Shown here piece after piece: positions 1 to 42,095 of a stretch of DNA of 42,095 nt (the first letter of the stretch is position 1; the number at the start of each line of letters is the position of its first letter). Source of the DNA: a virus. A program made the position numbers and the translations under genes. The notes beneath the pieces are model-generated. The model made no database searches. It was not told the DNA's origin and was given only the letters and a program-made list of their open reading frames with translations. The stretch covers positions 1 to 42,095 of the IMG/VR virus record IMGVR_UViG_3300042289_001213; one strand, given 5' to 3'.

Positions 1-40
1 ATATTATATAATAAAACAATAGTTTTGTGCTGATTAAATT

Positions 41-277
41 ATGATTAATACTCAAGAACTAGAGAATGCGATCACCATTGTGGAAAAATGGTTAATCCCT
101 CAATTCCTAGGAAAGAGGGCAGTATTTATCTATCCCTCTAAAGCTCAGAAGGATTTGGGATTAAGTGAAAAAGTATTCTGGTTTGCAATTTTTTCTTTAG
201 TTGAGCAGCAGAAAATTAGCTTAGGTGAAAACGATTACATGGCAATTTATCCGGCTACAATTGTATTGAGTACCTAG
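41..277 (+). CDS. Small hypothetical protein
   Basis: Encodes 78 residues. I do not recognise the family. The sequence is soluble-looking and of mixed helix and strand, with a central hydrophobic and aromatic stretch (VFWFAIFSLVEQQ, residues 46-58) and no cysteine cluster or signal peptide. A TATAAT box with a short AAAAC/GTTTT hairpin lies at about 7-25, immediately upstream, like the promoter-hairpin units elsewhere in the window. The ribosome binding site is weak. It is followed by the first hairpin element and the zinc-ribbon gene on the same strand, which suggests an accessory (moron-type) gene. No function is proposed. Confidence 0.55.
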   Translation: MINTQELENAITIVEKWLIPQFLGKRAVFIYPSKAQKDLGLSEKVFWFAIFSLVEQQKISLGENDYMAIYPATIVLST

Positions 278-285
278 AAAAATTA

Positions 286-328
286 TCCCCACGATGTTTT
301 GCCACATCTGGGGACTTGAGTAAACCTA
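286..328 (+). promoter_or_regulatory. Hairpin leader element E1
   Basis: Two-part stem: 286-291 pairs with 309-314 (TCCCCA/TGGGGA), one bulged C at 292, then GATGT/ACATC (293-297/304-308) closes a six-base loop. A tail GAGTaaACCTA (318-328) follows and the zinc-ribbon gene starts 15 bases further on. E2 and E3 have the same layout and tail with different paired bases, so the stems covary. On the minus strand the hairpin is followed by a T-run, so it may also act as a terminator. No clear TATAAT is seen for this copy. Confidence 0.55.
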
Positions 329-343
329 CAGAACAGGCTACTA

Positions 344-775
344 ATGGACAAAGATAACACGGAAAAATACAACCCGCGCTGCTTAACTTGCGGTGGGAAG
401 ATGTGGAAGTCTGGGATAACGCCAACCGGAAAACAAAAGTATTTCTGCAATCCCTGTTGGTTGCGGAATCGAAAATCCAATGAAGCCAAGAAAAACCCGC
501 CATGTCCAAAGTGCGGACACAAGATGAAAAAAAACGGGGTTCATTCGGACGGGAGGCAGAAGTGGCGCTGTACACCCTGCGGAGCGTCCCAAATTTCAAA
601 TCCCAAACCAGAGGGGCGACCGAGAATCCATGAGAAAATCACGACCTCAGACCCCAAGCCCGTAGGGAGGCCGAGAATCTATCCAGGTCGGAACCTGACC
701 GATGCCGAATCATATCTCAGACATAAGAAGAAAAAAGCTATGTTGGCACTCAGGGAAAAGTTTGGGACTGATTAA
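344..775 (+). CDS. Double zinc-ribbon protein with AT-hook-like motifs
   Basis: Encodes 143 residues with two zinc ribbons: C13, C16, C35, C38 and C54, C57, C76, C79. Both follow the pattern CxxCxxxMxxxGxxxxGxQxxxCxxC, which recalls the small zinc ribbon at the N terminus of transposase accessory proteins such as InsA. Two GRPR motifs (residues 91-94 and 108-111) resemble AT-hooks, and the C terminus is very basic. It is probably a nucleic-acid-binding protein. The 76-residue protein at 17976-18206 shares the same pattern. The gene is flanked on both sides by hairpin elements in the same orientation and looks richer in G+C than its neighbours, as expected of an acquired cassette. No transposase lies nearby. 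The fold is well supported; the role is inferred. Confidence 0.75.
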   Translation: MDKDNTEKYNPRCLTCGGKMWKSGITPTGKQKYFCNPCWLRNRKSNEAKKNPPCPKCGHKMKKNGVHSDGRQKWRCTPCGASQISNPKPEGRPRIHEKITTSDPKPVGRPRIYPGRNLTDAESYLRHKKKKAMLALREKFGTD

Positions 776-780
776 ATTGT

Positions 781-832
781 TATAATAAGCGTCCCCGCAA
801 TGTTTCTGCATTCGGGGACGTGAGTTCACCTA
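781..832 (+). promoter_or_regulatory. Promoter-hairpin element E2
   Basis: A TATAAT box at 781-786 is followed at once by a strong hairpin: CGTCCCCG/CGGGGACG (790-797/813-820), a bulged C at 798, then AATG/CATT closing a six-base loop, and the tail GAGTTCACCTA (822-832). The tail matches E1 and E3. No plus-strand gene follows. Instead the tail overlaps the stop codon of the minus-strand AntA-like gene, so E2 could be an orphan promoter, a terminator for that gene, or both. Confidence 0.6.
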
Positions 833-1120
833 GTACATCAGTTGCTCGTGACGTTCCTTATTTTTCCTTGATTCCTGATAGGCTCTCATTCTTTCAAAAC
901 ACGCAACACTTAAATAAATTACTTCGATGGGACGACCGCCATTAGAAGGTTTTGATCTAGATGTTGAAAAGTCGATTCCCTCGTTAAAGTGATTGAGTTT
1001 ACGTTTTGCCGATGCCTTGGTAGAGAAGCCCAACCATTGCCAAGCCTCCTCAAAGTCAATAGGAAAATTATCTTCCGAATTGACGAGTGATAATGCCAAT
1101 TCTTTGTTAAAATCTGTCAT
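830..1120 (-). CDS. AntA/AntB-like antirepressor domain protein
   Basis: Encodes 96 residues. Residues 20-75 carry the AntA/AntB antirepressor signature: an acidic FEEAWQWLGFS segment, basic AKRKL, GIDFSTSR, then GGRPIEVIYLS. In temperate phages such domains relieve repressor binding, usually N-terminal to a DNA-binding or KilAC domain. Here the protein ends shortly after the domain, so it is a stand-alone or truncated version. The ribosome binding site AGGAGA lies about 6 bases before the ATG. It has its own promoter-hairpin (E5) upstream and E2 at its 3' end. The domain is recognised by pattern; the regulatory role is inferred. Confidence 0.7.
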   Translation of the reverse strand: MTDFNKELALSLVNSEDNFPIDFEEAWQWLGFSTKASAKRKLNHFNEGIDFSTSRSKPSNGGRPIEVIYLSVACFERMRAYQESRKNKERHEQLMY

Positions 1121-1147
1121 GTGGATTCTCCTAACTAGAATTTACAG

Positions 1148-1197
1148 CCCTTGGGTATTTGTAGTACCGCGAAGGGTAATTTACTATTAATATTATA
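1148..1197 (-). promoter_or_regulatory. Promoter-hairpin element E5
   Basis: On the minus strand a TGTGATATAAT box (TATAAT at 1197-1192) precedes a hairpin at 1176-1148: outer stem CCCTT/AAGGG, internal loop CGC opposite C, inner stem GGTA/TACC, and a seven-base loop. E4 has the same internal loop with changed but still paired stems (CCCCT/AGGGG and GGTG/CACC), which is strong evidence that the structure is maintained. It is the 5' leader of the AntA-like gene. Confidence 0.65.
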
Positions 1198-1251
1198 TCA
1201 CAGTTAATATTAATTAGTCTAACAATTTCCCGATTAAAGCTATGGCGATCG

Positions 1252-1279
1252 CACCCTCTGGCATTCAATCCAGAGGGTG
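1252..1279 (-). terminator. Hairpin after the 7-deazaguanine operon
   Basis: A perfect ten-base-pair stem CACCCTCTGG/CCAGAGGGTG with an eight-base loop lies just past the stop codon of the ParB-like gene, the last gene of the minus-strand operon. There is no strong T-run, so it may terminate weakly or protect the 3' end of the transcript. A HIP1 octamer (1245-1252) touches it. Confidence 0.5.
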
Positions 1280-1289
1280 TTAAATCAAT

Positions 1290-1967
1290 TTACTCCGACA
1301 ACCCCAAATAGTTTACAACCAAGCTCTCCAAAACTTGACCCCAGGCAATAGCTTTATCCTTGTTTAAGCCCTTCATTTCTTCGCTTACCAGATTGTATAC
1401 ATCCTGAGCTTTTTCCATCACGTCCGGTGATATCTTTGCCACAACAGTAATCAATTCAGATGGATCAGTTGTAGGATCGTTCTCGTCAAACTCGTCGCTA
1501 TCATCACCCTTGGCGAAATTATCCCAATCAATATCAGCTAATTTTATTAACTCATCCAATTCGTTAGAACTATATGGCAACCCTATAATTGTTTCAATTC
1601 CTAAGTCATTGTTGATGTCTTCTAATAGTTTAGCAAGCTCAATCTTGTCAGCACTCCCCCTAGTCTCATTCAAGATAATGGTTAGTTTTTTAGCTTCGGC
1701 GTCGGGTAAGCCATGAATAATGTTAACAAATACCTTTTGTTCTTTACTGCTCAAAGAGACTAATCTATGCTCCCCATCAATAATCTGATATTTACCCTTT
1801 TTCTCTGGATGCGGTCTAACTAACAATTCAATTATTTGACCATAGGCATTTAATGATTCTGTGATTGCCTCTTGTTGACGTTCAGATGTTTTGTTGGGAT
1901 TCCACGGGTTAGGCTCAATATTAATAATATCAATTAAAATCCCTCTTTCAACTTTGTAATTAGTCAT
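1290..1967 (-). CDS. ParB/sulfiredoxin-fold protein, possible DpdB-like partner
   Basis: Encodes 225 residues. The N-terminal ParB/Srx domain covers about residues 8-100: a PNPWNPN entry motif (19-25) and the catalytic or nucleotide-binding box IIDGEHR (62-68), followed by a helical region with repeated LAKLLEDIN-type segments and an acidic linker (about 150-170). It overlaps the dpdA stop by 8 bases and is the last gene of the operon, so the two are translationally coupled. In the bacterial Dpd pathway DpdB is a ParB-superfamily ATPase needed together with DpdA to insert preQ0 into DNA, so a DpdB-like role is a reasonable inference. ParB-domain proteins are also common in phages as nucleases or methyltransferase partners, so this remains open. 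Confidence 0.7.
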   Translation of the reverse strand: MTNYKVERGILIDIINIEPNPWNPNKTSERQQEAITESLNAYGQIIELLVRPHPEKKGKYQIIDGEHRLVSLSSKEQKVFVNIIHGLPDAEAKKLTIILNETRGSADKIELAKLLEDINNDLGIETIIGLPYSSNELDELIKLADIDWDNFAKGDDSDEFDENDPTTDPSELITVVAKISPDVMEKAQDVYNLVSEEMKGLNKDKAIAWGQVLESLVVNYLGLSE

Positions 1968-3072
1968 CCCAGATTATCCCCCTTGATTTCCATAAATTTG
2001 TAGCTTCAGTTTCCATCTTTTTATATTTTACCACCTCCGATCTTAAGGTGTGAATTGTTGCTGATAGCGCAGCATCTGATTCTTTATATCTAGGTATTTT
2101 ATCTAAACCCGCAGCAGCACCGCCGCCAAACCTTAAACAAGCAACCCATGATGACGAATCTGAACTATAGCAGGGATATCTTTTCAGTACCCAATCAGTT
2201 GTTATACCGAGTAAATGAATCCTTGACATAACACCCGTTTCTTTATATCTTCCCATGATTATGTTGAAACAATAATCTAACCATTTTTGAAGTTTGATTT
2301 TATTCCTACTATGGGGAACTAAACCGCCTAAAGCTATATAATCATAGTTATCTAATGCTCTAATTAAATGCTTTTTATCACATCCAAAAGTAATAATAGG
2401 AATCGGTTTCATTCCTAACGATTCAAGTATTGATTGATTTTTCCAGCTATCATCTTGATTACCAATAACGTCCAGGTTCATAAAACTTAGAGATTTCATT
2501 TTATGCTCCCATCGCTTCTGAAAGTCTAAAGACCATGTAGCATAATCTTTAGGATTAATTATTTTCCCAGTTGTAAAAGCTGTAAATGCTCCTGAGTCAA
2601 TTATTACTCTAGGTCTTAAGTCAGATACTTTGTCCATTTTGGACAAAGTATCTTTAACTTCTTTCTGGTCTGCAAATGTTGTTAAATGGTTTTCATGTAA
2701 AGGCTTCACCACTTTGTCCATGTCAACGTTAACAGAATGACCCGCTAAATGTATATTCATATTCTTGTTTTTCTCAATGGTCTGATTCCAAGAATCAGAC
2801 CATTGAGATTCGTGGTTTTGGTAGGCATAACTAAACAGATGTTCTGGTTTGTTTTCATCAACTAAAACTTCTTTTATGTTAACGTCACCATTTAGTTTTG
2901 CTGTTGTATCAGCTAAATGAATCCTCAATAACTCCTCCCAATATTTTTGAGTGTCAATAAAACCCGCTTGTCCAACGAATGCGTAGGATTGCAAATAGCT
3001 TATATATCTCTCCTCAGTAAGAACTTTGCGTTGTCCGCGTTCGGATGAGTGATCAACTAAATACAGATACAT
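1960..3072 (-). CDS. dpdA: DpdA-like 7-deazaguanine DNA transglycosylase
   Basis: TGT-fold enzyme predicted to exchange guanine in DNA for a 7-deazaguanine base. Signatures of the phage DpdA family, numbered in the longest frame (start 3096): IDSGAF with catalytic-type D167, the FMNLDVIG strand with D209, the ALGGLV loop (255-260), and HLLGITT...YPCYSSDSSSW (294-317) with D313. I place the start at 3072 (Met9), where GGAAG lies about 7 bases upstream, giving 370 residues and a 20-base overlap with queC. The first ~110 residues hold two copies of a ~50-residue module (an xIHLA-type strand, then LFSYAYQ and a Trp-containing helix) before the barrel begins at MNIHLAGHS. The whole preQ0 pathway lies just upstream. 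The family call is secure; the exact base inserted is inferred. Confidence 0.85.
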   Translation of the reverse strand: MYLYLVDHSSERGQRKVLTEERYISYLQSYAFVGQAGFIDTQKYWEELLRIHLADTTAKLNGDVNIKEVLVDENKPEHLFSYAYQNHESQWSDSWNQTIEKNKNMNIHLAGHSVNVDMDKVVKPLHENHLTTFADQKEVKDTLSKMDKVSDLRPRVIIDSGAFTAFTTGKIINPKDYATWSLDFQKRWEHKMKSLSFMNLDVIGNQDDSWKNQSILESLGMKPIPIITFGCDKKHLIRALDNYDYIALGGLVPHSRNKIKLQKWLDYCFNIIMGRYKETGVMSRIHLLGITTDWVLKRYPCYSSDSSSWVACLRFGGGAAAGLDKIPRYKESDAALSATIHTLRSEVVKYKKMETEATNLWKSRGIIWDD

Positions 3073-3763
3073 TTCTAAACTTCCATATTGGGTCAACTAT
3101 TCCCGCCTCTTGAAAACCTCTGTCACGAATCAAACAAGCGTGACATTTACCACATCCGCCCTTAACACCCGCATAACAAGTATGGGTCAATTCCATCACT
3201 GAATCAAAATCATCACCCAATAAATCCTTAGCTAACAATACCGATTCGGCTTTAGTCAAGCTCATTAACGGAGTATGAATTTTAAAAGCATCGGGCGAAC
3301 CATAAACACCCTCTCCTAACGCTTTCGACATGACATTGATAAAATCTAGTCTACAATCAAAATAACCCGCATAATCAGCTTCACAGACACCGATAAAGAT
3401 ATCATTAATACCCATAACGGCGGCGCGATTAGCTGCAATAGTTAAAAATAGAATATTTCTACCATAAACAAAAGTTGGCTCAACACCACCAGGTAATTCA
3501 TTAACGCTTTTATAGACTCCCAATTCATTGTTGCTAACCAACGGGGAACTACCTTTTAAAATCCCTTGACCTAGATCAATGATTTCGTGGGAAGTTAAGT
3601 TTAACTTTTTAGCTATCTTGATCGCGCTCTCTATCTCGGTTAAATGTCGTTGACCATAATTAAAACTTACTGCATGAACTTCTTTAAATTTGCTTTTTGC
3701 GATCGCCAAGCAAGTCGTACTATCTTGACCACCACTTAAAATTACCAAACATTTATTGTCCAT
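3053..3763 (-). CDS. queC: 7-cyano-7-deazaguanine (preQ0) synthase QueC
   Basis: Converts 7-carboxy-7-deazaguanine to preQ0 with ATP and ammonia. The PP-loop motif SGGQDST is near the N terminus (13-19 in the longest frame), and four zinc-binding cysteines occur near the C terminus (C199, C207, C210, C213; CYAG...CGKCHAC). Length is normal for the family. The longest frame starts at 3772, but AAGGA is nine bases before the ATG at 3763 and only one base before 3772, so 3763 is preferred. It overlaps the small ORF upstream and dpdA downstream. It has no amidotransferase fusion of the Gat-QueC type, and no QueF is present, so the pathway should stop at preQ0. Confidence 0.92.
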   Translation of the reverse strand: MDNKCLVILSGGQDSTTCLAIAKSKFKEVHAVSFNYGQRHLTEIESAIKIAKKLNLTSHEIIDLGQGILKGSSPLVSNNELGVYKSVNELPGGVEPTFVYGRNILFLTIAANRAAVMGINDIFIGVCEADYAGYFDCRLDFINVMSKALGEGVYGSPDAFKIHTPLMSLTKAESVLLAKDLLGDDFDSVMELTHTCYAGVKGGCGKCHACLIRDRGFQEAGIVDPIWKFRNVSVFS

Positions 3764-3950
3764 TGTTTTCATTCCTTGTATTGTTGACGTGATTGATTAA
3801 TCCATTCCAATATTGATGCTGATATTTTTCATACTCTTGGTAAGCAAAAGAGAATAAATTGTTAGTGTATTCCTGCTCTAATAAAACACTTGATGCAAAG
3901 TCAACTTGACTCCCCCCCCCCTTGATAGGAATAATTAAATGTATCTTCAT
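3753..3950 (-). CDS. Stand-alone copy of the DpdA N-terminal module
   Basis: Encodes 65 residues between folE and queC, with a good ribosome binding site (AAGGGTG) and overlaps on the downstream side, so it is very likely translated. It begins with a hydrophobic strand (MKIHLIIPI), then LLEQEY, LFSFAYQEYEKY and YWNGLI. The same order (IHLA, VLVDEN, LFSYAYQNHES, SWNQTI) occurs at residues 59-108 of DpdA, and a third, more divergent copy forms the first 50 residues of DpdA. It is therefore a detached member of the repeated module. Function unknown; it may bind DpdA, DNA or the base substrate. Confidence 0.7.
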   Translation of the reverse strand: MKIHLIIPIKGGGSQVDFASSVLLEQEYTNNLFSFAYQEYEKYQHQYWNGLINHVNNTRNENNGQ

Positions 3951-3954
3951 AGTG

Positions 3955-4578
3955 TCACCCTTTAATTAAACTCAATACTTCTGCCCTAGCTGATGAATCG
4001 GTCATAAAAACACCTCTTAAACAGCTTGTAATAGTCTTAACCCCATGCTTTTTAACACCCCTACAACTCATGCAGTTGTGTTCAGCTTCTAATATGACTA
4101 CAACGCCCTTGCATTCTAAAACATTAAAGATCAAATCTCCCAATTGTTCGGTCAATCTTTCTTGAATTTGTGGTCGGGTTGCCAAAACTTCTAAAGCTCT
4201 AGGGAGTTTTGACAACCCGACAACTTTTTTATCAGGAATATAGCCAATATGGGCGACACCATAGAACGGCAATAGGTGATGCTCACATAATGAAGTAAAG
4301 GGAATGCCTTTTTCAATTACGACTCGATCATAGTCACAATCAAATACTTTACTCAGGGATTCCGATGGGTTAATATTTATCCCTTGAGACATCTCTACCC
4401 AGTATTTGACAACCCTTGAAGGTGTCTCTTTCATCCCTTCTGGCAATTCACCCCATAACAACACCATTGCTGATTCTACTTGAGAGATCGCTAAGTTCAG
4501 AGTAGAAGCATTGGCTTGTACAGGTTTCATCAACCCTAACTGCGACAAGTCCTGGGAGTTTTGTTTTGATTTTGTCAT
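3955..4578 (-). CDS. folE: GTP cyclohydrolase I (FolE)
   Basis: Makes dihydroneopterin triphosphate from GTP, the first step of 7-deazaguanine synthesis. Family motifs (numbered from 4602): ETPSRVVKYW (59-68), SLCEHHLLPFYG with zinc ligands C106 and H109, GLSKLPR (129-135), ATRPQIQERLTEQ, and AEHNCMSCRGV with the third ligand C177, spaced 71 from C106 as in E. coli FolE. Possible starts are 4602 (GTG), 4578 and 4530 (ATG). All overlap the 3' end of queD and none has a strong ribosome binding site; 4578 is a compromise. Its presence suggests the phage raises flux beyond host supply. Confidence 0.9.
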   Translation of the reverse strand: MTKSKQNSQDLSQLGLMKPVQANASTLNLAISQVESAMVLLWGELPEGMKETPSRVVKYWVEMSQGININPSESLSKVFDCDYDRVVIEKGIPFTSLCEHHLLPFYGVAHIGYIPDKKVVGLSKLPRALEVLATRPQIQERLTEQLGDLIFNVLECKGVVVILEAEHNCMSCRGVKKHGVKTITSCLRGVFMTDSSARAEVLSLIKG

Positions 4579-4858
4579 AAATCCATCTGGCAATTTCTTC
4601 ACTGGTAGGGTTTTCTAATCCTGTTGATTCATTCAGATAATAGTGATCCAAATAATCATCAACCAAGGGATTAATAATTCCTTTTATCTCCCCATAGTCT
4701 ATCACCATTCCGGTTTCACTTCCTGACTGCTTTAGCTCATTACCTGACACATAAACAAATCCCACCCAACTATGACCATGTAACCTTGAGCATTTCCCTT
4801 GATGGTTAGAAAGTTTGTGCGCGGCTTCAAAGGTAAACTTCTTAACTAATGTCCACAT
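4448..4858 (-). CDS. queD: 6-carboxytetrahydropterin synthase (QueD)
   Basis: Second enzyme of the pathway: converts dihydroneopterin triphosphate to 6-carboxy-5,6,7,8-tetrahydropterin. Zinc ligands H14, H27 and H29 (FEAAH, LHGHS), catalytic C23, the GMVIDYGEIK segment (50-59), the LDHYYLN region with D71-H72, NPTSEEIARW (83-92) and the late catalytic E111 are all in place. It shares one base with the queE stop (TAATG), and its 3' end overlaps folE by more than 80 bases, an unusually long overlap that depends on which folE start is used. Length (136) is slightly above the usual ~120, because of a C-terminal tail that lies in the overlap. Confidence 0.93.
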   Translation of the reverse strand: MWTLVKKFTFEAAHKLSNHQGKCSRLHGHSWVGFVYVSGNELKQSGSETGMVIDYGEIKGIINPLVDDYLDHYYLNESTGLENPTSEEIARWIYDKIKTKLPGLVAVRVDETCTSQCFYSELSDLSSRISNGVVMG

Positions 4859-5505
4859 TATTGAACCCCTATGATTTTGTGAGTTTGTAATGACAACCTA
4901 TATCCGTGTTCTTTAACTAATTCTAATGTTAATGGTAAAGTTCCCTTTTTGTAGTTCCACTCGGGCTGCAAATAGATAGGGATATTCAGATCCTCTAATT
5001 TGCTCCTATAAAAATCAACTTCGTCACCTTTTGAGATTACGATCTTAATTTCATTAGCCATACCCCATAACTCATTTAAAACGGGGTAACGATTGTTCAG
5101 ATGCTCCTTTGGGGAAAGGGTTATCCAGGCATCATTAACGGGTTGAAAGAAGCTCCCTGATGTCTCAATCGCAACAAATTTATCAGCACCATTGAGAGTC
5201 TCGACCAACTCAGGTAACTCTTTATGGATGAAAGGTTCGCCGCCGGAAATCACAATATGCTCGGATCTTAATTCCCCGATTAAATCCTCAATGGTTTTAA
5301 AAGTTTTTGTTGGTGGTTTACCTGTTTCTTTAGAGCTATATCCAGTGTCACAAAACCAGCATCCCACCGGACACCCGTACAACCGGATAAAATCGCACGG
5401 AGTCCCAGACCAAAAACCCTCACCTTGAATGCTTTGCTGGAAGGTTTCATGAATTGGAAAAGTTAGACACGGGGCTTTCACATCCTCAACTATTAATTTA
5501 CTCAT
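4858..5505 (-). CDS. queE: 7-carboxy-7-deazaguanine synthase (QueE), radical SAM
   Basis: Radical SAM ring-contraction enzyme making 7-carboxy-7-deazaguanine. The cluster motif CxxxCxxC is at C45, C49 and C52 (YGCPVGCWFCDT), preceded by the typical ETFQQSIQGEG (20-30) and followed by ISGGEPF for SAM binding. The C-terminal part, with SPKEHLNN, matches the QueE subgroup. First gene of the minus-strand operon. A 42-base gap separates it from the divergent gene at 5548 and must hold its promoter, though I see no convincing -35/-10 pair and no room for a preQ1 riboswitch. Confidence 0.93.
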   Translation of the reverse strand: MSKLIVEDVKAPCLTFPIHETFQQSIQGEGFWSGTPCDFIRLYGCPVGCWFCDTGYSSKETGKPPTKTFKTIEDLIGELRSEHIVISGGEPFIHKELPELVETLNGADKFVAIETSGSFFQPVNDAWITLSPKEHLNNRYPVLNELWGMANEIKIVISKGDEVDFYRSKLEDLNIPIYLQPEWNYKKGTLPLTLELVKEHGYRLSLQTHKIIGVQ

Positions 5506-5547
5506 AAATTAGTTTGCAATAAGACTTTTAACCATGTTAACTTTAAA

Positions 5548-6108
5548 GTGTTGTTATTGCGTCACCATGCGCTAAATAAAACTATTGCTTCAGTACCAAA
5601 CATTGAAAGGATCAGGGAAGCGGTCAGGGAGGTTATTGAGAACCCTTACCTGAATAACCGAGAGATTGGTAGGCGGCTTAACATCTCAGAAACAAATTTA
5701 AGGCGATGGAAAAAACTACCTATTTGGGAGCAAATCAGACACGAACTCCTAGCCGAACGGGCAGAAATAATTAAGGCAACAATAGAAAAGGACAGAATGG
5801 CTTATCAACAGGATTTAGAGGAAAAACAAAAAACATGGCAAGCGTTCAGGAAAGCCCTAGAGACTAACGGAGCATATTCCCTCACCCTTTCCAACAATGC
5901 CTATAAAGAAGCAGTCAGCAGTGAAAGAGACTCCCTAAAGGCTTGTTCTAAAGCCACCAAGTCAGGAGCACAAGTTCACTCTCGAAATGGGATGGAAGTT
6001 TTGAAAACTCTGGCAATGGTAGATGATCAACTCTATCAAAACAAGGTATTAATCGAATACTTTGAAAACCTTGAAAAAGAACAAACTCAAGAAATCTCAG
6101 AAGATTAA
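5548..6108 (+). CDS. Helix-turn-helix protein, possible small terminase subunit
   Basis: Encodes 186 residues from a GTG start; an in-frame ATG is not available nearby because stops flank it. Residues 18-52 read as a helix-turn-helix (NREIGRRLNISETNLRRWKK), followed by long charged helices (about 65-105) and a glutamate-rich C terminus. This architecture, an N-terminal DNA-binding domain plus helical oligomerisation region at the head of a morphogenesis cluster, fits a small terminase subunit, although the large subunit is 28 kb away. A transcriptional regulator is the alternative. It is transcribed divergently from the que operon. Confidence 0.45.
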   Translation: MLLLRHHALNKTIASVPNIERIREAVREVIENPYLNNREIGRRLNISETNLRRWKKLPIWEQIRHELLAERAEIIKATIEKDRMAYQQDLEEKQKTWQAFRKALETNGAYSLTLSNNAYKEAVSSERDSLKACSKATKSGAQVHSRNGMEVLKTLAMVDDQLYQNKVLIEYFENLEKEQTQEISED

Positions 6109-6110
6109 TT

Positions 6111-6485
6111 ATGCCTAATTTTGAAAGTGTTTTAGTTTTCCTGTTATTGTCTCTTGGTTTAAGATGGTTTTTGTTTAAGTACAAATTGCTTGATAGGATT
6201 AGGGAATCACTTAAACAGAAACACCAACTTTTTAGGGAGTTGTTTAATTGTCCATACTGCCAGACATTTGAGAGTTCCGTGCTAGTTTATTTTGTTCTGG
6301 GAATGCCATTTAGTCCCGTTACAGGGATTCTTGCGGGTTTATTTAATGCTTATGTTTCGGTGTCGATTGAGAATATAATTGAATCCCAGATAGAGGAGTT
6401 AGAGGGAGATTTTAAGACTCCTAAAACTTTGGAGATTCCCGACTACAAAACCCCAATTGAAATATTTAACTTAGGATCTAAATAA
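6111..6485 (+). CDS. Small membrane protein with CPYC motif
   Basis: Encodes 124 residues. One hydrophobic segment lies at the N terminus (about 6-22) and a second at about 52-78, separated by a basic loop carrying NCPYCQTFESS. The tail is cytoplasmic-looking and acidic. This pattern resembles small phage and bacterial membrane proteins of the DUF1360 type. The call is by general layout only. It starts 2 bases after the preceding gene and ends at the next start, so all three are co-translated. Role unknown. Confidence 0.5.
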   Translation: MPNFESVLVFLLLSLGLRWFLFKYKLLDRIRESLKQKHQLFRELFNCPYCQTFESSVLVYFVLGMPFSPVTGILAGLFNAYVSVSIENIIESQIEELEGDFKTPKTLEIPDYKTPIEIFNLGSK

Positions 6486-6706
6486 TGGAAAGAATTGAAC
6501 TATGCTCAAACAGATGTTGTCCAACCCTTGCTAAACTTGGGGATTTATGGATTATAAATGATGATTATGGTGGGGAGGTTAAATTGACACCTGATCAGCT
6601 TGATAATTTAGTAAAAGTTAAGTTGAAATATGAAAAAGATTTGGCATCTACAAGAATGATTGAAACTGAAAAGGCACGGGAAAATGGATTACTTATTCAA
6701 TCCTAA
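6485..6706 (+). CDS. Small hypothetical protein
   Basis: Encodes 73 residues. It begins with a cysteine-rich segment (ELCSNRCCPTLAKLGDLW) followed by an acidic and basic helix. It shares its first base with the last base of the upstream stop codon and overlaps the next gene by about 20 bases. The family is not recognised. Confidence 0.55.
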   Translation: MERIELCSNRCCPTLAKLGDLWIINDDYGGEVKLTPDQLDNLVKVKLKYEKDLASTRMIETEKARENGLLIQS

Positions 6707-7361
6707 AACTCAACGCTACCATTACAAACAAGGAGCGGGGCGGGGTCAATTCGTACCCGCCACTGCCATTAAGTTCATGATGCAGCGCAACATTGAGGCG
6801 ACACAGGGGGATATTAAGACCATCGGGGAATTATTGGTCAATGGTAAAATATCCCTCTCAACTTGGGAAGAAATGACCGCGATCGCACTCAAAAACTTGC
6901 ATATTCAATCATACCTACTTGGTCGCGGTGGTAAAGGTTCTATGAATCAACGGGACTATGGATTAATTGGCAATCGACTCAAAAAGGAATACAAATATTT
7001 GAGGGAATTTGCTAAGGAAATCCAAACTACCGGAGTTAGCAAAGCTGATTTCTTTAGGCGATTAGAGATGTATAGCAACGCCGGATCAGGTCAACACGAA
7101 AAAGCCCGAACTGAAGGACACAAGAAAGCGGGTTATTCTTGGGAGTGTAGGGTCAGAACCAAAAAGGAATCTTGCCAACCTTGCATAACTTATGAAGGCA
7201 TGGGGTGGCAACCTATAGACACACTTCCCAACCCTACGGAGCGGTGCGAATGCGGATCAAATTGTGGTTGCACCAAGAAATTCGCCAAAGAAAAACCGCG
7301 AGATTTTGTCAAGCGGTTTGGGACTTTTGATTGTGCCAACTTTAGTCAAAAGTTAGGGTAA
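6684..7361 (+). CDS. Minor head protein-like (phage head morphogenesis type)
   Basis: The frame is open from a TTG at 6660. I prefer the ATG at 6684 (225 residues), preceded by a GGCACGGG stretch. The C-terminal half has features common in SPP1 gp7/Mu F-type minor head proteins: an H-x-KARTEGHKKAG helix followed by a cysteine-rich segment (ESCQPCITYEG, then RCECGSNCGC) and PNPTERC. The N-terminal part is basic and rich in Gly and Gln. Its place just before the protease-like and capsid genes fits. Recognition is by motif style only. Confidence 0.5.
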   Translation: MDYLFNPKTQRYHYKQGAGRGQFVPATAIKFMMQRNIEATQGDIKTIGELLVNGKISLSTWEEMTAIALKNLHIQSYLLGRGGKGSMNQRDYGLIGNRLKKEYKYLREFAKEIQTTGVSKADFFRRLEMYSNAGSGQHEKARTEGHKKAGYSWECRVRTKKESCQPCITYEGMGWQPIDTLPNPTERCECGSNCGCTKKFAKEKPRDFVKRFGTFDCANFSQKLG

Positions 7362-7542
7362 CGGCGGCGGTTGTGCCACCAAGTACAGCCTCGCCCGATG
7401 TGGGTACAATGGCAATGGTGGCAACTTCGGGAGTGCCCGCAAAGGTTACAGTTATCACCCCGACTTCAGCTAATCGACCATTTGACCCGCGAGAAGAAAT
7501 GATAATTTCTTGGGGGTTATTTTTATCAACATGAACAGCCAT
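7342..7542 (-). CDS. Small beta-rich hypothetical protein
   Basis: Encodes 66 residues rich in Val, Ala, Thr and Gly, with alternating hydrophobics (VGVITVTFAG, ATIAIVPTSG, AAVTLTFD) that suggest a small beta-sandwich. It has a strong ribosome binding site (ATAGGAG, about 6 bases before the ATG). It is the only minus-strand gene within this head cluster apart from the repressor at 8306. Its 3' end overlaps the convergent minor head gene by 20 bases. It could be a structural or decoration protein; no family is recognised. Confidence 0.55.
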   Translation of the reverse strand: MAVHVDKNNPQEIIISSRGSNGRLAEVGVITVTFAGTPEVATIAIVPTSGEAVLGGTTAAVTLTFD

Positions 7543-7613
7543 GACTTTCTCCTATGTAGTTTGTTTTAAACTAGAATTGATTTAACCTTATTGTATTAGA
7601 AATCCCTACAAAT

Positions 7614-8291
7614 ATGTTTGCAACATCAAATATTCAAGCAAATCCCAGAATTGGCTTTCCCCATCCCACACCTGAAGAAATGGAGAAGATTAAGCAATTC
7701 TCTAATGCTGAACCCCATCAGATTGTTGTTGTAGAAATTATGGCTGCTGACAATTTGATGAACAGGAGTCGGGGTAAGTGGTCTTTGGATTCCCTGAGAA
7801 GTCTAGCGATGTTAGCACCTGGAATCACTCTAACCCTAGATCACGACTGGGAAAATATCAGCAAAGTTCAGGGACGGGTATTTTCTGCTGAGTTTGAATC
7901 AGAGGAAGAAACCCCGTTTGAGGAACTGACAAAAGCGGGGAATTTTGATTTAAACCGATGGATTGTTGCCGATGAAGGTTATGCAAAATTAGAGTTAAAA
8001 GCGTTCGTTTCTGTTGATTCTCCTATCTTAGAATCCCTTTGGATGGGAACTATTTGTTATGTGTCTTTAGGACATTTCACAATAGAGGATCTATGGTGTC
8101 CGTTGTGCGACTGCTCATTTTATGACGCAGCTTGTCCCCATCTTATCCCATCCCTAGTAGAACCAGATACCGAAATAACAGCCCCATTTTATATCAGGAA
8201 AGGCTCTAAAGATTTGGGAGAAGTTAGTCTAGTTCTAATCCCAAATCTACCAGGTGCTAAGGTTGAGCTACCAGAAAATTATGATCATTGA
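7614..8291 (+). CDS. Prohead protease-like protein
   Basis: Encodes 225 residues. The segment GKWSLDSLRSLAMLAPG then LTLDHDW (H77) and VQGRVF, followed by a YVSLGHF strand (S151), follows the His-Ser layout of phage prohead proteases. After it come C162, C165, C167, C174 and H176 (CPLCDC...CPH), a metal-binding insertion seen in several phage proteins at this position. It directly precedes the capsid gene apart from the repressor, which supports a role in capsid maturation. The N-terminal ~35 residues are variable. The catalytic assignment is inferred from pattern, not alignment. Confidence 0.6.
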   Translation: MFATSNIQANPRIGFPHPTPEEMEKIKQFSNAEPHQIVVVEIMAADNLMNRSRGKWSLDSLRSLAMLAPGITLTLDHDWENISKVQGRVFSAEFESEEETPFEELTKAGNFDLNRWIVADEGYAKLELKAFVSVDSPILESLWMGTICYVSLGHFTIEDLWCPLCDCSFYDAACPHLIPSLVEPDTEITAPFYIRKGSKDLGEVSLVLIPNLPGAKVELPENYDH

Positions 8292-8305
8292 TAGAACCAA
8301 TCAAT

Positions 8306-8557
8306 TTATTGATAGAACCAATTAATCGGATGATTGACAACCTTGGCTATCCTCTCAAGCCGATCACAAGATGGGACTGACAGGTCATGCTCATATCTAT
8401 GAATACTCAATCGGGCAATATCTGCCCTTTTCCCTAGCGTTTCCTGGGATAAGTTGGCTCGGTTTCTGGCAATTAATATCAATTCTCCTAAGCTAAATTC
8501 GTTTATATTATCCTCGGAGCCACTAGGAATATTGTGGCTTTTGGGCTTCGTTTGCAT
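8306..8557 (-). CDS. XRE-family (Cro/CI-type) repressor
   Basis: Encodes 83 residues. Residues 22-80 are a complete HTH_3 domain: LGELILIARNRANLSQETLGKRADIARLSIHRYE..., then SCDRLERIAKVVNHPINWF. There is no dimerisation or peptidase domain, so it is Cro-sized. The start has GGGGGTAGGT before the ATG. Upstream, two TATCACTTC boxes exactly 20 bases apart lie between it and the major capsid gene; they are the likely operators, so this protein probably controls itself and possibly late head genes. It is convergent with the protease-like gene. Confidence 0.85.
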   Translation of the reverse strand: MQTKPKSHNIPSGSEDNINEFSLGELILIARNRANLSQETLGKRADIARLSIHRYEHDLSVPSCDRLERIAKVVNHPINWFYQ

Positions 8558-8644
8558 ACCTACCCCCTCAATCTATATCACTTCTGAATAAATTGTATCA
8601 CTTCGCTTAAACGCTTGGGATAAACTCAGAATTGCATACCTACC
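8552..8644. promoter_or_regulatory. Repressor operator/promoter region with two repeat pairs
   Basis: Between the XRE gene and the capsid gene, TATCACTTC occurs at 8576-8584 and 8596-8604 (20 bases apart, two helical turns). On the minus strand each forms GAAGTGATA(C/T)A, overlapping a -10-like box. A second pair, TTGCATACCTACC, is at 8552-8564 and 8632-8644; copy one includes the repressor start codon and its ribosome binding site. The arrangement suggests cooperative repressor binding or duplicated start regions. Confidence 0.5.
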
Positions 8645-8653
8645 AATCTTAAA

Positions 8654-10531
8654 ATGAAGCGTGCCTTAAATATATTAAAGGATACGTTTTCTGATAGTGA
8701 GTCGGGAGTGGAAACGGATGCAATCAAACGTTTAAATGCTGCAAAGCAAAAACGCAAGACCGATCAAGCTCCCAAGCCAGAAGACCTTCCAATTGAAAAT
8801 CCAACTATGGAAAAACCGAGTTTAATTGTCGGAAAAGATAATGCTGAAAGTCCAGTAGATGTTCCCGTTATTCAACCCCAAAAAGATCCTGTGATTGAAG
8901 TTGGGGAAGACGGAAAAACTGTTGAACTTGATATGGTGGCACTAAGATCCTTGATTCAGCAGAAAGAAAAAGCGCAAGCTGACAAGGATTCTGTGATTAT
9001 TCAGCAAGCTCTTGATGAACTTAAAAAAGCCAAAGAAGAAGCTGAACAAGTTAAAGATCAGTTGATTGAAGCTGAAAAAAGACATCAAGAAAGTATTAAA
9101 GAGGAGCGCAAAAAAACAGCAGATTGGACTCGGATTTTTGCTGATACAGGCTTTGATTTAAACGTTGTAGATCAAAACGTTCAACAAATTCAGTCAGATT
9201 ATAAACCCTCACCTTATCTGCAAGTAGAAGGTCGGACTCGCTCAATCTCAGGGCTTGATGCCTATAGAGAAGTTAAGCGTATCCTGGAAAGTAAAGCTGA
9301 TTGTCCTCTGTCTACTGCTGTTAATCCCTTGTCGGGTGAGATTGTAGAGTTTAAAGATACAGGAAATTTGGATAGATTTGTTCGTCAAAATAGAGATTCT
9401 ATTATTGATGGATTGGATCAACAAATGAAGCGTGGCGGTTTGTTGCAAGGGCGAAATTCAGATAATACCAGCCCTACAACTATTTCACCGTTTTTCCTGG
9501 AAACTTTAAGCGCGCTGACTCGCGTCAACCACTCTCCTGCTTTTATCTTCTGGCAATTTGCAAATCGCAATATTTCCTTGGGATATAACGTCGGAGACAC
9601 GATTCAAATCCCCCGAGTTAGATATTCTGCTTCGGCAACTTCTACTAATGCTTGGAAGTTAGATCCTTTAGTAGATATCACTGCCACGAATCAAGCTATT
9701 GAGGCGGGTCACGTCAAAGCGATTTTAGAGGAGTATGGTCTAGGCAAGGATGCTACCATGCCACCCCTCACCGTTGCTGAGTTCTATATGCGGACTTCCT
9801 TGATGGATTTGATGCCATTCATTGAGAGAAATCTTGGCTATAACTACAATCAGTTTGAAGACTTACTGATTCGTGAGCTATGGGGTGGTACTACTCGGAT
9901 TGTTTATAACGATAACGGTGTTGTGACAACGACCGTAGGCAACGTGAACGTGGGTGACAGTGGATTACTTAATCTCACTTTCTTGACCAACCTCTATGCT
10001 TACTGCTATGGGAGTCTCCAAATTCCCCCGCTTGATGATGGGCATTATATTCTAGTGACTAACCCATTCTCGGCTGCGGCACTGACCAATTCCCTACAAG
10101 AGAATAGTCGGTACACCTCCCGCGTGGCGATGAATGATTTAACGTCGCTTCTGAAACAGACCACGATGAATGATTTGGGAAGAACAGACGGATATCAGTT
10201 CAGCGTTGCCAACTTCCACATCTTTGTGTCAAACGCTTTTGGTGCAGGAATTGTAGGTACTGAGGGTGTGCAATCCGAGACTACCGGAGCAGGTGCTAAA
10301 ACCACTCGGTCATCCTTTGTCGCAGGGCGTGACACCATCGGGCGTTCAATCGCCATGCCGTTCACCATTAAACGAGCCAAAGAGGACGGTTTTGGACGGA
10401 TTAACCGATTCATCTGGAACTCGTATGAATGCGCGGCTGCTTTGGATGTAGATCCGGCTTCTAATCCCCCAATGTCTAACGATCAACAATTAAGAGTTGT
10501 TGAAGTTCGGACTCTTGACGTTGCTATTTAG
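8654..10531 (+). CDS. Major capsid protein, HK97-type with N-terminal scaffold domain
   Basis: Encodes 625 residues. The N-terminal third is acidic and includes a long coiled coil (about 95-157), like the delta/scaffolding domains cleaved from HK97-type capsid precursors. The capsid core follows from about residue 265 (ISPFFLETLSALTRV, then FIFWQFANRNISLGYNVGDTIQIPRVR-type strand) to the C terminus, which ends in an RVVEVRTLD strand. It lies downstream of the protease-like gene and upstream of connector genes. There is no clear Shine-Dalgarno sequence before the ATG, odd for so abundant a protein. The scaffold-plus-core layout is visible; the cleavage site is not predicted. Confidence 0.8.
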   Translation: MKRALNILKDTFSDSESGVETDAIKRLNAAKQKRKTDQAPKPEDLPIENPTMEKPSLIVGKDNAESPVDVPVIQPQKDPVIEVGEDGKTVELDMVALRSLIQQKEKAQADKDSVIIQQALDELKKAKEEAEQVKDQLIEAEKRHQESIKEERKKTADWTRIFADTGFDLNVVDQNVQQIQSDYKPSPYLQVEGRTRSISGLDAYREVKRILESKADCPLSTAVNPLSGEIVEFKDTGNLDRFVRQNRDSIIDGLDQQMKRGGLLQGRNSDNTSPTTISPFFLETLSALTRVNHSPAFIFWQFANRNISLGYNVGDTIQIPRVRYSASATSTNAWKLDPLVDITATNQAIEAGHVKAILEEYGLGKDATMPPLTVAEFYMRTSLMDLMPFIERNLGYNYNQFEDLLIRELWGGTTRIVYNDNGVVTTTVGNVNVGDSGLLNLTFLTNLYAYCYGSLQIPPLDDGHYILVTNPFSAAALTNSLQENSRYTSRVAMNDLTSLLKQTTMNDLGRTDGYQFSVANFHIFVSNAFGAGIVGTEGVQSETTGAGAKTTRSSFVAGRDTIGRSIAMPFTIKRAKEDGFGRINRFIWNSYECAAALDVDPASNPPMSNDQQLRVVEVRTLDVAI

Positions 10532-10543
10532 GAGCATAAATAA

Positions 10544-10783
10544 ATGGCAAGTTCAGAGAAAGAACCCATCAAGGAAACAATTTTAGATCCGGTACCAACT
10601 CAACCCAAAGCGGAGCCAAAACCGGAGACTAAAAAACAAGAAAAAGTCCAGGGCATTAAGCCTATTTATCCAAAATACGCTGGCTATTCCTGTCCCGTTT
10701 GTGGGTCAAAAAGACTGACGGATGATTCGGGAAAGTATATTTGTCCTGTCACCCCAAAACCATCTGATTGTCCGGTCAAATAG
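10544..10783 (+). CDS. Small zinc-ribbon protein
   Basis: Encodes 79 residues. It has a Lys/Pro/Glu-rich disordered N terminus (residues 1-45) and then CPVCGSKRL...KYICPV...DCPVK, a small zinc ribbon (CxxC ... C ... C). The ribosome binding site AGGAG is 10 bases upstream. It lies directly between capsid and connector genes and is probably a minor head component or assembly factor. Family not recognised. Confidence 0.6.
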   Translation: MASSEKEPIKETILDPVPTQPKAEPKPETKKQEKVQGIKPIYPKYAGYSCPVCGSKRLTDDSGKYICPVTPKPSDCPVK

Positions 10784-10792
10784 GGGGATTAA

Positions 10793-11200
10793 ATGCCCTT
10801 TACTTTAGAGGAAAAATGGGAAGTTTTGAGAATTTTACGAGTTGACATTTCCGAAGAAACGCCTGTAATGACTCTACTAGAAACCTTAGAAACTCGCTCT
10901 GAGGCTTGGGTTCAACAAACCCAAAAGCTAATTCTTAGAATCAAAGATTTTGAGGATAAATCAGACGAAGCGGCTACAGGATTAACCCGAGTAGATGTCA
11001 TTGAATGGAAAGAACATCGCAGGTGTGACATCGGTTATCACTTGGAAAAACTCAGACGAGAATTAGCCAAAACAATCGGCTACAAATCAATCTCTCAATT
11101 CAATCCCTTCTCAATAGGAGAAGATAATAATGGCTACAGGATCTTTTACCAATCTCGCTGCTCAGAAATATCTCGATCACATTTTTGGAGGCAACTCTAA
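10793..11200 (+). CDS. Head-tail connector-like protein
   Basis: Encodes 135 residues, mostly helical: an N-terminal VDISEETPVMTLLETLETRS segment, then helices with acidic and basic faces (WKEHRRCDIGYHLEKLRREL). Position after the capsid fits a small connector or adaptor. The ribosome binding site GGGGGA is present. Its last 71 bases overlap the next gene, whose own ribosome binding site lies inside this frame, so the last ~24 residues are dictated by the overlap and may not be functional. Confidence 0.5.
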   Translation: MPFTLEEKWEVLRILRVDISEETPVMTLLETLETRSEAWVQQTQKLILRIKDFEDKSDEAATGLTRVDVIEWKEHRRCDIGYHLEKLRRELAKTIGYKSISQFNPFSIGEDNNGYRIFYQSRCSEISRSHFWRQL

Positions 11201-11927
11201 AAGTTCACATTCTCCCTATTTGGCAGCGTTTATCACTACCCCATCGGTTAACGGCCCTGGGTCTGAACCTGCGGGCGGGGGATATAACCGAGTAGCACTG
11301 AATGGCACTTATTTTAGCGACTCAACAACGGGAACAATTACCCAGTTACTTGATATTACCTACCCCCGTGCCACCGCTAATTGGGGTCAAATTGTCGGAT
11401 TCGGTTTGTTCGATTCGTCTGTAGCGGGGAACTGTTACGTCTTTTGGCACGCCGAAGACGTTGAGACAATAATGGTACGCGATCGCCTAATCGTACTCGC
11501 AGGGGGATTGAATCATACCTTTATCTCTGGACTGTATAGCAATTATCTCAAGAATTTAATCTTGAATGACTGCTATAACATCAGTCCGATCCCCGTGTTC
11601 CCGACTATTTACGCAGCCCACTACCTGACAGCACCAACAGCAACCGCAGGGGGAACTGAACCCACGGTAGGGGGTTATACGCGTCAAGCTGTAGCCAATA
11701 GCGCAGTGAACTTTTCGCCGTGGTCAGGGGGTGAAAAACTCCTAAGCTCGGACATCTTGTTTCCTCTGGCAACAGCTAATCAAGGAACTCAGACCCATTT
11801 CGGTTGGCATGATTCTCAAACGGGCGGTCAATTTCTCGCAGGGGGTGCTTTGGATGTTGCCAAGGCTATTGATCTCAATGATCAATTCAAATTCCTAGCG
11901 GGTGAGATTACCCATACCTTAATTTAG
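11130..11927 (+). CDS. Structural protein with two tandem decoration/fibre-type domains
   Basis: Encodes 265 residues made of two related halves. Half one reads YLAAFITTPSV...GSEPAGGGYNRVAL...LDITYPRATANWGQIVGFGLFDS; half two reads YAAHYLTAPTA...GTEPTVGGYTRQAV...DILFPLATANQGTQTHFGWHDS. The TANWG..FG.FD signature occurs in many phage virion surface proteins. The duplication is internal to the gene. The start is supported by AGGAGA. It probably decorates the capsid or tail. The domain call is confident; its location on the particle is inferred. Confidence 0.65.
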   Translation: MATGSFTNLAAQKYLDHIFGGNSKSSHSPYLAAFITTPSVNGPGSEPAGGGYNRVALNGTYFSDSTTGTITQLLDITYPRATANWGQIVGFGLFDSSVAGNCYVFWHAEDVETIMVRDRLIVLAGGLNHTFISGLYSNYLKNLILNDCYNISPIPVFPTIYAAHYLTAPTATAGGTEPTVGGYTRQAVANSAVNFSPWSGGEKLLSSDILFPLATANQGTQTHFGWHDSQTGGQFLAGGALDVAKAIDLNDQFKFLAGEITHTLI

Positions 11928-11936
11928 GAGGGAATT

Positions 11937-12602
11937 ATGCCACTAATTTTAGGTTCGGCAACAATTCCGGTGGTTAGTCAAACCGCAGAAGTCGCGGCTC
12001 TGGATTTGGTAAGGGAGCGCGGTGCCTTAATCCGAATGGATGCAGTCACCCAAACAGCATCCGCAACTACAGGGCGTGATCGTTCCCCTTTGATAACAAC
12101 GGCTTTTAGTTTGTTAAAAATAACTATTAACAAATATGAGAGACACCGCCACGGAATTGCTGAGATTAACCCAGAAACGGAAACCACCGTAGTCCCTTGG
12201 GTGTTTTCTCCATCTGTTCCGGCTCCAAAAGTTGAGTTATTTGTTGATGATTTAGTCCCTATTGAATCCTCAACAATCAAGAAAGGTGCTAGTTTCAATC
12301 TGACTTATATCTTGACAGGATATCGTCTAGGTTATCTCTTTGCAGAATTTGAGATTTTAACACTAGGAAATACACCCGTTATTAGTAAAAAAGTTGAACT
12401 AATGCCCGGTGGGATTTCTGAGGATGACACCACAATTTTAGCCAATGGAGAGGAACAAATCATTGGGACTGTGTTCATTCTCCCTCACGAAACCCAAAAT
12501 ATTCCAGGGGATGAGTGCAAATATTCCTTTAGAGTTGGCAACAAATCAACCCGAAAATATCAACCCATTTGTGGTTATTTGAGGTTTGATTGCGATGGTT
12601 GA
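11937..12602 (+). CDS. Hypothetical structural protein
   Basis: Encodes 221 residues with a strong ribosome binding site (AGGAGG). The first ~85 residues are Ala/Thr-rich with a basic segment (INKYERHRHG). The rest looks like beta-sandwich strands (PAPKVELFVDD, GASFNLTYIL, CKYSFRVGNKS). It is likely a virion or head-tail joining protein given its neighbours. Family not recognised. Confidence 0.5.
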   Translation: MPLILGSATIPVVSQTAEVAALDLVRERGALIRMDAVTQTASATTGRDRSPLITTAFSLLKITINKYERHRHGIAEINPETETTVVPWVFSPSVPAPKVELFVDDLVPIESSTIKKGASFNLTYILTGYRLGYLFAEFEILTLGNTPVISKKVELMPGGISEDDTTILANGEEQIIGTVFILPHETQNIPGDECKYSFRVGNKSTRKYQPICGYLRFDCDG

Positions 12603-13014
12603 ATCTTTGCTTGATATGAGTTTCAAGTTTGAAAGAACTGGTCAGGGTGTTAATGACAACGTTAATCCTGAGTTCCCTAGACAAGATACCGTGATTTTAA
12701 AGGGAACTATAACCGGGGGAAGTTTAACCGGATTAGTGGTTAAAGGAACTCTTAAACTTGTTCCTCAAAATGTTGTTATCGCATCAAAAACCATCACCGC
12801 AGGGGTGACAATTGTTGATGTTAATAACTTCGTGAAAAAGGTAACTGTAATTATTGCAGACCCCGAAGACTCGGAAGGTTTAGAACCTGGGCAACAATTT
12901 GTTTTTGATGTTCAGGCAACAACAACCGGAACACCCCCAATCGTTCGGACGGTTAAAGGTAGATTCAAAATTACCGAAGACTACACATTAACCGTTCCAA
13001 CTCCCACACCTTAA
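12595..13014 (+). CDS. Hypothetical beta-rich structural protein
   Basis: The frame is open from a TTG at 12586. The ATG at 12595, with GAGG ten bases upstream, is preferred (139 residues). Strand-rich Ig-like sequence (DTVILKGTITGG, GLVVKGTLKLVP, FVFDVQATTTG) ends in a proline/threonine tail. It overlaps the previous gene by 8 bases. Its shape resembles the C-terminal half of the upstream protein, so both may be one functional unit. Family not recognised. Confidence 0.5.
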   Translation: MVESLLDMSFKFERTGQGVNDNVNPEFPRQDTVILKGTITGGSLTGLVVKGTLKLVPQNVVIASKTITAGVTIVDVNNFVKKVTVIIADPEDSEGLEPGQQFVFDVQATTTGTPPIVRTVKGRFKITEDYTLTVPTPTP

Positions 13015-13033
13015 TCAATAATAGGAGAACAAA

Positions 13034-13786
13034 ATGTCAACAAATAAACCGTTTTACTTAGCAGGAACTCAAGGTGAAGGTACACGGATCTGGGTTGCAC
13101 CCGTACCTTGTTCTTTGATTGCACCTCAATCTGGCACTTTCACTGTAGCAACAGGGGGAGCGGATGCGGGGGATACCTCAATTCCCATCACGGCTGCAAC
13201 ATTTCTAACCCGTCCCGAAGTAACTTCCCCTTTCCTGCTGTTTAAAGACTCAGTTACAGGTGAAGAAACCTTGGTAGAGGTTAATGGAAATATCACGGCG
13301 GGTGCTACATCGATCACGGTCAAAGCATTACCCAAAAACATCACAGCCGCGTCAACTGCGGTATGGCCGACTAAATTGGGCGGGCGGTCAACGGTCAACA
13401 ATAGTTCTGAAGATGACGAAACCGAACTGGAAAACTTTGATAACGACGGATGGAGAGACTATGCTAAAACTTCATTAGGTCAAACCATCACCACAACGGG
13501 GATGTTTATGAACCTTGATGCAGGTTATATGAACGTCAAAAAAGCAAGGCTGCAATATCAAGTCGGCGCACCTGGAAAAGTATTTTTAAAAGTAGCTTAC
13601 CCGACCCCAACTTGCCCTGGTGACACCGCCTATACTTCTGGGTTTATTTATTCAGGAATTGCTAATATTACCTCTGATCCGATTGAGTCATCTTCCAAAG
13701 GAATCATTATGGGGAATATTGACTTTAAATATTGCGGTATCGTTACCGTAACCTTTAATGGATCTCCATTAGTTGTAACAGTTTAA
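13034..13786 (+). CDS. Major tail (tube) protein
   Basis: Encodes 250 residues with a strong ribosome binding site (AGGAGA). The sequence is rich in Gly, Thr and beta strands: an N-terminal FYLAGTQGEGTRIWVAP segment, an inserted region with repeated AGDTSIPIT / AGATSITVK motifs (residues about 43-95), then DNDGWRDYAKTSLGQTITTTGMF and a C-terminal IDFKYCGIVTVTFNG strand. This plan, and its place immediately before the frameshifted chaperone pair, fit a siphovirus tail tube protein. Confidence 0.7.
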   Translation: MSTNKPFYLAGTQGEGTRIWVAPVPCSLIAPQSGTFTVATGGADAGDTSIPITAATFLTRPEVTSPFLLFKDSVTGEETLVEVNGNITAGATSITVKALPKNITAASTAVWPTKLGGRSTVNNSSEDDETELENFDNDGWRDYAKTSLGQTITTTGMFMNLDAGYMNVKKARLQYQVGAPGKVFLKVAYPTPTCPGDTAYTSGFIYSGIANITSDPIESSSKGIIMGNIDFKYCGIVTVTFNGSPLVVTV

Positions 13787-13812
13787 TAAAGGGAGTTTAC
13801 AAAGGATTTATT

Positions 13813-14562
13813 ATGGGTTTACCGTTTTTTCTTCAGTCAAAACGTAGCAATGAAAGCTATGAAGAAATTCAGGGGGTGAAGTTTTTTGTCCATAAAGGTG
13901 AGAAGGGTAAAAACGCTTTACTCGCTAGTGAACAAGCTAGAATTGACGAGGTTTCCGATAAATTTTCCCCTGGTTTTACCTTGGTGGCAAAGTTAGCTCG
14001 GACTATTGCCGAAGCCGAAAAAATCAAGCTCACAAAAGCCTACGAAGTTATTACTTCATCATCAGAAGAAAATGACAATAGTGAGATTGACTATCAGGAG
14101 ATTCGGCTAAAATACGCTTCTGATATTGGGGAGATGTCAGTACAATTAGATCGGGAATCATCTGCTAAGAAAATGGCAGTTTGTACCGTTGCAATTGCTA
14201 ATCGGTGTTGGCAATCCCTAAAGGATGAATTTGATTTGTTGTCAGATGACAGCCCTGAACGTTCCTCTCTATTAGGTGCGATTCAAGAGATTAAGAAATG
14301 GTCTGATTCTGATACCGAAAATCGGTTGAGTTGGGGCTACATTGAGGATGTTTGGGCTTTTATTGAACGGCAACGGAACGGCGGTAAAGACCCCGACGCT
14401 GTGACAACAGAAGCCAAGGAAATCACTGAGGAAGATATAAAAAAGGCTTCCGAAGAACCAGTAGAACTGATTGGGGAGAAATCTATTGGAGAATCCAAAG
14501 GCTCTGGCCGTCAGAAATCCGATTCAAGTCAGAAAACTTTGGCAACCAGCCAGTCTGGTTGA
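13813..14562 (+). CDS. Tail assembly chaperone (G-type, pre-frameshift)
   Basis: Encodes 249 residues if translated without frameshift. It is mainly helical and acidic (e.g. EEIQGVKFFVHKGEKG, then SPGFTLVAKLARTIAEAEKIKL). It follows the tail tube gene as gpG does in lambda-like phages. At codon 210-211 the RNA reads A_AAA_AAG in the zero frame, and the -1 frame is open from 14430 to 15083, so a fraction of ribosomes should make a G-T fusion of about 423 residues. The 38 residues after the slip site are low-complexity (Ser, Lys, Gly), as expected of sequence constrained mainly by the other frame. Unusually, the tape measure does not follow on this strand. Confidence 0.75.
   Translation: MGLPFFLQSKRSNESYEEIQGVKFFVHKGEKGKNALLASEQARIDEVSDKFSPGFTLVAKLARTIAEAEKIKLTKAYEVITSSSEENDNSEIDYQEIRLKYASDIGEMSVQLDRESSAKKMAVCTVAIANRCWQSLKDEFDLLSDDSPERSSLLGAIQEIKKWSDSDTENRLSWGYIEDVWAFIERQRNGGKDPDAVTTEAKEITEEDIKKASEEPVELIGEKSIGESKGSGRQKSDSSQKTLATSQSG
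14439..14445 (+). other. Programmed -1 ribosomal frameshift site A_AAA_AAG
   Basis: The heptamer AAAAAAG is phased as A_AAA_AAG in the upstream chaperone frame (Ile-Lys-Lys), identical to the E. coli dnaX slip site. A Shine-Dalgarno-like GAGGAAG lies at 14428-14434, a few bases upstream, where the dnaX stimulator sits. The -1 frame becomes open just before this point (last stop TGA at 14427). No obvious downstream stem-loop was identified by eye. Confidence 0.8.
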
Positions 14563-15083
14563 TCCTTAACGCTTTAGAGTACGGGGAGAAATTCGAGAGG
14601 GAGCGATTACACTTTGAGGAAATTGCAATCGCTCAACTCTCATCCCTTCTCTATAGATTTAACGTCACGAAACCCCCCTACAAAAGCACTGAGGATTTCT
14701 GTTTCTTCAAATCCCAAGATAAGAAATTCTCAACGGCTTGCTGCAACACATTCCAGTCATTGTTAGACTCTCAAAAAATTCCATCATGGGCTATTCCTGA
14801 GATGCCCTCGATGGAATTATTAGAGGGAGTTACGGATGGCAAGGCTAAACCTCCTAGGGCATTTATCGCGGTGGGAATACTATTGCTTTGTCCTGAGATT
14901 ATTAATCTTGAGTGGGTACAATGCGACATCGCGGTATTTGATTCCCATATCAAGCCAGGGGTTCATGTTGTCTATGACTGCGACACCCGCCAAGCCTATC
15001 GAATTGAAATTCCTGAAGATGCCAAAAACTATGAAGTTAACTTGGCTTGTGAACTAATCAGAGAAGGGGCTATTTATGGTTAG
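14445..15083 (+). CDS. Tail assembly chaperone T part, made by -1 frameshift
   Basis: Continues from the slip site in the -1 frame for about 212 residues. The segment between 14445 and 14559 reads as ordinary protein (IQRLWPSEIRF, FGNQPVWLILNALEYGEK). Its only nearby start candidate is a TTG at 14559 without a ribosome binding site, so independent translation is unlikely. The C-terminal part has Cys- and Asp-rich strands (CDIAVFDSHIKPGVHVVYDCD). In lambda the T domain of gpG-T binds tail tube and tape measure; the same role is inferred. Confidence 0.75.
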   Translation, partial: GFRRTSRTDWGEIYWRIQRLWPSEIRFKSENFGNQPVWLILNALEYGEKFERERLHFEEIAIAQLSSLLYRFNVTKPPYKSTEDFCFFKSQDKKFSTACCNTFQSLLDSQKIPSWAIPEMPSMELLEGVTDGKAKPPRAFIAVGILLLCPEIINLEWVQCDIAVFDSHIKPGVHVVYDCDTRQAYRIEIPEDAKNYEVNLACELIREGAIYG

Positions 15084-15471
15084 AAAAAGTTACTTTTTGC
15101 CACATCTGGACAGGTATCTACTGAAGGCGACTCTATATGTAGAGGTTGCCAGTGATAGCTTAACAACAGACAACCTAGGCAATATAGTTCCCTCTAGCCA
15201 TAAACAGCCCTTTATCTGTTACCTCAAGGAGACAGGTTCTAAAGGGGATTTGAAACAACAAAGACCAGGGGGAATGGGATTATCTCAAAGCTATATGAAA
15301 GGCTACCTTGTGGAGCCAATGGTGTTTCCTGATAGCGTTGTTTTACCTTGCGAGTTTGACGCAGAAATTGACGGCAAAAAGGGGAAGTTTTCAGCTAATA
15401 TCCATAATCAGCAACCCTGGGAAAAAGGATATACAGGGACTAAAATTGAGGGGTGGTGGATTGATAGTTGA
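15076..15471 (+). CDS. Hypothetical head-tail joining or tail protein
   Basis: Encodes 131 residues, beginning 8 bases before the chaperone stop with GAAGGGG upstream. Strand-rich, with LLKATLYVEVASD near the N terminus, a central basic SKGDLKQQRPGG turn, and a tryptophan-rich C terminus (WEKGYTGTKIEGWW). The layout recalls head-closure or neck proteins. Co-transcribed with the next gene. Family not recognised. Confidence 0.5.
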   Translation: MVRKSYFLPHLDRYLLKATLYVEVASDSLTTDNLGNIVPSSHKQPFICYLKETGSKGDLKQQRPGGMGLSQSYMKGYLVEPMVFPDSVVLPCEFDAEIDGKKGKFSANIHNQQPWEKGYTGTKIEGWWIDS

Positions 15472-15477
15472 GGTTTT

Positions 15478-15882
15478 ATGAGTATTAAAATCAACAAATC
15501 TGCATTAAATAAAGTTTTAAAAGCCGTTGACGATGCTTTCGCTGAGGTTGTCGTGGCTCTTGATAATGAATTTCATGCTGTGATAGAAGATCCTAACGAA
15601 TTTTCTGATCTAGGGTTAGATAATCAGGATATTATTGACACTGGGCGTTTTAATAATTCTCAGATTTTAAACGTTTCAAAACAGGGCGGTAAAACTGTTG
15701 CTAATTACGAATGGAACCCTCACAGTCCCGAAACTGGAGAACCCTACGCGGGACGCATTTTAACGGGCTTTAGAGCTTATCGGGTCGGGCGTTGGATACC
15801 GGGTCGGGACTGGACAGAACGGGCGGTTAAGAGGTTAGATCCGGTAGAGATGTTTGAGAATGAATTGAGGTATTTGTTGTGA
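15478..15882 (+). CDS. Tail completion / HK97 gp10-like protein
   Basis: Encodes 134 residues. Features typical of HK97 gp10-type tail completion proteins: an N-terminal helix, a DTGRFNNSQ segment, a YEWNPHSPETGEPYAG loop, and the C-terminal GRDWTERAVKRLDP motif. The ribosome binding site is TTGAGG. It is the last plus-strand gene of the left structural block; the minus-strand accessory block begins after it. Confidence 0.65.
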   Translation: MSIKINKSALNKVLKAVDDAFAEVVVALDNEFHAVIEDPNEFSDLGLDNQDIIDTGRFNNSQILNVSKQGGKTVANYEWNPHSPETGEPYAGRILTGFRAYRVGRWIPGRDWTERAVKRLDPVEMFENELRYLL

Positions 15883-15904
15883 GGGTTGGACAAACTTATT
15901 ATGA

Positions 15905-15996
15905 TATAATAAAAACCCCTCGCGGTGCGCTTAACACCCAGGGGAAGTAATCAATAAAAGGAAATTGACCACATGAACAACGTTACTAAATTATAG
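15905..15996 (+). promoter_or_regulatory. Promoter-hairpin element E4 with a seven-codon leader ORF
   Basis: TGATATAAT (TATAAT 15905-15910) is followed by AAAAA and the hairpin 15916-15944: CCCCT/AGGGG, internal loop CGC opposite C, GGTG/CACC, seven-base loop. Downstream are AAAAGG and a tiny ORF, MNNVTKL (15973-15996), which runs into the end of the convergent nuclease gene. Read on the minus strand, the same DNA is hairpin followed by TTTTTATTATA, a good intrinsic terminator for that nuclease gene. Confidence 0.65.
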
Positions 15997-16695
15997 TAAC
16001 TTAAAATGATCGTTGACAACCGTAACCCCAAATTCTTTACAGACTTGCTTAACAACCTCTATGTCAGTTGATTTGCTGATGTCAAACAGACAAAGGTAAA
16101 GTCTATGAGTAAGATAGTATTGACTATATCCACACAATTGTCCGAGTCCATGTTTCCATTGAGATCCTGACTTTATTTCGCACAAGATATCATCACCCAA
16201 AATATCTATCCGTCCAATGGGTGTAGAAACTTCCTTTGCAAACCCAAATCGTTTACTCAGTTTTTCTTGTATGTTTCTTTCCAGTAATTTGTAGGATGTT
16301 TTATCTTTTAAAGGTTTTAGATCCTTTAAGAACTCTTCAGTCCATTGTTTATGAGATATTCTTTCTTGCTTAATTTTGATTTCGCCATTAAATACCTTTT
16401 CAATTGCTTTGGGGGTAAAGAACTGATCTATTAAACTTTTCCAAGCAAGTTTATTCCCATCAAGATCCTCTTGACGAGCAAACATTACTATTTCCGATGT
16501 CTCATAATACTCTTTTGTTATATTGTATTTTTCTTTCAAACTTAACGGGCTTAAACCAAGGATAGTTGATAGCCCTTCAGTGTTGACATAAAACCCACCT
16601 GTTACGCCTTTAAATATCTTGACAGTTATTCCGTTTTGAAAAGTAAGAGATGTTGATTGTATTATAGAAAAGTCTTGTCCTGATATACTAGACAT
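15991..16695 (-). CDS. PD-(D/E)XK nuclease-like protein
   Basis: Encodes 234 residues. The C-terminal domain has GRIDILGDDILCEIKSG (D164, E173-x-K175), then W180 and LGQLCGYSQYY (Q186), the nuclease core and following helix seen in viral PD-(D/E)XK proteins that share an IEIK...W..GQ..Y motif. The N-terminal ~100 residues (GGFYVNTEGLSTILGLS) resemble the small DNA-binding domain of phage antirepressors. It starts from GAGG at a suitable distance. The E3 promoter-hairpin precedes it and E4 serves as its terminator, so it is a self-contained cassette. The target is unknown. Confidence 0.7.
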   Translation of the reverse strand: MSSISGQDFSIIQSTSLTFQNGITVKIFKGVTGGFYVNTEGLSTILGLSPLSLKEKYNITKEYYETSEIVMFARQEDLDGNKLAWKSLIDQFFTPKAIEKVFNGEIKIKQERISHKQWTEEFLKDLKPLKDKTSYKLLERNIQEKLSKRFGFAKEVSTPIGRIDILGDDILCEIKSGSQWKHGLGQLCGYSQYYLTHRLYLCLFDISKSTDIEVVKQVCKEFGVTVVNDHFKLL

Positions 16696-16710
16696 AGTTT
16701 GCCTCTACAG

Positions 16711-16765
16711 TAGGTGAACTCGTACCCTCGGACATTTGCCGTGTCGTGAGGGCATCTTTATTATA
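16711..16765 (-). promoter_or_regulatory. Promoter-hairpin element E3
   Basis: On the minus strand TGTGATATAAT (16765-16760) precedes the hairpin 16752-16725: CCCTC/GAGGG, internal loop, GACA/TGTC, seven-base loop. Then comes the tail GAGTTCACCTA (16721-16711), shared exactly with E2. The nuclease start codon follows 16 bases later. Stems differ from E1, E2, E4 and E5 but keep pairing. Confidence 0.65.
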
Positions 16766-16793
16766 TCACAATAAGCAAGCCAGAGGATAGGCA

Positions 16794-16887
16794 GGAATGG
16801 AAGTTGATTGAGGAACAGGAATTATTCTTATCTGGGATTTGGAATGGAAGTTGATTGAGGAACAGGAATTATTCTTAACTGGGATTT
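16794..16887. repeat. Tandem direct repeat, two 47-base units
   Basis: Units 16794-16840 and 16841-16887 begin GGAATGGAAGTTGATTG and differ at one base (TATC versus TAAC). A third partial unit (GGAATTGA) follows. No ORF crosses it. The near identity points to a recent duplication. It lies between E3 and a terminator, upstream of the nuclease promoter. Confidence 0.85.
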
Positions 16888-16901
16888 GGAATTGAATACT
16901 T

Positions 16902-16932
16902 AAAAGGCACGGGTTTGAATCCGTGCCTTTTT
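16902..16932 (-). terminator. Intrinsic terminator, likely bidirectional
   Basis: An eleven-base-pair stem AAAAGGCACGG/CCGTGCCTTTT (902-912/921-931 of 16 kb) with A-run and T-run on the two sides. It lies 6 bases past the stop of the 59-residue gene and closes the minus-strand accessory operon. Confidence 0.8.
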
Positions 16933-16937
16933 GGTAG

Positions 16938-17117
16938 TTAATGGTTTAATTCCTGCTCGATTCTGTCAAAAACCTCTTTGATTATTCTTAGGTTTTTAAT
17001 AGCTTGATTTCCTGTGTAGATTTCTGTTTTCCCGTAAATTGTTCTCACTCTTAGGATTGGTAATTGTGAGTTTGAATTACTGATTTGATATTCTTTAATG
17101 TCTTCAACTTTGATCAT
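16938..17117 (-). CDS. Small hypothetical protein, 59 residues
   Basis: An ATG at 17117 with AGGGAC upstream opens a 59-residue frame ending in TAA at 16938, directly before a terminator. It begins MIKVEDIKEYQIS and continues with a strand-turn-helix pattern (LRVRTIYGKTEIYTG, then NLRIIKEVFDRIEQEL). It is small, soluble and codes without interruption, so I take it as real. Family not recognised. Confidence 0.6.
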   Translation of the reverse strand: MIKVEDIKEYQISNSNSQLPILRVRTIYGKTEIYTGNQAIKNLRIIKEVFDRIEQELNH

Positions 17118-17156
17118 TGTTTTAGTCCCTATTTAATATGGTGTATTTGTCGCAGT

Positions 17157-17175
17157 CACCGGATTTGATCCGGTG
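17157..17175 (-). terminator. Hairpin after the LPD29-like gene
   Basis: CACCGGAT/ATCCGGTG with a three-base loop, followed on the plus side by GGCTTGTTTATTGG. A near copy (18237-18258) with the same flank GGCTTGTTTCTTGG lies after the 18270 gene. It may be an attenuator, because transcription probably continues into the 59-residue gene. Confidence 0.55.
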
Positions 17176-17197
17176 GCTTGTTTATTGGCTGGTTGAT

Positions 17198-17887
17198 TTA
17201 CAGAGCCTGAATAGCGATCGCGTACCAATCCTCAAAGGACTTGATTTTATTAAACTCCCCATTATTTATCAACTTTTTAACCCAGGCTTGGTAGATTTCA
17301 GAGAAGAAAACGTCATCGGGGTTTTGTTGGGGTGTCGGTGCGGGTGTGGCTTTTTTGAATGTTGAGAATTGAACTAGGTTGGACTCCGTTGTTGATTCGA
17401 CTGATACCGAGGTGGATTCCGTTTTGTCGGGTGTTTTTGCTTCGTCTGTGTCGGTCACGGTAGATTCCACTTTAAGCTCAACCCCGTTTTTAAGGTATTC
17501 GTAGTATTGTCTTGTTGTGGCACGGTCTTCTTTTCCTAAGAAGTTGTCAAAAGTTCCTCTCGCTCCATTCCAAACCATCTCGCTATTATTGGCTTTTGTT
17601 AGGTTCATCGCCCATTCTTCTCTTTCTTTTGTATATGTGGGATATAGGTTGATCCCGTACCCTTCATATCGAACATTAAAATAAACCGTGCTACCAGAAA
17701 TCTGAACTGTATCGTATTTACTTGTTATTGCATCAACCTTTGCGACTGTAGCTTCTGTTTTAAGCTCTATCTCCCATCTGACATCGACACTATATCTTGT
17801 GGTGTTAACCGTGAATTTAATGCCGGGGAACTCTTTTTTGAGTGCTTTTTTTAATTCTCTTGCGGGTGATGCGGTTGTCATTGTCAT
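17198..17887 (-). CDS. LPD29-like domain protein
   Basis: Encodes 229 residues. The N-terminal ~95 residues (ARELKKALKKEFPGIKFTV, then YSVDVRWEIE and a VYFNVRYEGYG strand) match the plan of LPD29, a small domain found in large polyvalent proteins of phages and mobile elements. A linker rich in Thr, Ser, Glu and Pro (about 138-185) leads to a C-terminal helical region (FFSEIYQAWVKKLI). The start is supported by AAGGA eight bases upstream. It is driven by promoter copy A. Function unknown; LPD domains are suspected to be injected or conflict-related proteins. Confidence 0.65.
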   Translation of the reverse strand: MTMTTASPARELKKALKKEFPGIKFTVNTTRYSVDVRWEIELKTEATVAKVDAITSKYDTVQISGSTVYFNVRYEGYGINLYPTYTKEREEWAMNLTKANNSEMVWNGARGTFDNFLGKEDRATTRQYYEYLKNGVELKVESTVTDTDEAKTPDKTESTSVSVESTTESNLVQFSTFKKATPAPTPQQNPDDVFFSEIYQAWVKKLINNGEFNKIKSFEDWYAIAIQAL

Positions 17888-17892
17888 TGTCT

Positions 17893-17977
17893 TTGTCCTT
17901 TGCTTCGTGTTTTATCCTTACAATTAATATAGTACAGATATCCAGAATATGTCAAGCGTTTTCTGAAAATATTTTTT
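17893..17977 (-). promoter_or_regulatory. Promoter repeat copy A
   Basis: A near-consensus sigma-70-type promoter: TTGACA (17955-17950), 18-base spacer, TATATT (17931-17926), then a leader with TTGTAAGGATAAAACACG and AAAGGAC before the 17887 start. About 85 bases match copy B (18818-18901) almost exactly, with one base inserted in the leader. The spacer contains TCTGGATATCTG, a partial palindrome that could be an operator. Confidence 0.8.
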
Positions 17978-18206
17978 ATTTCTTCCGTCTCTCCCTCCTG
18001 TAGTGCATTTGGCACAATCCCCCGGCGTAATGGGGTTTGTCACAGAGGGTGCAAGTCCGACCTTTTGATGTGCCACTGGGTCGCCCTGCTTTTCCCTGTT
18101 GTGCGGGATCTGTTAGCTGTTTGTGGCATTCAGGGCATTTGTAGGCTTGACGACCTCTCTTAAATCCGTCTAGCCACATTGCGGTGTTACATTCTGGACA
18201 ATTCAT
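17976..18206 (-). CDS. Zinc-ribbon protein, 76 residues
   Basis: The first half is a zinc ribbon CPECNTAMWLDG...GRQAYKCPEC with the same CxxCxxxMxxxG...G.Q...CxxC pattern as the protein at 344-775. A GRPSG motif follows, then a second metal site CTLCDKPHYAGGLCQMHYRRERR at the C terminus. It lacks a Shine-Dalgarno sequence, and its leader (TGTAAAGATAAAACACAA) resembles that of promoter copies A and B. Likely a nucleic-acid-binding accessory protein sitting between the two duplicated cassettes. Confidence 0.7.
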   Translation of the reverse strand: MNCPECNTAMWLDGFKRGRQAYKCPECHKQLTDPAQQGKAGRPSGTSKGRTCTLCDKPHYAGGLCQMHYRRERRKK

Positions 18207-18236
18207 ATTATGATGGGGTTGTGTTTTATCTTTACA

Positions 18237-18258
18237 GCCACCGGGTTTATTCGGTGGC
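18237..18258 (-). terminator. Hairpin after the 18270 gene
   Basis: GCCACCG/CGGTGGC with an eight-base loop, paralogous to the hairpin at 17157-17175 including the GGCTTGTTT flank. It lies 11 bases past the gene's stop codon and ahead of the zinc-ribbon gene. Probably an attenuator or terminator. Confidence 0.5.
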
Positions 18259-18269
18259 TTGTTTCTTGG

Positions 18270-18812
18270 TTAGGGCTTGCGATTATTAGTCAAGATGTCG
18301 CAAGTTAATAAAACCTTATTAGCTTGACTAACAAAGTTTCCAGGAAACCGCCAATTAATCATGTATGTATGAGACATATCTTCTAATTTTAGTCCACCGT
18401 TGCCTGAACTATTTTTATAAACTTTCATCATCTCTTGTAAACCCATCATAACCCCGTAAGATGCTCGACCATTAAACTGCCAATATTCGCCATATTCATC
18501 ACTCCACTTAGCTGTGGCGTTAGCAATTAATTTTTGAATACTTTTGATTGTTATTTTGAATTTTTCGCTATCACCCTCATTTTTTACGGGGAAGTTTAAT
18601 ACTTGTGAGCCAACATTTATTGTGATTGTTTCTGCAACTTTCTCGACTTGTTTGACGGGCTTGGTTGTTATTCCTTTGTAGAAATCTTCGATTTTCCCTT
18701 CTAGCTGAGTTAACTCAAAAGCCCACTTTCTAATTAGTGACTTGACGCTTTTGAACTTGGACATTAAAGATTTTAGTTGTAAGTATCTTTTTGTCAGTGA
18801 TTGAATAGCCAT
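18270..18812 (-). CDS. Hypothetical accessory protein
   Basis: Encodes 180 residues. A basic helical N terminus (about 1-50) is followed by a short linker with repeated Val/Lys and a globular part with ETITINVGSQVLNFPV and WSDEYGEYWQFNGRASYGVMMG. The start is supported by AAGGAC. It shares promoter and hairpin architecture with the 17198 gene, but the proteins are not visibly related. No family recognised. Confidence 0.6.
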   Translation of the reverse strand: MAIQSLTKRYLQLKSLMSKFKSVKSLIRKWAFELTQLEGKIEDFYKGITTKPVKQVEKVAETITINVGSQVLNFPVKNEGDSEKFKITIKSIQKLIANATAKWSDEYGEYWQFNGRASYGVMMGLQEMMKVYKNSSGNGGLKLEDMSHTYMINWRFPGNFVSQANKVLLTCDILTNNRKP

Positions 18813-18817
18813 GTCGT

Positions 18818-18901
18818 TTTGTCCTTTGCTTGTGTTTTATCCTTACAATTAATATAGTACAGATATCCAGAATATGTCAAGCGTTTTCTGAAAATATTTT
18901 T
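18818..18901 (-). promoter_or_regulatory. Promoter repeat copy B
   Basis: TTGACA (18880-18875), 18-base spacer, TATATT (18856-18851) and the same leader as copy A. It lies 21 bases downstream of the tape measure stop and drives the 18270 gene independently of tail transcription. Confidence 0.8.
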
Positions 18902-18922
18902 TTGAGGTGTTGCGATCGCCTG

Positions 18923-21900
18923 CTAATACATATTTTTAGCCCGTGTCCAGTCAGCCAAAACTTGACGACTATCACCTGTTGGGTCACTGGATACAACGGT
19001 TAAATTCTCCACATTTGGGGCGGTCGGTTTGTTGATCAGTCCCTCGATTGCAGTAAGGAGCGAGTCCAGTTTGGTATTGATTTGAGAAGTTAGGTCTACC
19101 ATCGGAGTGATTGGGGATAAATCAAATTTGATAGAAGACATATCTACCTGAATTATCTGATCGACGTTTATAGCCCCTTGAGATGCCAACTCACCTCCTC
19201 TTAGCGCCGTGTCCTGCAACGCCTTCCGGTTTGCTTCTTGCAATGCAAACCTTTCATTATTCTGGTCAGATGCCAAAGCCTGTTGATCAATCCCTGCAAT
19301 CTGATTGGATACCGTCAACTTATCAACAGCAATCCCTAACTGTTGTTGACTTAACTGAGTCCCCTGTTTGGTCAATTCGTAAGCCTGTTGTGCGTTTTGA
19401 ATCTCCCTTGGGTCGCCATTGACATTAGCTTTTTCCAGTGCAATTTTAGCCTGTAATTCGGCTTGTCGTGCCTTGTTCAAGCTAATACTCGCCTCCATAA
19501 TGGCATTCTCGGCTGTGAGTTTGTTGATCACTTTTTGCAATTGCATTTGAGCATTTTGAATCTTTTGCTGTTGCTCCAATTGCCGAGTTTTCATCTCTAA
19601 AAGTTTCTTTTCCTCTAAAGCTGATTGGTTGAATTGTTTAGTCCGCAAATCACGAATATCAGACTCGGATAAGAATGTGCTGCCAGACCCCGCGCCCGCC
19701 ATTTTCCGAATTAGATCCATCAGGTAACGAGTTCCTTTGTATTCAGCAAAATTAATGGAATTGTCCGCAGCCCGTTTCTGCAAGTCTGGCAACCGCCCCA
19801 ATAAATCCTCGGCACTACGAGATCGATCAAGCGCGGCTTGTCTTCTCTGTTCTTCACCTTTGAATAACGACTGCTGTAATTTGACCTGAGCCTCCATCAC
19901 AGTTTTCTCTCGGTCTAAACTCTCAACTATTTGCTTGCGTTTTTCTAACCCGTAGGAATATCCCATTTCCTGTTGCTGGAAAATGAGATCAATTCGAGAT
20001 GATTCATCATCAAGAGCTAAAATTTTGAGGTCTTTTAATTGCTTAACCTTCTCAATTTGTTTATTAATTAAATCAAGTTTTAACTGTTCAGCTTTTATGG
20101 TTAGATCCGCCGTTCTTTCCTCTGCTTCTCGCTCGGTTAGGGCGTTCTGTTGACGGAGTTTGGCAACTTGTTTAATCTGGGTTAATGTTTCCTTGAGTTG
20201 CTTTTTAGCTTGATCTCCTTGTATTTGAGTGAGTGCGATCGCTGATTGCTGCTCGGCTCTTTGACTTCCAATTAAATCAATTTGCCCTAACTGTTTTTGT
20301 CTAACAATTTGCTCTTGACGAATAGCACTTAATTGGAGAATGTTTTCTTGTTTCTTGGTTGCCCGTTCAAAATCTTCAACCATCCGGCTGTACATTCTAT
20401 CTCTGTCTTCGATAGTCCGTTGGTTGATTCGTTGGTGTTGCTGTAGCTCATAGTCCTTTAATTGGAGTGTAGTTGAGGTTATATCCTGTTCAATCTGCCG
20501 AGAGCGGTCTTCATATTCCCGTTGGGTTATTTCACGCTTAGCATAATGAGATTGCAGAATAGATAAACGACGCTGTAATTCCTGCTCATAGGCTGTACTG
20601 GTCTGGAATTGAACAGCAAGTGTTTCATCCTCTGTTTGGCGAGTGGTTTGAGTCTGGGCATCTTCACCGGATCTAGTCCGAGTATCTAATACGACTTCCC
20701 TTTGAATCTGGCTATTTTTCTGATTAATTTGAGCTAGGGATTCCCTGAGCTTGAGTTGATGCTCAATTTTTTGATTTTCTCTGTCTAATAAATCAAGGCG
20801 AAGCTGTTGAACGGCTTGTCTTAACTGTAACTCCTGTTCGGCTACCTGTTGAACGGCCTGTACAGATTGAAGTTCCAAATCACGGCGGCGGGTTGCGAAT
20901 TCCTCAGCAGATATCAACCCTTTGCGGTAATATCCTTGCAAGGTTTCTAAAGATATTTTGGCAATTTGTTCATTCTGTTTTGCAGTATCTAAAGATATTT
21001 TTCCTTTTGCTACGTCAACTTCGTAGGGCTTAATTTGTCCCGATAATTGACCCTTGGCAACTCCTAGTAAGCTCCGAGATTCCCCAACCTGAACTTTTCC
21101 CTGAGCTTCGGCTTTGTAGTAATCAAATCGACTCAATAACGTTTGAGACTTTTCTTTTTCTAATGCCAGAGTAGCTTCGGCTTCCTCTCGCTGCAAACCA
21201 ATCAAACTTGACTCTTGTTCCCGTAGCAAAATCAAGGCCTCTAACGCCTTGCGTCGCTGTGTATCAGCTTCATCAACACCCTCTAACTCAATCTTTAACC
21301 TCTCTAAACTGTCACCGCCATAATTCGCCGCGTATTGCGACATTAATGGGTCTTGTAATAGCTCTTTAAGTCCTTTGATTGCATTTTTGGAGATGTTTAT
21401 TTTATTGTTCACTAATTCCAAAGCATTCTCAGATCGTTTTAAACTTGCAGAACTTGCGGCAAAAACATCCTTGGTAAAACCTTTAAATTCTGTTTCAGCG
21501 ATCGCTCGAAGATTCTTATCTGCCAATTCAGAGGCGACACGATTGAACATTTCCATCTCAACTCTAATATTAGCCAATACCTTCATTAGCTCGGATAAAG
21601 TTGTTTGCGCTCCGGTTTGCCTCTCGATATTTTGAAGTTCAATCTTGTAGGCTTTCAATACTTCAATAGTAGCGAGGGCTTCTGCTCTTAACTTGCTATC
21701 GTTAGTTTCCTTGGCTAATTTCTGATAGTTTTCTAATTCTATATTTACATTAATTAAACCATCAGATAACGGTTGCCCTAGCGTATCTCTTAATTTCCGA
21801 ATTTGCACTATTTGATCATTTATTTGTGATTGCGATTTTGGGTCTTTGGTTAAGCTAGATTTTTGCCGTAGTATTTCAACTTGAGCATTTAATTCTTTAA

Positions 21901-24900
21901 TTCTGGTAATATTGTCTTTGCTTTTAGCTGGATCAATATAATCAAAGAGCTCTTTCAAAGCTCCCGACGCTCTGCTTTGTTGGAGTTGTTTAACCTGTCT
22001 AGCGTCAACAACAGTCTGCTTTAGACTGTCTCTAAGTTCTTTGTCTTGAGCATTTTCTGTTGCAGCAAACGGATTAATAGCATTAAGAGCGTTTAACGGG
22101 TTCGCAAATCTATTTATTTTTTGTAAAGCATTTTCGCTTTTTCTCTCGTCAGCAATTCGCTTTTTAGTTATCGAGTATTCTGTTTCTGGCTTCCCTCCAG
22201 GAGCGGGTGTAGCTTTTCCTTTATTAAGTTCTTTAACTAAATCCTTAACCTCTTGTCTTGATTTTTGGAGGTTTTTGATTAGGGATTCTGACCAAGTTTG
22301 TACCGTTGTTTTGGAGAAAAAGGTATCCCAGACATCAGCTAATATTTTAAATGCCTCGATTGTTAACCAGACAACTGCTGTGACTGTAGCGAATTTAGCT
22401 ACAGAAGGGACTATGAAGTTGTTGATAGCGTATCTTAAACCCCTTACAGCTTTTGTGACGGTAAAAGATACTGCGTGGATATCCCATAACCCTTTTACTA
22501 ATCTAACAACAGAAGGTAAAAACCTGCCCAATGCCACAGCAGTAGCAGTCTGAATAATTTGTGAGAATGTTCCTGCGTATTGAGTAACTCCTTTTATGAC
22601 CCCGCTCAATACATTCATCCCTGTGATCAGGATTCCTTGAAACTCTTTCCCAGCAGCAACCTGTATTTCTGTGATAGCGGTTTTTAATCGGGTTAAGGAA
22701 GATTGGGCGGTATTGGAAGCTCCTGCTACACCATCTGCTGTTTCTGAAGATAATTGATTGGCAAATTTAGGAAGAAAATCCGTAGCAGCAAGTTGTCCAG
22801 TCGCAATAAGTTTAAATAGTTCTTGCTCCGTAAGGTTCATGGATCTCGCTGCAATTTGGAAGGCACCCGGAATTCTTTCGGCCAACTGCCCTCTGAGTTC
22901 CTCCATGCTCACAGTGTTGTGATGCTCGTATCCCTGAGCATCTAAATAGAGATGGTCTCCACTAATAAAAAACCCGAAAAACTCCCCAACGTTTAACCTT
23001 TCAATCGTGAATTCTTCTATATTCCAATGTTCGTTAATTAATTTATAGTTTGCTTTTTCTTTAGGACTTAGCTCAATGTAATCAAATAAATTAACAGTGT
23101 TTTTAACGCCGTTCTCGTCAAAGAGTCTCATCTTGTGACTGCGGTTAACGACAAATGAGTCTCCATGTTTGGGCTTGATATTCCATAATTCTTCTGTGCC
23201 ATGTGCCAACATTAAAACTTTTCGAGGGGTTTTATCGACTCCCATCAAATAATCCCCCACTTTAATGTTTTCTACTTTTTTAGTAGAGCCATCAGCCATT
23301 CTAATTAGCGAACCTTTCCCGTGACAACCTTTCCCTGCTATTTGAGAAATTGCAAGGATAGAGCCTTCTAATTCTTCTCCCGTTAATCCAAATACCGTCC
23401 CAGCTTGCATTAGTCCAGACATTAATTGATTTGTTATCTTCCCTTCCATCGGAGTGTTTCGGGTGCTGGCTGCTAATTTTTTATAACTTTGTAGGGCTGG
23501 CTCTATAGCTGAAGATGTGCGTTCAATTTCACTTCTTAAGAATGCGATTTGTTTTGCACCTGCTTTTGTTCCTCCTGACAAAAAGTTAATGGTGTTTTCT
23601 AATACTTGAAAGCGTTTTGTAACTTCAAAAGTCCCTGAAGCAATATTTTGAAATTGGTTTTTAAAAAAATCTAATGTATTAAAACTAACAAAAGCCCTCC
23701 TAAACTTGACAAGTAAAGACAAGAATGGCTGATCTTTTTTATTACTAATATCCGAAAGACTTTTGATTTCGTCTATAAATCTTTTCAAAGGAGAAGATGA
23801 TCTGGTTTCTTGACGATCTAATCCAGATTCAACGTTTTCTAGTTTTCCAACTGACTCCAACATTCTTGCGACAGCTTCTTGTGCTTTTTCTGCATCAGGG
23901 GGGAGATTTGCAGCAATTTCCACTAACGCTTCTGAGATAGAATCCAAACCCTCTGTAGCTCCATCAAGTCCTAATATCCCCTCAAACTCAAAAGGATCAG
24001 ACCCTATGGCATTTATTTTTTCAATGTTTTCCTCTATAGAATTTAAAGCAATTAAAACAGATGGATCTATTGATCCTCCGTCTATTAGACTCTCTATGTT
24101 GCTTCTAATTTTTATGAGAAGATCTTTAAAATCTTCACCTTCTTCTATCGCGTCCTTGAAAAAATCAGCCTCTTTTTTGTTAATATCATTCTCTATGTCT
24201 ACTAAATCAAAAGGGGGTGTTTTTGATGTACTAGGATCTGGTGTAGTGGGTGTTAGCACTGCGGGTGTTTTTTGTCCTAAAAGGTTTTTAACCTTTACCC
24301 CAAAACCTTTAATAGCTTTCCCTATGTCAAAATATAAAACTTTTGCAATCTCAGGGGCATTTCTTTCTAGGAAGGGTTGGACAGCTTTACTTACTGCAAT
24401 AGCCCCAGCCCCTGCGGCAAGAGTTAAAACAACGGGAACAGCTATAGGACTGGCCGCAACAGATCCAGCAGCCAAGCCACCAGTTGATGCCATTGCACCC
24501 CCTTGGGTTCCAAACACGCCAACCCCCAATGCTCCAATCCCCAACAAAGCCTGTTGTCCTGACTGAACTTGCATTTTTTCGGGAATCTGTAGTTGAGGCA
24601 TTGGAATTTTTAAGTCGGGTAGCTCTATGTTTTCTGCCTTCCCTAGCTTGGCTTCTTCTTTTGTGAGGTTTTCAGCAATAGAGTCCGCTCTTTCTCCATA
24701 AGCCTTCAATGCTGATATCATCCCCTGAATATTTTGCCCTATTGATTGAGGAATGCTATACTCTTCTTTTATGTTTTCAAGTTGAGTTACAGCATCAAAA
24801 ATGGCATCCAAAACATCATAGGATTTGACTTTTATATCAGTCAAAGCATTCGACAATTCTTTTTCACCTGAAATATCTTTTAACCCTTTTATTAAATTAT

Positions 24901-27900
24901 TTATTTCTTTTTGCTTTTGACTAATCCCTTCTTGAGCTTTTTTATATATTTCCTTAAGTAATTTAAAACCACTTTTTTCTAGTAGCCGTTCTTTTGTTAG
25001 ATCAGATTCTTTCTTTTTCCCAACAGAAGTTAACCCGCTCGATCCAGATGTATAATAAGCTTCCTGAATTGCGGTTTTTTTCGCCGTTTTTGCTAACTGA
25101 AAAGAAATTTCTTCCGAAGTTTTACCAGTGGGTGATTCCCCGATATTTTTAAGTGTTTCTATTAACGAGTCTTTTTTAAAAAAAGTCTTTAGATCGTGAG
25201 CAATACTTTGTATCTCTTCTATATCTAATTCATAATCTTCCCCGTTATCTTTTTCTGAGAAAGGAATATCTACTAGCTCTATAATAGGTTCTATCACAGG
25301 TTCTATAATAGGTTCTATAATAGGTTCTATCACAGGTTCTATCACAGGTTCTATAATAGGCTTTACAATAGGTTCTATAATAGGTTCACTTTGATTGACT
25401 ACAGGAGGTTCTACAGACCCCTTTATAGGAGTGTCATCAACGCCCTGTTTTTTCGGTTTTTTTGATTCTATTTCCTGTTTTTTTAAAATGAGTGCATTTA
25501 ATTTTTTTTGTGAGTCAACAGCAACACGCCCCTGTTCTTTTTCTACTTTTATTACTTCTTGTAAATATTTTATCCTTGCATCTATAATCGCTTCCTCTTG
25601 TTTGTTTTGTGATTCTGTAATTTGTATTGCATCAGACAAGAGGTTTAACGCTGCGTCACTTGCCTCTCTTGGATTTGCGCGAACTACACCACCTTCTTCT
25701 AATGGGGCGGACTGTATTTTCAAAACAGTAGATAAAGTACCTTGAGATTTATCTATTCTTTTTAAAAACGTACTAACAATTGCCTTGATCTTTGGGTCTT
25801 CTATTGTTTTAATAAGTTCTGACAAAGCATTTGATAATTCGGTCAGATCACTTGGGATTGAGGCTAAGTCATTAGATGCAATTTGGGCAAATTTAGACAA
25901 CTTTCCTAACTGCTCTATATCTGTCGATTCAAGATCTGTGTTTTCTAATACATTTTTTATTTTAGTCAACCTATTCGATGATGATGTAAAGTTTTCCTGA
26001 AATTGTTTCACAACACCAATTAAAGCAATAAATTCGTCTGAAAGCTGGCTCAATTCTTCATCTGAAAGAGCTTCAATTTTCGTTAAAAAATCTTGACTGG
26101 ATAAGTTTATTAGTTCGGCTACAGATTTTACTGGATTGCTCTGAAAATCAGGTATTCTCCCCCCTCGAAAGCCAGTCTGATTTTCTATTTGTATTTGCTG
26201 CCTTTTCTTTGTCATCTGATCTAAAACTTTTCGAGTCAATAACTCAGCACGAATATAAGCGTCCATCTCCTGTCTTTTGACTTTCTCTAATTCTTCAATA
26301 GACGGAGATTTGCCCTTCTCTCTTATTTCACTATTTTGATAACTCCTAACAGAAATTGAAACTCCTCTATTTATTTTTCGTAATTGTTCTTCACTAAGAT
26401 TATCTTTTGCGTCTTCAATCGTCATCAATTCTTTTGTACTAGAAGAAGAAGCCCCTTCTTTCCCAAAATTATATTGAAAAGCATGGATAAGCTCATGGAC
26501 AACAATATTCAATTTTTCTTCTGATAAACTCAGAAGTCCTTCTAGGTCTATGGAATCAAAAGCTTTTATGACTTCCTCACTAAGTCGAATAAAGTTATCA
26601 TCAGGGGAATATGCCCCGCTTCTCATGTCATTTTCTGACATCGGAATAATCTTTGGAGTTTCCGATTTTAATGGGGTTTTTAACCCTGTCTGTTGAGCTA
26701 TTATTTGAATCAGAGAAAATAAATTTCTTTGGGCTTTCGTTTCAAAAACTTGAGAGTTTCCGGTTTTTTCTTTCTCTGTTTTATTTCCTGAATTCCGAAG
26801 TTTTACAACGTTTGCGTAGGCGTTTTGCATTGTATCACTAGCTTGTAATAGCAATAACGCCTGATCTTTAAATCTAGCTTTTAGTTGTTCTAAATGCCTT
26901 ACCTGCTCTCTTATGGCGTTCTCTACAGACTCACTTGTTTCTTTGTGTCTTTTTTTCAAAAGGCTTGCCCTTCTCGCCAATTTATCAAGAGAGTCAGACA
27001 AGGATTTGTTCTCAGCAAGACTTTTAGACAACCCTGAAGTATCGTCCGGTTTTAAATTTCCCCTTTCTTCCAGGTTTTTTAATAGCTTCTCCTCAATGCC
27101 TTTGGATTTTTCCTCTATTTCTTTCAACTCTTCTTCTATTTTATCCCCTTTAAAAGCATTGAAAAGGGACTTCGCTTTCTCGGATATCTGTTCCTCGTAT
27201 TTTTGGATTTCTTTTTCTGCCTCCTGTAATATAGCAACCTCACTATTGATTTTTGTTTGCCAAGGAGAATTAGGCGACGTTTCTCTTTGTGACTGATTAA
27301 ATGCCCTTGTTTTTATGGAATCTTTTTTTTCCTGTCTTGACGATCTTGCTGCGAACTGCCTCTCCCTAACTTGCTCCTCTCCAAAAAAACCCTTTCCCGC
27401 ATCTCTAATGATTTCATAAAGGTTTTTTTCTATTATTAGTAAAAAATTCTCTCCGATCCCTCTTCCTATAGAAGATCCTACTAATTCAAAATCTCCAATT
27501 ATCCCTGAAAATACTTCGGTTAAAGCGTCAGAAATTCCTACACCTATATTTTTTGTCAACGGGAGCAATAAACCACCCAATCCAAATCCTATCGCTGTTT
27601 TAAGAAATCCCCCAGGGGAATTTTTTCTAATAGCTTTTCCTAGTATCACCTCAAGTTTTGTTAGCGTACTCTCTCCTATTTCTGTTAGCAAAACTGAAGA
27701 CGGGTAACTAGAATTAGTTCCACTACCGGAAGGGGAACGATAATTAGATCCCTTAACACTTCCCCCTGTAATATTTGTATTCCCAATGTATTTGTATAAC
27801 TCTCTTACTGTTTTAATCTCTTCTTTCAGCATCTTAATTGCTTGAATAGAGTCGTCTATCCCACGCTTATTAACCTTAACAGCCAAAGGATTGCTATTAA

Positions 27901-28156
27901 AATATTGCTGAACTTCTTTGTGATGCTTTCGCTTCAGTTCAATGTGCTGATTGAGTCGGGTTAATTCCTTGTCGTCAACCTTGACTTTTAAAGGGGGAAG
28001 TCCTATTTTTGTAATTTGATTTTTAGCGTCAAAATTCAGGACAGCATTGACGGGAATTATTAACCCTTTATTTTTGGCAATTAAATTATTAATATCGCGA
28101 TTAAACTTGTCAAGACTTAACGACGCTTCAAATTCAACCGATCCAATAACTGTCAT
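18923..28156 (-). CDS. Tape measure protein, giant, with intein and HExxH motif
   Basis: Encodes 3077 residues, about 2940 after removal of the intein. Residues 1-1490 are an N-terminal extension: coiled coils, a hydrophobic patch (about 185-215), HELIH at 554-558 with [15 protein letters not shown] before it and [10 protein letters not shown] after it, as in zincins, an (I/V)EP(I/V) tetrapeptide repeat at about 923-960, and a Gly/Ala hydrophobic stretch at about 1199-1260. The conserved tape-measure N-terminal domain spans about 1490-1810 ([43 protein letters not shown]) and is split by the intein. Hydrophobic helices follow (about 1830-1950), then a very long Gln/Glu/Arg coiled coil to the end. 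By the usual ~0.15 nm per residue the tail would be near 440 nm, though the globular insertions would lower this. TAGGAG precedes the ATG. Confidence 0.9.
   Translation of the reverse strand: [3077 protein letters not shown]
22916..23326 (-). other. Mini-intein, 137 residues, in the tape measure protein
   Basis: Tape-measure residues 1611-1747. It begins with Cys ([14 protein letters not shown], block A, then IKVGDYLMG), has a block B-like [12 protein letters not shown] with His64, a block F-like [15 protein letters not shown], and ends YEHHN before a Thr extein residue (block G His-Asn plus Thr+1). The flanking extein ISQIAGKG | TVSMEELRG rejoins into the normal tape-measure motif. There is no room for a homing endonuclease, so it is a minimal splicing domain. 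Confidence 0.9.
25276..25388 (-). repeat. 12-base tandem repeat coding (I/V)EP(I/V)
   Basis: About nine units resembling AGGTTCTATAAT on the plus strand code for repeated IEPI, IEPV and one VKPI tetrapeptide in the tape measure protein. Acidic, proline-kinked repeats of this kind form an extended linker. It sits between the HExxH half and the hydrophobic half of the extension. The units vary mainly at one position (ATA versus ATC, then ACA or ATA), typical of slippage-prone DNA. Confidence 0.85.
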
Positions 28157-28168
28157 TTTAAATAACTC

Positions 28169-28636
28169 CTAATAATAATATGAATTTTGACCGTCAACAA
28201 TGTCAAAGTTTAATTCTTTAGACTTGTTACCAGTATAACCAAACCAGATCATCGTCTCTAACCTGTAAGGATCTGGATTATAGCTATAAAGTACAACACT
28301 AACATCATAACGCCCTGCGGGTAGGTTTTTAATGGAGTACGTTAGGTTTTTAATGTTTGTTTCAGCACTAAAACATTCTTTTTCGGCAATAAGTTTAGTT
28401 TTATATGTCACGAGCCAAACATACTCAGCGTTTTCAGTTCGTTCCCTTAATTTGACGTCTTTAGGGCAAAACCAAACATAAAGAAAAGCCCGATCTCTTT
28501 CTATGTAGGGCTTCCATGTTGTATCAGGTTCTTTTAAAGAAATACTGCCAGAGACGTTGATAGGAGAAGTGTTGCAGCTTGATAGAGTAACTAAGCAAGC
28601 AATGAATAAAGCCTTTTTAATGAATTTGATTAACAT
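28169..28636 (-). CDS. Lipoprotein, possible superinfection-exclusion factor
   Basis: Encodes 155 residues. A basic N terminus (MLIKFIKKA), a short hydrophobic stretch and the lipobox LSSC with C21 predict lipidation and membrane anchoring. The rest is strand-rich (ISLKEPDTTWK, FLYVWFCPKD, YDVSVVLYSYNP). It overlaps the upstream tail-terminator-like gene by 20 bases and lies 12 bases before the tape measure, so all three are co-transcribed. In phage TP-J34 a lipoprotein blocks superinfection by acting on the tape measure; a similar role is inferred from position. A virion component is the alternative. Confidence 0.6.
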   Translation of the reverse strand: MLIKFIKKALFIACLVTLSSCNTSPINVSGSISLKEPDTTWKPYIERDRAFLYVWFCPKDVKLRERTENAEYVWLVTYKTKLIAEKECFSAETNIKNLTYSIKNLPAGRYDVSVVLYSYNPDPYRLETMIWFGYTGNKSKELNFDIVDGQNSYYY

Positions 28637-29039
28637 ATCTCGACACCTCCAAAACTAACCGATAAATTTCCGGCTGTCCGGTCGTGCCATTCCCCGCAAC
28701 TCTAATACTGCTAATAATGGGAAATGGGCAGGATGCGATCGCCATGTCTTTTGCTTCTAAAATGGTATTGTTTACGTCCCATTGTCGGATCTGAACTTCC
28801 CATCGGTCAATAACCGAGACAGACCCCATGTACTGATTGTCCTGCGGTTCAGGATAAAAGATCACCCCCTCTATACCCTTAACTTCCGTCCCTGGTGATG
28901 GGGATTGCTTGGCTCGATTCCCGACAATTGTCAATGCGGGTGCTGTCAATCCCCCCGCGAAATTGTATTGACCGATTTCAATTGAATCAAATAGCCAATT
29001 TCTGAGTAGAATAGCAGTATCTTGATAAGTGCAAATCAT
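28617..29039 (-). CDS. Tail terminator-like protein
   Basis: Encodes 140 residues. The pattern of an N-terminal helix (TAILLRNWLFDSI), a central VSVIDRWEVQIRQWD strand pair, a helix with MAIASCPFPIISS and a last strand IYRLVLEVSRYVNQIH matches small tail-terminator or neck proteins. It heads the minus-strand tape-measure operon and is divergent from the 29079 gene across a 39-base AT-rich gap that must hold both promoters (a TATATT is visible for the plus side). Confidence 0.55.
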   Translation of the reverse strand: MICTYQDTAILLRNWLFDSIEIGQYNFAGGLTAPALTIVGNRAKQSPSPGTEVKGIEGVIFYPEPQDNQYMGSVSVIDRWEVQIRQWDVNNTILEAKDMAIASCPFPIISSIRVAGNGTTGQPEIYRLVLEVSRYVNQIH

Positions 29040-29078
29040 TATTAATTTTGGTTTTATTCATTTATTCTATATTAAACT

Positions 29079-31916
29079 ATGGCTCCCGTACCCGCTGCTG
29101 CAAGATGCTCTCGATTTTTGGATTATCAGGGCAACGCTTACCCTGGTTTTATGAACCTGTCTTGTAATTACACCAGTTTAGATCAGGGCGGTTTGGTGAC
29201 TTGGGAGGGAACAGCAGAGATAGCGTGGGTTCCGAATAATCCTACAAATATTGACAATCGAAAAAATCGGGTGACTTGGTGTTTTGGGCGGGTTGTTGAT
29301 TTGAGGGTTGTTAATGATTCAGGAAATTACGAGCGTCCCAAGTGCATTCCTAAAATGTACATCTATAAAGCGTTATACAATCCCCATACGGAGCGATTAA
29401 GGCTTGAATTGAGGGATATATTGGGGTTGCTTCGAGATAAGTCTATAGATGATTTCAGGAATGATTTTGAGGAAGAAAATGATATTGAGACTGAAATCCC
29501 AGAGGAAGAAAAAGAAAAAATAGAGGCGTGTGGTTTTCCTGGTGAGGAAGATTACGACGAGACAAAATTCAATGACCAGCAGGATAAGAAAAAAGATAAG
29601 TTTTGGTGGGAGCAATGGCAGAAGGAAGGAACGGAGCAAAACATTATCATCATTTCCGAGATAATGCGGCGGTTGGAAATATCAATTCAGGGAACCGTGA
29701 TGGGGTCAATTAGACTCCCTTACACGGTGTCAGGTTCTTTATTGTCAGTTTGCGGTGATTTAGCTTTTAAGAGTTTAACGCCCTCTTATATTTGGTCAAA
29801 TTACGCGGGTCGGGCGATCATTTCTAGGATTAATATTGACCCGCCCCGTGAAAAGTTTTACGTTTCAGGAGTTGATGATATTGATTATAGTCCGGTAGAA
29901 AATGGCTTAAACCCCATCTCAGAATTGATTGTTTTAGGACGGGTTAAGGAACTGGACGAGAATGCGATTCAAGAGGAAACGATAGAAGATGAAGACGGAA
30001 ACATAGTTCCTATGCACTGTGAAACTATCACCGAAACAGGGCCAGAGACAACAATAAATAGTGATGGTGATGCGTTGGTTAGTGTTGACGTTGTTAGAAC
30101 AAAAATATGCGAATATGTTGGGAGATTTAAGAAAACAATAATAACGACAACCGAGGAAAGGTATGGATCTCTTTTCCCTGAATCAACAGACACAGATCAT
30201 AGCCCTAGCGACTGGATAAATCCTAGTTATAGAAAGGTTGAAGAACAATTTTATGACGCTTGTACAGGGGCTTTATTAAAAAAAGTAGTCACCGAGTACA
30301 ATGTTTGGGGAAAAGTATTTGGAGCTTACTACGGGAATCACCTTGACTATGTTATAGATCCCTCTGGTTTTGGGGCATTGCAGATATTTTCACCAGCAGG
30401 ATCAATAAGTACCTATGCTGATTTAGCAAAGTTTGACACGACTTTAATAAGAGACAAAACAGAGACAACTAGAAACTATTACAAAAAACAAAAACTTTAT
30501 AAAACAACAATACAAACCAAGGAGCCAAAATACAAAATATTAGTAGATTTTGTCCCACCCCGTTTAAGTAACAACATATACGATGGATACTCTATAACAT
30601 CGTCATCTATAGAAACATGGAGTGAGTGGGGGAATAATCATCAAACACATTCATTGGTGGAATTTGACGCTTTAAATAGAGTCAATAGTGCAGGGGTACA
30701 GAGAGAAGAAGAAAAGCGGTTGCAACACCTAGAAGATTGGAAGCAAAGTATCCCAACTTTTTCTCAGGTAGTCTTTACAAGACTTAAACGCACACCGGGG
30801 GAGCCAACAGAACTAGAACCCGGTCAGCCATCAAATGAAGATGTCAGAGTCAAAACTATTGATATCCCTAAGAGTCTAGTTTCATCAGAAAAAAGATTGG
30901 CGTTAACGGGAAAAAGAACCACAACAGAATCAAGTCGTGAAGGTTTAGCAAATCCCCCCGCTACCGAGTATTTACCCAGAGGAAAAGCCAGCGAAGGTAG
31001 CGGAGGCAACGAAGTTAACAAAAACGCCACTGAAAAATGGATTGATAAGCCCGTTGTTTACCGCAAAAAGTGGGAAGATGCCAAAAGTTCTGAGTTTTTA
31101 CCTAGTCGAGAAATTACCGATTTAGGGGAAGTGATCACGGGTGAAATTGTTAATGCCGTGGGAGAAGTTATATACTATCTAAGGCAGGGGCAAAGTTATA
31201 TACATGAGTTGATTTTACCATTTACTCAAGATTGGATTTCTGGCAGTTTTAAACCCACTTTCAGGGTAGATGTAAAGGAATGTGAGGATGCTTATTGTCA
31301 TTTAGCACATGGGATCAGTATGGACTTTTCCCAGAAAGAAAACTCACTTTTGATGGAGTTATTGTGGCTTGGTGAAACATCCGTTTCCACTCCCATAAGT
31401 TCACCCCAAAAAGTCCTAAGCTACAACATAACCTCGTTACCACCATCAGGAGAGGGTGTCTTATATCTTGAGGGTGTAGCAGTAACAAGCGGTCAAGAAA
31501 TACCCGCAGCGAGTATCTCTAATTTAACATTTATCCCAACTACAACGTTTTCCGGTGCGACGTTTAGTTATGTGGCATCCGGGGGGATTGAGGGAACCCC
31601 GACCCCTGTTGTTTCACCATCGGCTTTGACTGTTCAATTAATCCCTAAAACGGGGGTAGCGTTAACAATCCCAACTACCAATCCAAACATACCCCCAACA
31701 GTAGCGTCAACCGTTGTTATTGACAATACTGTGATTGAGAATAAACCAATTACGCTACCTATAGATTTAGAAAGCAATTCTATTCCTATCGTGAAAGTGG
31801 TAGAGGATGATTTCACCTATAGCTATCAATTAAAAACCTTGTTAAGACGACTAAAGTCTAATACAATAGAGAGGTTAACATTGCAATCTAGCGATAGAAC
31901 AAAAATCTATTTGTAA
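29079..31916 (+). CDS. Large tail-tip/baseplate-type protein with cadherin-like domain
   Basis: Encodes 945 residues. The N terminus (SRFLDYQGNAYPGFMNLSCNY, LVTWEGTAEIAW, then VTWCFGRVV and RLRLELRDILGLL) looks like a tail hub or distal tail domain. A strongly acidic, lysine-bearing segment (about 125-185) follows, then a long central region with repeated RDKTETTRNYYKK-type stretches, and a proline/serine-rich linker. Residues about 783-850 match the repeat of cyanobacterial surface proteins (LPPSGEGVLYLEGVAVTSG, IPAASISNLTFIP). It probably forms the host-contacting tail tip. No ribosome binding site is visible, suggesting a short or leaderless transcript. Confidence 0.6.
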   Translation: MAPVPAAARCSRFLDYQGNAYPGFMNLSCNYTSLDQGGLVTWEGTAEIAWVPNNPTNIDNRKNRVTWCFGRVVDLRVVNDSGNYERPKCIPKMYIYKALYNPHTERLRLELRDILGLLRDKSIDDFRNDFEEENDIETEIPEEEKEKIEACGFPGEEDYDETKFNDQQDKKKDKFWWEQWQKEGTEQNIIIISEIMRRLEISIQGTVMGSIRLPYTVSGSLLSVCGDLAFKSLTPSYIWSNYAGRAIISRINIDPPREKFYVSGVDDIDYSPVENGLNPISELIVLGRVKELDENAIQEETIEDEDGNIVPMHCETITETGPETTINSDGDALVSVDVVRTKICEYVGRFKKTIITTTEERYGSLFPESTDTDHSPSDWINPSYRKVEEQFYDACTGALLKKVVTEYNVWGKVFGAYYGNHLDYVIDPSGFGALQIFSPAGSISTYADLAKFDTTLIRDKTETTRNYYKKQKLYKTTIQTKEPKYKILVDFVPPRLSNNIYDGYSITSSSIETWSEWGNNHQTHSLVEFDALNRVNSAGVQREEEKRLQHLEDWKQSIPTFSQVVFTRLKRTPGEPTELEPGQPSNEDVRVKTIDIPKSLVSSEKRLALTGKRTTTESSREGLANPPATEYLPRGKASEGSGGNEVNKNATEKWIDKPVVYRKKWEDAKSSEFLPSREITDLGEVITGEIVNAVGEVIYYLRQGQSYIHELILPFTQDWISGSFKPTFRVDVKECEDAYCHLAHGISMDFSQKENSLLMELLWLGETSVSTPISSPQKVLSYNITSLPPSGEGVLYLEGVAVTSGQEIPAASISNLTFIPTTTFSGATFSYVASGGIEGTPTPVVSPSALTVQLIPKTGVALTIPTTNPNIPPTVASTVVIDNTVIENKPITLPIDLESNSIPIVKVVEDDFTYSYQLKTLLRRLKSNTIERLTLQSSDRTKIYL

Positions 31917-31921
31917 ATAAA

Positions 31922-32227
31922 ATGCCTAACTATAAAGCAAGTTTTTTTTGGTTCCCAAATGTTGCCGCAATGTCTAGTTTTTTGCTTGACAATACCGATG
32001 AAGATGGGTTGGTTTTTGCGGTTGGGGTAGATACGACCAACTGGAAAATTGCTACATGGCGAAAAAACTCTACCGCAGCAATTGACAACTCAGTAATTTA
32101 TGCAGCTAACGGCCCTGGTAGGTGGGTGGTTTTAGATTCTACTCCAATATTTATACCCGTTTGGAACTCGGATATTTCTTCTAGTTGGAACTCCGACCTG
32201 ATGACTAATTGGAATGTTGCAGGCTAA
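31922..32227 (+). CDS. Small tail-fibre-like protein
   Basis: Encodes 101 residues. It starts with MPNYKASFFWFPNVAAM, common in small phage fibre proteins, then strands (LVFAVGVDTTNWKIATWRKN) and a tail of repeated W-N-S-D motifs (PVWNSDISSSWNSDLMTNWN). It follows the tip protein by 5 bases and ends one base from the convergent gene. Likely a virion component; exact role unknown. Confidence 0.5.
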   Translation: MPNYKASFFWFPNVAAMSSFLLDNTDEDGLVFAVGVDTTNWKIATWRKNSTAAIDNSVIYAANGPGRWVVLDSTPIFIPVWNSDISSSWNSDLMTNWNVAG

Positions 32228-32228
32228 A

Positions 32229-32720
32229 TCACAATTTCCCTGTATATCCAATATTGATCGTGATGGTAATTTTCTTATCTTCAACAACTGGTTTAGTGTC
32301 TTCTGGTTTAAATCTTCTACCCTGTGGCTTTTGTTCTATGGCAATAGGTGGGTAGCCTCTAACCAAAGACCCCACGGCTACGCCTCCCGATTTGATAGCT
32401 TTAGCTGAAAACCGATCAGACGGATTAGCTGTTGATTGGACATTCCAACTATCAGTATCAGGATTATAATAATTAACTCTATAGGGAGCGTCCGATGTTT
32501 TTGTTGTGGGATTGCTTTCAGGAACAATGGGATTGCTTTTAGGAACAACGGGATTGCTAACTGGTGGGGTGTTAAATTGTCTTCTAATTCGAGCGCGGTC
32601 TTTAAGCCTATCAGTCCCCGATTGAGAGATCAAAGAATCTCGCACCTGTCTAAGTTTTTCGAGGTCTTCTATCCCTGTTTTCTCTTTACTGTAGGGGCGA
32701 TTGTTGATTAATCCTGTCAT
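32229..32720 (-). CDS. Hypothetical protein with SNP(I/V)VP repeats
   Basis: The longest frame starts at 32783, but the ATG at 32720 (163 residues) avoids overlap with the divergent gene. A helical, charged N terminus (DLEKLRQVRDSLIS) is followed by proline repeats (SNPVVPKSNPIVPESNP), then YYNPDTDSWNVQSTANPS and a basic C terminus. The NPDTDSWNVQS segment resembles FDPESGRYMVRT of the divergent 32750 protein, so the two may be distant relatives. No family recognised. Confidence 0.5.
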   Translation of the reverse strand: MTGLINNRPYSKEKTGIEDLEKLRQVRDSLISQSGTDRLKDRARIRRQFNTPPVSNPVVPKSNPIVPESNPTTKTSDAPYRVNYYNPDTDSWNVQSTANPSDRFSAKAIKSGGVAVGSLVRGYPPIAIEQKPQGRRFKPEDTKPVVEDKKITITINIGYTGKL

Positions 32721-32749
32721 AATATTAAATAAGTATATTCTAGTAAAAC

Positions 32750-33043
32750 ATGAGTAAATACTCCCTACAGTATAGGTCGGCAAGGCGACGGGCTTTCGGG
32801 TCTGGCAGCTTATCTCAGAAACCTGTCAGCAAAGCTACAAGTCCAACATCCAACACGGCATCAAAAGCCTATTGGGAATCAGCTTCTTTTGTGGGATTTG
32901 ATCCTGAGTCTGGGCGGTATATGGTTAGGACTTTAGGGGGTGAAGTGAAAGGATCTGATAGGATACCCGGAAACGGTGCGGAGTTTGGGGGTGTTAGCAT
33001 CGGGACGGGCGGGTTGTTTTCTCAAGGGTTTTGGTCAGACTAA
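32750..33043 (+). CDS. Hypothetical small protein
   Basis: Encodes 97 residues. Basic, Ser-rich N terminus (SLQYRSARRRAFGSGSLS), then WESASFVGFDPESGRYMVRTLGG and a Gly-rich C terminus (GGVSIGTGGLFSQGFW). It is divergent from 32229-32720 with only 29 bases between starts. The Gly-rich tail and central strand resemble small baseplate or spike-associated proteins. Role unknown. Confidence 0.5.
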   Translation: MSKYSLQYRSARRRAFGSGSLSQKPVSKATSPTSNTASKAYWESASFVGFDPESGRYMVRTLGGEVKGSDRIPGNGAEFGGVSIGTGGLFSQGFWSD

Positions 33044-33059
33044 TTTAGGAGGTTTTGTA

Positions 33060-33593
33060 ATGTTTTGTCAAGAGTTGTTTAACAGAGTCCAGGTAGCAGA
33101 TATATTGGGATATGTTAGCTATCATTCTGTTGAGAATTTAGAGAAAATGGGACTAATAATTCCAGAAGTGAAACCATCTAAATACTCACTTAGTCAGGTC
33201 TTATTTTTGTTAACCTGTCAACACATCAGGACTTATCTAAAGTTGACCAACAAAGAGCTTCTGAAAAGCGGGTTTCATATAGATATACCAGTGGAAAAAT
33301 ACAAAAGTAGTTACTTAAGAATAGAAAGAGAAAGCAAGCAATTTACTTTTTCTATTATAGAAGACAGAGAGTATATACAAAGTGTGCAAAATCTTCACGC
33401 CTTGTTACAGGATAAAATAAGCAAAATTCTTCCCTGTAATTGTACTGCGTTAGAAGATTCGTCAACTTTTATAATACCGAGACTTGGGTATAAAGACAGA
33501 ACTGAAACCGTCCTTTTACCAAGGATTTTAGAGATTCTTGGGACTAGGTGTGACGAACTTGGTATAGACTTACAGGAGAAGATAACAGTTTAA
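33060..33593 (+). CDS. MerR-like transcription regulator
   Basis: The frame opens at 32976, but a perfect AGGAGG (33047-33052) sits 7 bases before the ATG at 33060, giving 177 residues. The N terminus reads as a MerR-type winged helix: VQVADILGYVSYHSVENLEKMGLIIPE, then KYSLSQVLFLLTCQHIRTYL. The C-terminal part is a mixed alpha/beta region with no cysteine-type effector site. It may control late genes around the terminase. The family call is by pattern. Confidence 0.55.
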   Translation: MFCQELFNRVQVADILGYVSYHSVENLEKMGLIIPEVKPSKYSLSQVLFLLTCQHIRTYLKLTNKELLKSGFHIDIPVEKYKSSYLRIERESKQFTFSIIEDREYIQSVQNLHALLQDKISKILPCNCTALEDSSTFIIPRLGYKDRTETVLLPRILEILGTRCDELGIDLQEKITV

Positions 33594-33622
33594 TTAAAAG
33601 GGAAAACAAATAGGATAATTAA

Positions 33623-34177
33623 ATGGCACTTCGCGGCTGTGATTTAGAACAAATTATAACTTTTCCCACTTATCCATCGGAGCGTGGAAAAATGATTTTA
33701 TACGTCCCTGGTTTTAATCCAGGCGTGGCGTTGGTAATTGATACGATTCCTAAAGGTGGCTACACCCGGCGCTATGTTCACGGAGCCGAACTTGAGTACA
33801 GTTATAACGGTTCTGCCGTGATTCGGGGTCAGTGTTTCACCCCTAGACTTGAATGGGAAATTGAGTGTCATTTATCACCACAAGGTAGAAGTTTATTTTG
33901 GGCGGCTGTCGAATATTCAGACACCAAAAGGAGAACCCCGCCACGGACTGGATACGAAATAACCTGTGATGATATTATGCGATCGCTAATTGAGTTAAAT
34001 AGGACTAGGGCAAAAGCAGCTACTACTGAACCCTACGAGGTAATCTTTGGTCAAAGAATTGAATATTTCCCTAAATGTAATGTAATTATTCCTATCCCTG
34101 AAATCAAAGAGGAAAACTTAGGGAATGGCTATAAAATAGGCTTCAAAATGCAAGAAGTGGGGCTGACAACACCATGA
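33623..34177 (+). CDS. Hypothetical phage structural protein
   Basis: Encodes 184 residues with AGGA upstream. Strand-rich, with GKMILYVPGFNPGVALVID, YTRRYVHGAELEYSYNG and an ECHLSPQGRSLFWAAVEY segment, then a Glu/Lys/Pro C terminus. It overlaps the terminase start by four bases (ATGA), so it is translated with it. Likely a tail or virion protein; family not recognised. Confidence 0.5.
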   Translation: MALRGCDLEQIITFPTYPSERGKMILYVPGFNPGVALVIDTIPKGGYTRRYVHGAELEYSYNGSAVIRGQCFTPRLEWEIECHLSPQGRSLFWAAVEYSDTKRRTPPRTGYEITCDDIMRSLIELNRTRAKAATTEPYEVIFGQRIEYFPKCNVIIPIPEIKEENLGNGYKIGFKMQEVGLTTP

Positions 34178-35619
34178 CTTTAGGACAAAGAAAAGCCGAT
34201 GATAAAATCAAATTTAGAGAGGAACAGCAAAATAAGTTAACAGCTTCAACTAAGACTAAAGAAGTTTTTCCCAAGACACAACCCGGCCCCCAAACCGCGT
34301 TCTATGAGACTAAAGCCGATATTGCTATTTATGGCGGTGCAGCAGGGGGTGGTAAAAGTGCGGCTTGCTTGATTGATGCGATTAGATACGTCGGGAAAAT
34401 TCCTAACTATAATTGTGTATTTTTCCGTCGGACATTCCCAGAAATCTTTAACCCTGGTGCATTATTTGATGAGTCTCAGAGGTGGTATCCATTATTGGGT
34501 GGTGAAGCCAATTTAGTTAAGGCGCGATGGGTATTTCCTAAGAATGAGAAAATACAATTTGCCCATCTTCAACACGAAAAAACCTTAACCCAGTGGCACG
34601 GGTCACAGATATCTCGATTGTATTTCGATGAGCTTTGTACCTTCACGGAAAAGCAGTTCTGGTATCTACTGTCAAGATGTCGAACTACACTCCCAATTAA
34701 GCCACAAGTCAGGGCTACTTGCAACCCAGACTCTGAATCATGGGTAGCTGATTTATTATCTTGGTGGCTCGGTGAAGACGGATTACCAATTAAGGATCGG
34801 AGTGGGACTTTAAGATGGTTTGTTCGGGTTAATAATGAATTGATTTGGTCTTTAGATAAAGATGAATTGAGATTAAAATATCCCAGTATTCCCCCAAAGT
34901 CTTTAACATTTATTCCTGCATCTATTTATGACAACAAAATATTATTAGATAATGACCCCGATTATATTGCTAATCTTTACGCACTACATGAGATTGACAA
35001 ACAAAGATTGTTACTAGGAAACTGGAAAATTAAACCAGAAGCGGGGGTTGTATTTAATCGTGATTGGTTTGAGGTTGTTGATGATATCGACAGAGATGAG
35101 ATTACACGGACGGTTAGATTTTGGGATTTGGCAGCTACCAAAACTAAATTAAGCTATTATACCGCAGGGGTAAAAATGGCAATATTAAAGGATAAAAGCC
35201 TAATAGTTTTGGATGCTATTTGGGAACAAACTACACCCGCCGAAGCTATTAATTTAATCAGAAAAACCGCCGAAAGGGACGGGAAAACTGTGACGGTGGG
35301 ATGGGAACAGGAACCAGGGAGCGCAGGGATTATGGCTATGGAACAGATTAAGACATCTTTGAAGGGTTTTAGATGCAAACCAGTTAGACCCCAAGGCGAC
35401 AAGATTCAGAGGGCTTTACCCTACGCAACCGCCGCACAGAACGGTAGGGTGTTTTTACTCAGGGGTACATGGAATGACCAATATATTAATGCTTTGCATA
35501 ATTTTGATGGGAGCGGTAAACCTTTAGTTAATGACTTGACAGACTCAAGCAGTGGTGCTTTTGAGCTTTTGAACCGGATTAAGGCAACTTGGGTAGGGGT
35601 TAGTGGTAAGGATGTTTAA
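34174..35619 (+). CDS. terL: Terminase large subunit
   Basis: Encodes 481 residues. ATPase: Walker A GGAAGGGKS (54-62), Walker B LYFDE (149-153; D152, E153). Nuclease: VRFWDLAATK (D318), then a second acidic strand (LIVLDAIWEQ) and the late NDLTDSSSGAFELL region. Length is normal. It packages DNA together with a small subunit (perhaps 5548-6108). Start overlaps the preceding stop. It is convergent with the methyltransferase across 15 bases. Confidence 0.93.
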   Translation: MTLGQRKADDKIKFREEQQNKLTASTKTKEVFPKTQPGPQTAFYETKADIAIYGGAAGGGKSAACLIDAIRYVGKIPNYNCVFFRRTFPEIFNPGALFDESQRWYPLLGGEANLVKARWVFPKNEKIQFAHLQHEKTLTQWHGSQISRLYFDELCTFTEKQFWYLLSRCRTTLPIKPQVRATCNPDSESWVADLLSWWLGEDGLPIKDRSGTLRWFVRVNNELIWSLDKDELRLKYPSIPPKSLTFIPASIYDNKILLDNDPDYIANLYALHEIDKQRLLLGNWKIKPEAGVVFNRDWFEVVDDIDRDEITRTVRFWDLAATKTKLSYYTAGVKMAILKDKSLIVLDAIWEQTTPAEAINLIRKTAERDGKTVTVGWEQEPGSAGIMAMEQIKTSLKGFRCKPVRPQGDKIQRALPYATAAQNGRVFLLRGTWNDQYINALHNFDGSGKPLVNDLTDSSSGAFELLNRIKATWVGVSGKDV

Positions 35620-35634
35620 TAGTTTTGGGGCAAT

Positions 35635-36984
35635 TCAAATTAAGTCTAATAAACTCAATTGTTTAAATTCAGGTTTATTTAATTCTTTAATTTCTATCTC
35701 TAATTCTGAGTATTCCCTGGGTTGATTAATCCTGTCACAAGCAGTATCAAAATACTCCTTTTCCTTTTCGATGCAGATATAATTCCGTCCTAATTCTTTG
35801 CAGGCTAAAGCTGTTGTGCCACTGCCACAAAACGGGTCTAAAACTATTCCATTCTCAGGGGTGATTAAAGTAATTAAATATTTCATCAGGTGACGACTCT
35901 TGACCGTTGGGTGAGTATTTTTAATCTCTCCACTGTTTGACCTATCACTAGGGGATGCCTTGGCTTGGTAATAGACGCTAGGGATGGTTTCGGGGTCAAA
36001 GGGGAGTTGTTTAAAGAATCGGGCGGCGGTTCCGGTGTCACCAACAACGTAGGGAATATTTTCTCTTTTGTTTAACCCTGTAAAATATTTTTCATCTCCC
36101 GTTGTTTTTCGTCCTGAGCCACTCGTACAAATCCCACTCTGTTCACCAATCACCGTCACCGGACAATCAGGGCTATGATTCTCGCCTTTGCAATTAGCTC
36201 CGCAGGAAAGGATTAGGTTAGCAGGGTATCGTCCTATATCTTTAGGCCCTCTAGGACATGTTACATTTCCTATACCAACGCCAAACACAGTTTTATGGAA
36301 ATCGCTTGATTTTGTTGGGTTTATCCTATTATTTGGGTCATTTTCTTTTACACCAATTCTTGTAGCCTCAATATTCAAACCACCAACGCCATGTTTTAAA
36401 ATATTCCTAGCAATACTTGATTCTGATATAGGCTTTTGAACTAACCACCAACCCTCAACGGCTGGTTTTAGTGCGGGCGTTTTCCATCCGTCCCATTGCT
36501 TGGCTTCGGGTGATGATGGGGCGGTTATTTGTTGGTTATAAGTCTGTAAAGAATTTCCATAATTCCATTTTTCGTTAAACGAAGGCGTTTTTCTTTTTGT
36601 TTCCACAATCTCTCTTTCTTCACCCGCTAATTTGTCCAACATTTTCCCAATATCTTGACCTTTCGGAAAACCAGAACCTTGGCAGTGGTGAATTATATCA
36701 ATCAACCTAAACCCTGCTAACTCCAAAGCTATACCCGTCCAGTGAGATGTTCTAGGGAGACTCCAAACCAAGCCACAGGCTCCGGGTTTCATCACCCTTA
36801 AACATTCTGCCATTATCTCAGATAGCCAATTAATCCAGTTAAGCATACCCCCTTTATTGTGGTCAAATTCCTTTGACATAAAGCTAATTCCTGCGGGTGG
36901 ATCGCTTATTAAACTATCAAAATAATTATCAGGAATATTCTTTAAAACTTCAAAACAATCCCCATGAATAATTTGATTTAACAT
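35635..36984 (-). CDS. DNA methyltransferase, N4/N6 (beta-class type)
   Basis: Encodes 449 residues. Order of motifs is IV then I: SDPPAG (27-32) near the N terminus and LDPFCGSGTT (382-391) near the C terminus, with a central region that has a cysteine cluster (LSCGANCKGENHSPDCPV). The usual aromatic fourth residue of DPPY is Ala. I recall the variant DPPAGISFM from related phage and cyanobacterial methyltransferases, so it is probably active. It may protect phage DNA from host restriction alongside the 7-deazaguanine system. Confidence 0.8.
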   Translation of the reverse strand: MLNQIIHGDCFEVLKNIPDNYFDSLISDPPAGISFMSKEFDHNKGGMLNWINWLSEIMAECLRVMKPGACGLVWSLPRTSHWTGIALELAGFRLIDIIHHCQGSGFPKGQDIGKMLDKLAGEEREIVETKRKTPSFNEKWNYGNSLQTYNQQITAPSSPEAKQWDGWKTPALKPAVEGWWLVQKPISESSIARNILKHGVGGLNIEATRIGVKENDPNNRINPTKSSDFHKTVFGVGIGNVTCPRGPKDIGRYPANLILSCGANCKGENHSPDCPVTVIGEQSGICTSGSGRKTTGDEKYFTGLNKRENIPYVVGDTGTAARFFKQLPFDPETIPSVYYQAKASPSDRSNSGEIKNTHPTVKSRHLMKYLITLITPENGIVLDPFCGSGTTALACKELGRNYICIEKEKEYFDTACDRINQPREYSELEIEIKELNKPEFKQLSLLDLI

Positions 36985-37020
36985 TTAGTTTAGTTGAGTT
37001 GATATTATCAGCAAATCTTT

Positions 37021-37050
37021 AAGGGTAGAGATTCAGTCTCTACCCTTTTT
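37021..37050 (+). terminator. Intrinsic terminator
   Basis: An eleven-base-pair stem AAGGGTAGAGA/TCTCTACCCTT with a five-base loop and a TTTTT run on the plus strand. It separates the methyltransferase start from the end of the DinD/BRO-like gene. The stem is symmetric, so it may also serve the minus-strand gene upstream. Confidence 0.75.
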
Positions 37051-37081
37051 AATTGGTGGTTTTAACCAAGATTTCTGCCAA

Positions 37082-37915
37082 CTATTCCCCAATAATCATC
37101 TGGCGATCGCCTTTCTGATTTGCCCACAATTCTCGAACCTCATCAACCAATTCAGCAGGGATATAGTCGGTTTGAACTGGACGCATCGCTTTAGAAATTA
37201 AATGATCTTTACCGCAGGATTCTAGCCACTTCTGAAAATCCTTTCCGGTTTTGAATTTCAATTCTTTACCGAGTTGTGCCAATGACTTCCCACGAAATAC
37301 AGCTAACTGTTTTCCGTCTTCATTCATTACAACTGATTCAAACTGGGTTTCAACTTCTCTCACTACTGCGTCAGGACGACCTTGAATGAGTGCCAAAGTT
37401 CCCACGCCATGAAGTGAAACAATAGCGGAGCCGGTTTCTAAAACAAGCCTTTGATCTCTCATGCTACTAGCTTGGGCTTCAGCAATTCGGACTTGTAACC
37501 GGAGAAATTCTAGCTCATCATTTTGTTGGGGGATGACGGTTTCAGCTTCACGGGTTTTGATGACAAAATAGGCTTGAGCTTGTGCAATTTCCGGTTTTCG
37601 GGGGTCGCCGTTCATAGCCGTGAGATAAGCCCCAAATCGAGATAATTTGTAATCTTCTTTTGGGCGACCGCCACTTTTTAGGATTGACACTGAAAAGTGC
37701 TTACCGACTTCGTTTGAGCCTTGCTGTGCTTCACAAGAAACCATTGCTCGTTCAATGGCTACCTTAAATTCATTCCATCGGGGATATCCCAATAAACTCA
37801 TCAACTCCCGTGCCAACCAGTATTCGCGCCCTTCACAGTCAATGCGCTTAATTGAGTCAAAAGGGGATTTGGATTGACTGTGATCTTGATTGCCAGATAA
37901 TGCTATATTAGACAT
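37082..37915 (-). CDS. BRO-N/DinD-like antirepressor protein
   Basis: Encodes 277 residues. N-terminal BRO-N/DinD domain (SPFDSIKRIDCEGREYWLARELMSLLGY, then RPKEDYKLSRFGAYLTAMNGDP, residues about 17-105) is followed by a coiled segment (FVIKTREAE to about 155), a short region of hydrophobic strands, and a C-terminal basic/acidic region. Such proteins act in SOS response or phage induction as DNA-binding regulators. Its own promoter-hairpin lies upstream (37947-37997). Confidence 0.75.
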   Translation of the reverse strand: MSNIALSGNQDHSQSKSPFDSIKRIDCEGREYWLARELMSLLGYPRWNEFKVAIERAMVSCEAQQGSNEVGKHFSVSILKSGGRPKEDYKLSRFGAYLTAMNGDPRKPEIAQAQAYFVIKTREAETVIPQQNDELEFLRLQVRIAEAQASSMRDQRLVLETGSAIVSLHGVGTLALIQGRPDAVVREVETQFESVVMNEDGKQLAVFRGKSLAQLGKELKFKTGKDFQKWLESCGKDHLISKAMRPVQTDYIPAELVDEVRELWANQKGDRQMIIGE

Positions 37916-37946
37916 AAGAACTTTTCAGTGATTTGTAATGTTTTTT

Positions 37947-37997
37947 GAGAAAAGCCGGAAAAGATAGAACCTTCCGGCTTTTCTCTTTTCTATTATA
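37947..37997 (-). promoter_or_regulatory. Promoter-hairpin element E7
   Basis: On the minus strand TGTATAAT (37997-37992) is followed by a perfect 14-base-pair hairpin GAGAAAAGCCGGAA/TTCCGGCTTTTCTC with an 11-base loop (37985-37947), then the 37915 gene. On the plus strand the same hairpin is followed by TTTTC and a T-rich run, so it reads as a terminator ahead of the portal gene. It lacks the internal loop of E1-E5. Confidence 0.65.
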
Positions 37998-38063
37998 CAG
38001 CATTGCACTTTAAGTTATTAATAATATTGTGATAGGATTAAGATAATTTTATCCTTATAAACA

Positions 38064-39380
38064 ATGAGATCACCAAATCCCACACCAGGGAGAAATCGGA
38101 TCTTTGAGAAGATATGGCGATTCCTAACTGTTTGGAATCGTACCGAGATAGAAGGGCAACAACGACCGCGCTCAGGGTGGCGTAACTGGACTTACAACGA
38201 CACCACTCAAGAAGGGCGTGATTATGACCTTGAGATTCCTGAGATTCCCGTTAGAAACCCCAACCTAGCTACTCAGTTAATTGAGCTTCGTTATTGTTGC
38301 TCGGAGGCTGCAACTGCCTATGACGCTATCAATGGGGATGCCTGGACTTCCCACGATGGAGATGACCAGGGCTTTGATATTTCTGATACTTTGAATGACA
38401 ATAAAACTAAGGTTGATCCAAAGATTCAAGAAATATTGAGACGGGTGATTAGAGAAGTTTTAATGCCCTCAGAACCCAAGATTGTAGGGGAAAGGTTGTT
38501 AGCTTATGGCGATAGTTTTGCGTCCCTAGGAATCAATTCTAAGGCGATGCGAATTGAAAGGATTTTGTATCTCCCGACTTGGGAAATGTTCAGGCTGGAA
38601 ACCAAACAAGGGGAGTTACTGGGATTTGAGCAACGAGCTTTATTAAGAGATCCCGATCCGATTCAGTTCCATCCTATCTCAATAGTTCATTGGAGATACC
38701 GACGCGACAATTTATATGGTAGAGCGTTGTTTCTTGAATGCTTAAAAGATTGGTGTCGGATTGAGCAGATCCTTGATGATATTGCCGAAGCCTCTCACGC
38801 TGTGGGGATCAACCCTAATATTCATATTCTCCCGTGCGAATATGATGAAGAACAAGCTAATGAGTATAAAATTATGTATGAAGGGGCTAAAAATCAAAAG
38901 ATTTTGACCGACCTTTATATGTATGGCGGGGGTGACATTAAAAAATTAAGTAATTCCAATCCTGACATCACCGCCCTATTGAAAGCAGCCGAATTTTTTA
39001 TGGCTCGATTTGTCAGACGGTCAAGGATTCCCCCTTGGATGTTGGGATTTCCTGGGATTGGTGCTAGAGAAATATCGGGGGGGCCAGAAAGAGCTTATGC
39101 TAGATTAATTAATGATTTCCGTCAAAGCCTGTCAACGGGTTTCAAACAAATCTTTAATTTAGAGTTGGCATTGCAGGGATATCCCAGAGAACAATGGCAA
39201 TATAGAATTATCTGGCCAAGATTTTATATTGACCCATTTAAACAACAGTTAGACCCCGATCATGATGAGTCCAACTCTCAAGAAATTGAGGATCTTGACT
39301 ATCTAAGCATGATTTCAACTGACAAATTAACTCAAGAACTAAATAAGGTATTAAATGGAAAAAATATTATTACCAGATGA
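38064..39380 (+). CDS. Portal protein
   Basis: Encodes 438 residues. Typical portal pattern: an N-terminal variable stretch, then ELRYCCSEAATAYDAI, a long mid-region with WRYRRDNLYGRALFLECLKDWCRIEQILDD, an ARFVRRSRIPPWMLGFPG helix-turn and a C-terminal LALQGYPREQWQYRIIWPRFYIDP segment. It lies a short distance after the terminase, as expected, and its 3' end overlaps the next small gene by 26 bases. A weak imperfect hairpin (about 38034-38057) and -10-like TATAAA lie before the start. Confidence 0.75.
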   Translation: MRSPNPTPGRNRIFEKIWRFLTVWNRTEIEGQQRPRSGWRNWTYNDTTQEGRDYDLEIPEIPVRNPNLATQLIELRYCCSEAATAYDAINGDAWTSHDGDDQGFDISDTLNDNKTKVDPKIQEILRRVIREVLMPSEPKIVGERLLAYGDSFASLGINSKAMRIERILYLPTWEMFRLETKQGELLGFEQRALLRDPDPIQFHPISIVHWRYRRDNLYGRALFLECLKDWCRIEQILDDIAEASHAVGINPNIHILPCEYDEEQANEYKIMYEGAKNQKILTDLYMYGGGDIKKLSNSNPDITALLKAAEFFMARFVRRSRIPPWMLGFPGIGAREISGGPERAYARLINDFRQSLSTGFKQIFNLELALQGYPREQWQYRIIWPRFYIDPFKQQLDPDHDESNSQEIEDLDYLSMISTDKLTQELNKVLNGKNIITR

Positions 39381-39519
39381 AACTCTACCAGGTTTTGAAT
39401 ACTTAGATCAGCTTAGTTCCGTGACTGAAGATGATCTAAATGTTGCAATCAATGAGTGGGAAAAAAGAAATAAAGGATCTGATTCTGAGAATATTTTGCA
39501 AGCGGAGGTGATTAAATGA
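39355..39519 (+). CDS. Small hypothetical protein, 54 residues
   Basis: An ATG at 39355 opens 54 residues ending TGA at 39517-39519, overlapping the portal by 26 bases and the next start by four (ATGA). The sequence MEKILLPDETLPGFEYLDQ, followed by an acidic helix, has good coding character and the overlaps indicate translational coupling. It is too short to show in usual scans. Family not recognised. Confidence 0.6.
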   Translation: MEKILLPDETLPGFEYLDQLSSVTEDDLNVAINEWEKRNKGSDSENILQAEVIK

Positions 39520-39968
39520 GTGAAGCCTATTTACAACTTAGAAAATCAAATCTATTGAATAGATTAGAGTCTGAGAGTCCGAACATAGAAGAAACCATAG
39601 AACAGATTGCTGAGATAAATTTAGCACTAGGAACGTCAAGCGGGGGCGGCTTTTCTACACTTGCAAAAGAAGCCACGTCAACGGCGATCAACGCCAAACT
39701 TCCATCTTTATCAAGTGGTAGAGTCCCAGTCTCTTTACCAACAATAACCGCCGAGTTAGATTGTAGATTGCTAACAACAAATACAACAATTGCAACTGGT
39801 AGTTATTTCATTTATTTAAAGGTACTCGTAGGGGATGTAACTATTAATGGATTAACATTTTCATCCGGTGAAAATCTAAACTTTGAAGCCATTAATAATG
39901 TTCTATACCCCGCCATTGAGTTAGTAATTCCTAGTGGTAAATCAGTCCGATTAGTGAGAGGATATTAA
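39516..39968 (+). CDS. Hypothetical structural protein
   Basis: Encodes 150 residues. A helical N terminus (NLLNRLESESPNIEETIEQIAEI), a Gly/Ser hinge, then beta strands (VPVSLPTITAELDCRLL, FIYLKVLVGDVTINGLTF, LNFEAINNVLYPAIELVIPSG). Likely a virion protein next to the fibre gene, possibly a fibre adaptor. The final strand region resembles fibre-attachment domains. Family not recognised. Confidence 0.5.
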   Translation: MSEAYLQLRKSNLLNRLESESPNIEETIEQIAEINLALGTSSGGGFSTLAKEATSTAINAKLPSLSSGRVPVSLPTITAELDCRLLTTNTTIATGSYFIYLKVLVGDVTINGLTFSSGENLNFEAINNVLYPAIELVIPSGKSVRLVRGY

Positions 39969-39969
39969 C

Positions 39970-41526
39970 ATGGGAATGTTTTCGGATATTGATTATTCTT
40001 TGATTGTTTTGCAATTAGAGAAGGCAATGGCTAATGGTGTGGCTACCTTGGATTCAAATACCAAGGTTCCTAAAGCTCAGATTAGTTTAACCGCTTCTGA
40101 TGTTGGTGCGATCGCATCTACTGGCAACGAAGTTTTAACAAGTTTAAACGCCGCGTCTGGCACAATTTCATCTGGGCTTTTACCGTCTTATGTTGATGAT
40201 GTCCTGAGTTATACAAACCTTGCCGGGTTCCCAGGCACTGGCGAGACTGGAAAGATTTATGTTGACGAAACGACTAATAAAGTTTACCGATGGTCGGGTT
40301 CTGTTTATGTTGAGATATCGAGTTCTGCTACTGCGGGAGAGGCTTTAAAACTAAGCACGCCACGGACAATTGCAACAACGGGGGATGCAAGTTATTTAGT
40401 TAGTTTTGATGGTTCAGCCAATGTTACAAGTGCGATAACACTGGCAACGGTCAATAGTAATGTTGGTTCTTTCGGTAGTGCTAGTTCAATTCCTGCTATT
40501 ACTGTCAATGCTAAGGGTCAAGTAACTGCGGTTTCAACTAACAGTATCGGCAACGAATTAATTGCCCTTCAATCGCTATCCGACACCCCAGGATTCCTAA
40601 AAAAAACAGGGGATGGGACTTATTCTATTGATATTAATTCCTATCTTTCATTGGCAGGTGGGACTATCACAGGGGACTTGATTTCAACTAGCGCAACGGC
40701 ATCAACATCAACAACTACAGGGGCTTTAAGGGTCGCTAGTTTAGGGGTTACGGGTGCTATTTTTGCTGGTACTGTTAGTGCCAATTCTTATAATTTGATT
40801 CCTATTGGGAGAGGAGGGGGGAGTTTAGGCACAAATACAATAACAGGAGTTAGTGTGCTCCAGGCCAATACCACAGGTATTGGTATGGCAGGTTTTGGAA
40901 CTGGGGCTTTACAAAATAACACCACAGGGAATTATTCAACGGCAGTTGGAGTTAGTGCGCTTTTGTCCAATATTACAGGGAGTAGTTTAACTGCCGCTGG
41001 ACTTAATACGCTTCGTTCTAATACTACAGGGAATAATTCGTCTGCTTTTGGCGTTGGGGCTTTAGAAAATAACACTACAGGGAATAATTTAACTGCCTCT
41101 GGAGTTGGTGCGCTTTTCAGCAATATAACAGGGAGTAATTTGGCAGGTTTTGGAGTTGGTGCAGGACGTTACATCGCTGACGGGATTACGGGATTAACTG
41201 TCTCAAATAACTCCTGCTTCTTTGGCGTGAACACCAAAGGAACCCAGAATGCAACAAATGAGCAAGTTTTTGGCTACAACGCCACCGGAAACGGCTCAAA
41301 CACCGTAACAATTGGTGATATTGAAATCACCAATAACTTTTTCAGAGGTGCTTTATCTTTGAATGCAACCCAGGTTGTTTCTACCAGAAGAACCGGATGG
41401 ACTGCACCAACTGGAACACCAACTCGCACAACCTTTACAACGTCAACTGTTACCCTGGAAGGGTTAGCAGAAAGGGTAAAGGCGTTGATTGATGATTTAA
41501 TTACACACGGATTAATAGGAGCATAA
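39970..41526 (+). CDS. Tail fibre with trimeric-adhesin-like repeats
   Basis: Encodes 518 residues. The N-terminal ~150 residues carry typical fibre features (LDSNTKVPKAQISLTASDVGAI, GTGETGKIYVDETTNKVYRWSG). Residues about 295-400 are repeats of 17-18 residues of the form xxNTTGNxxTAxGxxAL, the left-handed beta-roll of trimeric autotransporter heads and phage fibres. The C terminus (VSTRRTGWTAPTGTPTRTTFTT, then a LAERVKALIDDLI helix) is a common phage fibre end. This is the likely receptor-binding fibre. Followed by a gene 3 bases away. Confidence 0.75.
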   Translation: MGMFSDIDYSLIVLQLEKAMANGVATLDSNTKVPKAQISLTASDVGAIASTGNEVLTSLNAASGTISSGLLPSYVDDVLSYTNLAGFPGTGETGKIYVDETTNKVYRWSGSVYVEISSSATAGEALKLSTPRTIATTGDASYLVSFDGSANVTSAITLATVNSNVGSFGSASSIPAITVNAKGQVTAVSTNSIGNELIALQSLSDTPGFLKKTGDGTYSIDINSYLSLAGGTITGDLISTSATASTSTTTGALRVASLGVTGAIFAGTVSANSYNLIPIGRGGGSLGTNTITGVSVLQANTTGIGMAGFGTGALQNNTTGNYSTAVGVSALLSNITGSSLTAAGLNTLRSNTTGNNSSAFGVGALENNTTGNNLTASGVGALFSNITGSNLAGFGVGAGRYIADGITGLTVSNNSCFFGVNTKGTQNATNEQVFGYNATGNGSNTVTIGDIEITNNFFRGALSLNATQVVSTRRTGWTAPTGTPTRTTFTTSTVTLEGLAERVKALIDDLITHGLIGA

Positions 41527-41528
41527 TC

Positions 41529-41864
41529 ATGACTATTGAAAAAAAAGACCATTTTTTTGTATTACAAAGCCAACAGATTCCTGTGAGTGGGATTTTATTG
41601 GATGTTGTAATTGAACTGTGCCACCAATATTCGATTGTCAATCTTGAGACTGGAGAAGTTTTGGGGACAAGCCCAGGTGAAGGTATCTTAAACTTGGGAA
41701 CACCCAATGAATTAGAAGTCGAGTTTCCTGGATTTTCAGAGCGGATGGAATGGATAAAAATTGCTTTGGTTACTAAGGCAATGGGAATAATAGCCACCAG
41801 AAAAGCGACAGAACTAGCTGCAATTGAAGCGTCAAAAAACAACCCATTAACACCAATAGAATGA
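41529..41864 (+). CDS. Small protein downstream of the fibre
   Basis: Encodes 111 residues with AGGAG eight bases upstream. Strand-rich first half (HFFVLQSQQIPVSGILLDVVIELCHQYSIVN), acidic C terminus and a C-terminal helix. Position just after the fibre fits a fibre-assembly chaperone, but no known chaperone family is recognised. Overlaps the next start (ATGA). Confidence 0.5.
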   Translation: MTIEKKDHFFVLQSQQIPVSGILLDVVIELCHQYSIVNLETGEVLGTSPGEGILNLGTPNELEVEFPGFSERMEWIKIALVTKAMGIIATRKATELAAIEASKNNPLTPIE

Positions 41865-42095
41865 TATCAATATCAATTTTCTCACTCCCGTTTAATCAAT
41901 CCGGTTATGCCTTCCTGCTTTTCTTTGCCGGACTGATTTCTATTATTAATGGATTTTCCTTGATATTCGATAACCGAAAGTTGAATCAATACTTGTCATC
42001 TACTCTGTTGATAAATAACGGATTGATGTTATTGTTTGACAGCTTTAACAAGATAGGTTATGACAAGTTTGATAATATGAAAATATCAACTTTAA
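41861..42095 (+). CDS. Partial membrane protein running off the window
   Basis: An ATG at 41861 opens a frame that continues to the last base (78 residues seen). Two hydrophobic stretches (AFLLFFAGLISIINGFSLIF and LLINNGLMLLF) are joined by a charged loop. It could be a holin or an exclusion protein, but no family is recognised. If the window ends are joined, the frame stops at position 11. Confidence 0.55.
   Translation, partial: MISISIFSLPFNQSGYAFLLFFAGLISIINGFSLIFDNRKLNQYLSSTLLINNGLMLLFDSFNKIGYDKFDNMKISTL

Follow-up and report, generated by a model that had tools for sequence, protein, structure and literature searches.

A probable class-1 mini-intein without an endonuclease in the tape-measure protein of a freshwater phage, shared at one conserved site by distant phages

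Inteins carried by phages have been described in terminase, helicase, ribonucleotide reductase, dCTP deaminase and a minor head protein, and the intein in the dCTP deaminase of phage CL131 was shown to excise itself. Genes for the tape-measure protein (TMP) are a known target of another kind of intervening element in phages, the introns with homing endonucleases (PMC10448857). Outside the TMP, the nearest sequence relatives of the intein described here reside in the P-loop of SF2 helicases, including those of Vibrio phage 393E50-1, Listonella phage phiHSIC and Salmonella phage 5sent1. The helicase and TMP inteins share an initial Cys1 and a terminal His-Asn, as well as, in several of the helicase inteins, the Asn and His of block B. 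They differ in that the helicase inteins interrupt the ATPase at PTG|SGKT or GAGK|T and most of them comprise 333-358 residues including a LAGLIDADG endonuclease, whereas the TMP inteins have 131-142 residues and form a separate branch in an unrooted tree.

This article describes the TMP intein of a freshwater phage and its occurrence in other phages. The window, that is, the whole stretch of viral DNA analyzed (42,095 nucleotides), contains the following features:

18923..28156, minus strand: gene for the TMP precursor, 3077 residues (TMP_3, TIGR02675, phrog_2335)
23327..23344, minus strand: QIAGKG, N-extein end of the conserved TMP motif (among 23 empty TMPs the Gln is invariant and the Lys-Gly nearly so)
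22916..23326, minus strand: mini-intein of 137 residues, a HINT domain without an endonuclease domain (Pfam and PDB matches, profile, model)
23324..23326, minus strand: Cys1 codon in block A, the N-terminal splice nucleophile (invariant in all five TMP inteins)
23135..23164, minus strand: block B, GDSFVVNRSH (Asn61 and His64 invariant in the five TMP inteins)
22946..22987, minus strand: block F, GEFFGFFISGDHLY (conserved)
22916..22933, minus strand: block G, GYEHHN, ending in His136-Asn137 (HHN invariant in the five TMP inteins)
22913..22915, minus strand: Thr+1, the C-extein nucleophile (Thr in four TMP lineages, Ser in contig L117)
22883..22915, minus strand: TVSMEELRGQL, C-extein start of the conserved TMP motif (MEELR.QL invariant in the 23 empty TMPs)

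The host reading frame was assigned as a TMP by Pfam TMP_3, NCBIfam TIGR02675 and phrog_2335 (E 8.5e-49), and the protein would be 2940 residues long if the intein splices out. The insert is a stop-free run of 137 codons, CHGKGSLIRMADG...GDHLYLDAQGYEHHN, in frame within this gene and flanked by ...AISQIAGKG on the N-terminal side and TVSMEELRGQLAERIPGA on the C-terminal side. Comparison with 23 empty TMPs places it in the most conserved motif of the TMP domain. In the precursor the TMP_3 match is split into two stretches, and joining the flanks restores a single one (profile positions 5-185 of 192, E 2.6e-27). Empty TMPs, such as that of Microcystis phage yong1, align over the junction, which in a modelled intein-free relative falls on the short turn that links two helices, within the motif that bears MEELR.QL.

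Three other observations were made along this gene. A 12-bp tandem repeat of 9.2 copies at 25278-25387 encodes an IIEPVIEP run in the TMP; the N-terminal part of the protein (...NIVVHELIHAFQYNFG...) contains a HELIH motif as in zinc metallopeptidases; and about 670 bp at 21619-22286 is a segment swapped inside the TMP gene, which cannot be aligned to four contigs that are 99% identical to the window on both sides of it.

The identity of the insert is supported by several lines of evidence. Above the Pfam cut-offs only Hint families were detected, with Hom_end_hint matching at E 1.2e-14, and among PDB sequences it matched PI-SceI (1.9e-8) and the Prp8 inteins. A profile built from 22 other inteins, with that of the window left out, matched residues 1-137 at E 4.8e-45, the next best of the 336 reading frames of the window reaching only E 1.8, and this rules out a chance similarity to inteins. 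The AlphaFold model (pLDDT 94.8) has the HINT fold; the closest solved structures are the Cryptococcus Prp8 mini-inteins (6mwy, 6mx6), and all 137 residues were superposed with a Z score of 23.5 (to 6mwy) and an rmsd of 1.2 Å. An assembly artefact was ruled out as well, since the insert is also present in five further contigs and in an independent cultured lineage.

The residues of a class-1 intein, namely Cys or Ser at position 1, the block-B His, the terminal His-Asn and Cys, Ser or Thr at +1, are all present, as Cys1, His64, His136-Asn137 and Thr+1; the block-F Asp is Asp124. Cys1, the block-B Asn and His, His-Asn and Thr or Ser at +1 are retained even in lineages only 44-51% identical to the intein of the window. 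No endonuclease motif was seen in the 137 residues, and the stretch from His64 to block F, at about 50 residues, is too short to house an endonuclease. Sequence, profile, structure model and comparison with empty sites agree with the preliminary description, which had reported a 137-residue mini-intein in the middle of the conserved TMP domain; its coordinates, Cys1, His-Asn and Thr+1 were likewise correct. By its anatomy the insert is a class-1 mini-intein, and it is probably able to splice.

The same insert was found in other phages. A tblastn search of phage records placed the cultured Ruegeria phages DSS3-P1, V7, V11 and V18 on top, with 43.9% identity over the full length and an intein at the identical TMP site. 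Scans of viral contigs added inteins at this site in contigs L027, L115 and L117, while in five further contigs the intein is identical in protein sequence to that of the window. Five lineages (the window, the Ruegeria phages and the three contigs) therefore conform to a common pattern, Q..[G/S]KG|C…HHN|[T/S], and all their inteins are mini-inteins of 131-142 residues. The GC content of the intein ranges from 0.37 to 0.64 in step with that of its carrier phage, an indication that the intein has resided there for a long time. Inteins were also suspected in the TMPs of Phobos, Suzuki, Polaribacter P12002L and ctUtU524, where the sites proved empty. A scan of bacterial genomes returned eight weak matches; none lay in a TMP, and the frames concerned were all unrelated ones encoding a HINT-like domain. 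The plasmid search gave 11 records with 27-41% identity, annotated as terminase, helicase-related, Hint domain or not at all.

The preliminary description had proposed looking for the site with and without the intein in related phages, and both states were encountered, most clearly in Ruegeria phage V16. This phage was isolated from the same harbour and on the same host as the other Ruegeria phages, and its TMP gene was reported to be about 500 bp shorter (PMC6256702). Its TMP is 96.8% identical to that of a carrier and lacks exactly the 417 bp of the intein; the protein sequence of the motif is the same and reads QIAGKGTLQMEELRQQLGDRLPGA. The V16 genome holds no copy of the intein elsewhere. 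Together with the TMP_3 domain restored by joining the flanks, this absence identifies the intein as an in-frame insertion in a protein that is complete without it. Given that V16, a cultured plaque-assay isolate, manages without the intein on the same host as its carriers, the element is dispensable within that group and has not become fixed there. The preliminary description had proposed that an intein devoid of an endonuclease must either be fixed or regulate tail assembly. This is not supported, and the fixation is contradicted by this nearly identical (~97%) phage and by the patchy occurrence of the allele among phages. As a matter of annotation, GenBank assigns the name 'tail tape measure protein' in V16 (record L166) to 9342-11054, yet the real TMP is the preceding gene, 4501-9345, labelled 'tail protein'.

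The history of the element was explored with two trees. In the unrooted tree of 24 inteins (five from TMPs and 19 others, mostly from P-loop helicases) the TMP inteins form one branch apart from the rest (support 93/98, not starred), some rows being long-branched. Most of the helicase inteins in this tree are full length with LAGLIDADG motifs, and shortened or mini versions were found in L139, L157, L159 and L137. In the tree of 84 TMP flanks, carriers are scattered among intein-free TMPs and most of their relatives lack the intein. Counting the changes between presence and absence that starred branches force gave at least five, gain and loss being indistinguishable; in four cases a starred branch unites a carrier with an empty TMP (the window with L028, L027 with L100, the Ruegeria phages with L102 and L117 with L022).

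The reading preferred here, to which a probability of roughly 85% is assigned, is that the insert is a canonical class-1 mini-intein, removed from the TMP by splicing, and that a single allele without endonuclease owes its distribution to recombination between phages and to loss; the rival routes of spread weighed below may overlap with it. The phage would synthesize the 3077-residue precursor, in which the HINT domain folds and cuts itself out in cis, joining ...QIAGKG to TVSMEELRGQ... (junction ...IAGKGTLQMEEL...) to yield the normal TMP of 2940 residues. By analogy with class-1 inteins in general, an N-S acyl shift at Cys1, aided by the block-B Asn and His, would be followed by transfer to Thr+1, cyclization of Asn137 with the aid of His136 and a final O-N shift. 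The family to which the element would belong otherwise occupies the P-loop motifs of helicases in phages, and its members mostly carry LAGLIDADG endonucleases; one lineage without endonuclease may have reached the TMP site and then moved and been lost among distant phages. The simplest route would be recombination in mixed infections, with the insert tolerated, nearly neutral and probably devoid of a function for the phage. Several points weigh against this reading: the flanks have diverged so far between distant carriers that recombination would not come easily, the reading does not account for spread without an endonuclease, and the branch of TMP inteins lacks a star and includes long-branched rows in its tree.

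Repeated homing, meaning several invasions of the TMP site by full-length LAGLIDADG inteins that subsequently shed their endonucleases, is possible although not probable. In its favour, full-length inteins predominate among the helicase relatives, and shortened and mini forms already occur among them as well. On the other hand, scans with the N-junction pattern retrieved only mini versions at the TMP site and no full-length, endonuclease-bearing intein, a codon-specific scan that ignored the intein sequence found no endonuclease-bearing intein there either (all 43 matches read as chance), and the five TMP inteins group as one clade.

It seems unlikely that an intein lineage lacking an endonuclease is still spreading horizontally to this one TMP site, either through mobilization in trans or kept because splicing times tail assembly. 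Taken alone, mobilization in trans, by which an endonuclease encoded elsewhere (free-standing or in the helicase intein of a co-infecting phage) would cut empty TMP sites into which the mini-intein is copied, appears quite improbable. There is a precedent in the collaborative homing of introns (PMC10448857), the patchy spread at one site without a nuclease of its own would be accounted for, and HNH genes occur in some carrier contigs; these HNH matches, however, lie about 26-29 kb away from the intein. Moreover, profiles of LAGLIDADG_3, HNH_3, HNH and GIY-YIG gave no match in the two Ruegeria carrier genomes examined (DSS3-P1 and V18) or in the window, a partial record, so that within these four families neither an own nor a linked endonuclease, as expected of a homing intein, was found.

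Conditional splicing as a post-translational switch, for example redox sensing through Cys1, would delay the TMP and time tail assembly. Conditional splicing has been described for other inteins, the splice residues and the full reading frame are retained in five lineages, and the supply of TMP would be a plausible control point. Nevertheless, the sequence showed no sign of a regulatory feature, and V16 (~97% identical, plaque-isolated, same host) and most relatives lack the intein, making this option very doubtful. Some HINT domains are known to cleave without splicing, but a domain that only cleaves or has stopped splicing, retained as a fixed part of the TMP, deserves hardly any credence given that the class-1 residues are complete, the insertion is exact, TMP_3 is restored on joining and relatives manage without it.

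Inteins of this kind were already known; what is new is the host protein and the patchy spread without an endonuclease. No earlier report of a TMP intein was found in the literature searched, whose coverage left out most subscription journals. The preliminary description had called the host unusual, which holds insofar as published phage inteins lie in other proteins; the window is not singular, as the Ruegeria phages and three contigs share the site. A tail scaffold protein thus joins the known homes of inteins, and one insertion site common to distant phages is defined. The pair DSS3-P1/V16 offers cultured close relatives for asking whether an intein without endonuclease spreads, costs or helps the phage. 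In addition, TMP length, the common basis of estimates of tail length, is inflated by the intein (here by 137 residues).

Among the known systems, the Prp8 mini-inteins resemble the TMP intein in being compact and, in the solved chain, free of an endonuclease domain, and differ in sequence (28% identity) and in their host, a eukaryotic spliceosome protein. The inteins in terminase and other enzymes of phages Mic1 and phiCbK and in the CL131 dCTP deaminase also occupy essential or metabolic phage genes; unlike the TMP intein, they reside in enzymes and not in a tail scaffold, and those of phiCbK and CL131 have 341-351 residues. The introns of phage ICP1 and Vibrio phage 496E54-1 interrupt the same gene as the intein, and in 496E54-1 also the same conserved motif. 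The insertion in 496E54-1 (L012, 2294-3363), which matches RF00028 at E 1.4e-6, below the gathering score, and carries a NUMOD4/HNH endonuclease, is probably a group I intron. An intron-like interruption was also observed in Pseudoalteromonas phage PH357 (L010, ~2680-3000), where a gap of about 320 nt separates the end of the TMP frame, after ALIQMMSKGKIMA, from its continuation at LEELKNQLGDSLPGA; Rfam gave no match there. The TMP motif seems to attract inteins and introns alike, the introns of ICP1 and 496E54-1 being removed as RNA and the intein as protein.
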